Positions 1 through 64,000 of a stretch of 64,000 nucleotides of DNA are shown one piece after another. The stretch comes from Terriglobus roseus. Its GTDB lineage: Bacteria > Acidobacteriota > Terriglobia > Terriglobales > Acidobacteriaceae. A program made the translations under genes and the position numbers. The stretch covers positions 1 through 64,000 of the forward strand of contig NZ_FNSD01000001.1 of assembly GCF_900105625.1 (NCBI RefSeq). Direction: 5' to 3'. The notes below the pieces were generated by a model. The model did no database searches, was not told where the DNA came from, and worked only from the letters and a program-made list of their open reading frames with translations. Each line of letters begins with the position of its first letter. The stretch's first letter is position 1.

Positions 1-590
1 AGCATACCGAGTACCTTGCCCTGGATGGCAACGCGGTCAGCCGGTGCGAAGATGGGTGCCATCTCGCTGTTGGAGGGCTGCAGCCGGATGAGGTTACCTT
101 CCTTGTAGTAGCGCTTCAATGTTGCGTCGGAACCGTCCACAAGTGCCACGATGATCTCGCCCTCGCGTGCAGTGTTTGTGCGCTCCACCAGAACGTAGTC
201 GCCACTCACAATGTGTTCGTCGCGCATGCTGTCGCCGCGGACTTCAAGCGCAAACACCTCGCGATTCCCAATGATCTCCGAGAGCGAGATGCTTTCCGCA
301 CTCTCAATGGCTTCCACGGGCTGTCCGGCGGCGATGCGACCCATCAGGGGGAGACGGTCGCTGTTCCTGCGAGCACTGCGCGGCGCCAGGACATCGATGG
401 AGCGCGATCGGTTATGCGACCGCTGCAGCATGCCCTTGTTGTGCAGATTCGTGATGTGTTTGTGCACGGTCGCCAGCGAACTGAGGCCGAGACCTGCAGC
501 GATTTCTTCGTAGGAAGGTGAGTAGCCCTTCCGCTGGGTAAAACCCGAGAGGAAGTCGAGGACTTCCTTTTGTCGACGCGTGATCGCCAT
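1..590 (-). CDS. lexA: SOS repressor LexA (C-terminal end lies outside the window)
   Basis: Transcriptional repressor of the SOS DNA-damage regulon; RecA filaments trigger its self-cleavage. Reading the minus strand gives a protein starting MAITRRQKEVLDFL, with an N-terminal winged helix-turn-helix (about residues 1-65, recognition region SSLATVHKHITNL). The S24-type self-cleaving domain shows an Ala88-Gly89 cleavage site in RIAAGQP, catalytic Ser121 in RGDSM and catalytic Lys159 in DATLKRYY; the 38-residue Ser-Lys spacing fits the family. About 196 codons are present, so only the last few are missing. The ATG at 590 is 7 nt after a TAGAAT box overlapped by a 20-bp operator, which predicts autoregulation and a leaderless mRNA. 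Confidence 0.97.
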   Translation of the reverse strand, partial: MAITRRQKEVLDFLSGFTQRKGYSPSYEEIAAGLGLSSLATVHKHITNLHNKGMLQRSHNRSRSIDVLAPRSARRNSDRLPLMGRIAAGQPVEAIESAESISLSEIIGNREVFALEVRGDSMRDEHIVSGDYVLVERTNTAREGEIIVALVDGSDATLKRYYKEGNLIRLQPSNSEMAPIFAPADRVAIQGKVLGM

Positions 591-597
591 GGGGTTG

Positions 598-620
598 ATT
601 CTAGCGAATAAAAAGCGAAC
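598..620 (-). promoter_or_regulatory. lexA promoter with SOS operator
   Basis: On the minus strand GTTCGCTTTTTATTCGCTAG (620-601) has two TTCGC half sites in direct repeat (GTTC-N7-ATTC), resembling the alphaproteobacterial LexA box. It runs into a TAGAAT -10 (603-598); a weak TTGCAG lies 16 nt further upstream. The operator fills the spacer, and the ATG begins 7 nt after the -10. The same element (17/20 identical) recurs at 42366-42385. Confidence 0.75.
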
Positions 621-813
621 TGCAAGCAGAAAACGCCGGGAATCTAGATAGATACGGAAGCGTGTCTGCTTCCCAATGTGGAACAGTTCGCATCGCAAAC
701 CCCGTTCGGCTAGTTGTTCTTGCCTCATCTTCAGGGCATGTTTACTGGACAGCGCGGCCTAGACAGTCAGGGATCGCGCAAAGAAGAAGGTCTGTTGCGG
801 CAGGAGATACACC

Positions 814-1560
814 TTGAAAGTCATGGTTGCTGAAGACGACTTCGCCTTATCGATGTTCCTTCAAAAGGGACTTGAGCTGGAAGGCCATGCGGTGCAATGC
901 ATCGGGGATGGCGCGACAGCACTTCAATTGATCCAAGAGGAGGATGCCCCAGACCTGCTGGTACTGGATCTGGGTCTGCCACGCTTGGATGGCGTGGACG
1001 TATTACGGGCCTTGCAGGGCAAGGTGCCGAACATGTCCATCCTGATCCTGACCGGACGTTCGCACCTGTCACTAAAGATTGAATGCCTCAATCTTGGCGC
1101 GGACGATTACGTGATCAAGCCGTTCTCGCTGTACGAGCTTTTGGCGCGCTGCAGGGCGCTTGCACGACGTCGCGTAGGCGTCGGGACCGGCGTGCTGCAA
1201 TTTGCAGGCTTGCGTATGGACCGCATCCTGCGCTCGGTGACGTTCGGTCTGCAGCAGGTAGACCTGACGGCGAAGGAGTTCACGCTACTGGAATACCTGC
1301 TGCAGAAGAAGGGCCGCGCCGTGTCTCGTCGCGAGCTGCTGGAAGAGGTGTGGCATATGTCCCCGGATGCCGGGACCAACGTGGTGGACGTATATGTGAA
1401 CTATCTGCGACGCAAGATGGCCGTGGCGGGGTCGACGGACATGATTGAGACCGTCCGCGGTGAAGGTTATGGCATTGGCGTGAAAAAGGAGTTGGTGAGA
1501 GATGGTATAAAGCGAGCTTCCGCACCCGTTGGCTCCACCGCGTTAGCAGGCGCAGCATGA
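814..1560 (+). CDS. OmpR/PhoB-family response regulator
   Basis: Two-component transcription factor of 248 residues. The receiver domain (about 1-120) has the acidic pair Asp8-Asp9, phosphoacceptor Asp52 in LLVLDLGLPRLDG and the conserved Lys in DYVIKPFSL. The C-terminal winged helix (about 135-230, LTAKEFTLLEYLLQ and NVVDVYVNYLRRKM) is of Trans_reg_C type. The TTG start at 814 is supported by an AGGAGA ribosome site 7 nt upstream. Its stop overlaps the next start (ATGA, 1557-1560), so it is co-translated with the DHp-like protein and the sigma-54 regulator. No full histidine kinase is adjacent. Target genes are unknown; the flagellar neighbours suggest motility control. Confidence 0.93.
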   Translation: MKVMVAEDDFALSMFLQKGLELEGHAVQCIGDGATALQLIQEEDAPDLLVLDLGLPRLDGVDVLRALQGKVPNMSILILTGRSHLSLKIECLNLGADDYVIKPFSLYELLARCRALARRRVGVGTGVLQFAGLRMDRILRSVTFGLQQVDLTAKEFTLLEYLLQKKGRAVSRRELLEEVWHMSPDAGTNVVDVYVNYLRRKMAVAGSTDMIETVRGEGYGIGVKKELVRDGIKRASAPVGSTALAGAA

Positions 1561-1784
1561 GCGCGACGGTGGAGTACGGCAGTGCTCTGGGAGATGCAAT
1601 CCACTTCTTGGCGCAGCCCCTGACCGCACTCACATTTGTGATTGATCTGGCCAGGTTGCAGCAGAACCCCGAAGCGTGGAAGGATGCGCTGGACAAGGCG
1701 GCGAATGAATGTCTTCGGGCGGGAGAAGCCTTAGATGTGATTCGTCAGGCGGCAGCCGCTGCAGAAGCTGAGAGGGAAGGATGA
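1557..1784 (+). CDS. 75-residue protein resembling a lone histidine-kinase phosphoacceptor (DHp) helix pair
   Basis: Not a recognised named family. Residues 16-25 (HFLAQPLTAL) align position by position with the kinase H-box pattern HELRTPLTAI, with His16 in the place of the phosphorylated histidine. The rest (about 26-72) is predicted helical and Ala-rich, as in the second DHp helix. There is no ATP-binding domain, so it could not self-phosphorylate; a phosphorelay intermediate or decoy is possible. It overlaps both neighbouring response-regulator genes by 4 nt (ATGA at 1557 and 1781), which implies matched translation of all three. The coding call is supported by this coupling; the function is inference. 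Confidence 0.75.
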   Translation: MSATVEYGSALGDAIHFLAQPLTALTFVIDLARLQQNPEAWKDALDKAANECLRAGEALDVIRQAAAAAEAEREG

Positions 1785-3076
1785 GTACGGCCGTATCGGT
1801 CCCGATGCAACAACGCAGCGTGGTTCTGGTAACGCCGGATGCCGATCTTCGACACAGATTAACGGCGAGACTGTCCAGTCTTCGGTGGAACGTGTTGTCT
1901 GCGGCTGGTGGCGCTGAGGCGATGGTGCATCTGGGAGGCGGAACTCCAGAGGCAATGATTGTCGACCACTGGCTCCCTGACCTGGATGCGGCAGAATTCA
2001 CTGCGTATGCCGCAGCCTTATGTCCAGGCACGGACATGCTGCAGATGGATGGCAGTGCCGCATCCGCAGGAAGCAGAAGCTCGCGCAGAAACGAACTTCT
2101 GCACGCCTTACGGGAGGCTCAACAGGAGAGCCACGAGACCGCGGCGTTGCCCATCGCCGCGGTCTCTCCGACACCATTCGATGGAGCTGCCTGGCTGCAC
2201 GCACCCGTGTCCATTCCTTCCGCTACGCCGGTGGGTACGGTGTCTTCGCGCTGGCTGGTTGATCCATTCATTCCTCCGGTGACGGAACGGCCTGCGGCGG
2301 TTCCGATGGAGGTCCGTATGCACCTTCCGGAGATGGTCGGTAACGCTCCGCAGATGTTGGAACTCGCCCGATTGGTTCGCATGGTGGCGCCGCACATGGC
2401 GAGTGTCCTGATCCAGGGCGAGACGGGCACTGGTAAGGAACTGGTGGCGAAGGCAGTTCATCGATTGAGCCATCGTGCGAACAAGCCTTTCGTCGTACTC
2501 AACTGCGCGGCGATACCGGAACATCTACTGGAGGCGGAATTGTTCGGTCACACGCGGGGAGCCTTTACCGGCGCCGTCACGTCACGCACCGGCCGTATCG
2601 AAGCTGCGCATGGTGGCACGCTCTTTCTGGATGAGATCGGCGAGATGCCACTGCCGCTGCAGGCGAAGATGCTGCGCTTTCTGGAGAACGGAGAAATCCA
2701 GAAGGTGGGGGACAACGATACGGTACGTGTGGATGTGCGTATCGTCGCGGCGACACATCAGCCGCTGGAGCAGAACGCCGATGACAAAGTCTTCCGTCTG
2801 GACCTCTATCATCGTCTCGCTGTCTTTCCAGTGGATGTGCCAACGTTGCGTGATCGGACGGAAGACATTCCGATGCTGACGGAATACTTCCTGCGAAAGT
2901 TTGGTGAGAGTGCTCCGCGGCGCTCGATTCTGCCAAAGGCTATCGACGCGCTGATGGATTACCAATGGCCGGGCAACGTTCGCGAGCTTGCTCACATGCT
3001 GCAACGGGCCATCATCCTCTGCGGTGAAGACGAAATACGGCCAGAGCATTTCCGCATTCGCAGCGCGTTCGCTTAG
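1781..3076 (+). CDS. Sigma-54-dependent activator (NtrC family) without DNA-binding domain
   Basis: A 431-residue AAA+ enhancer-binding-type activator. The N-terminal receiver-like region (about 10-95) keeps Asp62 (MIVDHWLPDLD) but lacks a clear acidic pair and the distal Lys, so it is degenerate. The AAA+ domain (about 185-415) has Walker A GETGTGKE, the sigma-54-contacting GAFTGA loop, Walker B GGTLFLDEIGEMP and an arginine-finger region. The protein ends about 15 residues after WPGNVRELAHML, where a Fis-type HTH would normally follow. Such truncated activators (e.g. Helicobacter FlgR) act from solution on flagellar sigma-54 promoters. A terminator follows, then a sigma-54 site and flgK. 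Confidence 0.93.
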   Translation: MSTAVSVPMQQRSVVLVTPDADLRHRLTARLSSLRWNVLSAAGGAEAMVHLGGGTPEAMIVDHWLPDLDAAEFTAYAAALCPGTDMLQMDGSAASAGSRSSRRNELLHALREAQQESHETAALPIAAVSPTPFDGAAWLHAPVSIPSATPVGTVSSRWLVDPFIPPVTERPAAVPMEVRMHLPEMVGNAPQMLELARLVRMVAPHMASVLIQGETGTGKELVAKAVHRLSHRANKPFVVLNCAAIPEHLLEAELFGHTRGAFTGAVTSRTGRIEAAHGGTLFLDEIGEMPLPLQAKMLRFLENGEIQKVGDNDTVRVDVRIVAATHQPLEQNADDKVFRLDLYHRLAVFPVDVPTLRDRTEDIPMLTEYFLRKFGESAPRRSILPKAIDALMDYQWPGNVRELAHMLQRAIILCGEDEIRPEHFRIRSAFA

Positions 3077-3106
3077 TCCTAGCTAAGAAAACAGTCGAAG
3101 GCTTGG

Positions 3107-3129
3107 GCCGCTCTCAGGAGCGGCTCTTT
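3107..3129 (+). terminator. Rho-independent terminator of the regulator operon
   Basis: Perfect 7-bp stem GCCGCTC/GAGCGGC with loop TCAG, followed by TCTTT. It separates the regulator genes from the sigma-54 promoter of flgK. Confidence 0.75.
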
Positions 3130-3134
3130 GCTTG

Positions 3135-3150
3135 TGGCCCGACGCGTGCC
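3135..3150 (+). promoter_or_regulatory. Sigma-54 promoter of flgK-flgL
   Basis: TGGCCCGACGCGTGCC has the invariant GG (-24) and GC (-12) separated by exactly 10 nt and matches the consensus TGGCACG-N4-TTGC well. Transcription would begin near 3161, giving a leader of about 36 nt with an AGGAG site before the flgK ATG at 3197. Confidence 0.8.
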
Positions 3151-3196
3151 TTTGTTATCGACGTACCCAGATGAAAGGTGAGCAGGAGCGCGAGCC

Positions 3197-4564
3197 ATGT
3201 TGGAGATGCCTACAGCGAGCGCGATCGAGCGTTATCTGTCGCTGAACACGCAGCAGATGAAGCTGACCGCAGCGAACATGGCGAATCAGAACACGGACGG
3301 CTACACACGCCGCACGGTGAGCTGGGGGAGTGGTGACACTGTCAGCGTAGGAGGAGCGGTGTCCTCCACCGGTGTGACGGCAACGATTGTCGCGCAGCGT
3401 GATCGTGTGTTGCTGCGTTCCGTGCAGACAGCCACCGAAGCGGACAGCGCCAGCAGCGCACGTGTGGCGGCACTGAATAACTTGCAGGCGCTGTTTGCGA
3501 TTGGCGCGACAGGTGAAGACGCGTCGGGAATTGGTGCGGCTGTCAGCGACTTCTTCAATGCAGCCACTTCGCTATCGGCAACTCCAAACGACGGTGCGGC
3601 GCGGCAGAGTATGTTGACGGCGGCGCAGACCCTTGCGTCGGTAATGAACCAAACTGCGGCCCAAATCACATCGCAGAGTTCGGCGATGAACCAGACGATT
3701 GCGGACTCTGTCACGCAGGTGAACACACTGGCCGCAACGGTGGCTGCGCTGAATAAGCAGATCAGCGGGCTCGGCACGGGCGAGGTGTCGGATGCTTTGG
3801 TCGACCAGCGTGACCTTGCCGTAACTCACCTTGCAAAGCTGATGGATGTGAACAGCATTCGCAACGGCGATGGGAGCGTGAGTCTGGCGTTATCAAACGG
3901 CATACCTCTCGTGAACGGTTCGACCGCGCTGCCGCTAACCACTGGTACGGTGAACGACAGTACGCAGATCTTTGCTTCGTCTGCGGCCGGAGGAGCGGAT
4001 GTTACTGCCGCGATTCACGGTGGCAGCATCGGTGGATCGCTGCAGGTGCGAGACAGCGATATACCCGCGGTCATGGCGCAACTGGATACTCTGGCCGGCA
4101 CCCTTGCTTCTGCCGTGAATGCTCAAAATATTTTAGGTACGGATGCTGTGGGGAATACCGGGGGACCGATCTTCAGCGGATCCACGGCAGCGACACTGAC
4201 GGTTGTCGCGACAGACGCAAATGCGATTGCCGCGTCGCCCGATGGCAGTAACGCGGCAGCCATTGGGGCTCTGCAGGACACTGCCTTGATGGGTGGCGGA
4301 ACCTTCGCCGGTGCCTTTTCGACGATGCTGAGCGGTCTTGGAACGACTGCTGCAGATGCCACGACCGGCAGGGCTGCGGATGCGGCGGTCTTGACGCAGA
4401 CAACGACGCAGATGGATGCGATCTCAGGAGTCTCTCTGGATACCGAGGCGGCGAATCTGACGCAGTTCCAGCGCTCATACGAAGCTGCGGCGAAGGTGAT
4501 GTCGATTGTGAATGAACTGATGGCGCAGGCGATCAACCTGGGCACACCGACCGCGGTTTCGTAA
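3197..4564 (+). CDS. flgK: Flagellar hook-filament junction protein FlgK (HAP1)
   Basis: Extracellular structural protein joining hook to filament, secreted by the flagellar type III system. The N-terminal rod/hook signature is clear (residues 17-40: NTQQMKLTAANMANQNTDGY), and the C-terminus ends in the heptad-like D0 helix (LTQFQRSYEAAAKVMSIVNELM). At 455 residues it is shorter than the enteric protein (about 547), mainly in the Ala/Thr-rich middle. The GCAGGAG ribosome site lies 8 nt before the ATG. It is followed 16 nt later by flgL and preceded by a sigma-54 promoter, which fits a middle/late flagellar class. Confidence 0.95.
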   Translation: MLEMPTASAIERYLSLNTQQMKLTAANMANQNTDGYTRRTVSWGSGDTVSVGGAVSSTGVTATIVAQRDRVLLRSVQTATEADSASSARVAALNNLQALFAIGATGEDASGIGAAVSDFFNAATSLSATPNDGAARQSMLTAAQTLASVMNQTAAQITSQSSAMNQTIADSVTQVNTLAATVAALNKQISGLGTGEVSDALVDQRDLAVTHLAKLMDVNSIRNGDGSVSLALSNGIPLVNGSTALPLTTGTVNDSTQIFASSAAGGADVTAAIHGGSIGGSLQVRDSDIPAVMAQLDTLAGTLASAVNAQNILGTDAVGNTGGPIFSGSTAATLTVVATDANAIAASPDGSNAAAIGALQDTALMGGGTFAGAFSTMLSGLGTTAADATTGRAADAAVLTQTTTQMDAISGVSLDTEAANLTQFQRSYEAAAKVMSIVNELMAQAINLGTPTAVS

Positions 4565-4580
4565 CTAAGAGGTCAGACAT

Positions 4581-5462
4581 ATGTTGAGCAGCACTGCGTC
4601 GTTACAGTCCTTGATCGCCTCCTTGAATGCCATGAATGAGAGGCAGACGAAGATCACGAATGAGATGTCATCGGGCGTACGTATGACCGCATTGAGTGAT
4701 GATGCGGACGCTGCGGGGCAGGCCGTCCTGATGGCCGCAACGCTCCGAGGGAACGATTCGTTTGTTGCCACGGCAACGACTGTTGGTAACCGGATGCAGG
4801 CCGCGGATACGGCGCTGAGTTCTGTCGTGAGTCAGTTGACCTCGGCCATCACCACCGCCGTCGGCGCCCTCTCCGACGTGACCTCTGCAACCGCCAGGGC
4901 AACGGATGCGCATCAGCTTGCCGCTATCCGCGACAGCATCCTGTCATTGGCGAACAGTAGCTATGCTGGCAGCTACCTCTTCAGCGGCAGTGGCACCGCT
5001 GTGCCTTTTGCAGAAGATGCGAGTGGCGCAGTGTCCTATGTGGGTGATGCGCAGACATCTTCGGTCACTCTAAGCGGCGGTGGCAAGCTGCAGAGTTCGC
5101 TTGCGGGGGCTTCGGTCTTCATGGCCGCGAGCGCGTCGGTCTTCAGCGCTTTGAATGACGCGATTGCTGCTCTGCAACCGGGCAGTACTGCGGATGCTGC
5201 GACGGTTACGGGTAATCTGAGAGCCTCGCTCGATAATGTTTCGTTGCAGCGTGCCATGCTGGACACTGCGCAGAATCGACTCTCGAGCGAGAGCAGCTAT
5301 GTGACTTCGCAGAGCACCAACCTCACGGCGGACCAGAGCACGCTCCTGTCAGCCGATACGGTTGCTCTGGCCACCGAACTTTCGGCGGTGACGACACAGA
5401 GGTCGGCGCTGCTGAGCACCATCGGCATCGTGCAGAAGGGCAGCTTGTTCGATTACCTGTAA
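4581..5462 (+). CDS. flgL: Flagellar hook-associated protein FlgL (HAP3)
   Basis: Second junction protein, placed between FlgK and the filament. Flagellin-like N-terminal helix (residues about 10-45, LIASLNAMNERQTKITNEM) and C-terminal helix (about 225-290) flank an Ala/Ser-rich centre that includes the family motif YAGSYLFSGS. Its 293 residues are near the usual length. It is read from the same transcript as flgK (16-nt gap, AGAGGT upstream). No other flagellar gene is nearby, so the rest of the system is encoded elsewhere. Confidence 0.94.
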   Translation: MLSSTASLQSLIASLNAMNERQTKITNEMSSGVRMTALSDDADAAGQAVLMAATLRGNDSFVATATTVGNRMQAADTALSSVVSQLTSAITTAVGALSDVTSATARATDAHQLAAIRDSILSLANSSYAGSYLFSGSGTAVPFAEDASGAVSYVGDAQTSSVTLSGGGKLQSSLAGASVFMAASASVFSALNDAIAALQPGSTADAATVTGNLRASLDNVSLQRAMLDTAQNRLSSESSYVTSQSTNLTADQSTLLSADTVALATELSAVTTQRSALLSTIGIVQKGSLFDYL

Positions 5463-5483
5463 GTCACTGGTTGCCGACTTCGA

Positions 5484-5489
5484 TACACT
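5484..5489 (+). promoter_or_regulatory. -10 box, predicted leaderless start for the gene at 5497
   Basis: TACACT lies 7 nt before the GTG at 5497, so transcription should begin at or next to the start codon. Confidence 0.5.
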
Positions 5490-5496
5490 CGAGCCT

Positions 5497-5730
5497 GTGA
5501 TTGGGGCAATTCAATTTCTGTGGAACAGCACGCGTGGATCACGGCTTCGGCCGTGGCGCAGTCCCTACCTGCGCTGGCGCGTAGAGACCTATAGCGGCAT
5601 GCATGCGGAGACAATCGGCGCCGGCGTGATGCTGCGTTTCCTGTGGGCGGAGAAGTGGCAGTTCCTGCGCTTCCTGCGGTGGACCGACGAGATGCGTGCG
5701 GAGAGCAAGAGTACATCGCGCAATGGATAG
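5497..5730 (+). CDS. Small conserved-type hypothetical protein
   Basis: A 77-residue basic, Trp/Arg-rich protein (SRLRPWRSPYLRWRVETY, AEKWQFLRFLRW). I do not recognise a family. It begins with GTG directly after a TACACT box and overlaps the start of the xylanase gene by 8 nt, so the two are probably translated together. The Trp/Arg spacing suggests nucleic-acid or membrane-surface contact, but nothing proves this. Confidence 0.7.
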   Translation: MIGAIQFLWNSTRGSRLRPWRSPYLRWRVETYSGMHAETIGAGVMLRFLWAEKWQFLRFLRWTDEMRAESKSTSRNG

Positions 5731-6919
5731 TGCGTCCGGGATCAGTCGGCGGCATTTTCTTGCAGCAGGCGCGACGATGGCGGGAGCAGCGATGCTCTCG
5801 GGCTGCAGCCACGGTCCACAGACCAGCACGCATCCTCTGCCGGGCATCGATGTGACGGGCAAAGCATCGTTGAGGGAACACGCGGCGAACGCAAGACTGC
5901 TGTTTGGCTTCGCGGTGAACACGGCACAGCTTCGCAGCAATCGCAGCTATCGCGCCATCGTCGAGCAGCAGGCATCGATAATCGTGCCGGAGAATGCGAT
6001 GAAGTGGCGCGCCCTGCGGCCGTCTATGGATCGCTATGACTTCGAGGACGCGGACAGCTTGCTGACGTTTGCCGAGAAGAATCGCATCAAGCTGCGGGGC
6101 CACAATCTCTGCTGGCACCAGTCCCTGCCGGATTGGTTCGCCGCGAGCGCGAATGCGGCCGATGCGCACCGGTTATTGGTAGACCACATCCGCACAGTAG
6201 CGGGTCGGTACGCCGGCCGGATGCACTCGTGGGACGTGGTGAACGAGGCGATCAACACGCGCGATGGCCGTGCGGATGGTCTGCGTAACTCGCCCTGGTT
6301 GCGGCTCGTTGGGACTGACTATATCGAGATTGCCTTCCGCAGTGCTCGTGAGGCCGACCCGGCGGCCCTGCTTACCTATAACGAATATGGCCTGGAGTCT
6401 GCGTCGCCGGATGGTGCTGAGAAACGAGCTGCCACGCTTCAGATGTTGCGGCGATTGAAGCAGCGCAATGTCCCCGTCGATGCCATCGGCATCCAGTCGC
6501 ACCTGCACGCGCCTTCGACTCAGGGCGCTGGCCCGGAACTGTTGCGGTTTATGGCCAGTTGCCGTGAGATGGGTCTGGAGATCTTCCTGTCAGAGATGGA
6601 CGTGAGTGACCGCGATCTTTCCGCAGCTATCGACACGCGGGACAGGGTAGTCGCGGAGGATTATCGCGGCTTTCTGAACACCGCGCTACAGGAGCGAAGG
6701 GTAACCGCCGTCCTTACATGGGGAGTGGACGACGCAAGCACGTCGCTCAATGCGGAACAGCCACGGAAGGACCGCCTGGCGCAGCGGCCCCTGCTGTTTG
6801 ACAGCAGGTATCAGGCAAAGCCTTCGTTTGCTTCAGTGCGAGATGCCTTCGATGCCCGGTTGGGGGCGGCGCCGGCACGGGCAGCGGCTCCTTCGACGTT
6901 TCGATTGCCCCGGCTGTAG
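5723..6919 (+). CDS. GH10 endo-beta-1,4-xylanase, Tat-exported lipoprotein
   Basis: Hydrolyses xylan backbones outside the cytoplasm. The N-terminus carries a twin-arginine signal (SRRHFLAAGA) with a lipobox (LSGC near residue 30), so a membrane-anchored lipoprotein exported by Tat is predicted. The GH10 barrel follows: general acid/base Glu in SWDVVNEAIN, nucleophile Glu in IFLSEMDVSD, and family motifs KWRALRP and LRGHNLCWHQSLPDW. The ATG at 5723 is preferred over an upstream in-frame ATG (5696) because it places the Arg-Arg pair correctly. The mature domain is close to the normal size of about 350 residues. Confidence 0.95.
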   Translation: MDSASGISRRHFLAAGATMAGAAMLSGCSHGPQTSTHPLPGIDVTGKASLREHAANARLLFGFAVNTAQLRSNRSYRAIVEQQASIIVPENAMKWRALRPSMDRYDFEDADSLLTFAEKNRIKLRGHNLCWHQSLPDWFAASANAADAHRLLVDHIRTVAGRYAGRMHSWDVVNEAINTRDGRADGLRNSPWLRLVGTDYIEIAFRSAREADPAALLTYNEYGLESASPDGAEKRAATLQMLRRLKQRNVPVDAIGIQSHLHAPSTQGAGPELLRFMASCREMGLEIFLSEMDVSDRDLSAAIDTRDRVVAEDYRGFLNTALQERRVTAVLTWGVDDASTSLNAEQPRKDRLAQRPLLFDSRYQAKPSFASVRDAFDARLGAAPARAAAPSTFRLPRL

Positions 6920-6956
6920 TGCGAGCTATGGGGCAATCTCGAAAGAGATCTCGCAC
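6919..6956 (+). other. Stem-loop between the xylanase gene and rpsO
   Basis: GTGCGAG (6919-6925) pairs with CTCGCAC (6950-6956), and ATCTC-GAAA-GAGAT forms an inner hairpin. There is no T tract, so termination is uncertain; it may limit read-through into rpsO. Confidence 0.4.
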
Positions 6957-6989
6957 CATCTCGATACTCGGCAATACTGGGCACAGCCT

Positions 6990-7019
6990 TTGCCCCATCT
7001 TCGCCGGAAGTGGTATCCT
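6990..7019 (+). promoter_or_regulatory. Candidate rpsO promoter
   Basis: TTGCCC (6990-6995) and TATCCT (7014-7019) with an 18-nt spacer, giving a leader of about 40 nt before rpsO with a CAGGAG ribosome site. Confidence 0.5.
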
Positions 7020-7067
7020 GTCTCGTAGACCAAATCGGATTTTTGGAATCAGGAGTACCGCAAGACA

Positions 7068-7334
7068 GTGTTGGCAACAGCGAAAAAGAACGACATCATT
7101 GAGAAGTATCGTACGCACGATACCGATACCGGCAGCCCTGAAGTACAGATTGCGATCCTCAGCGAGCGCATCGGTCAGCTCACCGACCACTTCAAGACCC
7201 ACAAGAAGGACCACGGCTCGCGCCGCGGCCTGCTTATGCTTGTCTCCAAGCGCCGCAGCCTGCTGGACTACCTGAAGAAGAATGATTCCGACCGCTACCG
7301 CGATGTCATCGGTAAGCTCGGCATTCGTAAGTAG
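7068..7334 (+). CDS. rpsO: 30S ribosomal protein S15
   Basis: Primary 16S rRNA-binding protein of the small subunit platform. The 88 residues match the family throughout ([47 protein letters not shown]). The start is GTG at 7068 or the adjacent TTG at 7071; AGGAG lies about 12 nt upstream. It is followed by pnp, the conserved rpsO-pnp order, with a 304-nt gap that contains a strong hairpin. Confidence 0.97.
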
Positions 7335-7405
7335 TTTTCTTTCCAGGCATATCCATTCAGGGGCGAGGGCCGCATCGAGATGCTGCGCACGCAGACTTCC
7401 GTTAC

Positions 7406-7427
7406 GCCGGGGCAGCAATGCCCCGGC
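7406..7427 (+). promoter_or_regulatory. GCAA-tetraloop hairpin in the rpsO-pnp intergenic leader
   Basis: Nine-pair stem GCCGGGGCA/TGCCCCGGC closed by GCAA, not followed by T's. In E. coli a hairpin here is cut by RNase III for PNPase autoregulation; this may be its counterpart (inference). The rest of 7335-7638 shows no convincing gene. Confidence 0.5.
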
Positions 7428-7638
7428 CGCACGTCCACACGGTGGAGCGTGACGGCTTGACTGTGGCGTATCGCCTTCGGCTCTTCCGCTTCCCGGGTAA
7501 TACCGGCCATGGCTCATCCCTCGACTTTCTTGGCTCGCGTCTCGCTGAATCCAGCGTTGCGCGGCCCTGCGCGCGTTTGCAGGTAAACCGCCGCGCCCAC
7601 GACTTCCCATACAAAACCACAAAGAGAGAACACCCGCT

Positions 7639-10086
7639 ATGAAGCAGGAAGTTTCCGTTGAACTTGCCGGTGGCAAGCGCATTACATTTGAGACTGGCCG
7701 CATTGCAAAGCAGGCCTCCGGCGCAGCATTTACCAGCTGCGGCGATACCGTCATCCTGGCTACGGCCGTTGGCGCACCCGAGCCCAAAGAAGGCATCGAC
7801 TTTTTCCCGCTGACCGTCGAGTATCGCGAAACCACTTATGCCGGTGGCCGCATCCCCGGGGGCTTCATCAAGCGTGAAGGCCGCCCCAGCGAGAAGGAAA
7901 TCCTAACCTCGCGTCAGATCGATCGCCCGATCCGTCCTCTGTTCCCCGAGACCTACCGCAACGAGACACAGGTGGTCGCGTTCGTGTATTCGGCCGACAA
8001 GGAAAACGATCCGGACGCGATTGCAATCAATGCTGCATCGTGCGCCATCGCACTGTCGGACGTTCCGTTTGAAGGCCCCATCGGCGCGGTTCGTGTTGGC
8101 CTGGTCGACGGTGAATTCATTGTGAACCCGACCTATGCTGAGCGTGCTGTCAGCAAGCTGAACATCATGGTTGCCGGTACCAAGGACGGCATCGTCATGG
8201 TCGAGTCCGGCGCGAAGGAAGTCAGCGAAGACCAGGTTGTGGACGCGATTGAGTTCGGTCATGGACAGGTCAAGCTGATCTGCGCAGCGATCATGGAGCT
8301 GGTTGGCCTCGCCGGCAAGCCTAAGCGCGCGACCAAGCCGCTGGAAGTCGACACCGCTTATGCCGAGAGCATGAAGGTACAGATCGGCGACCGTCTCATC
8401 GACGCTGTCGACACCCAGAAGTACGACAAGCTGACCAGCTACACCAAGATCAAGGAACTGAAGGACGAGCTGAAGAAGTCTCTGCCGGAAGGCAGCGACG
8501 CAGCCGCTTCCAAGAAGCTCGGCAAGTACTACGACCAACTGCGTGAAGAGATCTTCCGCATCCAGGTTCTGAAGGACCGCATTCGCCCGGATCGCCGGGC
8601 TTTCGACCAGGTTCGCCAGATCGATATCGAGGTTGGCATCCTGCCCCGTCCTCACGGATCTGCGCTCTTCCAGCGCGGTGAGACCCAGGCCATTGTGACG
8701 GCGACGCTGGGTACCGGCGACGACGCACAGCGCATGGAGTCGTACCAGGGTGAAGAGAAGCGCCGCTTCATGCTGCACTACAACTTCCCGCCGTATTCCG
8801 TTGGTGAGGTTGGACGTATGACCGGCACGGGCCGTCGTGAGATCGGTCACGGTGCGCTTGCGTATCGTGCGATCGAAGCGGTTCTGCCCGCTGAGTCGCC
8901 CTACACGCTGCGCGTGGTCTCGGACATCACGGAGTCCAACGGCTCGTCGTCGATGGCGTCGGTATGCGGAGCTTCGCTGGCACTGATGCATGCTGGTATT
9001 CCGCTGAAGGCAGCCGTTGCTGGTATCGCCATGGGCCTGGTGAAGGAAGGCGACGATTACGCCATCCTGACCGACATTGCCGGCGCGGAAGATCACTACG
9101 GCGACATGGACTTCAAGGTAGCCGGAACGCGCGAAGGCATTACCGCGCTGCAGATGGACATCAAGATCATGGGCATCACGCCGCAGATCATGCGTGAGGC
9201 ACTGGCCCAGGCCAAGGCTGCTCGCCTGTTCCTGCTGGATAAGATGGACGCTGTGATCAGCGGTGCGCGTGAAGAGAAGTCACGCTACGCTCCGCAGATC
9301 AAGACGCTGCAGATCCCGACCGACAAGATCCGCGACCTGATCGGACCTGGCGGCAAGGTGATCCGTTCGATCATCGAGGCGACGCAGGTGAAAATCGATG
9401 TGGACGATACCGGCAAGGTGGATGTCTCGTCGAGCGATCCGGATGGCCTGGCACGCGCACTGCAGATGATCACGGACATCACGGCTGTTCCCGAGATCGG
9501 CAAGACGTACCTGGGCAAGGTAGTCCGCCTGGCAGAGTTCGGCGCGTTCGTCGAAATCTTCCCCGGTACGGACGGCCTGCTGCACGTCTCCGAGATCGCA
9601 GAGCACCGCGTGAAGGAAGTGAAGGACGAGCTGCGTGAGGGCGATACGGTTCTGGTCAAGGTGCTTGGCATCGAGGGCAACCGCATCAAGCTGAGCCGCA
9701 AGGCAGTTCTGAAGGAGCAGCGCGCCAAGCTTGGCCTGCCTGATCCCGAACCGCAGGCGGATGATCGCGGTGGTGATCGCCCGGAGCGTGGCGGCGACCG
9801 TGATCGTGGTCCCCGTCCTCCTCGCCCTGAACGTACGGCCCCGGCGCCGTCGGAAGAGACCATCACGCTTGAGGGCGGCGATGACTTCGAAGACGACGAC
9901 GAGGATGATGAAGATGGCGACGAGGAAGGCGATGAGCCCGAGACGACGACCGAGGGTGGCGAAGCTCCGGCGGGTGGCGCACCGCGTCCCGCAGGCTCCG
10001 GCAACAAGCGTCGCCGCCGTCGTGGTGGACGCCGTGGCGGACCGGGAGCTGGTGGCCAGGCAGCCGGTGGCGCACCGACTGCGTAA
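7639..10086 (+). CDS. pnp: Polyribonucleotide nucleotidyltransferase with long charged tail
   Basis: Phosphorolytic 3'-5' exoribonuclease of the RNA degradosome. Two RNase PH domains (about 1-230 and 310-550; the second contains ITESNGSSSMASVCG), a KH domain (LIGPGGKVI near 570) and an S1 domain (about 620-695) are present. Most PNPases end near residue 700. This one has a further tail of about 115 residues: Gly/Asp/Arg repeats (ERGGDRDRGPRP), an acidic block (DDFEDDDEDDEDGDEEGDE) and a final basic block (NKRRRRRGGRRGG). The tail is probably disordered and may bind RNA or partners. The ATG has AGAGA upstream. Confidence 0.97.
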   Translation: MKQEVSVELAGGKRITFETGRIAKQASGAAFTSCGDTVILATAVGAPEPKEGIDFFPLTVEYRETTYAGGRIPGGFIKREGRPSEKEILTSRQIDRPIRPLFPETYRNETQVVAFVYSADKENDPDAIAINAASCAIALSDVPFEGPIGAVRVGLVDGEFIVNPTYAERAVSKLNIMVAGTKDGIVMVESGAKEVSEDQVVDAIEFGHGQVKLICAAIMELVGLAGKPKRATKPLEVDTAYAESMKVQIGDRLIDAVDTQKYDKLTSYTKIKELKDELKKSLPEGSDAAASKKLGKYYDQLREEIFRIQVLKDRIRPDRRAFDQVRQIDIEVGILPRPHGSALFQRGETQAIVTATLGTGDDAQRMESYQGEEKRRFMLHYNFPPYSVGEVGRMTGTGRREIGHGALAYRAIEAVLPAESPYTLRVVSDITESNGSSSMASVCGASLALMHAGIPLKAAVAGIAMGLVKEGDDYAILTDIAGAEDHYGDMDFKVAGTREGITALQMDIKIMGITPQIMREALAQAKAARLFLLDKMDAVISGAREEKSRYAPQIKTLQIPTDKIRDLIGPGGKVIRSIIEATQVKIDVDDTGKVDVSSSDPDGLARALQMITDITAVPEIGKTYLGKVVRLAEFGAFVEIFPGTDGLLHVSEIAEHRVKEVKDELREGDTVLVKVLGIEGNRIKLSRKAVLKEQRAKLGLPDPEPQADDRGGDRPERGGDRDRGPRPPRPERTAPAPSEETITLEGGDDFEDDDEDDEDGDEEGDEPETTTEGGEAPAGGAPRPAGSGNKRRRRRGGRRGGPGAGGQAAGGAPTA

Positions 10087-10107
10087 CGCATCATCGATCA
10101 AAGTACG

Positions 10108-10142
10108 AAGGGCCGCTGCTATCTGCAGCGGCCCTTCTGTTT
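10108..10142 (+). terminator. Rho-independent terminator after pnp
   Basis: Twelve-pair stem AAGGGCCGCTGC/GCAGCGGCCCTT with loop TATCT, then CTGTTT. Confidence 0.85.
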
Positions 10143-10220
10143 GCGATGTCGCATCACTGGGCGCCTTTGTGGGTTTCGTTGGGCATCCACATGCGGTAGA
10201 GCGTTACACTGAGCGCGAAG

Positions 10221-10631
10221 ATGTCTGCTTCCATGTACATCGTCGTTCAGGGGGAAGACCCCGGCTTTGACACATTTGTGAATGGCCGCGCCTTGGTGCG
10301 CAATGAGGATGCACTGGAGCGGCTGGCCATCCGCCTGGGCGTGCGACCACTGATCGACTTCTTCTCTGCCGACGCGAATTCCATGTCGCTGCTGATTGAA
10401 GAGGGTGCAGGGAATCCGGATCTTCTGGAGAAGCTGCCGCCGCCACAGTGGTTTCCCGGAGACGATGGTCTGGCAACGATCCGTCCGTTGCTGCAGGCTT
10501 TGCGAGACGACCAGTCGCAACTGGGCAGCGAAAGTGTGTACCTGCGCGAGGAGCTGGAGGAGTACGAAGTTGTGCTGCAGAAGACGGCCGATCGCGGTCT
10601 TCGCTGGCATTTAGCTGTGAGCTGGCGTTGA
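10221..10631 (+). CDS. Hypothetical protein, 136 residues
   Basis: No family recognised. It is a soluble acidic protein beginning MSASMYIVVQGEDPGF; a second in-frame ATG at 10233 would remove four residues. Features are an N-terminal beta-rich part with DTFVNGRAL, a central LIDFFSADANSM and a C-terminal helix rich in Glu (VYLREELEEYEVVL). The size and layout recall small conserved cytoplasmic proteins of unknown function. It stands alone between the pnp terminator and a repeat block. A TACACT box lies 10 nt before the start. Confidence 0.7.
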   Translation: MSASMYIVVQGEDPGFDTFVNGRALVRNEDALERLAIRLGVRPLIDFFSADANSMSLLIEEGAGNPDLLEKLPPPQWFPGDDGLATIRPLLQALRDDQSQLGSESVYLREELEEYEVVLQKTADRGLRWHLAVSWR

Positions 10632-10675
10632 AGCGCTCTTCTGACCTGTAATCCTGCGCGAGACTTCGCGGTAGT

Positions 10676-10912
10676 GTCATCCTGAGCGTAGCGATACGGA
10701 GTCGAAGGACCCGAGTCCTTCTGGCAACGCCGTAAGTGTGGTGGGATGGGAGTTGTGGTTACCCGTTACATTTTGGGCGGCACACGCAGAATGCAGGTCC
10801 TTCGACTTCGCTGCGCTTCGCTCAGGATGACAAATGAGAACTGCGCTTCGCTCAGAATGGCAAATCTGTAAGAGAGATCAAGAACTGCGCTTCGCTCAGG
10901 ATCACAGTTCTT
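10676..10912. repeat. Intergenic repeat cluster with inverted arms
   Basis: GTCATCCTGAGCG...GTCGAAGGACC (10676-10711) is matched in inverse by GGTCCTTCGACTTCG...CTCAGGATGAC (10796-10831). Two more copies of the core CTGCGCTTCGCTCAG follow (10839-10861, 10883-10905), the last inside the inverted repeat AAGAACTG/CAGTTCTT. It resembles a dispersed REP-like element. It occupies most of the 330-nt gene-free gap 10632-10961. Confidence 0.75.
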
Positions 10913-10961
10913 GTTGAACGATCCCTGCGTCACAACTTCACTAAAGCTTTAGGAGTTCACC

Positions 10962-11714
10962 TTGATTCTTGCACCGCACGAGTTTGTCACGCTGGATACG
11001 CCCTATGGTCCGATGCGGACACACATTGTTCGTCCTGCCGCGCCGGGAAAGTATCCGGGACTGGTCTTTTATTCAGAGATTTTTCAGATCACCGAGCCCA
11101 TTCGCCGCACGGCCGCGCTGTTGGCGGGGCATGGGTACATCGTCGCGATGCCCGAGGTTTATCACGAGTTTCTGCCGGCTGGGGAGGTGCTTGCGTATGA
11201 CCAGGCAGGGTCCGACGTCGGCAATAAGTACAAGTACGAGAAGGAACTTGCCAGCTACGACGCGGACACGCGCGCGGTGCTGGATCACCTGAAGTCTCGT
11301 CCGGATTGCACCGGGCAGCTTGGTGCAATTGGCATCTGCCTGGGTGGTCACCTGTCGTTTCGTGCGGCCATGGAGCCGGACGTTTGTGCCACCGTCTGCT
11401 TCTATGGCACGGACATCCACAAGGGGTCGCTGGGCAAGGGGCAGAATGACGACTCGCTCGCTCGGGCGGCGGACATCAGGGGTGAGCTGTTAATGATCTG
11501 GGGTCGTCAGGATCCGCACATCCCGCTTGAAGGTCGCCGGATTGTTCTGGCTCGGTTGGATGAGTTGAATTTGCGTTTTGCCTGGCATGAGGTGAACGGA
11601 GCACATGCGTTCATGCGTGACGAGGGTGCTCGATACGATCCGGAGCTCGCGATGCACCTGTACCGAAAAACGCTGGATCTCTTCCATCGCAGTCTGGGGG
11701 CTGGCGATCGGTAA
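10962..11714 (+). CDS. Dienelactone hydrolase family protein
   Basis: Alpha/beta-hydrolase of 250 residues. The family triad is visible: nucleophile Cys in GAIGICLGGH, Asp in IWGRQDPHIP and His in EVNGAHAF; the DLH Glu is present in VFYSEIFQ. The classical enzyme hydrolyses dienelactones in chloroaromatic breakdown, but most homologues have unknown substrates. The TTG start at 10962 follows AGGAG by 6 nt. It is a single gene, convergent with the epimerase-like gene at 11721. Confidence 0.9.
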   Translation: MILAPHEFVTLDTPYGPMRTHIVRPAAPGKYPGLVFYSEIFQITEPIRRTAALLAGHGYIVAMPEVYHEFLPAGEVLAYDQAGSDVGNKYKYEKELASYDADTRAVLDHLKSRPDCTGQLGAIGICLGGHLSFRAAMEPDVCATVCFYGTDIHKGSLGKGQNDDSLARAADIRGELLMIWGRQDPHIPLEGRRIVLARLDELNLRFAWHEVNGAHAFMRDEGARYDPELAMHLYRKTLDLFHRSLGAGDR

Positions 11715-11720
11715 GGATGT

Positions 11721-12674
11721 TCAACCGTGGGTCACTCGCCAGCGTCGGACGAGGTTCTTTGCGGCGGAGGGCCACTCTGGAAAGTGGAAGTCGAAGCCGG
11801 CCTGTTCGAGGACGGCAGGGGCGACACGCCGGCTCTTGAGGATTAGCTCGGTCTCCGTCCGCACAAAGATGGCGCCGACTTCAAGCATGGCTGCGGTTGC
11901 GGGAAGGCCGAGGCGGTGGCCGGCTGCAAGCCGCAACTCTCGCATGAAGTCGCGGTTGGGCACGGGGCGGGGTGCGCACATGTTGACCGGGCCGCTGATG
12001 TTCTCGTTTTCGAGGAGGAAAAGCGTGGCGCGTACGAAGTCCTGATCGTGCATCCATGAGACGTACTGGTTGCCGTTGCCCTGCGTACCGCCCAGACCGT
12101 GACGGACGAGGCCGAGCAGGACGTCGAAGACGCCACCGGTGTCCGGGCTCATGACCATCGAAGTGCGCAGAGCGATGCGTCGCGTCGCAGGTGTTGGGGC
12201 GGCGTTGAGTTCGGCCTCCCACTGACGTCCGACGCCTACGGAGAAGGACCATGTCTCGGGAACGCCGGGCTCGGCCCCGCCCCACTCGCCGGTGAACTCG
12301 TCCTGCGGCTTGTCGATGGAGTGCCGATAGACGGTGGAGGTGGCAGCGTTGAGCCAGACCCTTGGCGGATGCTTCGCGCGGCCGATAGCTTCGCCGACGG
12401 CCCGCGTGGTCAGGGTCCGTGATTCGACGATCTGTTTGCGGTTCTCAGGGGTGTAACGGCAGTTCACACTGCGACCGCTGAGATGAATGACAGCGTCTGC
12501 GCCGTCGATTTCGCAAACCCATGTGCCAGCGGTTGTTCCATCCCATGCAGCGGTTCGCCATGGAGCCTGGGACGGCTTGCGCGAGAGTACGAGCACGTCG
12601 TCGCCGCGGGCGTGCAGCGCCTTGGCGAGCATCGTTCCAACCTGGCCCGATCCGCCTGGGATGATGATCTTCAT
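11721..12674 (-). CDS. NAD-dependent epimerase-like protein (TIGR01777/YfcH type)
   Basis: Extended short-chain dehydrogenase fold. N-terminal nucleotide-binding IIIPGGSGQVGTMLAKAL, then AVIHLSGRSVNCRYTPENRK, which is typical of the YfcH/SulA-homologue group; the C-terminal DUF1731-type region starts near residue 255 (RLAAGHRLGLPATAAMLEV). The substrate is unknown for this family. It begins directly at the mlaF stop (12675) and is probably the last gene of the mlaE-mlaF transcript, in the position where mlaD often stands. Confidence 0.9.
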   Translation of the reverse strand: MKIIIPGGSGQVGTMLAKALHARGDDVLVLSRKPSQAPWRTAAWDGTTAGTWVCEIDGADAVIHLSGRSVNCRYTPENRKQIVESRTLTTRAVGEAIGRAKHPPRVWLNAATSTVYRHSIDKPQDEFTGEWGGAEPGVPETWSFSVGVGRQWEAELNAAPTPATRRIALRTSMVMSPDTGGVFDVLLGLVRHGLGGTQGNGNQYVSWMHDQDFVRATLFLLENENISGPVNMCAPRPVPNRDFMRELRLAAGHRLGLPATAAMLEVGAIFVRTETELILKSRRVAPAVLEQAGFDFHFPEWPSAAKNLVRRWRVTHG

Positions 12675-13505
12675 TTACTCAAGATAACTCTTGATCCAGG
12701 GGTCTTCCGAGTGGGTGAGCTCGAGTGTGGTGCCATCGAAGACGACCTTACCCTCGTTCAGGACGAGGAACTTCGTGTTCTCATCCACACCGTTGTCCGG
12801 AATGGGCTTCGCAGTATTGCTCTCAGTGTCCCAGCGGCTTGTGGCGAGCAGAAAAGCATCCTGAAGACGGTGCGTGATCATGAGTGACGTGGTGTGTGAG
12901 ACGTCACGCTGCTTGATGACCAGTTCCACGATCGTTGTGGATGTGATGGGATCGAGCCCGCCGGTGGGCGAGTCGTAGAGGATCAGGTCCGGCTTGGTGA
13001 TGATAGCGCGGGCGATAGAAACGCGTCGGCGCATGCCGCCGGAGAGTTCGGAGGGGAACTTTTCGATGGCCTGGCTGAGTTCGACGAATTGCAGAGCCTC
13101 TTCGACACGTTTGTGCGATTCCTCCGCAGATACGCCTTCTTCGTTGAGGCGATAGGCGACATTGTCTTCGACGTTCATAGAGTCGAAGAGCGCGGACTCC
13201 TGGAAGACCATGCCGACGCGGCGACGCATCTTGAAGAGATCGCGTTCGGACATGGTGGTGATCTCTTCGCCGAAGACTTTGATGCTGCCGCTGTCGGGCT
13301 TCATGAGGCCGTTGATGAGCTTCATGAGGACGCTCTTTCCACCGCCGGCGGGGCCGAGGAGCACGCGCGTCTCGCCTGGGTTAACGGTGAGGCTGACGCC
13401 GTTGAGTACGGGGTCGCGCTCGAAGATGATGCTGACGTCCTTCAATTCGAGGACGGGGCCATCGTTCCGTGGCTGCTGGTCTGGCACCTGGGTCTCATCG
13501 GCCAT
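12675..13505 (-). CDS. mlaF: ABC transporter ATP-binding protein, MlaF type, with altered Walker B
   Basis: Cytoplasmic ATPase partner of the MlaE permease in phospholipid traffic between membranes. Walker A LLGPAGGGKS, Q-loop VFQESALFDSM and signature LSGGMRRRVSIARA are intact. Walker B reads LILYDSPTGGLDP, with Ser where nearly all active ABC ATPases have the catalytic Glu (DEPT). The C-terminal extension after the His switch (MITHRL) is about 60 residues. Read 3 nt after mlaE on the same strand. Either ATP hydrolysis is weak or another residue substitutes. Family assignment is firm; activity is uncertain. Confidence 0.92.
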   Translation of the reverse strand: MADETQVPDQQPRNDGPVLELKDVSIIFERDPVLNGVSLTVNPGETRVLLGPAGGGKSVLMKLINGLMKPDSGSIKVFGEEITTMSERDLFKMRRRVGMVFQESALFDSMNVEDNVAYRLNEEGVSAEESHKRVEEALQFVELSQAIEKFPSELSGGMRRRVSIARAIITKPDLILYDSPTGGLDPITSTTIVELVIKQRDVSHTTSLMITHRLQDAFLLATSRWDTESNTAKPIPDNGVDENTKFLVLNEGKVVFDGTTLELTHSEDPWIKSYLE

Positions 13506-13508
13506 GGC

Positions 13509-14288
13509 TTAGCGACCGAAGATGCCGATTGTGGCTCGGCTGATCAGGAAGTCGATGACGATGATGAAGACTGACGACACAACGACAGCCTGCGTGGTGG
13601 CCTTGCCGACACCCTGAGTGCCGCCCTTCGTGCTCATGCCGAAGTAGCAGCCGACCGAGGAGATGATGAAGCCGAAGAAAATGGGCTTCGTCATACCCTG
13701 AACGACATCGCCGTAGAGGAGAGCGCGGTAGCTGGTCCGCAGGTAGCTATGGCCGTTGAGGCCCAGCATGAAGACGCCGACCAGGCCGCCGCCGAGCATG
13801 CCGACGCCGTCCGACAGGATCGTGAGCCAGAAGAGCATGAAGACGGTCGCTGTGATGCGTGGAGTGACCAGTTTGCGAATGGGATCGACGCCCAGTGCGC
13901 GCATCGCGTCGATCTGTTCGGTCACTTTCATGGAGCCGAGTTCACTGGCCATACCCGAGGCGTTTCGGCCGGAGACCATGAGGCCTGTCAGCACAGGGCC
14001 AAGTTCCTTCACCATGGAGAGCGAGACGAGCGTGGCCGTCATACTGACCGCGCCGAATTGCTTCAGGGAAGCGACCGACTGCAGTGCCAGAACGCATCCG
14101 GTAAAGAAACCGGCGAGGATGACGATGGGCAGAGAGCCGATCCCGATGGAATCCATCTGCGTAAAGATATCGGCCAGGTAAATGGGTGGCGTGAAGAGCG
14201 AGCCGATCGCGCGAGCGCACAGGAGCGAATAGTCCTGGACCGCGATCAGCTTTTCTTTGGCGAACTCCGTTGGGGACGCAAATTTCAT
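13509..14288 (-). CDS. mlaE: MlaE-type phospholipid ABC permease
   Basis: Inner-membrane permease of 259 residues with five to six predicted transmembrane segments. Family motifs are clear: LPIVILAGFFTGCVLALQ, LGPVLTGLMVSGRNASGMASELGSMKVTEQIDAMRALGVDP and the PR-ITATVFMLFWL segment. It works with MlaF and an MCE-domain protein (MlaD), which is not encoded beside it here. First gene of a three-gene minus-strand operon; its 138-nt upstream gap is shared with the divergent alcohol dehydrogenase gene. Confidence 0.95.
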   Translation of the reverse strand: MKFASPTEFAKEKLIAVQDYSLLCARAIGSLFTPPIYLADIFTQMDSIGIGSLPIVILAGFFTGCVLALQSVASLKQFGAVSMTATLVSLSMVKELGPVLTGLMVSGRNASGMASELGSMKVTEQIDAMRALGVDPIRKLVTPRITATVFMLFWLTILSDGVGMLGGGLVGVFMLGLNGHSYLRTSYRALLYGDVVQGMTKPIFFGFIISSVGCYFGMSTKGGTQGVGKATTQAVVVSSVFIIVIDFLISRATIGIFGR

Positions 14289-14426
14289 CAGTGGTCGGAT
14301 GGCCTGTCTTGTAGCGGGAAGTCCCTGTCAAAGTATCAGATGCGCAAAGGCCCCATACCGTTTCGTACGTTTACGCGGTCTGTTCTTCGGATAGGTTCAA
14401 GAGCTCGGCGGGTGAGAAAATAGAGC

Positions 14427-15497
14427 GTGATGTCCAAGACCATGCAGGCAGTTGTACTCCACGGCAGGGAAGATCTTCGGTTGGAGACGGTGGCCGTGCC
14501 GCAACCCGGGCCGGGCGAACTGCTGCTGCGCGTTGGCGCGGCGCTGACCTGCGGCACGGATTTGAAGGTCTATCGGCGCGGCTATCACGCGAAGATGCTG
14601 GTACCACCGACTCTCTTCGGGCATGAGATTGCGGGAACCGTGATCTCCACGGGCGCTGATGTGGCCGGGTTCGAACCGGGGGATCGCGTGGTGGCGCTTA
14701 ACTCAGCGCCATGTGGCGCATGCCTTTTCTGCCGGCGCGACCAGCCAAATCTTTGCAGCGATCTGCTCTTCAACAATGGCGCCTATGCGGAATACATTCG
14801 CATCCCCGCCCGCATCGTTGCGAAGAATACGCTCCATGTACCGAACGATGTGCCGTTTCAACACGCGGCGCTCACCGAACCGCTGGCTTGTGTGGTGCAT
14901 GGGCTGGAGCAGTGCAATCCGCGTACAGGCGATACCGTTGTGGTGATTGGTGCGGGGCCCATTGGCCTTATGTTTCTTCGAACAGCGCAGATTGCTGGTT
15001 GCCGCGTGATTGCGGTGGTGAAGCGGGATGACCAGATTGTAAGCGCGAAGCGCTTTGGCGCGGATGAGGTGGTGCAGATTGCCGAGGGCGTGGACACCGT
15101 CGCCGCTGTTCGTGCACTGACGGAGGACGGTGAGGGCGCGGACATCGTCGTGGAGTGCGTTGCGACGCCTGCGACCTGGGAGCAGTCCGTGGAGATGGTG
15201 CGAAAGGGCGGCGTGGTGAATCTGTTCGGCGGACCGCCCAGCGGAACAACGGTTTCGTTCGATACCAACCGGCTGCACTACGGCGACATTATGCTGAAGG
15301 CGACGTTCCATCACACACCCGCTGCCTGTCGTCGCGCATTTGAGTTGATTACGAGCGGCCGCATGCGTGCGGAAGATTTCATCACCGCCACCACTGGACT
15401 CTCCGATGTGCCAGATGTCTTTCGGAGAATGCTGGTTCGTTCCGCGACGGGCACGTTAGATATCAAGACGGCGGTCCTGCCGGAGGTCGTGCAGTGA
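14427..15497 (+). CDS. Zinc-dependent alcohol dehydrogenase family protein
   Basis: Medium-chain dehydrogenase of 356 residues. The catalytic zinc ligands appear in LTCGTDLKVY and GHE; the structural zinc loop has four Cys (CGACLFCRRDQPNLC). The Rossmann motif is VVVIGAGPIGLMFLRTAQ. It resembles threonine/sorbitol dehydrogenases. Start is GTG 14427 or ATG 14430. It overlaps hpnC by 4 nt (GTGA) and is the first gene of the hpnC-D-E transcript, which suggests a role in hopanoid or polyprenoid metabolism; that role is inference. Confidence 0.92.
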   Translation: MMSKTMQAVVLHGREDLRLETVAVPQPGPGELLLRVGAALTCGTDLKVYRRGYHAKMLVPPTLFGHEIAGTVISTGADVAGFEPGDRVVALNSAPCGACLFCRRDQPNLCSDLLFNNGAYAEYIRIPARIVAKNTLHVPNDVPFQHAALTEPLACVVHGLEQCNPRTGDTVVVIGAGPIGLMFLRTAQIAGCRVIAVVKRDDQIVSAKRFGADEVVQIAEGVDTVAAVRALTEDGEGADIVVECVATPATWEQSVEMVRKGGVVNLFGGPPSGTTVSFDTNRLHYGDIMLKATFHHTPAACRRAFELITSGRMRAEDFITATTGLSDVPDVFRRMLVRSATGTLDIKTAVLPEVVQ

Positions 15498-16450
15498 GCA
15501 CCGCGACGGCATCGCAGCAGCGGCTTGAGGGAGCGCCGGTTGAATTTCTCGAGCCGGCAACACGGCCCACGCTAGCCGAGGCGCAGGCCTGGTGCAAGGC
15601 TCTGGCGAACTCGCACTATGAGAACTTCCACGTTGCCACGTACTTCCTACCCGCGAAGCTACGGCCGCACTTTCACGCGGTCTACGCCTACTGCCGCGTG
15701 TCGGACGATCTTGGCGACGAGGTGCCGGACCGCGCGACTGCCACGCGACTGTTGGATACGTGGGGCGCGATGCTGAACGAGTGCTACGACGCCCCGGAGC
15801 AGTCGCGGCACCCGGTCTTCGTCGCGTTGCGGCCCAGCATTGTGGAATGCGATCTGCCTCGGAAGCCATTTCTGGATCTGTTGTGTGCGTTCCAGGCCGA
15901 CCAGGTGAAGACACGTTTCGCGACGCTGCAGGAAGACAACGATTATTCGCGCGACTCAGCGAATCCGGTTGGATCGCTGGTGCTTTACCTCTGTGGCTAT
16001 CGTGATCCTGCGATGCACGCATTGAGTGACAAGACCTGTACGGCACTGCAACTCGCCAACTTCTGGCAGGATGTGGGCGAGGATCTACGCGAGCGTGACC
16101 GTGTTTATCTGCCGCAGGATCGGTTGGCGAAGCATGGACTGGATGACGACTTTCTGAAGCGCGGTGTTGAGAACGATGCTTATTGCGCGATGGTCCGGGA
16201 GTTATGCGCAGAGACGCGTGCGATGTTGTTGGAGGGTGCGCCGCTGATCGATCAGGTCGATCGCGAACTGGCCGCGACGCTACGCCTCTTCACCCAGGGC
16301 GGGCTTGCGATTTTGGATGCGATTGCTGCCATCGACTACAACACGTTGAGCCGTCGCATTGAAGTGAGCAAAAGCGCGAAGATGAAGCTGCTGGCTGGAG
16401 CGGCACTCAGTAAGCTGGGTGTGCATCGTGGTTCGCGAGGTCTGCGGTGA
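15494..16450 (+). CDS. hpnC: Squalene-synthase-like protein HpnC (hydroxysqualene synthase)
   Basis: Converts presqualene diphosphate to hydroxysqualene in the HpnC/D/E route to squalene. Trans-isoprenyl-diphosphate-synthase fold with two Asp-rich motifs: YCRVSDDLGDE (about residue 75) and ANFWQDVGEDLRERDRVYLP. The N-terminal ANSHYENFHVATYFLP is typical of HpnC. It overlaps both neighbours by 4 nt. It acts before HpnE and after HpnD. Confidence 0.95.
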   Translation: MSTATASQQRLEGAPVEFLEPATRPTLAEAQAWCKALANSHYENFHVATYFLPAKLRPHFHAVYAYCRVSDDLGDEVPDRATATRLLDTWGAMLNECYDAPEQSRHPVFVALRPSIVECDLPRKPFLDLLCAFQADQVKTRFATLQEDNDYSRDSANPVGSLVLYLCGYRDPAMHALSDKTCTALQLANFWQDVGEDLRERDRVYLPQDRLAKHGLDDDFLKRGVENDAYCAMVRELCAETRAMLLEGAPLIDQVDRELAATLRLFTQGGLAILDAIAAIDYNTLSRRIEVSKSAKMKLLAGAALSKLGVHRGSRGLR

Positions 16451-17388
16451 CGGCTGAATTGACCGCGGCATATGCCCACTGCCGCGTCATTGCGAAGCGC
16501 GAGGCGAAGAACTTTTATTACGGCTTCATGGCGCTGCCCGCGCACAAGCGCGATGCCATGTGCGCAGTCTATGCGTTCATGCGACGTGCCGATGACATCA
16601 GCGACGACGAAAGCCTGTCACTCGATGACCGTCGCGAGCTCATGTCGAACTGGCTGGCCTCGTGGCGCGGTGAGCGTGCCGTCGACCCGCAGGATCGGCA
16701 GGTCTTCCTTGCGGTGCGCGACGTACAGGTAAGCTTCGGCGTAACGAACGATCTGCTGGAAAAGCTGGTGGCGGGTACGACGATGGACCTTGATCCCGCT
16801 GCGCCTGCGGGTGTGCGACGTATCCGCGTTGATGGCCGCACGATCGACCAGTATGAGTCTGCAGTAGCGCTGGAGCGCTACTGCTATCTGGTTGCGTCGG
16901 TGGTCGGCCTTGTGACGATCCGCATCTTCGGTTTCACCGACCCTGCCGCAGATGCATACGCGGAGCAGCTTGGCCTGGCCTTCCAGTTCACTAACATCCT
17001 GCGTGACGTAAAGGAAGATGCCGAGCGTGGTCGGATCTATCTGCCGCTGGAGTGGATGGAGCCTGCTGGCGTCACATCGGCCGATGTGTTGAAGGCAGCG
17101 GATTCCGGTGAAGCGTCGCCCGCAATGTACTCGGTACTGGCCGGGTTGGGGACGCGTGCAGAGACGTTCTACGGAGCACAGCACAAGTTAATCCCGCTGC
17201 TGGCGACCGACAGTCGCGCAGCGATGCGCGTCCTCATCAGCATTTATCACATGCTGCTGCAGGACATTCGCGCGAAGCACTATCGCGTCTTTCAGGAGCG
17301 CGTCAGCGTTTCCACGACGCGTAAACTCGCGGTCCTGGCGAAGGGCATGCTGGGCGGCCTGCTGGCGCGCGGCGGAGCGAAGCCTTGA
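16447..17388 (+). CDS. hpnD: Presqualene diphosphate synthase HpnD
   Basis: Joins two farnesyl diphosphates to presqualene diphosphate. First Asp motif FMRRADDISDDE, second TNILRDVKEDAERGRIYLP, and the family start FYYGFMALPAHKRDAM. Its 313 residues are slightly longer than usual because of a C-terminal Ala/Gly/Lys tail. GTG start inside the hpnC end (GTGA overlap), as for all genes of this operon. Confidence 0.95.
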   Translation: MTAELTAAYAHCRVIAKREAKNFYYGFMALPAHKRDAMCAVYAFMRRADDISDDESLSLDDRRELMSNWLASWRGERAVDPQDRQVFLAVRDVQVSFGVTNDLLEKLVAGTTMDLDPAAPAGVRRIRVDGRTIDQYESAVALERYCYLVASVVGLVTIRIFGFTDPAADAYAEQLGLAFQFTNILRDVKEDAERGRIYLPLEWMEPAGVTSADVLKAADSGEASPAMYSVLAGLGTRAETFYGAQHKLIPLLATDSRAAMRVLISIYHMLLQDIRAKHYRVFQERVSVSTTRKLAVLAKGMLGGLLARGGAKP

Positions 17389-18770
17389 GCATTCCTCACT
17401 TTGATGCGGTGGTCGTGGGCGCGGGACTTGCCGGCCTTGCAGCGGCATCCGCGCTAAGCGGTGCGGGCGGCAAGGTGCTGGTGCTGGAGCGCAAGCCGTT
17501 TGTGGGCGGTCGCGCTTACTCGTACGAGCATCCGTCTCTGCACGAAGAGATCGATTGCCAGCATGTGCTGCTGGGCTGTTGTACAAATCTTGTTCATCTT
17601 TGCGAGCAGGCGGGAGTTGCGGATCGCGTCCGCTGGTATGACGAACTCACGTTCCTTGAGCCGGGCCATGATGGCAAGGCCGTCCGTCGCACCACACTGA
17701 AGCCGGGTGGCATGCCTGCGCCGCTGCATACTTCGTTCGATTTCCTGCGCGCACCGATGCTCGAGCTTACCGACAAGATCGCGATCGCTCGTGGCCTGAT
17801 GGATTTCATGCGCGGCTATCCGGCGGACGATACGGAGAGCTTCGCCACCTGGTTGAAGCGGACGAAGCAAACGCCGCGCGCGATCAAACACCTGTGGGAG
17901 CCTGTCATTGTCGGCGCGCTGAATGATGGCTTCGAGAACTGCTCGACGAAATATGCGGGACAAGTCTTCCACGAGTCGTTCCTGAAGTCCGCGCAAGGTG
18001 GACGTCTCGGTATTCCTGCGCTGCCCCTCTCGCAGTTCTATGGACATGTTGCGGAACATGCGGTGCGCCAGGGCGCGGAGCTGCGGCTGTCACAGTCGGT
18101 CACCGGACTGTCGCGCGCGCGCGAAGTGTGGACCATTGCTACCAGTGAAGGCGGCTTTACAGCCGACAACGTTGTGCTCGCTGTGCCATTTCAGCAGGCT
18201 GCTTCGCTGCTGCCGACGGATGCTTCGGGCGACGCGCTCAGGACTCAGATGGCGCAACTGCAGAATGCGCCGATCACCACGGTTCACCTTTGGTTTGAAC
18301 GTGAGATCACCGAACTGGATCACGCGGCACTGCTCGACACGGGTATTCAGTGGATCTTTCAGAAGTCGCGCATTCGCCGAACGGCCGGGCAGGGAAGTTA
18401 CTGTGAGTTGACAATCTCTGCGTCCTTCGCAGAGCTGCACCAGACTCGGGAAGAGATTCTGGCCAATGCTTTGCGCGAGCTTGCGATGTTCTTCCCGAAG
18501 GTGCGCGAGGTAAAGCTGGTGAAGAGCGGCATCCTGAAGGAGGCTCGCGCCACGTTCTCGGTCACACCCGGTTCGGATGCTCTTCGTCCTGCGCAGCGTA
18601 CGGTTTGGCCTGGACTGTTCCTTGCGGGCGATTGGACCACAACGGGATGGCCTTCGACGATGGAGGGCGCGGTTCGTAGTGGCTACCTTGCTGCCGGGAC
18701 TGTTGCTGGAACGAATTTCCTGAAGCCGGATCTGCCGGCTGAAGGATTAATGCGGATGATTGCTCCTTAG
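17385..18770 (+). CDS. hpnE: Hydroxysqualene dehydroxylase HpnE
   Basis: FAD-dependent amine-oxidase-fold enzyme that reduces hydroxysqualene to squalene. N-terminal dinucleotide motif VVVGAGLAGLAAASALSGAG, then VLERKPFVGGRAYSY, and the C-terminal FAD contact LFLAGDWTTTGWPSTMEGAVRSG. 461 residues. It is the last gene of the operon; squalene-hopene cyclase is not in the window. A hairpin repeat follows at 18790. Confidence 0.95.
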   Translation: MSIPHFDAVVVGAGLAGLAAASALSGAGGKVLVLERKPFVGGRAYSYEHPSLHEEIDCQHVLLGCCTNLVHLCEQAGVADRVRWYDELTFLEPGHDGKAVRRTTLKPGGMPAPLHTSFDFLRAPMLELTDKIAIARGLMDFMRGYPADDTESFATWLKRTKQTPRAIKHLWEPVIVGALNDGFENCSTKYAGQVFHESFLKSAQGGRLGIPALPLSQFYGHVAEHAVRQGAELRLSQSVTGLSRAREVWTIATSEGGFTADNVVLAVPFQQAASLLPTDASGDALRTQMAQLQNAPITTVHLWFEREITELDHAALLDTGIQWIFQKSRIRRTAGQGSYCELTISASFAELHQTREEILANALRELAMFFPKVREVKLVKSGILKEARATFSVTPGSDALRPAQRTVWPGLFLAGDWTTTGWPSTMEGAVRSGYLAAGTVAGTNFLKPDLPAEGLMRMIAP

Positions 18771-18789
18771 ACCTTGAACTGGAAAGAAG

Positions 18790-18813
18790 CCACGTCTCAG
18801 AAGCGAGACGTGG
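18790..18813. repeat. Intergenic hairpin between convergent genes
   Basis: Nine-pair perfect stem CCACGTCTC/GAGACGTGG with loop AGAAGC, followed by GGCACCC rather than T's. It looks like a dispersed palindromic element and may stop transcription from either side. Confidence 0.55.
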
Positions 18814-18845
18814 GGCACCCGCTTTGTGCAGTCTTCTCGCTGCTC

Positions 18846-19235
18846 CTAACGAGTCAGAAGGAAGACACCGGCGCTGACGAAGATCGCCGCGAACCAGCGG
18901 CGGCGGTCCACGTTCTCCTTCAGGAAGAGCTTTGCCGCGATGGCCGTTGCGATGAAGGTCAGTGAGTTGGTCGCGGGGGCTACCAGGCTGAGGTCTGCGC
19001 CGGAGAGTGCGAAGAGCAGTGCGAAGAAGCTGATCGCCATGCAGGCGATGCCTGCGATGAGGAATGGCGATGTGACGACGGCCTTTATCGCGCCGAAGAG
19101 GCCGCTGTGCGCGCGGATCTCATCAAGGTCCCCGACACGCGTCATGGCCGCGGAGATGAGCGTCTCGCCGACGGTCGCGCCGAGGACCATGATGACGATG
19201 GTGATGATGGTGTCGCTGCTCAGGTGCGCGATCAT
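18846..19235 (-). CDS. Half-size EamA/SMR-like membrane protein (second of a pair)
   Basis: A 129-residue protein with four predicted transmembrane helices (VIMVLGATVGETLIS; FLIAGIACMAISFFALLFAL; LVAPATNSLTFIATAIAAKLFL; WFAAIFVSAGVFLLT). Its size and the ATNSLTFIATAIAAKLFLKE helix resemble one half of an EamA drug/metabolite transporter. It overlaps the upstream partner by 4 nt, so a heterodimer like ArnE/ArnF or paired SMR proteins is likely. The substrate is unknown; the hopanoid neighbourhood suggests a lipid-linked cargo (inference). Confidence 0.85.
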   Translation of the reverse strand: MIAHLSSDTIITIVIMVLGATVGETLISAAMTRVGDLDEIRAHSGLFGAIKAVVTSPFLIAGIACMAISFFALLFALSGADLSLVAPATNSLTFIATAIAAKLFLKENVDRRRWFAAIFVSAGVFLLTR

Positions 19236-19657
19236 GGCTGCACCCCTTCCAGTTCCGCCAAGGCAAGATGCTCGGTGCGGGAGGGTCCGTTCGCCACGAA
19301 GCCTACGCCGATCACAATGCAGGCGATGCCGGCCCAGCGCATAGGTGTGATGGACTCATGCAGCCAGAGCCTTCCGATAAGAGCGGTGACGACATTGCCG
19401 AAGGCAGTTGCAGGCTGTACGAAGGTGAGGTCGGCCCAACTCAATGCCGTCATGTAGCTGCCCATGAAGCTTATGAGCACGAGAATCCCGGCGGCGACCC
19501 ACGGGTTGATCAGTGCGTGCAGCAGGAGGCCCAGGTGGGCGAACGAGACGGGACCGACCTGCTTCATGCCACGGCTCAGAAGTGCGTCGCCCAGGGACGC
19601 ACCGAGCATGATGAAAATGAGCATGGCGTACTGTGAAGGCTTTAAACGATGAGACAT
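19232..19657 (-). CDS. Half-size EamA/SMR-like membrane protein (first of a pair)
   Basis: A 141-residue protein with four predicted transmembrane helices and the sister motif FVQPATAFGNVVTALIGRLWLHE. It is paired with the 18846 gene in the same order and topology, with a short charged tail (EHLALAELEG). A TACAAT box and GAAGGAGA ribosome site lie just before the ATG at 19657. Functional assignment is by fold only. Confidence 0.85.
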   Translation of the reverse strand: MSHRLKPSQYAMLIFIMLGASLGDALLSRGMKQVGPVSFAHLGLLLHALINPWVAAGILVLISFMGSYMTALSWADLTFVQPATAFGNVVTALIGRLWLHESITPMRWAGIACIVIGVGFVANGPSRTEHLALAELEGVQP

Positions 19658-19740
19658 TCTCCTTCATTGTATCGACCCGGTACCCCAGGCAGCCGCTAGG
19701 GCAGATACTGTCGTAGCCTTCCGCGGCGCCTGCTGCAAAG

Positions 19741-19769
19741 AAAGACGCCTCCGTCTCCGGAGGCGTCTT
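19741..19769 (-). terminator. Terminator of the hpnJ-like gene
   Basis: Twelve-pair stem (AAGACGCCTCCG/CGGAGGCGTCTT, loop TCTC); on the minus strand it is followed by TCTTTG. It lies 20 nt after the hpnJ stop. Confidence 0.8.
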
Positions 19770-19789
19770 CGATGGGATTCTGGTGCGAA

Positions 19790-21268
19790 CTACGCGTTCA
19801 TGCTGACGGATTCCTGCGCCTTGAGGGCGTTCTCTTCCTTCTTGGCACGGGCAGCTTTGTTGCGCTGTGCGCGAAGCTTCATGAAGCTCTTTGCCTCAAC
19901 GTACAGGCGGGGCACGTCGCGATTGACGATAGCCTTCCAGACAACGCGGGCAGCCGCCTTCGGACGGAAATAGTACTCGTCGTAGAACTTGTGGACCATC
20001 TCCATCACGTACTCGGTTGGCAGGCCGGGGTATTCGATGTGCGCCATCTGATGGCCGCCGCCGTCGTTCATGTTCTCGTTGGTGATGTAGCCGTTCTTCT
20101 CGGCGAAGTCATAGAACTCGGTGCCCGGGTAAGCGTGTGCGACGGAGACTTGGATGGTCTCGCAGTCGAGCTGCTTGGCGAAATTGATCGTGTTCCAGAT
20201 CGACTCCTTCGTTTCGCCCGGCAGGCCGAGGATGAAGTCGGCATGGATGATGAGGCCGAGGTCGTGGCAGTCCTTGACGAACTCGCGGGCACGCTCAACG
20301 GTCGAGCCCTTCTTGATGTTCTTCAGGATCTGTGGATCGCCCGACTCGAAGCCCACGATCAACAGGCGGCAACCCGCTTCCTTCATGGCCTTCAACGTGT
20401 CGCGGTGGGTCGTGGTGCGGCTGGTGCAGGACCAGGTGATGCCCAGCGGCTTCAGCTTGGCGCAGAGCTCAATGGTGCGTTCTTTCTGGATGTTGAAGGT
20501 GTCGTCATCGAAGAAGAACTCCTTCACTTCCGGGAAGTTCTCCTTGGCCCACTTCAACTCGGCCGCCACGTCGTCCGTGGAGCGCTTGCGCCACGCGTGG
20601 CCGCTCAGCGTCTGGGGCCACAGGCAGAAGGTGCACTGCGCCGGGCAACCGCGCGTGCTGTACAGCGAGATGTACGGGTGCAGCAGGAACGGCACGTTGT
20701 AACGTGTGACGTCCATGTCGCGCTTGTAGATCTTGGTGGCCCAGGGCATTGCGTCCAGGTCTTCGACCTGCGGGCGGTCCGGGTTGTGCTGGATGACGCC
20801 GTTCGCGTCCTTGTAAGAAAGGCCGAGGATCTCACTGATCGGCTTACCCTGTGCGTATTCGACGATGGTGTAGTCGAACTCGCGGCGGCAGATGAAGTCG
20901 ATGGCATCGCACTCGTTGAGAGCGCGGTCCGGGTCGGTGGTGACTGGCGGTCCGACGAAGGCGATCTTGATGGTCGGATTGGCCTTCTTGATGGCCTGTG
21001 CCAGGGCGTGGTCGCCTGACCAGCCGACCGTGGAGGTGAAGAGCACCAGGAACTCATAATCCTTCGCGATGTTGATCGTCTCTTCCGCGCTGACGTGGTG
21101 CGGCGGCGCGTCAAGCAGGCGCGAACCCTCCAGCATGCCGGCGGGGTAAGCCAGCCACACGGGGTACCAGTACGACTCAATTTCACGCGTCGCGGGCCAA
21201 CGGGAGCTGGCGCCACCGTCGAAGTTTTCAAAGGAAGGCGGGTTCAGGAGCAGTGTCTTCAATACCAT
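19790..21268 (-). CDS. hpnJ: Hopanoid-biosynthesis-associated radical SAM protein, HpnJ type
   Basis: B12-binding-type radical SAM enzyme of 492 residues. The start (LKTLLLNPPSFENFDGGASSRW) and REIESYWYPVWLAYPAGML are typical of HpnJ, which is linked to forming the cyclitol ether headgroup of bacteriohopanepolyols. The N-terminal cobalamin-binding-like domain (about 1-180) is followed by the cluster motif RGCPAQCTFC (CxxxCxxC) and the barrel with FFFDDDTFNIQ and FILGLPGETKESIW. Its own TAAAAT box lies upstream although an export cassette precedes it on the same strand. The Lys/Ala-rich C-terminus is probably flexible. Confidence 0.9.
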   Translation of the reverse strand: MVLKTLLLNPPSFENFDGGASSRWPATREIESYWYPVWLAYPAGMLEGSRLLDAPPHHVSAEETINIAKDYEFLVLFTSTVGWSGDHALAQAIKKANPTIKIAFVGPPVTTDPDRALNECDAIDFICRREFDYTIVEYAQGKPISEILGLSYKDANGVIQHNPDRPQVEDLDAMPWATKIYKRDMDVTRYNVPFLLHPYISLYSTRGCPAQCTFCLWPQTLSGHAWRKRSTDDVAAELKWAKENFPEVKEFFFDDDTFNIQKERTIELCAKLKPLGITWSCTSRTTTHRDTLKAMKEAGCRLLIVGFESGDPQILKNIKKGSTVERAREFVKDCHDLGLIIHADFILGLPGETKESIWNTINFAKQLDCETIQVSVAHAYPGTEFYDFAEKNGYITNENMNDGGGHQMAHIEYPGLPTEYVMEMVHKFYDEYYFRPKAAARVVWKAIVNRDVPRLYVEAKSFMKLRAQRNKAARAKKEENALKAQESVSMNA

Positions 21269-21281
21269 GGTTGTACCTCGG

Positions 21282-21287
21282 ATTTTA
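21282..21287 (-). promoter_or_regulatory. -10 box of the hpnJ-like gene
   Basis: TAAAAT on the minus strand, 13 nt before the ATG with GAGG in between; TTTGCA lies about 16 nt upstream. Confidence 0.45.
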
Positions 21288-21346
21288 CCATTTTGTGACC
21301 GTGCAAAGGGCCGGTGGAACCCATGCGGGAACCTTTCGCAGAGTCG

Positions 21347-22792
21347 CTACGGGTGGGGAGTCACAGTGGGACTTTGCGGCAGGACGCCCGGGCTGGTCCC
21401 AAGCGGAGTGGGGACAGGAATGCCCGCAGCCGGAGCAACCGTGGGCGTAACTGTTCTGCTGCCGGGAGTCGTAAGGAGCCAGTTACCAAGACGATCGGTC
21501 TGCCGCAACAGATTCACCTGGGTCTGACGGAGCTGAAGGTCGGCGGCGAGAACGTCCAAGTATTTCTGGCGCTCCTGTAGCTGGGCGTTGAGTTGGTCTT
21601 TCGGAGTGACCTGGGCTCCCTGCGAGCCCCCTTCCTGCTGCATCTGGATCTGCAATGTCTCGAGCTGGTCCTGGGCAATTTCCCGATCGTCCCGGGCAAG
21701 TTGCGCGCGCAGATCCAGTTCCCGGGACGAGTTCAGCAGCTTCGAGCGACCCTCGCGGTAGACACCGCGTTGTTGGTCGGCCTCGGCGTACGCACGTGCC
21801 GCATCTGCCGCCGAGCCACGCGCCTTTGCCCTGTGTGCCATGTCCAGCAAGGGGAAATTGAACTGAAGTCCGAAACTGAGTGCGTTTTCACTATTCGGAA
21901 ACCCGGGGGCGCCGCCATAGCGAGGATAGTAATCGAGATAAGAAGACAGCGATGTTGCGACGCGGCTGTAATTCGCGGCCAGAATGATTTGGGGCCGCAG
22001 CAGGTACCGGCTGTCACCGAACGCGACGTACTGTTTTGCACGAGCGTTCGCGAAAGCAGCTTTGATCCCATCGCTGTCGGGCAACTTGTCCATGTCGACT
22101 TCTTCGTTGGCCGGTGACCGTGTGAAGGCCGGGACGGAGTTTCGGTCAGTTACGAGTGCGGTAGCCGGCAGTCCCGTAAGCTGCGCAAGATGCTGCCGGT
22201 TCGCTGCAATGTCGTCGTCCGTCTGCAGACTTGCCAGGCGTAGCTGCGTCCCGGTTCGACGGGACTTCGGGAGCTCGACCTTTGCATCGACTCCAAGCGA
22301 GATACGGTCGGTGGTGACGGACACCAGGCGGTCGGCATAGGCAATGGATTCGTGTAAGACCGACTTGCGCTCCAGAGCGTAGTCGAGCGCCAGATAGGTG
22401 TTTGTCGTGTCTTCAACAACTTCGACCTGGTTGTTATGAAGGATAAGCTCCGCAGCCTGGACCGCCTGGTCTGCGGATCGGATGTAGTCCTTCTGCGAAA
22501 AGCTGAAGACGAGACTCTGAGCGCTGATGGAGAACACAACCGGAACATTTAAGGGCGCGCCGGTGGACTGGCCGTACCCGGTCACGACGCCAACTGTGGG
22601 GATATAGGCGTCACGCGCTTCGCTGCGCGCGGCCCGTGCCTTGTCCAGATCGGCCTGAGCCAGTCGGATTCTTGGACTGTTCTTGAGAGCTAGATTGACA
22701 GCGGACTGGAGCGAAATCTGCGCGACGCAGTGACCGCCAAAAGTGAATAGTCCTGAGAGGACCGCCGTGCGCAGGAGGGGGAAGCGGGTCAT
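21347..22792 (-). CDS. TolC-family outer-membrane efflux protein
   Basis: Outer-membrane channel of an exporter, 481 residues. Signal peptide (about 1-24, ending GHCVAQ), then the repeated long coiled-coil helices of the OEP fold (SLQSAVNLALKNSPRIRLAQADLDKARAARSEA near 30-60; second half from about 280). The C-terminus is Pro/Thr-rich (VAPAAGIPVPTPLGTSPG). Its start overlaps the TPR gene stop by 4 nt. It forms a cassette with the TPR and HlyD-type genes. Confidence 0.9.
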   Translation of the reverse strand: MTRFPLLRTAVLSGLFTFGGHCVAQISLQSAVNLALKNSPRIRLAQADLDKARAARSEARDAYIPTVGVVTGYGQSTGAPLNVPVVFSISAQSLVFSFSQKDYIRSADQAVQAAELILHNNQVEVVEDTTNTYLALDYALERKSVLHESIAYADRLVSVTTDRISLGVDAKVELPKSRRTGTQLRLASLQTDDDIAANRQHLAQLTGLPATALVTDRNSVPAFTRSPANEEVDMDKLPDSDGIKAAFANARAKQYVAFGDSRYLLRPQIILAANYSRVATSLSSYLDYYPRYGGAPGFPNSENALSFGLQFNFPLLDMAHRAKARGSAADAARAYAEADQQRGVYREGRSKLLNSSRELDLRAQLARDDREIAQDQLETLQIQMQQEGGSQGAQVTPKDQLNAQLQERQKYLDVLAADLQLRQTQVNLLRQTDRLGNWLLTTPGSRTVTPTVAPAAGIPVPTPLGTSPGVLPQSPTVTPHP

Positions 22793-23724
22793 TGGCCGGC
22801 TCCCTTGCGAGCTGCGTCGTAGTTGGGTGCAAGCGCAAGAGCGGCAGCGAATTCTTTTTGAGCGCCGGCCGTGTCGCCTGTCGCCCTAAGCGCATTACCC
22901 AGCAGTACATGAGCCTGCGCAAATGCAGAGACGCCAGCCTGCTGCGTATTCAGATACGCGCGGAGTCCGTTCACGGCGTCGGCGGGGTGTTGCAAGTCGA
23001 TAAGGATCTTCGCGGCATCCAGAGTGTCCGGGCCACGATGGGTATCGGCGGCGAGCGCGAGCCGGGCATTTTCCACGGCGCGGTCGTTCTGCTTGCGGCT
23101 GCGATAGAAGCCCGCCAGATCGACGTATGCCTCAGGCGTGTGTCCTGCAGCAAGTTCGGCGCGATACTCGGCTTCAGCCGTCGTATCATCCTTTGCCTTC
23201 GCGGCAATCATGGCGGCCAGGCGGTGCGATCGCGCGGGAGAGAGTGGTTGCAGGCGGGTGACGAGATCACGTGCCTTATCTGCTCCGCCGCCGACGATGC
23301 CGGGTGCCTCTGCGTAGAACTGGCCCAGATCACTCAGGGCTTCAACGCTCTTCGGATTCAGTTGGACGGCCTTCTCGAAATTCGTTCGAATCTTACTCAC
23401 CATGCGCATTCCGGTGAACGTGCCGCTATGGTCGGCCTTGTTGCCGTAGACGCGGGCAAGCTCAAGGGCGTAGTCACTGTTGGAAGGCGCGAGGGACACG
23501 GCCGACTCACATGCCGAGATCGCTGCGTCGCGTGCATCGACAGAGGAATAGAGCTTGCAAAGCAGCTCCTGCGCATCGGCATTCTTGATTGGCTTCAGCG
23601 CCGCGACCGAAGCGTCAACGCGCCCAGCACGGGCATCAGCCAAGGCAGAAGCGGGTATCTGTGCCGCAGCCGAGGTCGCAGCAAGCAGAAGGGAAATGCA
23701 CGTTGCTCGACAGGCACCAATCAC
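22789..23724 (-). CDS. Secreted TPR-repeat protein of the export cassette
   Basis: A 311-residue protein with an N-terminal signal peptide (CISLLLAATSAAAQ) and about six TPR-like helix pairs (ACESAVSLAPSNSDYALELARVYG; NFEKAVQLNPKSVEALSDLGQFY; HVLLGNALRATGDTAGAQKEF). Probably a periplasmic scaffold. It overlaps the HlyD-type gene upstream and the TolC gene downstream by 4 nt each. Its role in export is inferred from this coupling alone. Confidence 0.88.
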   Translation of the reverse strand: MIGACRATCISLLLAATSAAAQIPASALADARAGRVDASVAALKPIKNADAQELLCKLYSSVDARDAAISACESAVSLAPSNSDYALELARVYGNKADHSGTFTGMRMVSKIRTNFEKAVQLNPKSVEALSDLGQFYAEAPGIVGGGADKARDLVTRLQPLSPARSHRLAAMIAAKAKDDTTAEAEYRAELAAGHTPEAYVDLAGFYRSRKQNDRAVENARLALAADTHRGPDTLDAAKILIDLQHPADAVNGLRAYLNTQQAGVSAFAQAHVLLGNALRATGDTAGAQKEFAAALALAPNYDAARKGAGQ

Positions 23725-24974
23725 TGCTGCACAACCCTGACCCGCAGGCCTTCCGAGAGATCGATGCTGCTGCTGGTGGAGGCCAGTGCGACGAGATCGT
23801 TCGGATTGATTCCCGAGATGATTTGAACCGCCATCAGGTTTACGGAGCCAATCTTGACGACCCTCTTTACGAGCTGATTGTGCTCGACCAGAAAGACATA
23901 GTTCTCGCCAGAGCCTGTCGTGCGCAGGGCTTCGCGCGGGAGGCTGAGGACGTGAAAGATTGATTGCGTGGTGACGCTGACGCTCACGTTGGTGTTTGGC
24001 AGGAGGTCACCCGTTGCGTCGTCGACAGCGATGAGGCATTCGCCCACGTTCCGTGTGCCATAGGTGATGACGGTCGTCGGTGTGCGTACGATGTGGCCGT
24101 GCCAGCTAAGGCCGGGCTTTGCGTCCCACTTGATCAGCACGGAGTCATTCAGCTTCAGGCGGCCGATCTCCGGCTCGTCGAAGTAGGCGCGAACCTGCAT
24201 CTTCGAAAGATCGGCGACCTGCACCAGCTCTTCACCGGAGCCGACGAAGTCATACGCCTTGACCGGAAGAGAGTAGACGGTTCCGGCAAAGGGTGCCCGG
24301 ACGACGCTCTGAGCAAGCGACTGTTGCGCTGCGTTCAGGCTGGCCTGACTGTCGCTCAATTGGGCGTTGACGCGCTGCTTGTCTGTGGAAGAGTAGCGGC
24401 CAGTCGAACGCTGCTGAAGGGAATCGAGGGAGCTTTGGTTGGAGGCCAGGCGCGCCTGCGCGGCGGCTACTTCATTCGCGGACGCAGCACCCTTGGCCTG
24501 TAAGGCCTGAAGCGCCGCAAGGTCCTTCTGAGACTGAGCGACCTGCAGACGGGCGCGGGTAAGATCGCCGGACATACCGATGCGCTCATCGGTCGAGCCG
24601 CCGTTCGTGATGTCGAACTGCGCGGCGCGTGCCTGGGCGATGGCAGACCTTGCGGTCTCGACACGGGCCTCCGCAGCAGCGGTGCTCATACGCAGTAGCA
24701 ATGTGCCCGCGTCCACCTTCTGGCCTGCGCGCACATAGACGGCCTGAACGCTACCAGCTTCACCGGCGTGAGCCTGAAAGTTCTGGATGGGCTCAACCTT
24801 GCCATTAGTGGACAGGGCGCTCACAAGGTCGCCGTAGCCAACCTTTGCGGCCCTGATGTCGATTTCCTTACGCGTGGAGAGGCGAATCGCGATGATCAGT
24901 GCGATCACCAAAACGGCCCCGATCGCCACGCGAATGGCTATTTTTCCGCTGTTTCCGCTTGCAGTTTCGCTCAT
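23721..24974 (-). CDS. HlyD/RND-type periplasmic adaptor
   Basis: Membrane-fusion protein of 417 residues. One N-terminal membrane anchor (about 13-29), a biotinyl-lipoyl-like domain (VQAVYVRAGQKVDAGTLLLRM), a long coiled-coil hairpin (about 100-215, Ala/Gln-rich) and beta-barrel domains (VRAPFAGTVYSLPVKAYDFVGSG; VRAYFDEPEIGRL). It should link an inner-membrane pump to the TolC partner, but no pump gene lies in this cassette. A perfect TATAAT (24992-24987) lies 12 nt before its ATG. Confidence 0.92.
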   Translation of the reverse strand: MSETASGNSGKIAIRVAIGAVLVIALIIAIRLSTRKEIDIRAAKVGYGDLVSALSTNGKVEPIQNFQAHAGEAGSVQAVYVRAGQKVDAGTLLLRMSTAAAEARVETARSAIAQARAAQFDITNGGSTDERIGMSGDLTRARLQVAQSQKDLAALQALQAKGAASANEVAAAQARLASNQSSLDSLQQRSTGRYSSTDKQRVNAQLSDSQASLNAAQQSLAQSVVRAPFAGTVYSLPVKAYDFVGSGEELVQVADLSKMQVRAYFDEPEIGRLKLNDSVLIKWDAKPGLSWHGHIVRTPTTVITYGTRNVGECLIAVDDATGDLLPNTNVSVSVTTQSIFHVLSLPREALRTTGSGENYVFLVEHNQLVKRVVKIGSVNLMAVQIISGINPNDLVALASTSSSIDLSEGLRVRVVQQ

Positions 24975-24986
24975 GCCCGATTCGTC

Positions 24987-24992
24987 ATTATA
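24987..24992 (-). promoter_or_regulatory. -10 box of the HlyD-TPR-TolC operon
   Basis: TATAAT on the minus strand, 12 nt before the ATG; no clear -35 hexamer at the right distance. Confidence 0.45.
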
Positions 24993-25032
24993 TGAGACTC
25001 AAAAAGTCGTTTCTCGGTTCAATAAGAATCGC

Positions 25033-26904
25033 TTAGGGAACATCCGGCGATTCGTGGAGACGAAGATCGCAAAGTTCCATTTCCGCGCCGCCAAACTGGG
25101 GATGCTTGTTCTCGCGCACGCGGAAGACTGCGTCCACGATGGAGCCTTGGCCGATACCCAACTCGGCAAGCCGTTCGGGCCACGGAACCGCCCGGCTCCA
25201 GCATAAGCAGCTCACCTGGGTGTCGTCACCAGCGCTCAGGCATAGCTTAAGATGGCGCTCTTTCAGGATTTTCGGCTCATCCCGAATCGTGCAGGCGCGT
25301 GCCAGGAACAACGGCTCGCGGTTGCCGTGGCCGAAAGGCTCCAGGAGGCGAAGCTTCTTCAGCAGGTCTGGTGTCAGCTCGGCCAGTGCGATCTCCGCAT
25401 CGATCTCGATGCGCTGCTGCAGCATTTCGGGCGACAAACGTCCGGCTGCGTAGGCTGCCAGTCTCTCCCGTAATAGCGATACGCGATCCGACGGCATGGA
25501 GAAGCCGACGGCATGGGCGTGGCCACCAAAACGGTCAAAGATCACCGGTTGCGCCTCAGAATGTGCTGCCGTGATGGCGTCGAGCAGATGGAATCCCGGC
25601 ACGGACCGGCCGGAGCCATGGGCCTGTCCATCTTCGTGCGCGATGACGAGGGCTGGACGGCCCATGCGCTCGACGACGCGGGAGGCAAGAATGCCGATGA
25701 CGCCGCGATGCCAGCCCTCACCATCAAGTACGAGGCAGCCCGCGGCCGCGAGGGCGACCTCATCGCCACGAAGAGCCACCATCTGTTCTTCAAGCGCCGT
25801 GAGAACAGTGGCTTCGACGTTGCGGCGGTCTTCATTGAGTTGGTGAAGCTTCTCGGCGATCGCGCGGCCTTCTGCGGGGTCGCGCGTCAGGAACATTCGG
25901 ACAACGTCGCTTGCCACGTCCATGCGGCCGGCGGCGTTGATCCGTGGAGCGATCCGGAAGGCGATCTCCGTGGCAGATGGTCCGTTCTCCTCATCGACCG
26001 AAACTCCGGCGAGGTCCATCAGTGCGCGCAGTCCGCCCTGTCTTGGATCCCGCAGCGCACGTAAACCAAGCGCAACGATGGTCCGATTCTCTCCCGTCAG
26101 CGGAACGGCATCTGCAACGGTTGCGATGGCAACCAGCTTCAACAGGGAGGGCAGCAGCTTGTCCCACAGCGCCGTGAACTCAACCGTGCGGTAGTGCGCA
26201 GGATCGGCCGGGGGTTTAGTCGCCGCGTGCAGCAGCGCGTGCGCCAGCTTGAACGCAACAGCTGCCCCGCAGAGCTCCTTAAACGGATATTCGCAGAAGG
26301 GCTGGTTCGGGTTGATCACGGCAACCGCATCGGGTATGCCGGCGATACCATCCGGCAGGTGATGGTCGGTTACGATCAGGTCCAGCCCAAGTGCCTTGCA
26401 CTCGTCCGCGGCGGCGAAGGCGCGTATGCCGGTATCGACGCTGATGACCAGTCGGACGCCCTGTGCCGCAGCCTCGCCCAGCACGCCCGTCTGCATGCCG
26501 TAGCCCTCACGGATTCGGTGCGGAATATGGAAGCGAACAAGCGACGATCCGCGGCCATTGCTGTCCAGCGGAGTGATGCGGTCGATAGCTGTCTTCAGCA
26601 GAACGGTGGCGGTGGTGCCGTCGACGTCGTAGTCGCCATAGATCAGAATGGGCTCGCGCTTCGCAACTGCCTGCAACACGCGAGCAACGGCCTCCTGCAT
26701 GCCAAGCAGAAGGTTGGGATCATGCAGTTCCGCCATACTTGGGACAAGGTAGCGGCGTGCATCCGCAGGAGTTTCCACGCCGCGTGTGACGAGCACCTGG
26801 GCGAACCAGAGAGGCTGCTCCAGCGCTGCGGCCAGACCGTGCGCCTCGACCGAGGGCGGCTCCGGCAGGATCCAGCGGGAGCCCATGGCAGATGCTGCAG
26901 GCAT
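25033..26904 (-). CDS. recJ: Single-strand DNA exonuclease RecJ
   Basis: 5'-3' exonuclease in recombination and mismatch/base-excision repair. The DHH domain shows ILIYGDYDVDGTTATVLL and VTDHHLPDGI; the DHHA1 domain contains GSGRSVPGFHLLDAI and FGGHAHAVGFSM; a C-terminal OB fold follows (FLARACTIRDEPKIL). About 617-623 residues. Start is ATG 26904 (4 nt after the previous stop) or ATG 26886; neither has a clear ribosome site, and longer in-frame extension upstream is not credible because it overlaps the neighbouring gene. Confidence 0.95.
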   Translation of the reverse strand: MPAASAMGSRWILPEPPSVEAHGLAAALEQPLWFAQVLVTRGVETPADARRYLVPSMAELHDPNLLLGMQEAVARVLQAVAKREPILIYGDYDVDGTTATVLLKTAIDRITPLDSNGRGSSLVRFHIPHRIREGYGMQTGVLGEAAAQGVRLVISVDTGIRAFAAADECKALGLDLIVTDHHLPDGIAGIPDAVAVINPNQPFCEYPFKELCGAAVAFKLAHALLHAATKPPADPAHYRTVEFTALWDKLLPSLLKLVAIATVADAVPLTGENRTIVALGLRALRDPRQGGLRALMDLAGVSVDEENGPSATEIAFRIAPRINAAGRMDVASDVVRMFLTRDPAEGRAIAEKLHQLNEDRRNVEATVLTALEEQMVALRGDEVALAAAGCLVLDGEGWHRGVIGILASRVVERMGRPALVIAHEDGQAHGSGRSVPGFHLLDAITAAHSEAQPVIFDRFGGHAHAVGFSMPSDRVSLLRERLAAYAAGRLSPEMLQQRIEIDAEIALAELTPDLLKKLRLLEPFGHGNREPLFLARACTIRDEPKILKERHLKLCLSAGDDTQVSCLCWSRAVPWPERLAELGIGQGSIVDAVFRVRENKHPQFGGAEMELCDLRLHESPDVP

Positions 26905-26908
26905 GGAA

Positions 26909-27370
26909 TTAATCGTCGTCGCTGTCGTCAAGAACGATGCTTCCCAGGTCGGCCACGGCTTCCATCCACTGCTGGTAGCGGTCGTACCATTCGGTGGCGG
27001 TTTCATACAGGAACATGACACCGCCGTATGCGAAACCAAGCTGCAGATAACCGGTCTTGCCGACAAACTTCAGCAGGTACTGCGCGTCGTCCAGCTCCTG
27101 GCCGGCTTCGTCAGGGAAGCGATGCACACGGGTCCGCTCGATCAGCGTCTCGATGTCCTGCTTCTCAAGCACCACTTCGCTCATGGTGACAAAGGGAACG
27201 TTGGTCGCCTTGGCGTGTTCCACGAAATCTTTCCAGCCGTCGGGAGTCTCGTCCTCGAACATCACGGAGGGGACGTCCTCCGGCACATAGGCGTTCAGGC
27301 GCCGCAGGCCATTGCCCGCGATGAACGCGATCATGTCGTCTTTCACAATGAGGAGGTCGTCTGGCTGCAT
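26909..27370 (-). CDS. Hypothetical protein, 153 residues
   Basis: Not a family I recognise. A soluble acidic protein (MQPDDLLIVKDDMIAFIAG) with aromatic-rich C-terminal half (KTGYLQLGFAYGGVMFLYETATEWYDRYQQWMEA) and an Asp-rich end (DDSDDD). No signal or membrane segment. It is immediately upstream of recJ and likely co-transcribed, but nothing else links it to DNA repair. Confidence 0.8.
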   Translation of the reverse strand: MQPDDLLIVKDDMIAFIAGNGLRRLNAYVPEDVPSVMFEDETPDGWKDFVEHAKATNVPFVTMSEVVLEKQDIETLIERTRVHRFPDEAGQELDDAQYLLKFVGKTGYLQLGFAYGGVMFLYETATEWYDRYQQWMEAVADLGSIVLDDSDDD

Positions 27371-27402
27371 CGTCCTTTGATTGTCTCACCCCGAACGCCG
27401 CG

Positions 27403-27408
27403 TAGCAT
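27403..27408 (+). promoter_or_regulatory. -10 box, predicted leaderless start for the 2Fe-2S protein
   Basis: TAGCAT, 7 nt before the ATG at 27416. Confidence 0.45.
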
Positions 27409-27415
27409 TGAATCC

Positions 27416-27775
27416 ATGAGTGTTCCCGAGAGGCAGATTCTGGTCTGCATGAATGAGCGCGACCCCGACGCATCCCGGCCCTCGTGCCGGAACGAGGGCG
27501 CAAAGAAATTGAAGGATGAACTGAAGGATCTGGTAAAGGATGCCGGTCTGAAGGGCAGGGTCCGTGTGCTGGAAACCAGCTGCATGGACCAATGCGAACA
27601 TGCTGCTGTCTGCGTCGTGTATCCCGACAATGTCTGGTACAGCTTCACCAAGGCGAAGGACGCTGAAGATATCGTGCAGCAGCACCTGGTAGGTGGTAAG
27701 CCGGTGGAGCACTTGCTGCATGACGCACCCGAAAATCTGGCGCATGCAGCGGCACGGACGGAGCGCCGGAAGTAG
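27416..27775 (+). CDS. Thioredoxin-like [2Fe-2S] ferredoxin domain protein
   Basis: A 119-residue protein with the ligand pattern of thioredoxin-fold ferredoxins: Cys in ILVCMNERDPDASRPSC (two Cys 13 apart) and the pair CMDQC, with a further Cys in EHAAVCVVYPDNVWY. Probably a small electron carrier; the partner is unknown. The ATG at 27416 is chosen because the domain begins there and a -10 box ends 7 nt before it. The C-terminus (AHAAARTERRK) is variable. Confidence 0.88.
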   Translation: MSVPERQILVCMNERDPDASRPSCRNEGAKKLKDELKDLVKDAGLKGRVRVLETSCMDQCEHAAVCVVYPDNVWYSFTKAKDAEDIVQQHLVGGKPVEHLLHDAPENLAHAAARTERRK

Positions 27776-27820
27776 GGAATCGAGGAGGATGGCCGCAACA
27801 TGCTATCCTCCTTCTTGCCC

Positions 27821-28099
27821 ATGCTCTTCTCGAAAGACTACGTAGGATATCTGTCGCGCCAGGTTGTGCGCAGGCTTGTGGAAGCGAAGATGATTCGCAC
27901 CGACAAGCCAGCCATTGTGGCCGAGCGTATCAACGCCGGTCTGATCGAGGAGCTGTCTCTGGAAGACCGCATCAATGACGAGGTCCGCGTCATCCTCGAA
28001 GCTTTCCAGGACGACATGCTGAAGTCCGGTGCAAGCTACCCGGAGATGTTCAAAAAAGTGAAGAACGAACTCACTCGCAAGTACAAGGCGGTGCTGTAG
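27821..28099 (+). CDS. DUF507 family protein (first copy)
   Basis: Small helical protein of unknown function. The sequence FSKDYVGYLSRQVVRRLVEAKMI and the end YPEMFKKVKNELTRKYKAVL are typical of DUF507. ATG 27821 starts at the family N-terminus (92 residues); an alternative ATG at 27800 adds MLSSFLP and has GAGGAGG about 11 nt upstream. It is followed 2 nt later by a second DUF507 gene, so the products may form a heterodimer. Confidence 0.88.
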   Translation: MLFSKDYVGYLSRQVVRRLVEAKMIRTDKPAIVAERINAGLIEELSLEDRINDEVRVILEAFQDDMLKSGASYPEMFKKVKNELTRKYKAVL

Positions 28100-28101
28100 C
28101 C

Positions 28102-28377
28102 ATGCGCATCTCCCGCGACAAGGTCAACAAGCTGGCCCACACGGTTGCCGATACATTGGCTGAGGTGGACGAGGCAGATTTTCTGGAAGATCGCAATACG
28201 ATCCGCCAGGAAGCCCGCAAAATCCTGGAAATGCTCCTCGCCGACGAAGTGAAGATCGACGCCGCAGCCCGCGGCAAGATCACCTCGCAGCAGCGCATCA
28301 TTCTGGAAGGCACGCAGGAGTGGGACATCCTGTACCGCAAGTACTACAACGACGAAGTGAAGCGGCTGGGTATCTAG
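28102..28377 (+). CDS. DUF507 family protein (second copy)
   Basis: A 91-residue helical protein (MRISRDKVNKLAHTVADTL ... WDILYRKYYNDEVKRLGI) paralogous to the preceding gene. The tandem arrangement with a 2-nt gap is characteristic of this family. Function unknown; no membrane segments or catalytic motifs are visible. Confidence 0.9.
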   Translation: MRISRDKVNKLAHTVADTLAEVDEADFLEDRNTIRQEARKILEMLLADEVKIDAAARGKITSQQRIILEGTQEWDILYRKYYNDEVKRLGI

Positions 28378-28395
28378 GGAGGCTTCGGGCACGAT

Positions 28396-28425
28396 TTGGA
28401 ATTGCCCGAAGGTTTACGGTATACT
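28396..28425 (+). promoter_or_regulatory. tRNA-Glu promoter
   Basis: TTGGAA and TATACT with an 18-nt spacer; initiation near 28432 would precede the tRNA by about 29 nt. Confidence 0.6.
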
Positions 28426-28460
28426 CGGAAAGTCGCGCAAGTGATGGCCATTCAAGATGT

Positions 28461-28537
28461 GGCGTTATGGTGTAACTGGTTAACACGTCGCCCTCTCAAG
28501 GCGAAGAGTCCGGGTTCGAGCCCCGGTAACGCTACCA
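28461..28537 (+). tRNA. tRNA-Glu (anticodon CTC)
   Basis: Full cloverleaf: acceptor GGCGTTA/TAACGCT (one G-T pair at the end), D stem GTGT/ACAC, anticodon stem TCGCC/GGCGA with loop CTCTCAA (anticodon CTC, decodes GAG), T stem CCGGG/CCCGG with loop TTCGAGC, and encoded CCA. It is followed by the GC-poorer polysaccharide genes. Confidence 0.95.
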
Positions 28538-28558
28538 AATTCTTTCCCCCAAGAGCTT

Positions 28559-29503
28559 ATGGAGGCCACGATTTCAGACCCCAAGGTCTTGGTCATCGGC
28601 GCTAGCGGGCAGGTCGGCGCGCAGTTTCTAGCTTTCTATCAGTCGCTTTCTCGTCCTGAATCTCCATTGCCCGCTGCACGTCATCCGGAACGCGCCGATT
28701 GGCTGCAGCTGGATTTGGCGACGCTCGATGCAAACTTGGCAGATGAAAAGCTGCGTGGAATCGACCTCCGTGCAGTCTATGTTTTCGCTGGTATGACTAA
28801 TGTTGACGCCTGTGAAGATCAGCCCGAGTTGGCGTTCCAAACCAACGCGCATGGGCCAGCTTTCCTGGCGGCATACGCGAACCGTCAGAATATCCCGTTT
28901 GTTTATTTCTCGACCGAGTATGTGTTTGGTGGCAAAGCTGAGCGTCCTGGACCATATTTGGAGGGGGACGTGCCGGATCCGCAAAACGTCTACGGCGCCA
29001 GCAAATTGGCAGGAGAGACGGCTGTCCGCGAGGCCCATCCGGGTGCGCTGATCATTCGCACGACGGTGGTCTACGGAGAAGATCCCCAGGGTAAAAACTA
29101 TCTGTACACCGTGCTGCGTCTTTTAGGGACGGGCTCTCAGCTACGAGTACCCCAGGATCAAATTTCTACGCCTACGTTCAATCGCGATCTCATCCGAGCG
29201 ACGATTGGACTGGTCGATGCAGGCGCGTCCGGCGTCTACCACGTCTGTGGTCCCGAGCTTCTCGGGCGCCTTGAGTTTGCGAAGAGGGTGGCTGAGCGCT
29301 TCCAGCTAGACTCAACCCTTCTGCTGGGTAAGGACACGTGTGAGTTGAAGCAGCGCGCGCCGCGGCCTCTTGCGGCTGGATTAGGCACGGATAAGCTAAG
29401 GCGTGAATTTCCGAACCTTGTTCCTCGGGATCTGACAGCCTGCCTTGACGATTGTGAGCCAAGTTTGCAACCGTTCCTGCAGAGCATCCTTCCGAAGAGC
29501 TAA
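28559..29503 (+). CDS. RmlD-like sugar-nucleotide reductase/epimerase
   Basis: Extended short-chain dehydrogenase of 314 residues. Rossmann motif VLVIGASGQVGAQFLAF, a YGASK catalytic pair (VYGASKLAGE) and FVYFSTEYVFGG are typical of the RmlD_sub_bind group that reduces dTDP-4-keto-rhamnose, but the exact substrate cannot be read from the sequence. It starts 21 nt after the tRNA and is followed by a GT2 gene 9 nt later. Codon use is less GC-rich than in the surrounding genes. Confidence 0.85.
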   Translation: MEATISDPKVLVIGASGQVGAQFLAFYQSLSRPESPLPAARHPERADWLQLDLATLDANLADEKLRGIDLRAVYVFAGMTNVDACEDQPELAFQTNAHGPAFLAAYANRQNIPFVYFSTEYVFGGKAERPGPYLEGDVPDPQNVYGASKLAGETAVREAHPGALIIRTTVVYGEDPQGKNYLYTVLRLLGTGSQLRVPQDQISTPTFNRDLIRATIGLVDAGASGVYHVCGPELLGRLEFAKRVAERFQLDSTLLLGKDTCELKQRAPRPLAAGLGTDKLRREFPNLVPRDLTACLDDCEPSLQPFLQSILPKS

Positions 29504-29512
29504 CATCGTACG

Positions 29513-30481
29513 ATGCAAGACTTGCGAAAGCCCCTGATTTCACTCGTGGTTCCTGTTTTCAATGAAGAAGACAGCCTGCCGCTCTTTTATCCTGCTGTGC
29601 GTCAGGTCATTGATCCGCTTGCCAACTCTTATGACTTCGAGTTTGTCTTCACAGACAATCATTCTTCTGACCGGACTCCAGTTTTGTTGAAGGAACTCGC
29701 GGGTCAAGACTCCCGCATAAGGGCTTTCCGTTTCTCAAGGAATTTTGGCTATCAGCGTTCCATTCTCACCGCCTACCTTCAGTGCAACGGGGACGCTGCT
29801 ATTCAGCTTGACTGCGACCTGCAAGATCCGCCAGAGCTGATCACGCGTTTCCTTGAAGAGTGGTCCAACGGATCAGACGTCGTCTATGGCATCCGCAAGT
29901 CTCGTCTGGAGTCGGCGCGCTGGACCGCGGCGCGCAAGGTGTTCTATTGGCTAGTGGATGTCCTGTCAGAAGACCCAATTCCCCGCGACGCGGGTGATTT
30001 CCGTCTAATTAGCCGCCGCGTCATTGAAGAGCTGCGACGCATTGATGAGCCGCGTCCGTATCTGCGTGGGACGATCGCCACCATGGGTTTCAATCAGAAG
30101 GGAATTGATTATGCTCGGCAGGCCCGTGTTGTGGGCAGCTCGAAGTTCTCTTTTTACGACAACATCATGCTGGCTCTCGATGGAATGATCAATCAGTCAG
30201 TCGTTCCATTGCGTATGGCGACTTACGTCGGATTGACAGTTGCTGCACTTACCGTCCTGGCTAGCATCGGATACATCATTGCGTACTTCCTGACGGGCTT
30301 CCGCGCACCTGCAGGTTTCACGACCATCACCGTCCTGATCCTGGGATCACTCGGGATCAATGCGATGCTGCTTGGAATCATCGGTGAGTATCTTGGCCGG
30401 ATGTACCTGCAGATGAAGAACCGGTCGATCAGCATCATCGAGCGGGAGTTGCACGACGATGCCGATCTCCGAAAAAGGTAA
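29513..30481 (+). CDS. GT2 polyprenyl-phosphate glycosyltransferase
   Basis: Membrane-anchored glycosyltransferase (322 residues) of the DPM1/ArnC/GtrB type. The GT-A domain has VVPVFNEEDSLP, the metal-binding AIQLDCDLQDPPELI and SKFSFYDNIMLALDG near the membrane entry; two C-terminal transmembrane helices follow (about 235-260 and 270-298). It should load a sugar onto a lipid carrier. It is adjacent to the RmlD-like gene, so a shared surface-glycan path is likely. Confidence 0.92.
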   Translation: MQDLRKPLISLVVPVFNEEDSLPLFYPAVRQVIDPLANSYDFEFVFTDNHSSDRTPVLLKELAGQDSRIRAFRFSRNFGYQRSILTAYLQCNGDAAIQLDCDLQDPPELITRFLEEWSNGSDVVYGIRKSRLESARWTAARKVFYWLVDVLSEDPIPRDAGDFRLISRRVIEELRRIDEPRPYLRGTIATMGFNQKGIDYARQARVVGSSKFSFYDNIMLALDGMINQSVVPLRMATYVGLTVAALTVLASIGYIIAYFLTGFRAPAGFTTITVLILGSLGINAMLLGIIGEYLGRMYLQMKNRSISIIERELHDDADLRKR

Positions 30482-30485
30482 GTGA

Positions 30486-31034
30486 CTATGCTCCGAAGCG
30501 AAACGGAGTGGGGAAGTGGGCGAATTCCGGGAAGTTGCGATCCCGGCTGGAGATGATGGGGTCATCTCCCGGCCATGTGAAGCCAAGGGAATCCCATCGT
30601 ACCCCTGCGTCCAGCAGCGGATTATATTCCGCTGAGACCTGGTACACGACTGTTGCCGGTCCTTCAAGGACGTAGAAGCCGTGGGCCACTCCGGACGGAA
30701 TGTACACACCATTGGCGAGCTCCGGGCGCAGAGTGAATGAGGCGGCTTGGCCGAAGGTTGGGGAGCCACGTCTGAGGTCAAAAGCGACGTCGAGAATGGC
30801 GCCCGTGAGGCAGTACACGAGTTTTGCGCCGTCTGCGGGCGCTAGCTGGAAGTGCATTCCACGAAGCACGTTCTTGTGCGAAACACTGTAGAAGCTCTCA
30901 GGGAATGAGAACTCGAGCCCTAATCCCGCGAAGACGGAGGATTGCATGGTCTTCACGAAGCTACCGCGTTCGTCTGGACGGGGTGTGAAGCGCATTTCGA
31001 AGCAGTCTGGAATAAGGCTTTCGATTAACTTCAT
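30486..31034 (-). CDS. dTDP-4-dehydrorhamnose 3,5-epimerase-like protein (RmlC family)
   Basis: Cupin-fold epimerase, 182 residues. Typical motifs: FTPRPDERGSFVK, VLRGMHFQ (catalytic His region), VYCLTGAILDVAFDLRRGSPTFG and YIPSGVAHGFYVLE. The usual partners RmlA and RmlB are not in the window, so the nucleotide sugar may be one other than dTDP-rhamnose. It overlaps the upstream GT87-like gene by 4 nt and converges with the GT2 gene. Confidence 0.92.
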   Translation of the reverse strand: MKLIESLIPDCFEMRFTPRPDERGSFVKTMQSSVFAGLGLEFSFPESFYSVSHKNVLRGMHFQLAPADGAKLVYCLTGAILDVAFDLRRGSPTFGQAASFTLRPELANGVYIPSGVAHGFYVLEGPATVVYQVSAEYNPLLDAGVRWDSLGFTWPGDDPIISSRDRNFPEFAHFPTPFRFGA

Positions 31035-32407
31035 TTCGGACTCATTTCACGCAGGTCAAGATCTGGCCTGTTCGAGAGCGCATCTAGTCTTTTATCTCGG
31101 ACGGGATAAGTAAGTACCAGGACGAGGAGCAGGATAAGGACAGGGCACTTAGTCTGACCATCAAGAATACGACCGTTAACGATCACCATGCTCTGTAAGG
31201 CGAACAGAAAGCCAAAACATGCGCCCATCCAAATGAGTGGTCGGGAGTCCTTGATCTCATCTCTGTTCCGAACGACAACACAGCAGAAAATCGCAAAGAC
31301 GCTGTAGAGCTGTAAGAAGGTGTACTCGAAGGATAACGGAGGAGCAAGGATCATCAGGATCACAAGAGATGCGATCTGATTGAACACTGGCATACGGTAT
31401 ATGCGTATAAGATATACCGCCAAGCCGATGACGCCGATAACGGGTGTGTAGATTGCAAGTATTGAATAGAACGATTGATATCGATGTTCAAGAAGAAGCT
31501 TCACGAGGGCAAAAATCGAATGATCCCAACCGATTGCGACATCTACCCGTTTGACGAAGTGATCGGTAAACCAACTCATTCCTGCCATCGTTCCTTTGAC
31601 CGATTGCGAGAAGCTTCCCGATTCGAGTGAGAGGCCCAAAATAAGGGTCGCAGTAGCACTTAGTAAAGAAAGGAATATTGCCCTATAACGGCGTGCTGCA
31701 AAGAGCACGCCGAGCAGCATAAAGGGATATAGCTTCAGTGCGATAGCTACTCCCAGAAGTATCGCTGCAACTTGCAATCGCCCATCAATGTAAAGGTAAA
31801 GTGATGCTGCCAAGACTATGAATACGAAGATCTCGGCATTCAGCTGCCGCATCTCAAATGGCACGATGCCGGAAAACAATAGACTTAGGAAGACGAAAGT
31901 GGCGGCTTTCCGCTTATCGAGTCCATTCGCAATGAGGCGCTTGAGGAATAGAAGCGCAGGTATCAGCAGTAAGAGGGCAAAGACTGGAAATGCCAGCATG
32001 AGAAGGTGACGTGTATGCGGAAGGAACAGACGGTAAAAGAGTGATACCGGAGCAGGATAGGGAAACGGATCGCCGTATTTGGGGGAAAAGAAGTCAGCTC
32101 GATGAAACGCCGTGAAACGCTCATTGAAAGCGATGAGATCCCCGAATCGATCACCACTTGGGTTAAGCGAACTGGCGCCTTCGATGTAGAAGGGCCAACT
32201 ATAAGGATGGGGCAGACCGCTGAGATGATTCACAAGTGCGTACAGTAACGTGAGGGTCGTAATACCGACCGTCACGAAGAGACTAGTGAGAAGCGGAGTC
32301 GGCCATTGCGTTCGGCTGAGTCCGCTGCGCTGATAGAGCGAGGCATTTTGCATTAGGCTGGGGAGTCCAAGGTAGCTGTTGATGGCGAGTTTAGCAGACC
32401 GCTTCAA
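31031..32407 (-). CDS. Multi-spanning membrane glycosyltransferase, GT87/DUF2029-like
   Basis: A 458-residue protein with about ten predicted transmembrane helices and a first extracytoplasmic loop with acidic residues, as in GT-C enzymes that use polyprenyl-phosphate mannose or similar donors. Motif ALKLYPFMLLGVLFAARRYRA is typical of GT87. The start is uncertain: TTG 32407, or ATG 32353 which removes 18 residues. Base composition is visibly lower in GC than flanking genes. It is co-transcribed with the RmlC-like gene. Confidence 0.82.
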   Translation of the reverse strand: MKRSAKLAINSYLGLPSLMQNASLYQRSGLSRTQWPTPLLTSLFVTVGITTLTLLYALVNHLSGLPHPYSWPFYIEGASSLNPSGDRFGDLIAFNERFTAFHRADFFSPKYGDPFPYPAPVSLFYRLFLPHTRHLLMLAFPVFALLLLIPALLFLKRLIANGLDKRKAATFVFLSLLFSGIVPFEMRQLNAEIFVFIVLAASLYLYIDGRLQVAAILLGVAIALKLYPFMLLGVLFAARRYRAIFLSLLSATATLILGLSLESGSFSQSVKGTMAGMSWFTDHFVKRVDVAIGWDHSIFALVKLLLEHRYQSFYSILAIYTPVIGVIGLAVYLIRIYRMPVFNQIASLVILMILAPPLSFEYTFLQLYSVFAIFCCVVVRNRDEIKDSRPLIWMGACFGFLFALQSMVIVNGRILDGQTKCPVLILLLVLVLTYPVRDKRLDALSNRPDLDLREMSPK

Positions 32408-32423
32408 GGACCGAGGCCTACCG

Positions 32424-32429
32424 TATACT
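32424..32429 (+). promoter_or_regulatory. -10 box, predicted leaderless start for miaB
   Basis: TATACT, 7 nt before the GTG at 32437. Confidence 0.5.
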
Positions 32430-32436
32430 GTGGGAT

Positions 32437-33771
32437 GTGATTGCCCAAGCGAAAACCTTCTATATCGAGACCTTTGGTTGCCAGATGAATGCCCATGACT
32501 CGGAGAAAGTCATTGGAACGCTGGAGCATGAGGGCTACGTCCGCGTCCAGGACGAGGAGGATGCCGGGCTCATCCTGTACAACACCTGCTCCATCCGCGA
32601 TAAGGCGGAGCAGAAGGTCTTCCATCGGCTGAACGAGTACAAGCGCATGCAGGGCGAGGGCAAGCAGTTTGCCGTCCTTGGCTGTGTCGCGCAGCAGGAA
32701 GGCGAGAAGATCTTTGAGAAGGCGCCGTTTGTGTCGCTGGTTTCGGGTTCTGCTTCCTATCGCAACCTTCCGGAGATGCTGGTCCGCCTGGAAGCGGGTG
32801 AGAAGCGCATCACGGGCCTGGACGACCGCCGCACGCAGGACGCGACCTTCGACACAGAGTTCACCACTCGCAGCAACCCTCACCGCGGCTACATCACCAT
32901 CATTGAAGGCTGCGATAAGTTCTGCAGCTACTGCGTGGTGCCGTACACGCGCGGCAAGGAGCGCTCGCGCGCTTCGGACAGCATCATGGCCGAAGCGCAG
33001 CGTATGGCCAGCCTCGGCTACACCGACATTCAGTTGCTGGGACAGAACGTGAACAGCTACCGCGACCCGCTGGGACAGCGGACGTTCGCGCAGGTGCTGG
33101 AGGCGATTGGAGCACTGCAGGGTGTCCGCCGCGTCCGGTTCACCACGTCGCACCCGCGTGACTTTACGCCGGACATCATTGAAGTCATCGATCGCATGCC
33201 GACGGTTTGCGACCACGTGCATCTGCCGGTTCAATCCGGATCTTCCACGGTCCTGAAGGCCATGCAGCGCGAGTACACGCGCGAGTGGTACCTGGAGCGC
33301 ATCGCCTGGATCAAGGCGGCGAAGCGCGACATCAGCATGACCACCGACATTATTGTGGGCTTCCCGGGCGAGACGGAAGAGGACTTCGAGCAGACGATGA
33401 GCCTGCTGGACGAAGTCGGTTACGACGCCGTCTATGCCTTCCAGTATTCGCAGCGGCCGAACACGCCCGCCGTCGGCATGCCCGACACCGTGCCGGATGA
33501 TGTGAAAGCTGCACGACTGCAGCGCCTGATGGACGCGCAGCGCGAGCGGCAACGCATTTCCTACGAGCGCCACCTGGGCCAGGTGATGGATGTGATGGTT
33601 GAGGGCTACAACTCGCAGCGAGGCCAGATCACTGGCCGGTCTTCGCAGAACAAGACCGTCAACTTCACGACCTCTCAGCCAATCCTGCCTGCGCTGGGCA
33701 GCTATCAACAGGTCAGGATTACGCGCAGCTTCCCCAACAGCCTGGTGGGTGAAGCGGTTTTGGCGGGCTGA
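32437..33771 (+). CDS. miaB: tRNA-2-methylthio-N6-dimethylallyladenosine synthase MiaB
   Basis: Radical SAM methylthiotransferase that modifies A37 of tRNAs reading UNN codons. N-terminal MTTase domain with cluster Cys in ETFGCQMNAHDSE, YNTCSIRDKAE and VLGCVAQ; radical SAM motif GCDKFCSYCVVPYTRGKE; C-terminal TRAM domain (about 375-440, VMVEGYNSQRGQITGRS). The 444 residues match the family length. The GTG start is set by homology and by the -10 box 7 nt upstream. It is followed 2 nt later by the nuclease gene. Confidence 0.96.
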   Translation: MIAQAKTFYIETFGCQMNAHDSEKVIGTLEHEGYVRVQDEEDAGLILYNTCSIRDKAEQKVFHRLNEYKRMQGEGKQFAVLGCVAQQEGEKIFEKAPFVSLVSGSASYRNLPEMLVRLEAGEKRITGLDDRRTQDATFDTEFTTRSNPHRGYITIIEGCDKFCSYCVVPYTRGKERSRASDSIMAEAQRMASLGYTDIQLLGQNVNSYRDPLGQRTFAQVLEAIGALQGVRRVRFTTSHPRDFTPDIIEVIDRMPTVCDHVHLPVQSGSSTVLKAMQREYTREWYLERIAWIKAAKRDISMTTDIIVGFPGETEEDFEQTMSLLDEVGYDAVYAFQYSQRPNTPAVGMPDTVPDDVKAARLQRLMDAQRERQRISYERHLGQVMDVMVEGYNSQRGQITGRSSQNKTVNFTTSQPILPALGSYQQVRITRSFPNSLVGEAVLAG

Positions 33772-33773
33772 CG

Positions 33774-34310
33774 ATGACACGCCCTGCCCAACACGCGAAG
33801 GGAACCGCATCCCCCGAGGGAACCGGCGACGAGGTCGAGGTGCGCATTCGCGGCCTGATGATGGATCCCGTCACGAACATGCCCATGATCGTTCTGAAGG
33901 AGATGGCGGGAGAGGCAGTCCTGCCTATCTGGGTCGGCATCTTCGAGGCCAACGCGATTGCGCTTGAGATCGAGAAATCCGCTACACCCAGGCCCATGAC
34001 CCATGATCTGCTGCGGAATACGCTTCGCGCCTTTGACGCAATCGTCTCGCGCGTGGTGATCAGTGACCTGAAGGACGATACGTTCTTCGCGGTGATCTGG
34101 TTGGATCGTGCCGGGGATGTGATGACGATGGATGCCCGACCCTCGGACGCGCTCGCGCTCGCCATGCGTGCTGACTGCCCGATTTTTGTCAGTCGCGCCG
34201 TGCTCGATACGGCGCGGATGAATCAGAAGGGCCGCGACGTCAACTCCGATGAGCTTCGCCGCTGGCTCGAGGGCCTGGGCGACGACGACATGGGCCGCTA
34301 CAAGATGTAG
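33774..34310 (+). CDS. Bifunctional nuclease family protein (DUF151)
   Basis: A 178-residue member of the BFN/DUF151 family, for which RNase and DNase activities have been reported. Conserved stretches: VRIRGLMMDPVTNMPMIVLKE, LPIWVGIFEANAIALEIE, TPRPMTHDLLRN and ARPSDALALAMRADCPIFVS. The basic N-terminal 20 residues are variable. It is probably translated with miaB (2-nt gap). Confidence 0.92.
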   Translation: MTRPAQHAKGTASPEGTGDEVEVRIRGLMMDPVTNMPMIVLKEMAGEAVLPIWVGIFEANAIALEIEKSATPRPMTHDLLRNTLRAFDAIVSRVVISDLKDDTFFAVIWLDRAGDVMTMDARPSDALALAMRADCPIFVSRAVLDTARMNQKGRDVNSDELRRWLEGLGDDDMGRYKM

Positions 34311-34410
34311 TCAGGTCGTCACCTGACCCCAAACCTCTGTACCTGCAGGTTTCCTTCAACCGGCGCTATCATGAGCGTTGGGTCACCAAGACCCAGGGAT
34401 GGGAAGCACC

Positions 34411-35160
34411 ATGAAGGACGAGATCGCATTGGCCGCGGCCAATTTCTACCACCAGGCCATGAGCAGTCCGCGTGCGCTTGCCGCCACGCTGGATCACACG
34501 CTTTTGAAGGCGGACGCGACGCGTGCCCAGGTCCTGCACATCTGTTCAGAAGCTGCGGAGTATCGCTTCGCATGTGCCATGGTGAATCCTTTCTGGGTGT
34601 CGACGGCGGTTGCTGCACTGGCGGGGACTGATGTTCCGGTGGGTGTAGTCATTGGGTTCCCGCTGGGCGCTTCGCTGAACGAGTCGAAGGTGGACGAGGC
34701 AAAGCGTGTCATCGCCCTGGGCGCCCATGACGTGGACATGGTCATGAACATCGGTGCACTCAAGGGCGGCGAATACGACACGGTCGCGGAAGACATTCGT
34801 GGTGTCGTCGAGGTGGCGCATGGCCGCGGCGCTATCGTGAAGGTGATCCTAGAAACCGCCCTGCTGAACTTCGAAGAAAAGCTGCGTGCCAGCGAGATCG
34901 CCGTCACCGCGGGCGCTGACTTCATCAAGACGAGCACTGGCTTCTCCACCGGCGGCGCGACTGTGGACGATATTGCACAGATGCGTGGCGTCGCGGGTTC
35001 CCGATGCGGTGTGAAGGCTTCCGGCGGAATCCGATCCCTGGCAGATGCTCAGGCAATGCTGCGCGCGGGAGCGACACGGATCGGTGCCAGTGCCAGCGTC
35101 CGGATCGTCCAGGAACTGACCGGAGATGCCGATACTTCCAAGGCCGCATCAGGCTATTAA
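34411..35160 (+). CDS. deoC: Deoxyribose-phosphate aldolase
   Basis: Cleaves 2-deoxyribose 5-phosphate to glyceraldehyde 3-phosphate and acetaldehyde. Schiff-base Lys in DFIKTSTGFS, second catalytic Lys in VKASGGIRS, and Asp in LDHTLLKAD. ATG 34411 (249 residues, GGGAAG 5 nt upstream) is preferred to TTG 34378. A TATCAT box (34367-34372) lies upstream. The N-terminus is about 20 residues longer than in compact homologues. Confidence 0.95.
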   Translation: MKDEIALAAANFYHQAMSSPRALAATLDHTLLKADATRAQVLHICSEAAEYRFACAMVNPFWVSTAVAALAGTDVPVGVVIGFPLGASLNESKVDEAKRVIALGAHDVDMVMNIGALKGGEYDTVAEDIRGVVEVAHGRGAIVKVILETALLNFEEKLRASEIAVTAGADFIKTSTGFSTGGATVDDIAQMRGVAGSRCGVKASGGIRSLADAQAMLRAGATRIGASASVRIVQELTGDADTSKAASGY

Positions 35161-35183
35161 GCCACCAGACGAACGATATCTGC

Positions 35184-35189
35184 TACAAA
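35184..35189 (+). promoter_or_regulatory. -10-like box before the GAF/PP2C gene
   Basis: TACAAA, 7 nt before the ATG at 35197; it ends in A, so the match is weaker than at other leaderless candidates. Confidence 0.3.
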
Positions 35190-35196
35190 GGCAGGC

Positions 35197-37221
35197 ATGG
35201 ACGCGATCGAGGAAAAGCCAAAGCGGAACGTGAAGCCACTGCGTGTGGCGTCGCGGTCCCGCGCCTCTGAGGCTTCCGAGGTGCGCCTCGGTCCGGGCGA
35301 TGATGCCGCCGTCCTGTCCGACCAGTTCGAGGGTGACTATCGGCCAAGCCCCAACGCACAGCCGACCGTGCCGAGCGTTGAGATTCCGGGGCGCGAACTT
35401 GCAGCCAGCGGCGAAATGAACATTCCGCCCACGGAACCATCGCATCCTGAGAACCGTATCCGCGTCTCCAGTGAGCACGTCGACTTCCTGCTGAGACTGG
35501 CTGAGGCGCTGAACAATACGCTTGACCTGCAGACCTTGATGTTGCGTGTGGCGGAACTGGTACGCGCCGTCGTCGACTATCGTATCTTTGCCATTCTGCT
35601 GATCAACGACCGTACCCAGGAGCTGTGGATGCGCTTCCAGGTGGGCCACGCACCGGAGATCGAGCGCATGCGCGTGAAACTCGGCCGTGGTGTGGTCGGC
35701 CAGGCCGCGCAATTGCGGACCTCCATTCTGGTGGACGATGTACGACACCTGCCGCATTACATCAGCGCAAACCCGGCTGTGAGAAGCGAACTGGCGGTGC
35801 CGCTGATCGTCAAGAACCGGGTCATCGGCGTTATCGATCTTGAAAGTGAGCAGCTTGCTGCCTTCACCCAGGACCAGCGGCGCCTGCTGGAGTTGGTCGC
35901 GTCGCGCATGGCGGTGGCTATCGAGAATGCGAGGCTCTACACACGACTCTCGCGTCAGGCGCAGACGTTGACTGTGCTGAGTGAGATCAGCCGCGAGTTC
36001 ACGGCAATTCTCGATCTGGACACGTTGCTTCAGCGTATTGGAGTGCTGCTGAAGCGTGTTGTCGATTTTCAGATGTTCACCGTGCTGTTGTGGAGTGAGA
36101 GCCGGCAGCAGTTTGTGCATCGTCTTTCCACTCGCTTTGGCGAGCGTGTGAACCGCGATCGCAATGCCGTGATGGGACAGGGCATCTTCGGCATCGCAGC
36201 GGAGCAAAAGGAGCCGATTCTTGTCGGTGATGTTCGCAAGGATGCGCGCTATCTAGGCGATAACACGGCACCCGGAGAGCGTGGGGCGGACACGCGCGAA
36301 GTGCGATCGATGCTGGCCGTGCCGCTGATGTACAAGGAGAGAGTCGTCGGCGTGATGGCGCTGGAACACACCCGCGTCAATTACTACAACGAAGACCATC
36401 AGCGAACGCTGACGACCCTTGCTGGACAGATCGCCATTGCAATCTCGAACGCGCGGCTCTATGAACGCATCTTCGAGGAAGAGCAGCGCATGGAGCGTGA
36501 CCTGCAGATGGCGCGTGAAGTCCAGATGCGTCTGCTTCCGCCGCCGCCGAAGCCACTGCCGCACGCGGAGTTTGCTGCACGCTTTCTGCCGGCGCGCTCG
36601 ATCGGTGGTGATGTCTACGACTTCATCCAGTACGGCGATAACTGCGTCGCCATTGCGGTAGGCGATGTCAGTGGAAAGGCAGCACCCGCTGCGCTCTATG
36701 CCGCCCTCGTCAGCGGCATCCTGCGTTCACTGGCGGCACAGCACCTGCCGCCCGCGGCGATGCTGGCTGCGCTGAATGATCAGTTGCAGGAGCGCAAGCT
36801 CGATTCGCAGTATGTGACCATGCTCTTCGCCGTATGGAACGACGACGCAGGCACGTTGAGCCTTGCCAACGCCGGTTCGGTACAGCCCATGCTTGTCTCC
36901 TGTGAGGGCGACCGAATGCGTGCGCGCGTCATTGAGGCGGAGGGCTTTCCACTGGGGCTGTTCCCCAACGCCGAGTATGAGGAGTTCACTATCTCCACGC
37001 GACCGGGCGATCTACTTGTCTTTTTCTCGGACGGCATCGTCGATGCCGAGAACAAGAATGAAGAGATGTTCGGGACGGAGCGCCTGAGTGAGGTGCTGGA
37101 GACGCTGACACAGCCCGATGCCGAGGCCGCTGTTGAGGCTGTGCTGGACGCTGTCGCGAAGTTCCAGGATGGCAAAGACCACTTCGACGATGAGACGTTG
37201 GTGGTTCTGCGCGTTCTTTGA
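35197..37221 (+). CDS. GAF-GAF-PP2C (RsbU/SpoIIE-type) serine phosphatase
   Basis: A 674-residue signalling phosphatase. An N-terminal disordered stretch (about 1-85) is followed by two GAF domains (about 95-245 and 265-425; LAVPLIVKNRVIGVIDLES and LAVPLMYKERVVGVMALEH), a coiled-coil linker (MERDLQMAREVQMRLLP) and the PP2C-like domain (about 450-672) with metal-binding SIGGDVYDF, VGDVSGKAAPAA and FFSDGIVDA. Such proteins usually dephosphorylate anti-anti-sigma factors; no such partner lies nearby. No membrane segment. Confidence 0.95.
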   Translation: MDAIEEKPKRNVKPLRVASRSRASEASEVRLGPGDDAAVLSDQFEGDYRPSPNAQPTVPSVEIPGRELAASGEMNIPPTEPSHPENRIRVSSEHVDFLLRLAEALNNTLDLQTLMLRVAELVRAVVDYRIFAILLINDRTQELWMRFQVGHAPEIERMRVKLGRGVVGQAAQLRTSILVDDVRHLPHYISANPAVRSELAVPLIVKNRVIGVIDLESEQLAAFTQDQRRLLELVASRMAVAIENARLYTRLSRQAQTLTVLSEISREFTAILDLDTLLQRIGVLLKRVVDFQMFTVLLWSESRQQFVHRLSTRFGERVNRDRNAVMGQGIFGIAAEQKEPILVGDVRKDARYLGDNTAPGERGADTREVRSMLAVPLMYKERVVGVMALEHTRVNYYNEDHQRTLTTLAGQIAIAISNARLYERIFEEEQRMERDLQMAREVQMRLLPPPPKPLPHAEFAARFLPARSIGGDVYDFIQYGDNCVAIAVGDVSGKAAPAALYAALVSGILRSLAAQHLPPAAMLAALNDQLQERKLDSQYVTMLFAVWNDDAGTLSLANAGSVQPMLVSCEGDRMRARVIEAEGFPLGLFPNAEYEEFTISTRPGDLLVFFSDGIVDAENKNEEMFGTERLSEVLETLTQPDAEAAVEAVLDAVAKFQDGKDHFDDETLVVLRVL

Positions 37222-37235
37222 TCCATCCTTCGCTC

Positions 37236-37241
37236 TAGAAT
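37236..37241 (+). promoter_or_regulatory. -10 box, predicted leaderless start for aroA
   Basis: TAGAAT, 6 nt before the ATG at 37248. Confidence 0.5.
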
Positions 37242-37247
37242 GGATGC

Positions 37248-38546
37248 ATGTCTTCGAACTCCACAACACAGACCGTGCAGCCTGCGCGCACGGTGCGCGG
37301 CAGCGTTCGTCTGCCGGGTGATAAGAGCATCTCGCACCGCTACGCCATGCTCGCCGGCCTTGCCAAGGGAACTTCCCGTCTTGCGAATTTCTCCACCGGC
37401 GCCGACCCGCACAGCTCGCTCGCATGCATGGAGGCGCTCGGCGCCACGGTCGTGAAGCGTGACGACGGCGTCATTGAAGTCACCGGTGTCGCTGGCACAT
37501 TCCAGCAGCCGACACGTGACCTGGATTGCGGCAACAGCGGATCTACCATGCGCATGCTTGCCGGCCTCGTCGCGTCGCATCCCGGGACATACACGTTTGT
37601 TGGCGATGCTTCGCTGACGAAGCGGCCGATGCAGCGCATCAAGGGACCGCTTGAGCAGATGGGCGCACGTATTGAGTTGACCGACGGTCACGCTCCCATG
37701 ACTGTGCATGGCGGCCCGTTGAAGGCCATCGACTTCAGCACACCCATTGCATCCGCGCAGGTGAAGACTGCGGTCCTGTTTGCGGGTCTCGGCGCTGACG
37801 GTACGACCACGCTGCAGGAGGCGGTGCGCACGCGCGACCACTCTGAGCACGCCTTGCGTGCCTTTGGCGCGGAACTCGAGCGCGGCCGCGATAGCATCTC
37901 CATTCGTGGTGGGCAGGCATTGACGGCCATTGAAGCTACGGTACCGGGAGATCTTTCGTCAGCCGCCTTCTTCCTGTGTGCTGCGCTCCTGTTCCCGGAC
38001 TCGCAACTGGTGCTCGATGACGTGGGCATGAACCCCTCGCGATCCACCTTGTTGGACGTGCTTACCGGCATGGGTCTGAAGATCACGGTGTTGAACCTTG
38101 AAGAAAAGCACGGCGAGATGATCGGCACGCTGCAGGTAAACGGTGCTGAGGTCCTCAAGGGTGCGGAGATCACCGGTACGCTCCCGGCTCTGATCATTGA
38201 TGAACTGCCGGTGATTGCTGCCATCGCTCCGTATACGCGCGACGGTGTGACCATTCGCGATGCGAAGGAACTGCGCGTGAAGGAATCCGACCGGATCGCG
38301 CTGGTCGTGCAGAATCTGCGTGCCATGGGCGCTGAGGTCGAAGAGTTCGAGGACGGCATGCACGTTCCCGGTGGTCAGACGCTACGCGGTGGCGTGGTCG
38401 ATTCCGCCGATGACCATCGCATTGCCATGGCTTTTGCCGTGGCAGCGCTGCGAGCCGAGGGTGAGACAGTGATCCACGGTGCCGAAGCCGCGGCAATTTC
38501 CTTCCCGGAGTTCTTCACGCTGCTGAACGAGATCGCCGGGCGTTAA
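37248..38546 (+). CDS. aroA: 3-phosphoshikimate 1-carboxyvinyltransferase (EPSP synthase), class II-like
   Basis: Sixth step of the shikimate pathway. Phosphate/shikimate motifs VRLPGDKSISHRYAML, GDASLTKRPMQRI, ASAQVKTAVL, TRDHSEHAL and LRVKESDRIA are present. They match the CP4-type (class II) enzymes better than the enteric class I form; the glycine loop reads DCGNSGSTMRML. 432 residues. It starts 26 nt after the phosphatase gene and is followed by a GT4 gene with a 10-nt gap. Confidence 0.95.
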   Translation: MSSNSTTQTVQPARTVRGSVRLPGDKSISHRYAMLAGLAKGTSRLANFSTGADPHSSLACMEALGATVVKRDDGVIEVTGVAGTFQQPTRDLDCGNSGSTMRMLAGLVASHPGTYTFVGDASLTKRPMQRIKGPLEQMGARIELTDGHAPMTVHGGPLKAIDFSTPIASAQVKTAVLFAGLGADGTTTLQEAVRTRDHSEHALRAFGAELERGRDSISIRGGQALTAIEATVPGDLSSAAFFLCAALLFPDSQLVLDDVGMNPSRSTLLDVLTGMGLKITVLNLEEKHGEMIGTLQVNGAEVLKGAEITGTLPALIIDELPVIAAIAPYTRDGVTIRDAKELRVKESDRIALVVQNLRAMGAEVEEFEDGMHVPGGQTLRGGVVDSADDHRIAMAFAVAALRAEGETVIHGAEAAAISFPEFFTLLNEIAGR

Positions 38547-38556
38547 GAAAGGTCCC

Positions 38557-39660
38557 ATGGACACGCAGCGGCCTATCGAAATCTTCATACCGGAAGTGGA
38601 GGCGTTTGGCGGCGCCGAACGCAGCGACCTCGCACTTTCACGATGGCTCTATCAGCAAGGCATTGAGAACCGGGTGCTGACTTACGAGGATCGTGTTGGT
38701 CTGGCGAGATATGTCCAGCACCCTCTTGAGGTCATTCAATTGAGGCCCGAGCGTGGTGTGCGTGCCAAGGTTGCGGCGCTCAAAGCGCATTTCGCAGGGC
38801 AAAAACAGCAGTCGCGGTTGATTGTCTCTGGCTATCAACCCGCGCTGCACGCCACCCTTGCCGGCGCACGTGGCTTTCAATGCCTCATGCATGACACAGC
38901 TGCTCTGCTGGGAGACGCAGGTCATCGGTCGCTGAAGGGAAAGCTGCGGCTGGGGATCTCAAACGTCATTATTGGCGTCGGTCTTCGGTCAGGCGGCGCG
39001 ACGGTCGTCACCAGTGAATTCCTGCAGGGTGAGTGTCGCAGTGACTTCTGGATCAAGGCAAAGATCGCGCGTATGGGAGGGCTGCCTGCAAATTCTGGCT
39101 TCCGCGAACGTCCGTTCGACGGCTCATTGAACTTGCTGTCTGTTTGCCGGATTGAAGCGAACAAGCGCATCGACTGGATGCTTGAAGCACTCGCAGTCCT
39201 GGAGAAGGAAGCGAGGCCTCTCTCCGCTAAGGCCGACTGGCGCCTGGACGTGGCGGGCAAAGGATCGTTGATTGAGTCACTGCAAAAACAAGCGCAGCAA
39301 CTGGGCATCGCAGATCGTGTGCGCTTCCTGGGATTTGTCTCTGATGAAGATCTGCAGTCGTTGATGCACGAAGCGCATTTGTTCCTGATGCCGGCCGTGC
39401 AGGGCTTTGGTATACCTGCGGTTGAGGCGCTTCAGACGGGAATCCCGGTTTTGCTGCATCGCGAGAGTGGTGTGAGTGACATCCTGCGCGCTACGCCGTG
39501 GGCGACCGTCTTTGAAGGTGGACCGGAGGCGATGGTGCCTGCGTTGCGAGTGGCCATCGATAATCTCATCGAAGGCAAGCACATCGGAACGCCACTGCCA
39601 CCTATCTCCACAGAAGACGAGTGGGCCGCCAAGGTGGCAGGGTTTTGCGGTTGGTGCTGA
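38557..39660 (+). CDS. GT4-family glycosyltransferase
   Basis: GT-B-fold enzyme of 367 residues. N-terminal PEVEAFGGAERSDLALS and C-terminal donor site with SVCRIEANKRIDWMLEAL and AVQGFGIPAVEALQTGIPVL, which holds the EX7E-like pattern typical of retaining GT4 enzymes. No membrane segment. AAGGT upstream of the ATG. Probably adds a hexose in cell-surface glycan synthesis; acceptor unknown. Convergent with the UdgX-type gene (stops adjacent). Confidence 0.9.
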   Translation: MDTQRPIEIFIPEVEAFGGAERSDLALSRWLYQQGIENRVLTYEDRVGLARYVQHPLEVIQLRPERGVRAKVAALKAHFAGQKQQSRLIVSGYQPALHATLAGARGFQCLMHDTAALLGDAGHRSLKGKLRLGISNVIIGVGLRSGGATVVTSEFLQGECRSDFWIKAKIARMGGLPANSGFRERPFDGSLNLLSVCRIEANKRIDWMLEALAVLEKEARPLSAKADWRLDVAGKGSLIESLQKQAQQLGIADRVRFLGFVSDEDLQSLMHEAHLFLMPAVQGFGIPAVEALQTGIPVLLHRESGVSDILRATPWATVFEGGPEAMVPALRVAIDNLIEGKHIGTPLPPISTEDEWAAKVAGFCGWC

Positions 39661-41091
39661 CTACCCCGCAGCGAGCGCCAGCCTGTTCGCTGCAATCAAG
39701 TCGTCACGAAGGTGCTTATAGAGTTCCTCGCGCGTTGGTTCGTCGCGTGCGCGAAGGATGGCGGATGGATGGAAGGTCGCCATCACCTGCTCGGCGAAGG
39801 GCGTAGACAAAATCTTTCCGCGATCTCGCATGAGAGAGAAGGTTCCGCCCAGCAGAGATTTCGATGCAGACGCTCCGAGGCAGAGAACGATCTTCGGCTT
39901 CAACGCATCCAGTTCCGCCAGCAGCCAGGGTTTGCATGCGACGATCTCGCTCATCCGCGGATTCTGGTGCAGGCGCAGCTTGCCGCGCTGCACAAATTTG
40001 AAGTGCTTCACGGCATTGGTCATGTAGACATCGGCGTCGTGGATGCCGGCCTCTGCGAGCGCGCGGCGCAGTACACCGCCCGCCGGTCCCACGAAGGGTT
40101 CCCCCTGCTTGTCTTCCTGGTCGCCCGGCTGTTCACCCACCAAAACCAGCGATGCATGCAGGCTCCCACGACCTGGCACCACCTGTGTCGCGTGGCAGTA
40201 CAGGTCGCAACCTTTGCACGAAGGGAGCGCAGCATTGATCGCTTTGAGCGTGTGTGAGGCAGGGACGAAGGGCGCGGCACTTGGCCTGCCGCTCTGCAGC
40301 GCCACCATGCCTTCCACACGTTTCGCTGCGGTCGCCATGAGATTGGGAAGCAGGTCGACCTCTGGCAGGTTGCCCCAGTAACGCACCGGCATGTGGCTGC
40401 GCATCGCGTCAGGATTCAGCCGCGCCGGATTGAAGATGTTGGCGTAATAACTTTTCCAGAGCTCTTCCAGTTCGTCTACCGCAGGCGCTTGGTCGCGCGT
40501 CACGGCGGGGCCGTACTGCAACTGCTTCGTTGCAGGCTCCCAGGATACGGATCCGTCAGGCGTCAGGATTGACCAGCGCATGACCGCAAAGCGTTCGGCG
40601 AAGAACGGTGCCGCGAGTTCGAGGATGCGATGCTGCGGTTCGTACCAGGCGATGAAGTGTTCTTCACCGTCCTGCTGCACGTTGCGGAAGCGGACGAAGG
40701 CGTGCATCTTGTGCTCATCGCGACGCACCTGCTGCTCCAGGCGCAGCAATTCGTTCACATCGCGATCCACCTCGACCTTCAGCAGATCGCGGTTGGATTG
40801 CAAGCGCCACAGCAGACGGTAGAGCAGGTTCCAACGTTGCGCGTCTCGATGATAGGAGGCGATCTGAGCCTTCTGCAGGAAGGCCTTCGGAACATGCGGT
40901 GCCTTGGCTTCGGTGCTGATCTCAAGAGGCAAAGAAGCGCTCTGGAAGAGATCGCTGGATGAGGGGACCGTCGCATCCTCGAAGTCGACATCATCGGGCG
41001 CCAAGCCCTGGGAGAGCGCTGCACGCGCAACGTCTCGCCACGCGTTGAAGTCTGGTTCGACGCGGACACGCCTCGTTGTCGAGGCGATCAC
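39661..41091 (-). CDS. DUF4130 - UdgX-type uracil-DNA glycosylase fusion
   Basis: A 476-residue two-domain DNA repair protein. The N-terminal half (about 1-255) matches the DUF4130 domain found linked to radical SAM/UDG systems (VRRDEHKMHAFVRFRNVQ, RFAVMRWSILTPDGS). The C-terminal half is a family 4-like UDG with iron-sulfur Cys (SCKGCDLY), motif A GEQPGDQED and motif B FHPSAILRA. It carries HFKFVQRGKLRLHQNP, whose His corresponds to the residue that traps uracil covalently in Mycobacterium UdgX. GTG start overlaps the radical SAM gene by 4 nt (GTGA). Confidence 0.93.
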   Translation of the reverse strand: MIASTTRRVRVEPDFNAWRDVARAALSQGLAPDDVDFEDATVPSSSDLFQSASLPLEISTEAKAPHVPKAFLQKAQIASYHRDAQRWNLLYRLLWRLQSNRDLLKVEVDRDVNELLRLEQQVRRDEHKMHAFVRFRNVQQDGEEHFIAWYEPQHRILELAAPFFAERFAVMRWSILTPDGSVSWEPATKQLQYGPAVTRDQAPAVDELEELWKSYYANIFNPARLNPDAMRSHMPVRYWGNLPEVDLLPNLMATAAKRVEGMVALQSGRPSAAPFVPASHTLKAINAALPSCKGCDLYCHATQVVPGRGSLHASLVLVGEQPGDQEDKQGEPFVGPAGGVLRRALAEAGIHDADVYMTNAVKHFKFVQRGKLRLHQNPRMSEIVACKPWLLAELDALKPKIVLCLGASASKSLLGGTFSLMRDRGKILSTPFAEQVMATFHPSAILRARDEPTREELYKHLRDDLIAANRLALAAG

Positions 41092-42356
41092 AGAGCGCCC
41101 CAGAGAGCACTACGGCCTGCTTCTTCGAACAAGCCCATCTGTTGTGCAGCAGGCTTTGTCACCACCGCTGGCGGCGCTACGAGTCCCGCAGCATCGGGAG
41201 GTGCAGGGAAATGGTCGGCGGCAATGAGATAGTTCGTCGCATCCTTCAGACGAACATGAAGTTTGCGAAGATCTTCGATGCCCAGGCGATGGTAGCGGCG
41301 AATGCTAAGGATGCGATCAACGTTGCGATAGCCAAGTCCGGGGACGCGCAGCAGCGTCTCGCGCGGTGCAGCGTTGACGTCAACGGGGAAAAACTCCGGA
41401 TGACGGCGCGCCCAGCCGAGCTTCGGATCGATGGCCAGATCAAGCTCGGGCTCTTTCTCTGTGGTGATCTCATCCGCAGCGAAGCCATAGTGCCGCATCA
41501 GCCAATCGGCCTGATACAGGCGATGCTCGCGGATCATGGGCGATGCCTTCAGCGGCAGCCGCGTGTCCGCCTCGGGGTAGGGCGAAAAGCCCGTGTAGTA
41601 AACCCGGCGCAGCTTATAGCTGTTGTAGAGGCCGCTCGCGCGCGTGATGATCTCACGATCGGTCGAAGGCGTGGCACCGATCACCATTTGCGTACTCTGA
41701 CCGGCGGGGGCAAACTTCGGCGCCGACTGGAAGCGTGTGCGGTCCTCGTCGGCCTCCTGCTTACGCTCATGGATCTGAGTCATCGTGGTCTCGATAACGG
41801 CCGATTTCTTTTCCGGTGCGAGCTGAACAAGATCCTGCTGGGTCGGCAGTTCGATGTTCGCAGAGAGACGGTCCGCGTAGAGACCCGCCTCGTCAAGCAA
41901 GCGCTGCGCACAGCCAGGGATAGCCTTGATGTGGATATATCCGCCGAAGTGATGCACGGTTCGCAGGGTCTTTGCGACTGCAATCAGCTGCTCCATCGTG
42001 TAATCCGGTGACTGGATGATGCCGGATGACAGGAACAGTCCTTCGATGTAGTTGCGTTTGTAGAAGTCGAGCGTGAGCGTGACAATCTCGTCTGGCGTGA
42101 ATCGTGCGCGGCGTATGTCGCTGCTGACGCGATTGACGCAAAAGACGCAGTCGTAAGTACAGAAGTTGGTGAGCAGCAGTTTCAGCAGACTGACGCAGCG
42201 GCCGTCCGGTGTGTAGCTGTGACAGATACCGTTGCCGTCGGAGTGGCCGACGCCCTGACCGTTGCCTGCCCGCTTCGCGCCCGAGGACGCGCAGGAGGCA
42301 TCGTACTTCGCCGCATCGGCAAGGATCTCGAGCTTCTGCTGTACGGTCATCGACAC
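41088..42356 (-). CDS. Radical SAM/HhH DNA modification-repair protein linked to UDG
   Basis: A 422-residue member of the family annotated as putative DNA modification/repair radical SAM protein. Cluster motif CTYDCVFC (CxxxCxxC), SPASM-free barrel with FLSSGIIQSPDYTMEQL, and a C-terminal helix-hairpin-helix (ETLLRVPGLGYRNVDRIL) for DNA contact. A Pro/Ala linker ends in QQMGLFEE, which resembles a sliding-clamp-binding peptide. GTG 42356 is 6 nt after a TAGGAT box; ATG 42350 is an alternative. The operator at 42366-42385 implies LexA control. Reaction unknown. Confidence 0.92.
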   Translation of the reverse strand: MSMTVQQKLEILADAAKYDASCASSGAKRAGNGQGVGHSDGNGICHSYTPDGRCVSLLKLLLTNFCTYDCVFCVNRVSSDIRRARFTPDEIVTLTLDFYKRNYIEGLFLSSGIIQSPDYTMEQLIAVAKTLRTVHHFGGYIHIKAIPGCAQRLLDEAGLYADRLSANIELPTQQDLVQLAPEKKSAVIETTMTQIHERKQEADEDRTRFQSAPKFAPAGQSTQMVIGATPSTDREIITRASGLYNSYKLRRVYYTGFSPYPEADTRLPLKASPMIREHRLYQADWLMRHYGFAADEITTEKEPELDLAIDPKLGWARRHPEFFPVDVNAAPRETLLRVPGLGYRNVDRILSIRRYHRLGIEDLRKLHVRLKDATNYLIAADHFPAPPDAAGLVAPPAVVTKPAAQQMGLFEEAGRSALWGAL

Positions 42357-42362
42357 ATACCT

Positions 42363-42385
42363 ATCCTAGCGAATAGGAAGCGAAG
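42363..42385 (-). promoter_or_regulatory. LexA-type operator and -10 box of the radical SAM-UdgX operon
   Basis: CTTCGCTTCCTATTCGCTAG on the minus strand (42385-42366) is 17/20 identical to the lexA operator. It runs into TAGGAT (42368-42363), which ends 6 nt before the GTG at 42356. Confidence 0.75.
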
Positions 42386-42477
42386 ACTTTTGACGGAGTT
42401 GCGTGACGTGAAGCGGGTTGGAGTTGGTGTTTACGCCACGCATCCGGGTCTGCCTGCTAAACGTCGGTCCAAACAGC

Positions 42478-42508
42478 AAGGCGGATACGAGAGATTCGCA
42501 TCCGCTTT
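42478..42508 (-). terminator. Terminator of hpt
   Basis: Thirteen-position stem (AAAGCGGATGCGA/TCGTATCCGCCTT on the minus strand, one mismatch and one G-T), loop ATCTC, then GCTGTTT. It insulates the SOS operon from hpt. Confidence 0.65.
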
Positions 42509-42542
42509 GCTTTCTCCAAGCTTCGAATTTGTGACGGACGGA

Positions 42543-43100
42543 CTACGCCTTGTCCTCCGGGAACAGCCGGATATCCGCGACATTACGGTACTTCTCTGCA
42601 TAGTCCATCCCGTAGCCGATGACGAAGCGATTCGGAATGCTGAAGCACACATAGTCGGCTTCGATGGGCACCAGACGACGCTCCGGCTTATCGAGGCATG
42701 TGGCGATCTTGAGCGAGGCAGGCTTGTGCTGGAGCATCAGTTTGCGCAGGTAGCTGAGTGTTAGTCCCGTGTCCAGAATGTCTTCGACGACGATGACATG
42801 CTTGCCTTCAATGGGTACGTCGAGATCCTTGATGAGCTTGACCGCGCCACTGCTGGTCTTGCCCTTGCCGTAGCTGGAGACCGCGACGAAGTCGAAGGTG
42901 TTATCGACCTCAATGGCTCGCGCAAGGTCTGCAAGGAAGATGGCCGCACCCTTGAGTACGCCCACCAGGACGATGCTCTCGCCTTTGTAGTCCTCGCTGA
43001 TCTGCTTGCCGATGGCGAGGACACGTTCGCGTATCTGCTCAACGGAGAAGAGAACTTCGCAGGTGGACGCGGGGACGAAGGGCAGCGTGGGAGTCGGCAT
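42543..43100 (-). CDS. hpt: Hypoxanthine phosphoribosyltransferase
   Basis: Purine salvage: hypoxanthine (or guanine) plus PRPP to nucleotide. PRPP-binding motif HVIVVEDILDTGLTL, GVLKGAAIFLADL loop, and the C-terminal FVIGYGMDYAEKYRN base-binding region. ATG 43100 gives 185 residues, the normal size; a longer upstream in-frame extension is not homologous. A TAGGCT box ends 7 nt before the ATG, with AAGGAG in the gap. Divergent from lgt. Confidence 0.95.
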   Translation of the reverse strand: MPTPTLPFVPASTCEVLFSVEQIRERVLAIGKQISEDYKGESIVLVGVLKGAAIFLADLARAIEVDNTFDFVAVSSYGKGKTSSGAVKLIKDLDVPIEGKHVIVVEDILDTGLTLSYLRKLMLQHKPASLKIATCLDKPERRLVPIEADYVCFSIPNRFVIGYGMDYAEKYRNVADIRLFPEDKA

Positions 43101-43144
43101 GCTCCTTAGCCTATCGCGGACGGTGCCTGCTGCAAAACGACCGG

Positions 43145-43150
43145 TATACT
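43145..43150 (+). promoter_or_regulatory. -10 box of lgt
   Basis: TATACT, 11 nt before the ATG at 43162, with GGAAGGA between. Confidence 0.5.
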
Positions 43151-43161
43151 GGAAGGACGCA

Positions 43162-43998
43162 ATGTTTCCGTATCTGCACCTCGGCTCGCTCTCGCTCGGT
43201 ACCTTCGGCATCCTGATGTGGCTGGCGGCGGTGACCTCGGCTTACGTTCTGCATCGCGCGTTTGTACGGGCAGGTGTCTCGGCGGACGCAATCGTCGTCG
43301 TCTCGACGGTCATGATCGCAGGCGTCGTCGGCGCCAAGCTGTGGCACGAATTGCAGCACCCCATGCAGCTTCGTCTGGCAATGCAGGAAGTGGTTTTGCC
43401 CGGCTGGTCGAAGCCGCTTGAGGTCGCCACGCGTTTCTTCCACTGGTTTCAGGCTGGGTTCGCGTGGTTCGGAGGCTTGCTCTTCGGCATCGGCGCACTC
43501 ATGTGGCAGGGACGCACGCACAAGATCGGTGCGGTTCGCATGCTGGATCTTGCTGCCCCTGCTGCCGCTATCGGTTATGGCGTGGGACGCATCGGCTGCC
43601 TGACCTCGGGAGACGGAGATTATGGCCTCGCGACAACGTTGCCGTGGGGCATTCACATTCACGACGACGCGCTCGATCCGCCGCAGCCCAACCCTCCAGG
43701 CCTGCTGGTGCAACCAACGCCTATCTACGAGCTGCTGTTTTCCCTGGCACTCGGCTGGTACCTTTGGGTGCGTGGTCGCAAGGGAGATCTACCCATCGGT
43801 CAACTCACGGGTGAGTACCTGGTGCTGAGTGGTGTTGGTCGTTTCCTGGTCGAACTGGTGCGCCGCAACGAACGTCTCTACCTGGGTATGAGCAATGCGC
43901 AGGTGGCTTCGCTGGGCACCGTCCTGGTAGGTGCGCTCATCATCGCCATCTCACGCAGCCGCCGGGAACACCCCGCTGTGGTCGAGCAGACTGCCTAA
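43162..43998 (+). CDS. lgt: Prolipoprotein diacylglyceryl transferase
   Basis: Inner-membrane enzyme that moves diacylglycerol to the lipobox Cys of prolipoproteins. 278 residues with about seven transmembrane helices. Signature AIGYGVGRIGCLTSGDGDYG, WFGGLLFGI loop, and PTPIYELLFSLALGWYLW near the C-terminus. It belongs to the group in which the HGG loop reads FGG. With lspA (50182) the window encodes two of the lipoprotein maturation steps. Its stop overlaps the end of the convergent SprT-like gene. Confidence 0.93.
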   Translation: MFPYLHLGSLSLGTFGILMWLAAVTSAYVLHRAFVRAGVSADAIVVVSTVMIAGVVGAKLWHELQHPMQLRLAMQEVVLPGWSKPLEVATRFFHWFQAGFAWFGGLLFGIGALMWQGRTHKIGAVRMLDLAAPAAAIGYGVGRIGCLTSGDGDYGLATTLPWGIHIHDDALDPPQPNPPGLLVQPTPIYELLFSLALGWYLWVRGRKGDLPIGQLTGEYLVLSGVGRFLVELVRRNERLYLGMSNAQVASLGTVLVGALIIAISRSRREHPAVVEQTA

Positions 43999-44687
43999 AG
44001 CTTTCGCAGAAAAGCCTTTGCCTCTTCAAACTCCGGAAAGAGCTTCTCCTCGGCCTGAAACTCGCGCGAGTGGATGCAGCGGCGACCGGTGCGGGCCCGT
44101 ACTACCGGGTGCTTCAGGTGCAGCATCTCGTGGTACATCAGGTACTCGATGGCGAAGCGTGGAACGTGTGCCGCGTCAAAGACACGGCTGACCACTATCG
44201 TGTTGTGCGCGGCGTCGTAGTGCCCCAGCATCCGGCGGGCGTGGTGGCCGCTCCAGGTGAGAATCGGCCGCCCAAGCAGACCGTGGAAGAAGCGGCGATT
44301 GACCGCTTCAAAGACCTCATCCAGATCGTAGAAGTGGCCGATGGCGGTGTGAATCTGCTTCCGGCCGCGCGTCTGGCGAGTCTGCTCCGCCTGCCGGCTG
44401 ACCGCTTCGGACGAGGTGTAGCGGCGGTAACGATCGGAGTGTGAGGCGGCGATCGGTTTGCGATAGAGCTTCGCAATCAGGATGTGAGCGATAGCCTCCA
44501 GAACGGACTGCGGAGCGGACTGCAGCAGGTCAGACAGGCTTACCAGCAGTTTTCCTTCACGCAGACGGATGGTCGTGTTGAGCGAGACGAAACGCCGGAA
44601 GCGGATGTCGAATGGCGGCATGGGCGCGCGCGGCCGCAGGTCGCGATAGGCAATTTCAAAGGTTCGCTGCAGTTCCGGGGAGCTCAC
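43995..44687 (-). CDS. SprT-like zinc metalloprotease domain protein
   Basis: A 230-residue protein with the zinc-binding HEMLH in FAIEYLMYHEMLHLKHPV and the SprT-type centre (HFYDLDEVFEAVNRRFF; RPILTWSGHHARRMLGHYD). The third zinc ligand is probably the His of CIHSREF. A TAAACT box (44700-44695) ends 7 nt before the GTG start at 44687. Cytoplasmic; substrate unknown. Confidence 0.88.
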   Translation of the reverse strand: MSSPELQRTFEIAYRDLRPRAPMPPFDIRFRRFVSLNTTIRLREGKLLVSLSDLLQSAPQSVLEAIAHILIAKLYRKPIAASHSDRYRRYTSSEAVSRQAEQTRQTRGRKQIHTAIGHFYDLDEVFEAVNRRFFHGLLGRPILTWSGHHARRMLGHYDAAHNTIVVSRVFDAAHVPRFAIEYLMYHEMLHLKHPVVRARTGRRCIHSREFQAEEKLFPEFEEAKAFLRKL

Positions 44688-44694
44688 TGCCCAT

Positions 44695-44700
44695 AGTTTA
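44695..44700 (-). promoter_or_regulatory. -10 box, predicted leaderless start for the SprT-like gene
   Basis: TAAACT on the minus strand, 7 nt before the GTG at 44687. Confidence 0.4.
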
Positions 44701-44709
44701 CGGCCCGCA

Positions 44710-45252
44710 CTACTCGTTGGGAATCAGGCCGACTCCACCTGGGTTCGCAGTCTTGCTGGGAGGATGCGCCTTAAAGTAAGCGACCTGCGCGGGCAACATC
44801 TCCGTCGCCTGTGCCTTCACATCCGCGACTGCCTCCAGCGCCAGTCTGCGGACGATGTTGTAACTGTCATCGTCGGGCGGCTGTTTCAGTACGCTTTCCC
44901 AACGCATGGTAGCGTCGATCAGCTTCGGCAACGGCTTGCGCAGGTCGCGATGTGCACCGTCGTACTCTTCCAGGTTGTCTTCGAATTCATCGACCAGTCC
45001 CGCGATCTCATCCATGCTTTCGCGAAGATCATCGCGTCGGCCCTGCGCGCGTTTGTCCCCAAGGATGGCCTGAATACGCTTGATGCGTGTCTCGATAATC
45101 CCCTGGTAGACGGCGACGCGAGCCGCCGGATCGGCCGCAGCGTCGCGCACATCCTCTTCTTCCTTCTCAGACAGGGCGGTGGAATGCCGCTGCGCAGCAG
45201 CGTGGGACAGGCAGAGGCAAACCGAAAGAATGAGGCAGGGAAGGCGGCGCAC
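44710..45252 (-). CDS. Secreted hypothetical protein
   Basis: A 180-residue protein with an N-terminal signal peptide (CLILSVCLCLSHAAAQ) and a charged helical body (EKEEEDVRDAAADPAARVAVY; RESMDEIAGLVDEFEDNLEEY). No family recognised. It follows a second secreted helical protein by 18 nt; both probably act in the periplasm and may form a complex. The C-terminus is Gly/Pro-rich. Confidence 0.8.
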   Translation of the reverse strand: MRRLPCLILSVCLCLSHAAAQRHSTALSEKEEEDVRDAAADPAARVAVYQGIIETRIKRIQAILGDKRAQGRRDDLRESMDEIAGLVDEFEDNLEEYDGAHRDLRKPLPKLIDATMRWESVLKQPPDDDSYNIVRRLALEAVADVKAQATEMLPAQVAYFKAHPPSKTANPGGVGLIPNE

Positions 45253-45270
45253 GGTTGTTTTACCTGACGG

Positions 45271-45777
45271 CTATTTCGCGAAGACCGCGCTTAAAAGAGC
45301 AGTCTGTGCCTGGTCCAAGCGCTTCAGAGCGTTTTGCACCATGGGTTTCATGTCTCCAGAGGCGCTGCGCACCAGGTCCGTCAGCCGGCGATTGGTCGTG
45401 TGCAACAGCATCTCCGTCTTCTTCAGTCCCTTGCTGTCGCGTTGCAGACCGCTTTCCAGCTGCGCGGTGCAGGCCTCAAACTGGTGCAGAGTGATTTCCG
45501 CTTTCTCTTCCTCGCCTTCGGTAATCTCTTTGGTCACGAGCAGGCTTATCTTGTCGGCCAGGTCTGCGTACATCTGCACCTGCTCGCGCGGGGACGCCTG
45601 CTGCGCGCGCAATTGCAGCGACGCGATCATCGCAGAGTCGACCAGACCGACGTTGTCCGCGGCTCGCGCAGTCATGGGCAGCGCCATCATGGCGCCACAG
45701 CACGCGGCGGTGCGCAGATGCGCGGGAAGGTTATGGGGTAGACGAAGAAGCCGATGCGACAGAACAGGAACCTGCAT
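45271..45777 (-). CDS. Secreted helical hypothetical protein
   Basis: A 168-residue protein with a long N-terminal export signal (PAHLRTAACCGAMMALPMTARAA; a later ATG within it is possible) followed by helices with heptad character (QMYADLADKISLLVTKEITEG; EMLLHTTNRRLTDLVRSA). Unknown family. Co-transcribed with 44710-45252. The upstream gap of 60 nt to the TPR gene contains only a short TCCCCG-GAA-CGGGGA hairpin. Confidence 0.78.
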   Translation of the reverse strand: MQVPVLSHRLLRLPHNLPAHLRTAACCGAMMALPMTARAADNVGLVDSAMIASLQLRAQQASPREQVQMYADLADKISLLVTKEITEGEEEKAEITLHQFEACTAQLESGLQRDSKGLKKTEMLLHTTNRRLTDLVRSASGDMKPMVQNALKRLDQAQTALLSAVFAK

Positions 45778-45837
45778 TGCACACCTCCCCGGAACGGGGA
45801 TCTGGAACCGTGGCTTACATGGTTTGGCGGTGTAACT

Positions 45838-47172
45838 TTACCTCGCCCGATCAAGAATCTGCAGCCGTTGTTTCGCCTGCCACTCTTGGTCAGGAAGGCT
45901 ACCACCAGACTGTTGCAAAAACAAGTGGTATTGCTCCTGGGCTGCTTTGGTGTGGTGCAGGGCGTCGTGCGCCGACGCAGCAAGGAAGACGTACGCCGCC
46001 TGGGAGGGCAGCACCGCGTTGCGCGTCGCCAAAGCTGCCAGTACGGTTTCGTAGTCCTTGTTTGAGGACGCGGCAAATGCCAGCTCGCCAGCTGCCTGGG
46101 CCATTGCCTCCCGGTTTGGGAAGCGGTCAGGATGAGCGAGCGCCCTCTGCAGCAGGGGCTCAGCTTCTGGCGAACGCCTCAGCCGGATCAGTGCGTCCGA
46201 CGCTCCGGAAAGAAGTGTGACATCGTCTGGATCTGACTTCAGCAGACTTTCGTACAGGGTATAAGCTTTGTCTGGCTCGCCGGCCGTAGTGAACGCTCGA
46301 GCCAGCAACTGCGCGATGGCTGCGTTGCCAGGTTCCGCGGAGTGCAGCTGTGTCAGGGATGGCAGCGCCGCTTCTGTCTGCCCGTTCAGCAACTGCTCGG
46401 AGGCCAGTTCCGCAAGCAGCACGTGGTTCTGAGGATGACTCTGGAGCGCGGCCTTCAGCACTGTCTCGGCTACGACAGGCTGCTTGCGTCGGCTGAGAAC
46501 ACGTGCGTAACCCACGGCGACATCAATATCTGCAGGATTGAGTTCCGATGCGTGTGCGTAGGCTTTTTCAGTCGCAGCGTCGTTGTGTTGCGACTCCGCG
46601 AGCTCTGCCGCCATCGCGGCGTCATCCGGTGTTTCAGGGGAGAGCTTCAGCGCTTCCACCAGGTCGGGAATAGCCTGCGCGGGGTCGCTGAAGTGAATCT
46701 GTGCGAGGGCGCGGTATGCCCGGGCTTGTAGTTCCTTGTCCGCCCCGGGAATCTGGGTCGCTGCCGTCAGCTGCTCTTCCGCATCCTTCACATTGCCGGT
46801 GCGGGCAAGCAGCAGTCCCAATGAGACGCGGGCAGGAACATCCTCCGGTTTCAGGCTGACGGCATTGCGATATGCCGCTGCTGCCTCTTTGTCGTTGTTC
46901 AGGGCGTCCTGCGCAAACGCCAGATCGTAGAAAACGCGCTCATTTTTTTGCGTCGGCTTTGCGAGTGGTCTCAGCAGTGCGACAGCGTCTGCATACTTGC
47001 CCGCACCGATACTCTCTTCCGCGGCCTGCACTGCGGCACTCTCAGCAGTCGGCGCTACTGGCTGTTTACTGTCGGGCACGGGCGAGGTTGTGCCCGGCGG
47101 CATCTGTATCTGGGCGTGTGCCGTTGCGGCGACGATGAACGCGAGAGCGAGACTTAGCTTCACAGTGCTCAC
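45838..47172 (-). CDS. Secreted TPR-repeat protein
   Basis: About 444 residues with a signal peptide (VKLSLALAFIVAATAHAQ) and nine or more TPR-like repeats (AAAAYRNAVSLKPEDVPARVSLGLLLARTG; EKAYAHASELNPADIDVAVGYARVLSR; AYTLYESLLKSDPDDVTLLSGASDAL). GTG 47172 is chosen because it overlaps the uvrA stop (GTGA) and precedes the signal peptide; GTG 47163 is an alternative. Possibly a periplasmic scaffold. Last gene of the ileS-lspA-uvrA run. Confidence 0.88.
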   Translation of the reverse strand: MSTVKLSLALAFIVAATAHAQIQMPPGTTSPVPDSKQPVAPTAESAAVQAAEESIGAGKYADAVALLRPLAKPTQKNERVFYDLAFAQDALNNDKEAAAAYRNAVSLKPEDVPARVSLGLLLARTGNVKDAEEQLTAATQIPGADKELQARAYRALAQIHFSDPAQAIPDLVEALKLSPETPDDAAMAAELAESQHNDAATEKAYAHASELNPADIDVAVGYARVLSRRKQPVVAETVLKAALQSHPQNHVLLAELASEQLLNGQTEAALPSLTQLHSAEPGNAAIAQLLARAFTTAGEPDKAYTLYESLLKSDPDDVTLLSGASDALIRLRRSPEAEPLLQRALAHPDRFPNREAMAQAAGELAFAASSNKDYETVLAALATRNAVLPSQAAYVFLAASAHDALHHTKAAQEQYHLFLQQSGGSLPDQEWQAKQRLQILDRAR

Positions 47173-50100
47173 TCGAGTACCGGAGCAAGCCACTGGCCGG
47201 TGTACGAGCCCGGGACCTTTGCGATCTCTTCCGGCGTACCCACGGCGACGACCTGCCCACCCGCTGCGCCACCCTCGGGTCCCATGTCGATGACCCAGTC
47301 GGCGCACTTGATGATGTCCATGTTGTGCTCGATGACGAGGAGGGAACCGCCGCCTTCGATGAGTTTGCGGAAGGCCTGCAGCAGCGTTGCGACGTCGGCG
47401 AAGTGCAGGCCGGTCGTGGGTTCATCAAGGATGTAAAGGACACGGCTGGCGGCCTTCTTGGTCTCGCCGCCGCGCGTGCCGGTGCGGATGTTCGCGAGGT
47501 GCGACGCCAGCTTGACGCGCTGCGCTTCGCCGCCGCTGAGTGTCGTTGCGGACTGGCCGAGGCGCACGTAGCCAAGACCGACTTCGTCGAGCACCTGCAG
47601 GCGCTCGACGATCTTCGGGTTGCCGGCGAAGTAGTGGACGGCATCCTTCACCGTCATGTTCAGGACGTCGTGGATGTTCTTGTTCTTGTACTTCACATCG
47701 AGGATGCCGGGCTTGTAGCGCGAGCCGCCGCACTCCTCGCAGGGCAGTTCGATGTCGGCGAGGAACTGCATCTCGACCGTGACGGTGCCGTCGCCTTCGC
47801 AGGTATCGCAGCGGCCGCCGGGTACGTTGAAGCTGAAGCTGCCGCCCGTGTAGTTCTTGCGGCGCGAGTCCGGTTGCGCTGCGAAGAGCTCGCGGATGGC
47901 GTCGAAAGCCTTGATGTACGTGACGGGATTCGAGCGTGGTGTGCGGCCGATAGGGGACTGGTCGACGAGCACGACTTCGCGCAGGAAGTGTGTGCCGGTC
48001 AGTTCGCGATAGAGCTGCGTGACATCGCCGCTGGCGCCTTCGACTCCGAGTGCATGCTGCAGCGCGCGATGGAGTACCTGGTGCACGATGGTGCTCTTGC
48101 CACTGCCGCTGACGCCGGTGACGACGGTTAACATGCCTAACGGAATCTCAAGGTCGACGCCACGCAGGTTGTGAATGCGCGCGCCCTTCAGCTTCAGGAG
48201 CTCGCGGGTTGGTTCGCGCCGTTCCTGCGGCACGGGGATGCGTGTGCGACCCGAGAGGTACTTGCCGGTGATGGACTTGGGATCGTTCTTGACCTGTTCC
48301 ACTGTGCCGATGGCAAGCAATTCGCCGCCGAGTTCACCGGCGCCGGGACCGAGATCAACCAGGCGATCCGCCGCGAGGATCACGTCTGGATCATGCTCGA
48401 CGACGAGCACGGTGTTCCCGAGATCACGCAACTCATGCATGATCTTGATCAGCTTTGCGGTGTCGCGGGAGTGCAGGCCGATGGATGGCTCGTCGAGGAC
48501 ATAGAGCGCGCCGACGAGTCGTGAGCCCAGTGACGAGGCGAGCTGGATACGCTGTGATTCGCCGCCACTGAGTGTGGAGGAGAGGCGGTCGAGTGTGAGG
48601 TACTCCAGGCCAACCTGTTCGAGGAAGCCGATGCGCTGGCGTACCTCTTCGAGGATCTTGCCGGCGATCTCTGTCTGCGCGGGTGAGAGCTCCAGACCTT
48701 CAAAGAAGATGCGTGCGCCGGTGATGGTGAGCGCAGCGGCCTCGCAGATGTTCTTGTCGTTCAGCAGCACGGCGCGGGCTTCCGCGCGTAGACGCTGGCC
48801 GCGGCAGTCCGGGCACGGGGCGTAGCCGCGGTACTTCGAGAGGAAGACGCGGACGTGCAGTTTGTACTTCTTCGAGTCGAGCGAACGGAAGAAGCCGCGG
48901 ATGCCGATGAAGCCACTGCCTCCGTCCCAGATGGCGTTCTGCTGTGCGGGCGTCAGGTCGTACCAAGCGGTCTTCGTGGGGATGCTGCTCGCAGTAGCGA
49001 AGCGCTTCATCATGCCGTGGAACTCGCGGTACTTGGGCTTGGTCCATGGATCGATGGCGCCGTCGTCCAGCGACTTTCCCTTGTCCGGGATGATGAGGTC
49101 TGGATCGAAGTCGATGGTGTTGCCGAAGCCCTGGCAGCGCGGGCAGGCGCCAAAGGGATTGTTGAAGCTGAAGAGGCGCGGCTCCGGATCGCGGTAGGCG
49201 CGGTGGCAGTTGGTGCACTCGAAGGCGGAGGAGAAGCGGATGCGCTGCGGCTCGGAGCCGTCGCGAGGCGCGGTAAGGAAGACGATCTCGCCGCTTTCGC
49301 GATAACCGGTTTCGATGGCGTCGACGATGCGTGCGCGTACTTCCGCACTGACGGCGAGGCGGTCGGCAAGGACGTAGATCGGTTCGGAGAAGTTCAGCTC
49401 CAGCAGCGATTCCGGCGTGGAGAACTCAACGATGTTGCCGTTCTGGAAGAGGCGGTTGTAGCCACGACGCCGAAGTTCCACCAGGCGCTCGCGCATCGGG
49501 TCCGAAGGGTCGCTGACGGGCGCGGCTTCGACTGCCTTGACTTTCCTTGTGGAGAGCTTCTTCGGCTTGGCCGCAGGCTTCGCGGGTGCTTCTTCCACGG
49601 GCAGGGCGAAGTCCTGCATGGGCTCCAGCACGATGGGCCGGCGCTCGATAGGGAAGAGCGCGAAGAGGCGTGTGTCATCGCCGAGTGCGAGGATGCTGGC
49701 GGCGATCTCATCGACGGTGTCGCGCTTGACGATGCCGCCGCAGTGCAGGCAGGTGACGGTACCGCAGCGTGCGTACAGCAGCCGCATGTAGTCGTAAATT
49801 TCGGTGGCTGTGGCGACAGTGGAGCGCGGATTGCGCGTCTGGTTCTTCTGCTTGATCGCGATGGCCGGCGCAAGGCCGTCCATGTGATCGACGTCCGGCT
49901 TCTCGATGCGCTCGAGGAACTGCCGCGCGTAGGCGGAGAGCGATTCGACGTAACGACGTTGGCCCTCCGCGTAGACGGTATCGAAGGCGAGCGAAGACTT
50001 GCCGGAACCCGATACACCGCTGACGACAGTCAGCATGTTGTGCGGGATATCGACGTCGATGCCCTTGAGGTTATGGGTGCGCGCACCGCGGATGACGATG

Positions 50101-50210
50101 TTCTCGTTGGGCGAAACAGTCTTCAGTGCCGCCTTGCTGCTTTGCAACGGAACGTCACTCGGCACCATCACTGCTGCTTTTTCACGCGCCAAGAACATCT
50201 CCGTTCGCAT
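47169..50210 (-). CDS. uvrA: Excinuclease ABC subunit A
   Basis: Damage-recognition ATPase of nucleotide excision repair, 1013 residues (usual about 940). Two ABC modules: VSGVSGSGKSSLAFD with LSGGESQRI and VLDEPSIGLH, and VTGVSGSGKSTIVHQ with LSGGEAQRV and ILDEPTTGLH. Zinc-finger Cys pairs are seen in CTNCHRAY, ACPRCQGFG, CDTCEGDG and CEECGG. Extra length lies in the N-terminus and a Lys/Ala/Pro insert (about 205-235). Start may be ATG 50210 or 50168; the first overlaps lspA by 29 nt. No LexA-type box was seen upstream. Confidence 0.96.
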   Translation of the reverse strand: MRTEMFLAREKAAVMVPSDVPLQSSKAALKTVSPNENIVIRGARTHNLKGIDVDIPHNMLTVVSGVSGSGKSSLAFDTVYAEGQRRYVESLSAYARQFLERIEKPDVDHMDGLAPAIAIKQKNQTRNPRSTVATATEIYDYMRLLYARCGTVTCLHCGGIVKRDTVDEIAASILALGDDTRLFALFPIERRPIVLEPMQDFALPVEEAPAKPAAKPKKLSTRKVKAVEAAPVSDPSDPMRERLVELRRRGYNRLFQNGNIVEFSTPESLLELNFSEPIYVLADRLAVSAEVRARIVDAIETGYRESGEIVFLTAPRDGSEPQRIRFSSAFECTNCHRAYRDPEPRLFSFNNPFGACPRCQGFGNTIDFDPDLIIPDKGKSLDDGAIDPWTKPKYREFHGMMKRFATASSIPTKTAWYDLTPAQQNAIWDGGSGFIGIRGFFRSLDSKKYKLHVRVFLSKYRGYAPCPDCRGQRLRAEARAVLLNDKNICEAAALTITGARIFFEGLELSPAQTEIAGKILEEVRQRIGFLEQVGLEYLTLDRLSSTLSGGESQRIQLASSLGSRLVGALYVLDEPSIGLHSRDTAKLIKIMHELRDLGNTVLVVEHDPDVILAADRLVDLGPGAGELGGELLAIGTVEQVKNDPKSITGKYLSGRTRIPVPQERREPTRELLKLKGARIHNLRGVDLEIPLGMLTVVTGVSGSGKSTIVHQVLHRALQHALGVEGASGDVTQLYRELTGTHFLREVVLVDQSPIGRTPRSNPVTYIKAFDAIRELFAAQPDSRRKNYTGGSFSFNVPGGRCDTCEGDGTVTVEMQFLADIELPCEECGGSRYKPGILDVKYKNKNIHDVLNMTVKDAVHYFAGNPKIVERLQVLDEVGLGYVRLGQSATTLSGGEAQRVKLASHLANIRTGTRGGETKKAASRVLYILDEPTTGLHFADVATLLQAFRKLIEGGGSLLVIEHNMDIIKCADWVIDMGPEGGAAGGQVVAVGTPEEIAKVPGSYTGQWLAPVLE

Positions 50211-50742
50211 CGCCCGTCGATGCGCTTTCCGCAGTCTCGGATGGCCAGATCATCTCGACCAGCAACAAGACTGCGCCGACACTGATCGCTGAGTCTGCCA
50301 CGTTGAAGTCCGGCCAGTGATAGGTGCCGATATGCACCTCAAGAAAATCGATCACGTAGTGAAGCACGGCTCGGTCGTAAAGATTTCCAATCGCACCGCC
50401 GAGGACCAGAGCAAAGCCGACCGATGCCGCCGACCAGTGTTTGCCATAACGCACCAGCATGAACAGCACCGCCAACGCGGCGACCACAGAGAAGATGATC
50501 AGTCCAACGCGGACGGCAAGAGGTGAAGCCGACTCCGCAAACATGGAGAAGGCTGCGCCCGTGTTGAGCACATGGGTGATACGGAAGACATGCGGGATGA
50601 TAACTTTACCGCTGCCCATGGTGATGTGCTTCGCCACCATAATCTTCGAGAGACGATCGAGGATCACCACGACCACGGCGATCAGCAGCAGCCATGGCCG
50701 TGCATCGGAACGGGGCTTCGCTTCGGTATGCAAGTGGCTCAT
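50182..50742 (-). CDS. lspA: Signal peptidase II (lipoprotein signal peptidase)
   Basis: Inner-membrane aspartyl protease that removes lipoprotein signal peptides; 186 residues, four transmembrane helices. Catalytic Asp motifs GNLYDRAVLHYVIDFLEV and FNVADSAISVG; a conserved NTGAAFSMFAE. The C-terminal tail is slightly extended. Its ATG overlaps the ileS stop by 4 nt; the ileS-lspA pairing is common in bacteria. Confidence 0.96.
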   Translation of the reverse strand: MSHLHTEAKPRSDARPWLLLIAVVVVILDRLSKIMVAKHITMGSGKVIIPHVFRITHVLNTGAAFSMFAESASPLAVRVGLIIFSVVAALAVLFMLVRYGKHWSAASVGFALVLGGAIGNLYDRAVLHYVIDFLEVHIGTYHWPDFNVADSAISVGAVLLLVEMIWPSETAESASTGDANGDVLGA

Positions 50743-53615
50743 GCAGACACCTCATCTGCTGACTCGTAACCGATCTTCTCCAATGCATCCGCGCAACGCG
50801 CACACACGGTTGGATAGCGACCCTCAGCCCCGACATCATCCGTATAGCGCCAGCAACGATCGCAACGCGTTCCTTCGGCCTTTGCGAACTCCACCTGGGT
50901 ATCGGCTGAGCCGAATTCCGGATCGAGTGCAGCCAGTTCGACCTGTGACACACCAAAGAGTTCCGGCAACTGGCGCTCGTGCTTCGAGAGTACCGTTGCG
51001 AGTTCACTCTTCGGTGCTGTGACGACGATCCTTGCTTCGAGCGCCTTGCCGATGGTCTTGGCAGCGCGCGCCGCTTCGAGGACCTTCAGGGCGGACTCGC
51101 GGACGGTGCGGATCTGAAGGATGTCAGAGAGCAGTTCCGCCGAGGACGCTGATGTGCCGAAGTCTTCCGCGGAGGGGAAGTGCGCGATGTGGACGCTTGC
51201 TTCACGGCCTTCAACGGGTGGCATGTAGCTCCAGATCTCGTCGGCAGTGAAGGAGAGGATCGGCGCGATGAGACGGACGAGGGCTTCCGTGATCTTCCAC
51301 ACGGCAGTCTGCGCGCTCAGGCGACGCGTGTCCTTGGGCGCCAGTGTGTAGAGGCGGTCCTTGAGTACGTCGAGATAGAAGGCGCTGAGTTCAGAGTTGC
51401 AGAACTCGTTGAGCGCGTGGAAGACACGGTGGAACTCGAAGGCGTCGTAGCTTGCGCGGACCTTGGTGACCAGTTCGGAGGTGCGCGCCAGCATGTACTG
51501 GTCGAGCGCTTCCATCTGGTCCCACGGCTGCTCATCTTCGGCAGGAACGAAGCCGTCGAGGTTTGCGAGCAGGAAGCGGAAGGTGTTGCGCAGCTTGCGG
51601 TAGATCTCTTCGGCGAGGCGCTTCATCAGCGGTACGGAGGCGATGACGTCCTCGCGGAAGTCGACCGATGCGACCCACAGGCGGACGATGTCGCCGCCAA
51701 GTTCGTCCATGACCTTGACGGGATCGACGCCATTGCCCAGCGACTTGGAGAAGGCGCGGCGCTGCTCGTCCAGCGTCCAGCCGGAGGTTGCGACGTACTT
51801 GTACGGCGCCTGGTCGCGGATGCCCACGCTCGACAGCAAGGACGAGTGGAACCAGCCGCGATGCTGATCGCCGCCCTCGGTGTACATGTCGGCAGGGAAC
51901 TGCAGTTCCGGCTCGGCTTCGAGGACTGCATGCCAGCTTGCGCCTGACTCAAACCAGACGTCGAGGATGTCCATCTCCTTGCGGAACTCGGTGCCGCCGC
52001 ACTTGGCGCAGGCGGTGCCTGCGGGCAGCAGGTCTTCTGCGGAATGCCGGTACCAGGCGTCTGCGCTTTCCGATTCGAAGCGCTTTACGACGCTGGCGTT
52101 GATGGCCGGATCGTTCATCGGCTCATGGCACTTCTGGCAGAGGAAGACGGCGATGGGCACGCCCCAGATGCGCTGGCGGCTAATGCACCAGTCAGGCCGT
52201 GTCGCGATCATGTTGCTGATGCGCTCCTGGCCCCACGAGGGATCCCATGTGACCTTGGCGATTTCGGCGAGCGCACGTTCGCGGAAGGTGGTGCCGTCGA
52301 GCGGCGTCTCCATGCCGATGAACCACTGCTCGGTGGCGCGATAGATGACGGGACGATGGCAGCGCCAGCAATGCGGGTAGCTGTGGTGCACATCGCCCTG
52401 CGCCATGAGCGCGCCGCGGGACTTCAGCAGCTCGATGATGGGCGCGTTGGCCTTGTGCACGTTCAGGCTGTCGTACTCGGGCAGGCCGTTGCGCAGGCGG
52501 CCGGCTTCGTCGACGTCGCAGACCTGCGAGAGGGCGTACTTCTTGCCGGTGGCAAAGTCATCCGGGCCGTGTGCGGGTGCGGTGTGGACGCCGCCGGTGC
52601 CTTGCTCAGTGGTGACGTACTCGGCCATGACGCCGAGGATTTCGCGTGGCAGGAAGGGGTGTGCGAAGGTGGTGCGCTCGAGCTTCTCACCGTGGAAGCG
52701 TGCAAGCACTTCAACCGCCGGGAGGTTCGCGGTGGTCTTCAGTGATTCGAGCAGCTCAGACGCGACGAGGTAGACGTTGCCTTTGCCGTAGGTCCCGTTG
52801 TCTTCCGCGATCTGCACGGCCACGTACTCGAATTCCGGATGGAAGGCGATGGCGAGCGATGCCGGCAGGGTCCACGGCGTCGTCGTCCAGATAAGGCCAA
52901 AGACGGGCAGGCCGGCAAGCGACGGATCAATGTGCGCAGCGTCGCTGGTGAGGGCATAGCGCACGTAGACCGAGGGCGAGGTGTGCATCTCGTACTCGAC
53001 TTCCGCCTCGGCGAGCGCTGTCTTGTCGTGCATGCACCAGTAGACCGGCCGCAGGCCCTTGTAGACGAAACCCTTTTCGAAGAATGCGTAGAACGTCTCG
53101 AGGATGCGGGCTTCGTAGCCGAAGCTCATGGTGAGATACGGATTGTCCCAGCGGCCCAGTACGCCCATGCGAACGAACTGCGAGCGCTGCAAATCGACGT
53201 ACTTCTGCGCGTAGTCGCGGCACTGCTGGCGGACAGTAAGGGCGTCCATCTCAAGCTTTTTACGGCCGAGCTGCTCGTCGACCTTGATCTCGATCGGCAG
53301 ACCATGGCAGTCCCAGCCCGGAACGTACGGCGCGTCGAACCCGGCCATCGTCTTCGACTTTACGACGAAGTCCTTGATGCACTTGTTCAGCGCATGGCCA
53401 AGGTGGATAGCTCCGTTGGCATACGGCGGGCCGTCATGAAGAATGAACTTCTCTTTACCCGCGCGTGACGCGCGAATCTGTCCGTACAGATCGGCTTCCG
53501 TCCATGCCTGCAGGCGTGCCGGTTCGTTGCCGGGCAGGTTTGCCTTCATGGGAAACGCCGTCTTTGGCAGATTCAGCGTGTCCTTCAACTGCTTCGGCTT
53601 GTTCGCCTCGTCCAT
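50739..53615 (-). CDS. ileS: Isoleucyl-tRNA synthetase
   Basis: Class I aminoacyl-tRNA synthetase of about 958 residues. HIGH-type motif PPYANGAIHLGHALNK, editing (CP1) domain (TTPWTLPASLAIAFHPEFE), and the second active-site loop, which reads RRAFSKSLGNGVDP instead of the usual KMSKS. The C-terminal zinc-binding Cys pairs (CDRCWRY, VCARCADAL) are intact. ATG 53615 (AGGGA 4 nt upstream) is preferred; ATG 53627 adds four residues. A TACAAT box lies at 53686-53681. Confidence 0.95.
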   Translation of the reverse strand: MDEANKPKQLKDTLNLPKTAFPMKANLPGNEPARLQAWTEADLYGQIRASRAGKEKFILHDGPPYANGAIHLGHALNKCIKDFVVKSKTMAGFDAPYVPGWDCHGLPIEIKVDEQLGRKKLEMDALTVRQQCRDYAQKYVDLQRSQFVRMGVLGRWDNPYLTMSFGYEARILETFYAFFEKGFVYKGLRPVYWCMHDKTALAEAEVEYEMHTSPSVYVRYALTSDAAHIDPSLAGLPVFGLIWTTTPWTLPASLAIAFHPEFEYVAVQIAEDNGTYGKGNVYLVASELLESLKTTANLPAVEVLARFHGEKLERTTFAHPFLPREILGVMAEYVTTEQGTGGVHTAPAHGPDDFATGKKYALSQVCDVDEAGRLRNGLPEYDSLNVHKANAPIIELLKSRGALMAQGDVHHSYPHCWRCHRPVIYRATEQWFIGMETPLDGTTFRERALAEIAKVTWDPSWGQERISNMIATRPDWCISRQRIWGVPIAVFLCQKCHEPMNDPAINASVVKRFESESADAWYRHSAEDLLPAGTACAKCGGTEFRKEMDILDVWFESGASWHAVLEAEPELQFPADMYTEGGDQHRGWFHSSLLSSVGIRDQAPYKYVATSGWTLDEQRRAFSKSLGNGVDPVKVMDELGGDIVRLWVASVDFREDVIASVPLMKRLAEEIYRKLRNTFRFLLANLDGFVPAEDEQPWDQMEALDQYMLARTSELVTKVRASYDAFEFHRVFHALNEFCNSELSAFYLDVLKDRLYTLAPKDTRRLSAQTAVWKITEALVRLIAPILSFTADEIWSYMPPVEGREASVHIAHFPSAEDFGTSASSAELLSDILQIRTVRESALKVLEAARAAKTIGKALEARIVVTAPKSELATVLSKHERQLPELFGVSQVELAALDPEFGSADTQVEFAKAEGTRCDRCWRYTDDVGAEGRYPTVCARCADALEKIGYESADEVSA

Positions 53616-53680
53616 CCAGTCCCTCATGCTTCGTGGCAGCTATGTGCTGCGAAGTCCTCGCAGCCAGCGCCCAAACCCTT

Positions 53681-53686
53681 ATTGTA
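53681..53686 (-). promoter_or_regulatory. -10 box of the ileS operon
   Basis: TACAAT on the minus strand, 65 nt before the ATG at 53615. No clear -35. Confidence 0.45.
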
Positions 53687-53833
53687 GCGGCGCGCGGTGA
53701 CTACGGAACCATTGCTTGTACCTGCGCGGTGGCTCCCTTTAAGATTGCCCGTTACTTCCAGCCGGGTTCATGCGTCAAACGACAAAGGTGGGCGGACCAG
53801 TTCAAAGGGCAAAACGTCTCACCGGTTGTTTTG

Positions 53834-53839
53834 TACAAT
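53834..53839 (+). promoter_or_regulatory. Candidate -10 box for tonB
   Basis: TACAAT with a leader of about 135 nt to the ATG at 53980. The 364-nt gap 53616-53979 contains no gene I can support. Confidence 0.35.
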
Positions 53840-53979
53840 GTTGACGGACGCCAGAACGCCGTACAGCAGCTTGTGTACTTAGACCCGTTTCACCGGGCGG
53901 ATCATGAAATCCGGAGACACGGCGACAAAGATTGTTCCCGCGCGACACAACGCACGTGAGAACCAACGAGATTGAGGCG

Positions 53980-54948
53980 ATGGCGACAATCACTGAAGAA
54001 CCATCCACGAAATCAAGGACTGCGGACGGTCCGCACCTGGGGCAGCCCGAAGAACTGCAGTCCAACGGACCCTTTGCGTCCCTGGTGCAGAACTTCCGCG
54101 ACGCCTTCTTTCCAGAGAAGCTGCCGCCGCTGGTGCTCGAATCCAAGCCCATCGCGGTTGTCAATCCGATGGACGTCAAGCGTGACCCCAAGTCGACGGC
54201 GGTTGCGATCGGCGTGCATGCGCTGATCTTCCTGCTGATCTTCTGGATTAGCACACGCGTCATCAAGGTCGTCACGGCCTCCAAGCCAGTTATCAAGGAA
54301 ATTACCTTCGACACGCCGGCACCTCAGCCGCCCGTCAAAGTGCCTGCTCTGAAGGCTATGGGCGGTGGCGGCGGTGCGCATGATATTGCTCCCGTAACGC
54401 AGGGACGCTTGCCGAAGATCTCACCGACGCCAATCGTTCCACCTTCGAATCCTCCGAAGATTGAACCGAAGCTGACAGTTGATCCTGCGATCAACATCCA
54501 GACCAACATCAAGATGACGAACAACAACATGCCGAATCTGGGCATGCCAAACGCGCCAAACGTCGGGATGAACTCGCTCGGCAACGGCAGCGGCGGCGGC
54601 CTGGGCAGCGGTCGAGGCAACGGCCTTGGTCCGGGCAGCGGTGGTGGAACCGGCGGGGGGACTTATCAGGTTGGCGGCGATGTCTCGGCACCGCGACTGA
54701 TCTACTCCACGGATCCGGAGTTCAGCGAAGAGGCTCGCAAGGCCAAGTTCCAGGGTGAAGTGCTGGTACACCTTGTCGTCGATGCGACCGGTCGACCGAC
54801 CCAGATCCGCGTGGTTCGGCCCGTCGGCATGGGGCTGGACGAAAAGGCTCGGGAGGCGGTTGCACAGTGGAAGTTTGCTCCGGCCAAAAAAGGCGGCGTA
54901 AGCGTTCCAGTGGAGTTGAACGTCGCCGTGAACTTCCAGATTTTCTAG
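53980..54948 (+). CDS. tonB: Energy transducer TonB
   Basis: Transmits proton-motive force to outer-membrane receptors; 322 residues. One transmembrane helix (about residues 82-104, IGVHALIFLLIFWIS), a Pro-rich periplasmic spacer, a long Gly/Asn-rich linker (about 180-240, GNGSGGGLGSGRGNGLGPG) and the C-terminal TonB domain (about 245-322; AKFQGEVLVHLVVDATGRP, QWKFAPAKKGG). Unusually, the spacer is Gly/Asn-rich rather than only Pro-rich, and 80 cytoplasmic residues precede the helix. ATG 53980 has TTGAGG upstream. ExbB/D are not adjacent. Confidence 0.92.
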   Translation: MATITEEPSTKSRTADGPHLGQPEELQSNGPFASLVQNFRDAFFPEKLPPLVLESKPIAVVNPMDVKRDPKSTAVAIGVHALIFLLIFWISTRVIKVVTASKPVIKEITFDTPAPQPPVKVPALKAMGGGGGAHDIAPVTQGRLPKISPTPIVPPSNPPKIEPKLTVDPAINIQTNIKMTNNNMPNLGMPNAPNVGMNSLGNGSGGGLGSGRGNGLGPGSGGGTGGGTYQVGGDVSAPRLIYSTDPEFSEEARKAKFQGEVLVHLVVDATGRPTQIRVVRPVGMGLDEKAREAVAQWKFAPAKKGGVSVPVELNVAVNFQIF

Positions 54949-54968
54949 CTGGTCCCGTAGTGCAGACA

Positions 54969-55004
54969 GGAAAGCCCGGCGTGCAGCCGGGCTTTCCTGT
55001 GTTT
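54969..55004. terminator. Bidirectional terminator of tonB and the gene at 55014
   Basis: Perfect 12- to 13-pair stem AGGAAAGCCCGGC/GCCGGGCTTTCCT with loop GTGCA, then GTGTTT. It sits between convergent genes. Confidence 0.85.
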
Positions 55005-55013
55005 GCTGTGGAA

Positions 55014-55415
55014 CTACAGCGTCGAGATGCTGTGCCGCTTGAGTCCTGCGTGCAGCAACTGCTCTGCAGTGATGCCCTTGATGTGAATGCCGGTGCCAGC
55101 AGGTTGCGTGACGTCGGGAACCTGCTTCTGCGTCAGGACACCTGCTTCGAGCAGCGCGGTGTTCGCTTCGTCTGCAGACTCGTAGGCGAATTCGTAGAAC
55201 TCTGCCGCAGACGTCGCGCTGCCGACCCGCACGCGAACCGTCTGGCCCTGCTGGAACATGCTCAGGGTCAGATCACCCAGCATAGTCTGCGCCGGTGCGT
55301 TGAGTTCGTTGACGTCCGCAATGCTGATGTCGCTGGGTTGCGTCAGGCCAGATCGCGAATGCTCTGCCGCTTCCACCCGCCGTGCGCCTGATTGAATGTC
55401 CTGATCGTTTGTCAT
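55014..55415 (-). CDS. Hypothetical protein, 133 residues
   Basis: No known family recognised. A soluble acidic protein (MTNDQDIQSGARRVEAAEH) with a beta-rich middle (QGQTVRVRVGSATSAAEFYEFAYESADEA) and a C-terminal GIHIKGITAEQLLHAGL. No signal peptide or membrane segment. It stands alone between the tonB terminator and the CYTH gene, 51 nt after the latter on the same strand. Confidence 0.7.
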   Translation of the reverse strand: MTNDQDIQSGARRVEAAEHSRSGLTQPSDISIADVNELNAPAQTMLGDLTLSMFQQGQTVRVRVGSATSAAEFYEFAYESADEANTALLEAGVLTQKQVPDVTQPAGTGIHIKGITAEQLLHAGLKRHSISTL

Positions 55416-55466
55416 ACGGTCTCTGATGGCCTCGTCGAGCGGCGAGTTGTGGTGCCGTCCAAAGTG

Positions 55467-56051
55467 CTACCGCAGACTCGGGACAGATATCTCATCGAAA
55501 GTCATATTCTCCGCGGTCGATCCGCTGCGTTCCTTCCAATCCAGGAACATGCGACCGTAGCTGTCGGTGAAACACCACTCGCGGGGAATATTCAGGCGCT
55601 CCAGGGCCCGATCGATCCACTCCGGCTGGCCCTCCAGCTCTGCAAAGTCGCCAATGGGCGTCTCGTCCAGCACCAGAGCGCCTTCGCCGTCATGGAATTC
55701 TGTCCGGAACTTTTCGTAGCGGAAGACCGGTGTGTAGCCAAGCTCTACAAACACGGCTCCCATCGCGGCGCCGTCGCCGACGACCGTCTCCGTTTCGAGG
55801 CGTTCCTTGTAGAACGAACTGTCGTCGTTATGGGCTGGCGGGCGTTTGTGGGTCAACACCCACTGTCCACCGTATTCGCGCAGGCGCAGCACCTGACGTT
55901 CGCTCAGAAGGCGACGCTCCGGTGTGTCGAACAGCGCGTTGCGCTCCATGGTGCGCGGCGTTTGCAGAGCAAAGCCGGCGGCAAGCGCCCGTGCGCGGAA
56001 TTCGCGCGGATCAGGTACGCAGAACTTAAGCTCAATCTCCGCGTGCGACAT
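55467..56051 (-). CDS. CYTH-domain protein (CyaB/thiamine-triphosphatase-like)
   Basis: A 194-residue triphosphate-tunnel protein. The N-terminal signature HAEIELKF (ExExK), then LRLREYGGQWVLTHKRP, YEKFRTEF and ETPIGDFAELEG are typical of class IV adenylate-cyclase/CyaB-like proteins, which act on nucleotide or organic triphosphates. The exact substrate is unknown. ATG 56051 lies 6 nt after a TATACT box. Divergent from tsaC. Confidence 0.9.
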   Translation of the reverse strand: MSHAEIELKFCVPDPREFRARALAAGFALQTPRTMERNALFDTPERRLLSERQVLRLREYGGQWVLTHKRPPAHNDDSSFYKERLETETVVGDGAAMGAVFVELGYTPVFRYEKFRTEFHDGEGALVLDETPIGDFAELEGQPEWIDRALERLNIPREWCFTDSYGRMFLDWKERSGSTAENMTFDEISVPSLR

Positions 56052-56057
56052 GTGCCG

Positions 56058-56063
56058 AGTATA
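56058..56063 (-). promoter_or_regulatory. -10 box, predicted leaderless start for the CYTH gene
   Basis: TATACT on the minus strand, 6 nt before the ATG at 56051. Confidence 0.5.
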
Positions 56064-56097
56064 GGCGCATGCACCCGCACCGCATGAGGGAAAGAAG

Positions 56098-56103
56098 TAC
56101 TAT
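56098..56103 (+). promoter_or_regulatory. -10 box of tsaC
   Basis: TACTAT is 6 nt before a GTG at 56110; TATAGT (56101-56106) overlaps it and would suit the ATG at 56122. Confidence 0.4.
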
Positions 56104-56109
56104 AGTGCG

Positions 56110-57165
56110 GTGAATTCTGCCATGACACAACGTGCTGCACAGGGGACGGTTCATCTCTCCGCGGACAGGCCTGCGGATGTGAAAGAAGCCGCAGTCACGC
56201 TGTCGAAGGGCGGCCTTGTCGCCATGCCCACGGAGACGGTCTACGGCCTGGCGGCAAACGCACTGGATGCCGCGGCGGTCGAGAGCATCTTTATCGCCAA
56301 GCAGCGGCCGCATTGGGATCCGCTGATTGTTCATGTGAGTGACGTGACGATGCTGGAACGTGTCGTGCGCCAGGTGCCTGAGGCTGCACTTCCGCTCATC
56401 AATGCGTTCTGGCCCGGCCCTCTAACGCTGCTGCTGCCTCGACACCTTGACCTGCCAGAGGCCGTGACCGCCGGCCGCGACCTAGTCGGGGTTCGCATGC
56501 CGTCTCATCCAGTCGCGCTCTCCCTGATCCGCGAGGCGAACCTTCCGCTAGCGGCGCCGAGCGCCAATCTTTTCGGGCATATCAGCCCGACGACCGTGGC
56601 GCATGTCCTTGCAGATCTGAATGGCCGCATCGATGCTGTGCTGGATGCGGGCCCTTGCCATATCGGTCTTGAATCCACCGTGCTGGATCCCACCGCATCG
56701 CCCATGGTGCTCTACCGTCAGGGTGGTGTCAGCCCCGCGCAGATTGAAGCCGTGGTCAAGCGGAAGATTACTGTGTACCGGCGCACGGAAGACGTGACAA
56801 AGGCTGCTGCCCGGCCTGAGAGCCTGCCTTCACCTGGGGTTGGCATTCGCCACTATGCCCCGCGCGCGCGGCTGATGCTGGTGCACACACAGGGTGACCT
56901 TGACGACCTGCTGCACCATGTCACACCGGAGCGGACAGGCGTCCTGCTGCCGCTCGGCTGGACCGCGCCCGGATGGACGGGCAAGGAGTTTCAGTGGGAG
57001 TGCTGGAATGATCCTGCAGCCCTTGCGCGCACGCTCTACACCGGCCTGCGAGCACTGGATGCCATGCGCGTTAACACTATTGTCTGCCCGTTGCCGCCCG
57101 CCAGTGACGAACCGCTGGTGGAAGCTATCCGTGACCGCCTTCTGAAAGCGGCTAGAGAGACTTAG
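56110..57165 (+). CDS. tsaC: L-threonylcarbamoyladenylate synthase (Sua5/TsaC)
   Basis: Makes threonylcarbamoyl-AMP for t6A37 modification of tRNA. YrdC-like domain (about 1-215) with AMPTETVYGLAANALD, IFIAKQRPHWDPLIVHV and the LPLAAPSANLFGHISPTT motif; C-terminal Sua5 domain (about 245-345), so this is the long form. GTG 56110 (351 residues) fits a leaderless start; ATG 56122 gives 347. Codons are typical of the genome. It converges with holB. Confidence 0.92.
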   Translation: MNSAMTQRAAQGTVHLSADRPADVKEAAVTLSKGGLVAMPTETVYGLAANALDAAAVESIFIAKQRPHWDPLIVHVSDVTMLERVVRQVPEAALPLINAFWPGPLTLLLPRHLDLPEAVTAGRDLVGVRMPSHPVALSLIREANLPLAAPSANLFGHISPTTVAHVLADLNGRIDAVLDAGPCHIGLESTVLDPTASPMVLYRQGGVSPAQIEAVVKRKITVYRRTEDVTKAAARPESLPSPGVGIRHYAPRARLMLVHTQGDLDDLLHHVTPERTGVLLPLGWTAPGWTGKEFQWECWNDPAALARTLYTGLRALDAMRVNTIVCPLPPASDEPLVEAIRDRLLKAARET

Positions 57166-57202
57166 GAATCCACATCGTGGGACCTGCACGCGGGATCGCG
57201 CC

Positions 57203-58312
57203 TTACCTGCGCCCGTCTGCCATACTCTCGGCAAAGGCATCCAGCGAGATAGACCGCAACAGGTTCCGCCGCATGCCGCTGATGACGTTGTCCAGACCGC
57301 GGACTGCATTTTCCAGCCACGCGAAGGTGACGGAGTCGGCCAGGGTCTCAAGCTCTCGCCCGAGGTCGATATTTCGCAGGCGGTCAGGAACGCCTGAGCG
57401 GAGCAACAGCAGATCTTCAAGCAGGCCGGCCAGCGCGGACAGCATGGCCTGCGTCTTCTGCTGGCCCTCGGCTCCGGCACGGTAGGTCTCCGTGGTCTTG
57501 AACAAGTCAGTGTGTTCACTGTCCAGCGTGGCCGACCGCAACACGACCATGGCATCCGTACGTGCCTTCAGATAGCCCTCCAGGTCATAGCCCAGCGCTT
57601 TGCCGGCGGCGCCCTGAGCCAGTCTCGCTACCAGCGCACGCTGCTGCGGCTTCACCTCGGGCTTTCGTTCGGACAGCAACATCTCGATCTCTGCGGAAGA
57701 GAGCGCCCCCAGGCGAACGGGTGCGCAGCGGCTGCGGATAGTTGGCAGCAGCTCGCCGGGATGCTCCGCCATCAGAATGATGTGCGCATACGACGGCGGC
57801 TCTTCGAGCACCTTCAGAAGGCTGTTTGCAGCCTCCTTCATGAAGGCCGCGGAAGGGAAGAGATAAACGCGGCGCTTGCTGTCGCCGGGAAGCGAGTAGA
57901 TGCTGTGGATCAGCGATCGCACCTGGCCGAGCTTCACCAGCAACTGCGGTGGATCAGGCGGCAGTACCAATACGTCCGGATGTGTCTGGATCAGGACGCG
58001 TGTGTCCTTCTTGTCGGTCTCACGCATCTGCTCACGCGCGCTGACCGCGGCTTCCACCAGCGCTGGCAGGTCGAACGATTCTGCGATACGTGTGCAGTGC
58101 CGGCACTCACCGCAGAAGTCGGCGAGGTCGCCGTCCCGTGGCTGCCGCTCGCACAGCAACGCCATCGTGATCATCAGTGACAGCGTGTACTTACCTGACC
58201 CCGCAGGTCCGCTCAGCAGAATGGAGTGGGGAAGACGTCCGGATGCAACCGCACGCCGCAGATGCGTCACGGTCGATTCGTTACCGACAAAGTCCTGAAA
58301 GCGAAAGGGCAC
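57203..58312 (-). CDS. holB: DNA polymerase III subunit delta-prime
   Basis: Clamp-loader subunit of 369 residues. AAA+ fold with LLSGPAGSGKYTLSL (Tyr in place of the usual Thr/Ser after the Walker Lys), zinc-binding CGECRHC, KVLEEPPSYAHIIL and SRCAPVRLGALS. Such a P-loop change is compatible with a structural, non-hydrolysing role. GTG 58312 lies 6 nt after a TATCCT box. In many bacteria holB follows tmk; here tmk is about 3 kb away. Confidence 0.93.
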   Translation of the reverse strand: MPFRFQDFVGNESTVTHLRRAVASGRLPHSILLSGPAGSGKYTLSLMITMALLCERQPRDGDLADFCGECRHCTRIAESFDLPALVEAAVSAREQMRETDKKDTRVLIQTHPDVLVLPPDPPQLLVKLGQVRSLIHSIYSLPGDSKRRVYLFPSAAFMKEAANSLLKVLEEPPSYAHIILMAEHPGELLPTIRSRCAPVRLGALSSAEIEMLLSERKPEVKPQQRALVARLAQGAAGKALGYDLEGYLKARTDAMVVLRSATLDSEHTDLFKTTETYRAGAEGQQKTQAMLSALAGLLEDLLLLRSGVPDRLRNIDLGRELETLADSVTFAWLENAVRGLDNVISGMRRNLLRSISLDAFAESMADGRR

Positions 58313-58318
58313 AGCTCA

Positions 58319-58324
58319 AGGATA
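58319..58324 (-). promoter_or_regulatory. -10 box, predicted leaderless start for holB
   Basis: TATCCT on the minus strand, 6 nt before the GTG at 58312. Confidence 0.5.
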
Positions 58325-58475
58325 ATTTGCTCGCGCCGAATGTGCGTGGCCCATCCACACAACCCTCCCGCGACCGACAGAGCTCCTCGGACACACCTTT
58401 TCGAAGCTGTTTGCACAAGAAGAGCTTGAAAGGCCAGCGGCCACACGCACATTCGCGTATGGTTGCGACACAACA

Positions 58476-59870
58476 ATGTTAAAACGGTCCCCCCTCCATG
58501 CCTTCGCACCCACCGACCCGGATCGCCTCGAGGGACTGGCACCGATTCAGCGCGTTTGCCTCGCGCTTGTATTTGCCCTGGCTGCAGTCATCCTGTGTGG
58601 TTGGCTCATTCCATCCGTAGGTCGGCACCTGCCAACGGGCTGGTCGCTGATGAAAGCAAATACGGCTGTGCTGGCCCTGCTGAGCGCCGGCAGCCTGGGC
58701 GGCACGCTGCCAGGCCGCTCCGACCGCACCGTCACCTTGAGTCGCTGGCTCGGGCTGGCCGTCTCGGCAGTTGCTTTGTCCGTTCTCGTCGAGTACGTCT
58801 TCGGCGTCTCCCTTGGCCTGGACACGCTCCTGGCAGCGGACGCTTTGGCAGCCCAACCTGGCCGCATGGCACCGCAGACCGCCACGATCTTCTGCCTGCT
58901 GGGGTTGCTGATGGCGACGATCCGCGCGCGCAAACGGCTACTGAGCCTGGTCGCCGACGTGATCCTCTTCGCGCTCTGCCTGATGGTTCTGTCCGTGGCT
59001 TCCGGCTATATCTTCGGCGCACTGCGGCTGTTCGGTACCTCCCTGGCCAATCGCACGTCACCGCAGACGCTGGCCGTTCTGGTCCTGTTGTGCTTCGTTG
59101 CGTTTCTCGGACGAGCGGGGTTCGGATCCTTCGGCATCCTGCTTGGGGTTGGTACGGGCGGCAGAATCGCGAGGATCGCGTCGCCCATCGCGCTGACTCT
59201 GCCCTTCGTTCTGGGTGCCACCATGATCCTGATGATCCGCACGGGTCAGATCGATCTTCGGTATGCGACGGCGATCATCGCCTCCATCGCGTCCATGCTC
59301 GCATTCGGCACTGTCGTTGTGCTGGCACGGCTGATCGAAACACAGGAAGCTAAAATCCGCGATCTCTCACTGCGCGACGGATTGACGGAGCTTTATAACC
59401 GGCGCGGTTTTTACATTCATGCGGAACAGGCACTCCGCCTGGCGCAGCGCTCCCGTGAGCCTTTTTCCGTGCTCTTCATCGATCTCGACAATCTGAAGGC
59501 TGTCAACGATTCGCTCGGCCATGAGGCAGGTTCCGTCTTCCTGCGTGAAGTCTCCGATCTGCTGCGTGCGACCTTCCGGAGCACCGAGATCATGGGACGC
59601 ATCGGCGGCGACGAGTTCGCCGTCGCCATCGGCTGCGGAAAGCGGAACCTGGAGACCGTGGCATTGCGGCTGAAGCTTGCCGCCTCGAAGCAGAATTCCT
59701 TGCCGAGCCGCCTCTATCCCTTCAGCTTCAGCTTGGGTAGCGGCACCGTGGATCCCGACGAATTGCAGTCTCTCGATGACCTGCTGGCGTCCGCAGACAG
59801 GGCCATGTACAGCGAGAAACTGCGCAACAAGGTGGAGACGCTGTTTAGCGGTGCCCGACTGCAAGCCTGA
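58476..59870 (+). CDS. Membrane-bound GGDEF diguanylate cyclase
   Basis: A 464-residue protein with about eight N-terminal transmembrane helices (about 25-290) and a C-terminal GGDEF domain (about 300-455). The active-site motif GRIGGDEFAVA is intact, as is DGLTELYNRRGF and FIDLDNLKAVNDSLGHEAG. The RxxD inhibitory site is absent (RSTE at that place), so product inhibition may be weak. Cyclic di-GMP could affect motility, but no direct link is visible. Confidence 0.92.
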   Translation: MLKRSPLHAFAPTDPDRLEGLAPIQRVCLALVFALAAVILCGWLIPSVGRHLPTGWSLMKANTAVLALLSAGSLGGTLPGRSDRTVTLSRWLGLAVSAVALSVLVEYVFGVSLGLDTLLAADALAAQPGRMAPQTATIFCLLGLLMATIRARKRLLSLVADVILFALCLMVLSVASGYIFGALRLFGTSLANRTSPQTLAVLVLLCFVAFLGRAGFGSFGILLGVGTGGRIARIASPIALTLPFVLGATMILMIRTGQIDLRYATAIIASIASMLAFGTVVVLARLIETQEAKIRDLSLRDGLTELYNRRGFYIHAEQALRLAQRSREPFSVLFIDLDNLKAVNDSLGHEAGSVFLREVSDLLRATFRSTEIMGRIGGDEFAVAIGCGKRNLETVALRLKLAASKQNSLPSRLYPFSFSLGSGTVDPDELQSLDDLLASADRAMYSEKLRNKVETLFSGARLQA

Positions 59871-59879
59871 CTCGAAACT

Positions 59880-61313
59880 TCATCGCGCGTGGAGCGTCAC
59901 TCGCAACGGGTATTTCGGTCGCAGCGTGATTTTCTCCTCAACCTCGACAGGCTGCCCGTCAATCCACTCCAGGCGCCACTTCTGAGCGATGGTGGCGATC
60001 AGCATCACGCCCTCAAGCCACGCGAAGCCCTCTCCAATGCATTGGCGCGGACCGCCACCGAATGGGAAGTACTCAAACTTGTCACGCTTGGCCTTCTCTT
60101 CCTCGGTGTGACGTAGGGGATCGAAACAAAGCGGGTCCGGGTAGAAGCGCTCATCGCGCTGCAGGATGTACTGCGAGATGAAGACGTGCGTTCCGGCAGG
60201 CATACGATACGGTCCGACCTCGAAGGGCTCCGTTGACTTGCGTCCCATCGCCCATGCCGGTGGATAGAGGCGCATCGCCTCTGCAAAGACCATCTGTGTG
60301 TACTTCAGATTCGCGTAGTCATCCAGCGAAGGAGCACGGCCACCCAGGACTTCGCGCACCTCTTCGAAGAGGCGCTCCTGCTGGTCGGGATTCGTCGCAA
60401 GCAGATACCACGTCCACGAGAGAGCATTTGCCGTCGTCTCGTAGCCGGCGAGAAAAATCGTCAGCACTTCATCTCGTAACTGCTCGTCGCTCAGTTCAGA
60501 TCCATCTTCATCCCGCGAAGCGAGCAGCATGCTCAAGAGGTCTTTGCGGTCGGCATGTTCGGGATCGGCTGCATTCGCCAACTTGCGATCGGCGATGATG
60601 CGCTTCACCACCTTATCAAGGCGTGCGCGCGCACGTGCGAACTTGCTCAGGCCCGGCACGGGAATCTTGTACTTCAGGAACAGCTCTGCATTCGGGAATG
60701 CGACGAGGAAGTTGTAGATGCGCATGATGGTGTTGCTCTGCGCATTGATCTCGCGGATGTCATCGTCGACCTCAGTGTCGAAGAGCGTGCGCGCCACGAT
60801 GTCGAGTGAGAGCGTCATCATCTCGGAGTTCATGTCGACCACGGCACCGGCGTTCCACTGGTCGCGCCAATGCAACGTGCTCCGAACCATCTCGCTGCCG
60901 TAGTCGTAGATGCGCTGCCGATGAAAGGCCGGTGCGACGATGCGCCGCGACCGCTTGTGCGTCGGGTCATCGCTGGTCAGCAGGCCTTCGCCCAGCAAAA
61001 TCTTCAGCCGCACAATGGTGCGTTCCCGCACGAACTTGCCCGCCTGGTTCACCAGCACCTCGCGGATGGCTGCGGGGTCACTCAGGAAGATCACGTGATT
61101 CCCGAACAACATGTAATGCGAGATGGGCCCGCAGTGCTTTGCCATGTATTCGAACAGCAGAATGGGCTTGCCCAGGCGCGCCCATGGCTTATGCAGGTAG
61201 AAGGGTAGCGTCTTGCGCAGGCCGGGTGGTATGCGCCACGTGCCTGTCTTGGTCGTCAGCTCGTGCGCAGGCCGAAAGACGTAGGAGTTCTCAAAGTCGA
61301 TGCCATCGGCCAT
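59880..61313 (-). CDS. Cytochrome P450
   Basis: A 477-residue haem monooxygenase. Haem-Cys motif FPFGGGPRQCIGEGFA, I-helix oxygen motif LAGYETTANALSW, and ExxR motif in VFAEAMRLYPPAW. No signal anchor, so it is a soluble bacterial type; the substrate is unknown. It is 5 nt after tmk on the same strand and splits the usual tmk-holB neighbourhood. No ferredoxin partner is nearby. Confidence 0.95.
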   Translation of the reverse strand: MADGIDFENSYVFRPAHELTTKTGTWRIPPGLRKTLPFYLHKPWARLGKPILLFEYMAKHCGPISHYMLFGNHVIFLSDPAAIREVLVNQAGKFVRERTIVRLKILLGEGLLTSDDPTHKRSRRIVAPAFHRQRIYDYGSEMVRSTLHWRDQWNAGAVVDMNSEMMTLSLDIVARTLFDTEVDDDIREINAQSNTIMRIYNFLVAFPNAELFLKYKIPVPGLSKFARARARLDKVVKRIIADRKLANAADPEHADRKDLLSMLLASRDEDGSELSDEQLRDEVLTIFLAGYETTANALSWTWYLLATNPDQQERLFEEVREVLGGRAPSLDDYANLKYTQMVFAEAMRLYPPAWAMGRKSTEPFEVGPYRMPAGTHVFISQYILQRDERFYPDPLCFDPLRHTEEEKAKRDKFEYFPFGGGPRQCIGEGFAWLEGVMLIATIAQKWRLEWIDGQPVEVEEKITLRPKYPLRVTLHAR

Positions 61314-61318
61314 GTCCG

Positions 61319-62026
61319 TTAGACTCCGATGCGGGCTGCTGCGAGCCGTTCCGCTACGACCTCACGCACACGTGTGGCAATGGCTTCGATCCCGTCATCG
61401 CCAGTACCAGGACCAATCAGCGCCACACGCTGCGGCTCCCTCTCAGCAATAGCCGCATAGGCATCATGAACACGGCGGTAGAAGGCCTCGCCCTCGGCCT
61501 CAAACCGATTCTCATCGGCTCCATCGTGCTGCTGCTTGTATCGCTCATTGCGCCGCCGGGCGCGCTTCAGGGCCTGCTCCACATCTGGCAGCAACAGCAC
61601 AGTCAACGAAGGTTGAAGATCGTCACACACTGCGCGATGAACGGCCAGTACTCGATCCGTGCCCAGGCCTCGACCGGCACCCTGGTATGCCTCGCTCGAG
61701 TCAGTGTAGCGATCGCAGAGGATCACCCTTCCTTCAGCGAGCGCCGGCAGAATGACCTGTCGAATCGACTGCGCGCGATCTGCGAACATCAGCGCAAGTT
61801 CGCTTAGCGGAGCGATCTCACCAAGAGCCTCTTCGGATCGCGAATCCAGCAGAATTGCCCGGATACGCTCACCTAGCGCAGTGCCGCCAGGCTGTCGGAG
61901 CAGGATAGGTTCTGTCCCACGTTCACGCAGCCATTCGGCCAGCCTCTTGATCTGCGTGGTTTTGCCGGAACCATCCGGTCCCTCGAATGTAATGAAGACG
62001 CCGGGATACATAACCGGTTCGATCAC
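61319..62026 (-). CDS. tmk: Thymidylate kinase
   Basis: Phosphorylates dTMP to dTDP; 235 residues. P-loop FITFEGPDGSGKTTQIKRL, the DR(Y) motif LCDRYTDSSEAYQGAGRGL and the LID region with KRARRRNERYK. GTG 62026 overlaps the lipoprotein gene stop by 4 nt (GTGA); the Met at residue 6 (62011) is an alternative start. It is followed by the P450 gene. Confidence 0.93.
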   Translation of the reverse strand: MIEPVMYPGVFITFEGPDGSGKTTQIKRLAEWLRERGTEPILLRQPGGTALGERIRAILLDSRSEEALGEIAPLSELALMFADRAQSIRQVILPALAEGRVILCDRYTDSSEAYQGAGRGLGTDRVLAVHRAVCDDLQPSLTVLLLPDVEQALKRARRRNERYKQQHDGADENRFEAEGEAFYRRVHDAYAAIAEREPQRVALIGPGTGDDGIEAIATRVREVVAERLAAARIGV

Positions 62027-62385
62027 GGCTTCAGACTCGTATGAAATTCAGCGTGATCCTGCGAGGGCAGCGTGATCTCCAGCGTACCCTCCTGGCCTTC
62101 GTTCAGCCAGGGACCCGTCTGCGCGTGGTCTTGCCTTGCCGCATCCGTGAAGCTGACCTTGATGTTGCCGCTCCCAAGCAGCTTGAAGCGGTAGTGGAAG
62201 CTGGCACCGGGGGCCAGAAGCTGCGTACCGAAGCTTGCGCTCGGGTAATCCACCTGAACGACGTTCAGGGGAGCATCGCTCGCATTGGTGATCGTGGCCT
62301 GAATGTAGTGCGAGTGGCAGCCGATAAGGGCCACAGACGCGCCAAGAGTCGCACACAAAGCAAGGCCAGAAAGAAGACGACGCAT
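62023..62385 (-). CDS. Small lipoprotein
   Basis: About 120 residues. MRRLLSGLALCATLGASVAL is a type II signal ending in the lipobox IGC; the mature part (HSHYIQATITNASDAPLNVVQ ... GASFHYRFKLLGSGNIKVSF) is predicted all-beta, like an immunoglobulin fold. ATG 62385 is chosen to place the signal peptide; ATG 62418 gives 131 residues and would overlap the upstream gene by 4 nt. No known family recognised. Confidence 0.8.
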   Translation of the reverse strand: MRRLLSGLALCATLGASVALIGCHSHYIQATITNASDAPLNVVQVDYPSASFGTQLLAPGASFHYRFKLLGSGNIKVSFTDAARQDHAQTGPWLNEGQEGTLEITLPSQDHAEFHTSLKP

Positions 62386-62414
62386 GAAGAGAAGGGTATC
62401 AGGCCCGTCCTGCG

Positions 62415-63272
62415 TCATGCGAAGGAGTTGCCGGAGTGCCTCTCAAGAATGCGGGCACTCAGAACAACGCCGCTGCGGCCATCATGCAGCATGATGGGGA
62501 AGGCAAGAACGCTCCAGGTGGCATTGCCTTCGTCTTCTCGGGGCTCCGTCAGCAGACCGCGCCGGGTCCGGTCGATGTAAGTCTCGCGCGTTGTCGAGAC
62601 GGCATAGAGAACATCACGCCAGTCGCGCATGGTCTCTGCCATCTCCGCGAAGATGTTGCGGCCCGGGAACCAGTCACGCGGCTTCTGCAGGTACTCCGCC
62701 GCGCTCTCATTCACGTAATGCCAGTTGCCTTCAGGATCGAGGATCTGCACCAGGACATCAATTCCGATGGCCATGGCGATGCGGCTGTAATAGAACTCAC
62801 GCGCGTCCACCACGACGGGTGATCCCCGGCGCTTTGCCTCAAGGCCGCGCAAGGCTGAAAGAAGATCCTCGACCGAGCTATGCCCCTTCAGCAGATGCAT
62901 GTCTTCCACACCACCAAACCTGCGCTCCAGCGTTGCAGAGAGGATGATGATGGGCACCTCCGGCCTGCGCTGACGCAGTTTCGCAGCGACCGCTGTACCG
63001 AATTTACCGGCACCCAGGTGATAATCCAGCACGGCAATGTCCGTGCTCTCAAGCAATTCATTCGCCTCTTCAATGGTGCTGGCAGGCAGGGACTCATAGC
63101 CGTTCTGACGAAGAATTGCGGAACGCAGCAGGAGATTTGCGGGGTCGTCGTCCAGCAGTAACACGCGAACCGCCTTCGGCTCCTGCGAGGCGGCGCTTTC
63201 GTCGCTGCGCGGCATAGAAAAGAGGTTCTTCAAGTCGGTCGTACCAGTCTCGGGTGTGTTCTCGTCAGCCAT
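62415..63272 (-). CDS. Response-regulator receiver - PAS protein
   Basis: A 285-residue signalling protein without a recognised output domain. N-terminal receiver (about 35-150) with acidic residues in LLLDDDPANLLLR, phosphoacceptor Asp in IAVLDYHLGAG and Lys in HLLKGHS; then a PAS domain (about 165-275, VLVQILDPEGNWHYVNESAAEYL). Such REC-PAS proteins usually form part of larger phosphorelays. ATG 63272 is used; longer in-frame starts add only non-conserved residues. Possibly co-transcribed with lpxD. Confidence 0.88.
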   Translation of the reverse strand: MADENTPETGTTDLKNLFSMPRSDESAASQEPKAVRVLLLDDDPANLLLRSAILRQNGYESLPASTIEEANELLESTDIAVLDYHLGAGKFGTAVAAKLRQRRPEVPIIILSATLERRFGGVEDMHLLKGHSSVEDLLSALRGLEAKRRGSPVVVDAREFYYSRIAMAIGIDVLVQILDPEGNWHYVNESAAEYLQKPRDWFPGRNIFAEMAETMRDWRDVLYAVSTTRETYIDRTRRGLLTEPREDEGNATWSVLAFPIMLHDGRSGVVLSARILERHSGNSFA

Positions 63273-63332
63273 ACTTGCAGGGTCAGATGCGAGGCAATGC
63301 GCGCCGGTCACCCTCTCTTCGCACATCTGCAA

Positions 63333-64000
63333 CTATTCCGGTGCGGTGTTGGTCTTGCGTAGCGAACGGATCTCCCGCAGCATCTCCGGCAGTCGCGCGA
63401 ATGCTGCGACAGAACGCAGCCATTGCCGGTTGTCCATTGCCGGATAGCCGCTGACGATCGCGCCTGCTGCCACGTCGCTTGGGATACCACTCTGCGCTGT
63501 GGCGACCGCACCGTCGCCCACCTTGCAGTGGCCAGCCACACCCACCTGACCAGCCAGAATCACTCGGTCGCCCACTTCGGTCGATCCCGCCAGGCCCACC
63601 TGAGCGCATAGCAGCGTGTTCTCGCCCACAGTTGATCCGTGGCCCACCTGCACCAGGTTGTCGATCTTGCTGCCGGCACCAATGCTGGTCTCGCCGATGC
63701 TTGCGCGGTCGACGCATGCGTTGGCCTGCACCTCCACACGATCGCCGAGCACGGTTGCACCGGACTGCACAATCTTTACCCAGGCCGCACCGTCGCGAGC
63801 GTAACCGAAGCCGTCCGCACCGATGACCGCTCCGTTCTGCAGCGTTACGTCGTCGCCAATCCGACAGAACTCCCGGACAACGGCATGTGCATGCGCAAAA
63901 AAACGATGGCCGATCCGGGCCCCCTGGTAGATCACGGCGTGCGGCAGCAGAATAGCGTCGTCGCCCATGACAACTCCCGCACCGACGACCACGTAGGCAC
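63333..64000 (-). CDS. lpxD: UDP-3-O-acylglucosamine N-acyltransferase (N-terminus beyond the window)
   Basis: Third step of lipid A synthesis. The visible part (about 222 residues) is a left-handed beta-helix with many hexapeptide repeats ([85 protein letters not shown]). The GADGFGYA segment and the catalytic-type His region ([10 protein letters not shown]) are typical of LpxD. The N-terminal domain lies outside; the coding continues past 64000. Confidence 0.9.

Follow-up and report, generated by a model that had tools for sequence, protein, structure and literature searches.

A LexA-type operator common to lexA and a radical SAM-UdgX operon points to SOS control in Terriglobus roseus and its acidobacterial family

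Results

Genes and putative operators at the locus

The DNA analysed here, referred to as the window, is a stretch of 64,000 nucleotides at the start of contig 1 of the Terriglobus roseus genome. Two units on its minus strand are considered, lexA and a radical SAM-UdgX operon, each with a putative LexA-type operator in front of it. The features are as follows.

3–590, minus strand: lexA, with its ATG at 590 and its open frame cut by the contig start; matches TIGR00498 (E = 8e-56), PF00717 and PF01726
598–619, minus strand: putative LexA-type operator of lexA, TTCGCTTTTTATTCGCTAGAAT; TTCGCT half-sites at 614–619 and 603–608, overlapping the -10-like TAGAAT at 598–603
39661–41091, minus strand: fusion of DUF4130 (TIGR03915) and UdgX (TIGR03914) by profile matches, TIGR03914 being above its cut-off; aligns to UdgX 6ail with E = 5e-52
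41088–42356, minus strand: radical SAM protein, TIGR03916 (“putative DNA modification/repair radical SAM protein”, E = 9e-170), with CTYDCVFC (CxxxCxxC) at residue 66
42363–42384, minus strand: putative LexA-type operator of the radical SAM-UdgX operon, TTCGCTTCCTATTCGCTAGGAT; TTCGCT half-sites at 42379–42384 and 42368–42373, overlapping the -10-like TAGGAT at 42363–42368

The identities assigned to lexA, the radical SAM gene and UdgX in the original prediction, which was made from the sequence and its open frames, hold by these matches. The LexA protein has a winged helix-turn-helix domain and an S24 peptidase domain. Aligned to LexA 3k2z, it shows AAGQP with the Ala-Gly cleavage site, GDSM with the Ser and TLKR with the Lys, these last two residues presumably being the catalytic ones. 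The radical SAM protein scores 565 bits against TIGR03916, for which the curated cut-off is 343.5, and 28.2 bits against Pfam Radical_SAM, slightly below the cut-off of 29.5. Its nearest named relatives among the matches listed are from Edaphobacter lichenicola and two acidobacterial MAGs, with 71–74% identity. To our knowledge, no chemistry has been assigned to this member of the pair. Its gene overlaps that of the fusion by 4 nt (41088–41091).

According to the available text of PMC10359453, UdgX removes uracil and then bonds to the abasic DNA so formed, and its signature consists of motif A GEQPG, the R-loop KRRIH and motif B HPS(S/A)(L/V)(L/V)R. The corresponding motifs in the fusion are GEQPGD, GKLRLH and HPSAILR. 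Compared with the published UdgX, the R-loop His is kept while the rest of the loop is changed, and motif B has Ile instead of Leu or Val. We take this His to be the residue that forms the bond between UdgX and DNA.

Two promoters in the window have the same direct repeat

On the plus strand, the 20-mers at 601–620 (ctagcgaataaaaagcgaac) and 42366–42385 (ctagcgaataggaagcgaag) are alike at 17 of 20 positions, and our direct comparison agrees with the original prediction on this count. The coding-strand form common to both promoters is TTCGCT-N5-TTCGCTAGRAT. Because the TTCGCT half-sites are 11 bp, or one helical turn, apart, they give a TTC-N8-TTC direct repeat, and the second half-site merges with the -10-like TAGRAT. 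The claim that this repeat occupies the same place relative to the -10 box is true at both promoters on the coding strand. The gap from the box to the start codon is 7 nt at lexA (ATG, 590) and 6 nt at the radical SAM gene (GTG, 42356). Similar spacing was observed at the lexA loci of the family, where the start codon lies 6–8 nt past the box with its -10 in 17 of 18 cases; L127 deviates from this, and the gap is 24 nt at L178 in the hand-picked set described below. The short spacing suggests that the lexA mRNA may be leaderless.

The half-site repeat alone is not rare, as bare TTCGC-N6-TTCGC with at most one mismatch had 17 matches in the window versus 10.7 expected. TTCGCTN4ATTCGCTAGRAT with up to three mismatches matched the window twice when 0.07 matches were expected from shuffles, and two or more matches were seen in none of 100 shuffles. 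The whole genome, 4,809,171 bases in 2 contigs, was also searched. The 22-mer TTCGCT-N4-ATTCGCTAGRAT is present exactly only at the lexA and radical SAM-UdgX promoters in these 4.8 Mb. With up to three mismatches the full pattern had four matches genome-wide, two of them exact and the other two with three mismatches, and the reversed-pattern control had two.

Operator copies across the genome

The form TTCGCY-N5-TTCGCY has 17 exact sites in the T. roseus genome, compared with 6 for the reversed-pattern control. Eight of the 17 are accounted for by lexA, the radical SAM-UdgX operon and six further genes of SOS type. The motif thus occurs at repair genes beyond the window, as the original prediction had anticipated. 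The six further exact boxes are listed below.

imuA: box 14 nt before the start, on the opposite strand, within a run of GTCGCC, TTCGCC and TTCGCC at 11-bp steps
dinB: box 148 nt before the listed start, pointing away from the gene
Second Y-family polymerase: box 26 nt before the start, pointing away from the gene
UmuD-like S24 protein (partial profile match): box 89 nt before the start
SplB-like radical SAM gene (closest to the families Rv2578c and PA0069, whose cut-offs it does not reach): box right where the open frame begins, pointing away
Ribonucleoside-diphosphate reductase (RNR) alpha subunit (frame cut by the locus end): box 121 nt before the listed start, pointing away

An ImuB-type Y-family domain is encoded downstream of imuA, at C1:4610657. 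A box matching 11 of 12 positions, TTCGCTTTTTGTTTGCC, lies 52 bp before the start of recA. Since the frame of the SplB-like gene begins at the box itself, the actual start codon is probably internal to that frame. Five boxes, those of imuA, dinB, the second Y-family polymerase, the SplB-like gene and RNR, are oriented away from their genes, so the geometry of repression would differ there. The UmuD-like protein covers only about the first 65–70 profile positions, and its gene may be broken. At L200 in this genome, the UmuD-like frame and an SRAP frame near one operator (L200:947-1411 and L200:1992-2321, both on the minus strand) each match only roughly the initial half to two thirds of their profiles; these frames may be broken genes or reflect assembly frameshifts.

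Among the remaining exact sites, L202 precedes a NUDIX gene by 167 nt. Another (L085, C1:3337369) is between the genes for a metallophosphoesterase and 2-oxoglutarate dehydrogenase E1 with no SOS-type neighbour, and none was recognised at L203, L204, L206, L207 and L210, where the open frames were judged by eye. Their number is close to that of the reversed-pattern control, and these six sites were treated as chance matches. Two near-identical uncharacterised proteins of 130 aa with CxxC pairs, L201:1530-1922 (plus strand) and L208:1096-1488 (minus strand), each begin 12 nt after an exact operator. The L201 protein, the one of the two that was scanned, had no Pfam match. Judged by sequence, the two represent a possible new SOS gene family.

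We considered whether the pattern may simply be a favoured core-promoter shape, that is, a spacer and an extended -10, with no repressor site. The second half-site does merge with the -10 at both sites in the window and also at the lexA promoters of the family, and the pattern used for the family search itself demands TANRAT. However, imuA, dinB and the second Y-family polymerase have the repeat on the opposite strand with no such -10, and L147 also has it with no -10, while the full form at only two promoters genome-wide is a poor fit to a general promoter element. We regard this alternative as very improbable.

Conservation of the box in the acidobacterial family

TTCGCN6TTCGCTANRAT with at most one mismatch gave 221 matches in 117 of 150 family genomes, and the reversed pattern gave 60 matches in 50 genomes. 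The bare repeat is present exactly in all 150 genomes, but its reversed control is present in nearly all of them, and a search with the bare repeat alone therefore says little. By BLAST, lexA was identified at 18 of the 30 family loci listed with the box and the -10; L131 in this set is SRAP with the box 264 nt upstream, L139 is Vsr with the box 25 nt upstream, and several others have no recognisable SOS gene. A further 40 stretches were hand-picked, mostly for AT-rich spacers, and constitute a biased sample. At nine of these the gene is lexA, one repeating an earlier locus, and several have no gene that could be named. The box in the picked relatives also precedes recA (L183), uvrB (L167), a DnaE2-like error-prone polymerase gene (L163) and an SplB-like gene (L177).

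Other genes were found behind the box in these genomes. In two relatives it lies 170–200 bp before the replicative helicase gene dnaB, which was confirmed at L173 and identified by eye at L185; we know of no other SOS regulon with dnaB as a target. Small proteins of 57–74 aa in two families directly follow strong boxes in relatives, one family at L119:1287-1493 (minus strand) and L196:177-347 (plus strand), the other at L157:1324-1539 and L158:1368-1589 (both minus strand). The two that were scanned, L119 and L158, had no match in Pfam or NCBIfam.

The radical SAM gene is rare, being present in 6 of 150 family genomes and in 25 of 396 in the phylum sample. All 17 distinct radical SAM operons of the family have a UdgX-type partner. 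The box is located no more than 110 bp from the estimated start in 16 of the 17, with 12 of 12 positions matched in 13 operons and 11 of 12 in three, although the 17 are not independent events since some close relatives have near-identical upstream matches (L213/L214, L220/L222). In 3435 draws of control windows from the same loci, a match of 12/12 occurred in 0.03% and one of at least 11/12 in 1.02%. The one exception, L216, has no credible box, its 12/12 match being at -229 without a -10. The named acidobacterial loci L005, L006 and L007 have the family box at 12, 12 and 11 of 12 positions, respectively; L006 and L221, which match in both box and flanking DNA, are probably from the same genome.

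These results bear on whether the likeness of the two window promoters could have arisen by chance, which the original prediction had thought unlikely. Half-sites alone are common: TTCGCTN5TTCGCT with up to two mismatches has 645 matches in the T. roseus genome versus 521 reversed, and searching with the half-sites only was abandoned as too noisy. Nevertheless, the excess over the shuffle expectation for the full pattern and the set of SOS genes that carry the box argue against two unrelated promoters, and the conservation at 16 of 17 family orthologues already refutes chance. We consider its probability negligible.

Diverged boxes in Acidobacteriota outside the family

Twelve radical SAM genes were found outside the family (loci L223–L235, one gene extending over two loci). 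None of the twelve has a box of the family form, and for ten of them, which showed 34–39% identity, no UdgX match was detected in the flank fetched. A single operator for all Acidobacteriota was ruled out, as these loci lack the family form. Only one of the twelve genes, L234, has a diverged box. It is in genome G329 (family f67), where TGCGCCCGATTTACGCC-TACCAT at the radical SAM gene and TGCGCCCCATTTGCGCC-TATCGT at lexA (L239) are identical at 15 of 17 positions. None of 3845 control windows exceeded 13/17, the best score among them, a control that is after the fact since the pair of boxes was noticed by eye before testing.

Five lexA promoters from outside the family were compared. Two look related to the family box by eye (TTCGCC-N5-TTTGCT at L236 and the TGCGCC repeat at L239), L237 has TTCACC-N5-TTCACC, and nothing clear was seen at the other two. 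Genome G184 had no lexA match at E 1e-15.

Operators at the same operon in other groups

We examined up to 200 bp upstream of the operon in named genomes for five LexA boxes. The set of probes includes boxes named in PMC8565304. Among the best 80 of at least 591 confirmed relatives, GTTC-N7-GTTC or its complement was present at 35 of 40 alphaproteobacterial loci (0.13 expected), GTTC-N4-GAAC at 4 of 11 verrucomicrobial loci (0.00 expected) and CTGT-N8-ACAG at 2 of 4 betaproteobacterial loci (0.00 expected), while no exact LexA box was found at the gammaproteobacterial (0/11, one locus lacking upstream DNA), Bacteroidota (0/4), planctomycete (0/4) or other (0/3) loci. At L049 and L082 hardly any upstream DNA is available. 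One alphaproteobacterial locus, L057, has GAAC-N4-GTTC, and three loci without an exact box (L015, L032 and L036) show CTGT-N8-ACAG with one mismatch by eye. The Bacteroidetes motifs in the available text of PMC8565304, GGA-N5-TCC and CTAA-N5-TTAG, were at none of the four Bacteroidota loci of the same best 80. Stray copies of GGA-N5-TCC at one beta-, two gammaproteobacterial and two verrucomicrobial loci are near the chance figures of 0.2, 0.3 and 0.8.

The original prediction had likened the repeat to the alphaproteobacterial LexA box, given as GTTC-N7-GTTC in the available text of PMC8565304. The likeness is apt in that the TTC cores of both are 11 bp apart and that the alphaproteobacterial box precedes most of the alphaproteobacterial homologues. 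It is confined to the TTC-N8-TTC frame: the acidobacterial half-site is TTCGCY rather than GTTC, and the phylum is a different one.

In Xanthomonadaceae a conserved palindrome, GTCTCA-N5-TGAGAC, was seen by eye upstream of the radical SAM gene at L019, L021, L024, L025, L028 and L058, with one mismatch in L021; it was not seen at the Luteibacter loci L068 and L070. It matches no LexA box known to us. The three xanthomonad genomes searched have two or three such sites each, and the reversed control has none. One site per genome precedes a TIGR03817-like DEAD/DEAH helicase, which is below the model cut-off on the part read (L244 and L246 were scanned, L245 assigned by likeness) and which we take to be MrfA-like; the L244 helicase has a weak HRQ1 winged-helix match. 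Where a genome has a third site, which is the case in one of them, a DUF2167 gene is close by. These sites raise the question of whether a dedicated repair regulator may act at the palindrome.

Conceivably, the repeats at the two T. roseus promoters are bound by a regulator other than LexA, for example a further repressor that senses damage. The binding of LexA is itself predicted from sequence, and the different palindrome at the same operon in Xanthomonadaceae suggests that other regulators may govern it. On the other hand, a box directly before lexA in many family genomes, together with a textbook set of SOS genes, is what is usually seen when LexA regulates its own gene, and we give the non-LexA alternative only a very slim chance.

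Discussion

LexA control of the radical SAM-UdgX operon, as the original prediction had it, is well supported by the sequence comparisons and very probably correct. Since the same operator is present at the operon, at lexA and at other damage-response genes, LexA very probably makes the operon inducible by damage. We are highly confident that the whole can be explained by TTCGCY-N5-TTCGCY acting as the LexA operator of the family, through which lexA and the radical SAM-UdgX operon would be repressed until DNA damage relieves the repression.

We propose that a LexA dimer would sit on the direct repeat between the -35 and the -10, covering the start of the latter, and so shut off both lexA and the operon. 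As the box reaches from the -35 side of the promoter as far as its -10, occupancy of the box should block RNA polymerase. DNA damage would load RecA on single strands and lead LexA to cleave itself. The operon would then be turned on along with the translesion polymerases, imuA-imuB, the SplB-like protein, RNR and recA. UdgX would take out uracil and cross-link itself to the abasic DNA, while the radical SAM protein and its DUF4130 partner may contribute companion repair chemistry of an unspecified kind.

The available text of PMC8565304 describes SOS control of a UDG base-excision pair, COG1573-COG4277, in Verrucomicrobia, Alphaproteobacteria and Bacteroidetes. The SOS link of such a gene pair is thus not new, having been published for three other groups. 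As in those groups, a uracil-DNA glycosylase-type gene and its partner are under SOS control here, though by prediction; the acidobacterial pair differs in its operator and in having DUF4130 fused to UdgX. COG4277 is, we assume, the TIGR03916 radical SAM family. A directly repeated rather than palindromic LexA operator also has a precedent in Balneolaeota, where TTACACATATTTTWTACATA was found by comparative genomics and a gel shift was demonstrated (available text of PMC7739468); its sequence and the group are different from ours. The string “Acidobacteri” does not occur in the available main text of PMC8565304, and the literature searched, judged mostly by titles and the beginnings of abstracts, yielded no description of an acidobacterial LexA operator. 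Likewise, we found no literature naming UdgX with “SOS response” or UdgX with “radical SAM”. What appears to be new is the acidobacterial operator, its predicted regulon and control that seems to be conserved while operators change. In other words, the LexA operator would be new and its regulon of a known type, with the radical SAM-UdgX operon as a likely conserved member.

A broader proposition, which we hold to be slightly better than even, is that in several phyla the operon serves as a standard SOS effector and that its operator changes with the specificity of LexA. The operators would be TTCGCY-N5-TTCGCY and TGCGCC-N5-TDCGCC in Acidobacteriota, GTTC-N7-GTTC in Alphaproteobacteria, GTTC-N4-GAAC in Verrucomicrobia and CTGT-N8-ACAG in Betaproteobacteria. 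In Xanthomonadaceae the operon would have passed to another repair regulator, acting at GTCTCA-N5-TGAGAC and shared by the operon with an HRQ1/MrfA-like helicase.

For the Acidobacteriota, these findings provide a testable SOS box and a gene list. They place the little-studied radical SAM-UdgX pair among the genes predicted to be induced by damage, under a control that appears to be kept as operators change, and this placement opens a direct experimental approach to the lesion that the pair repairs.
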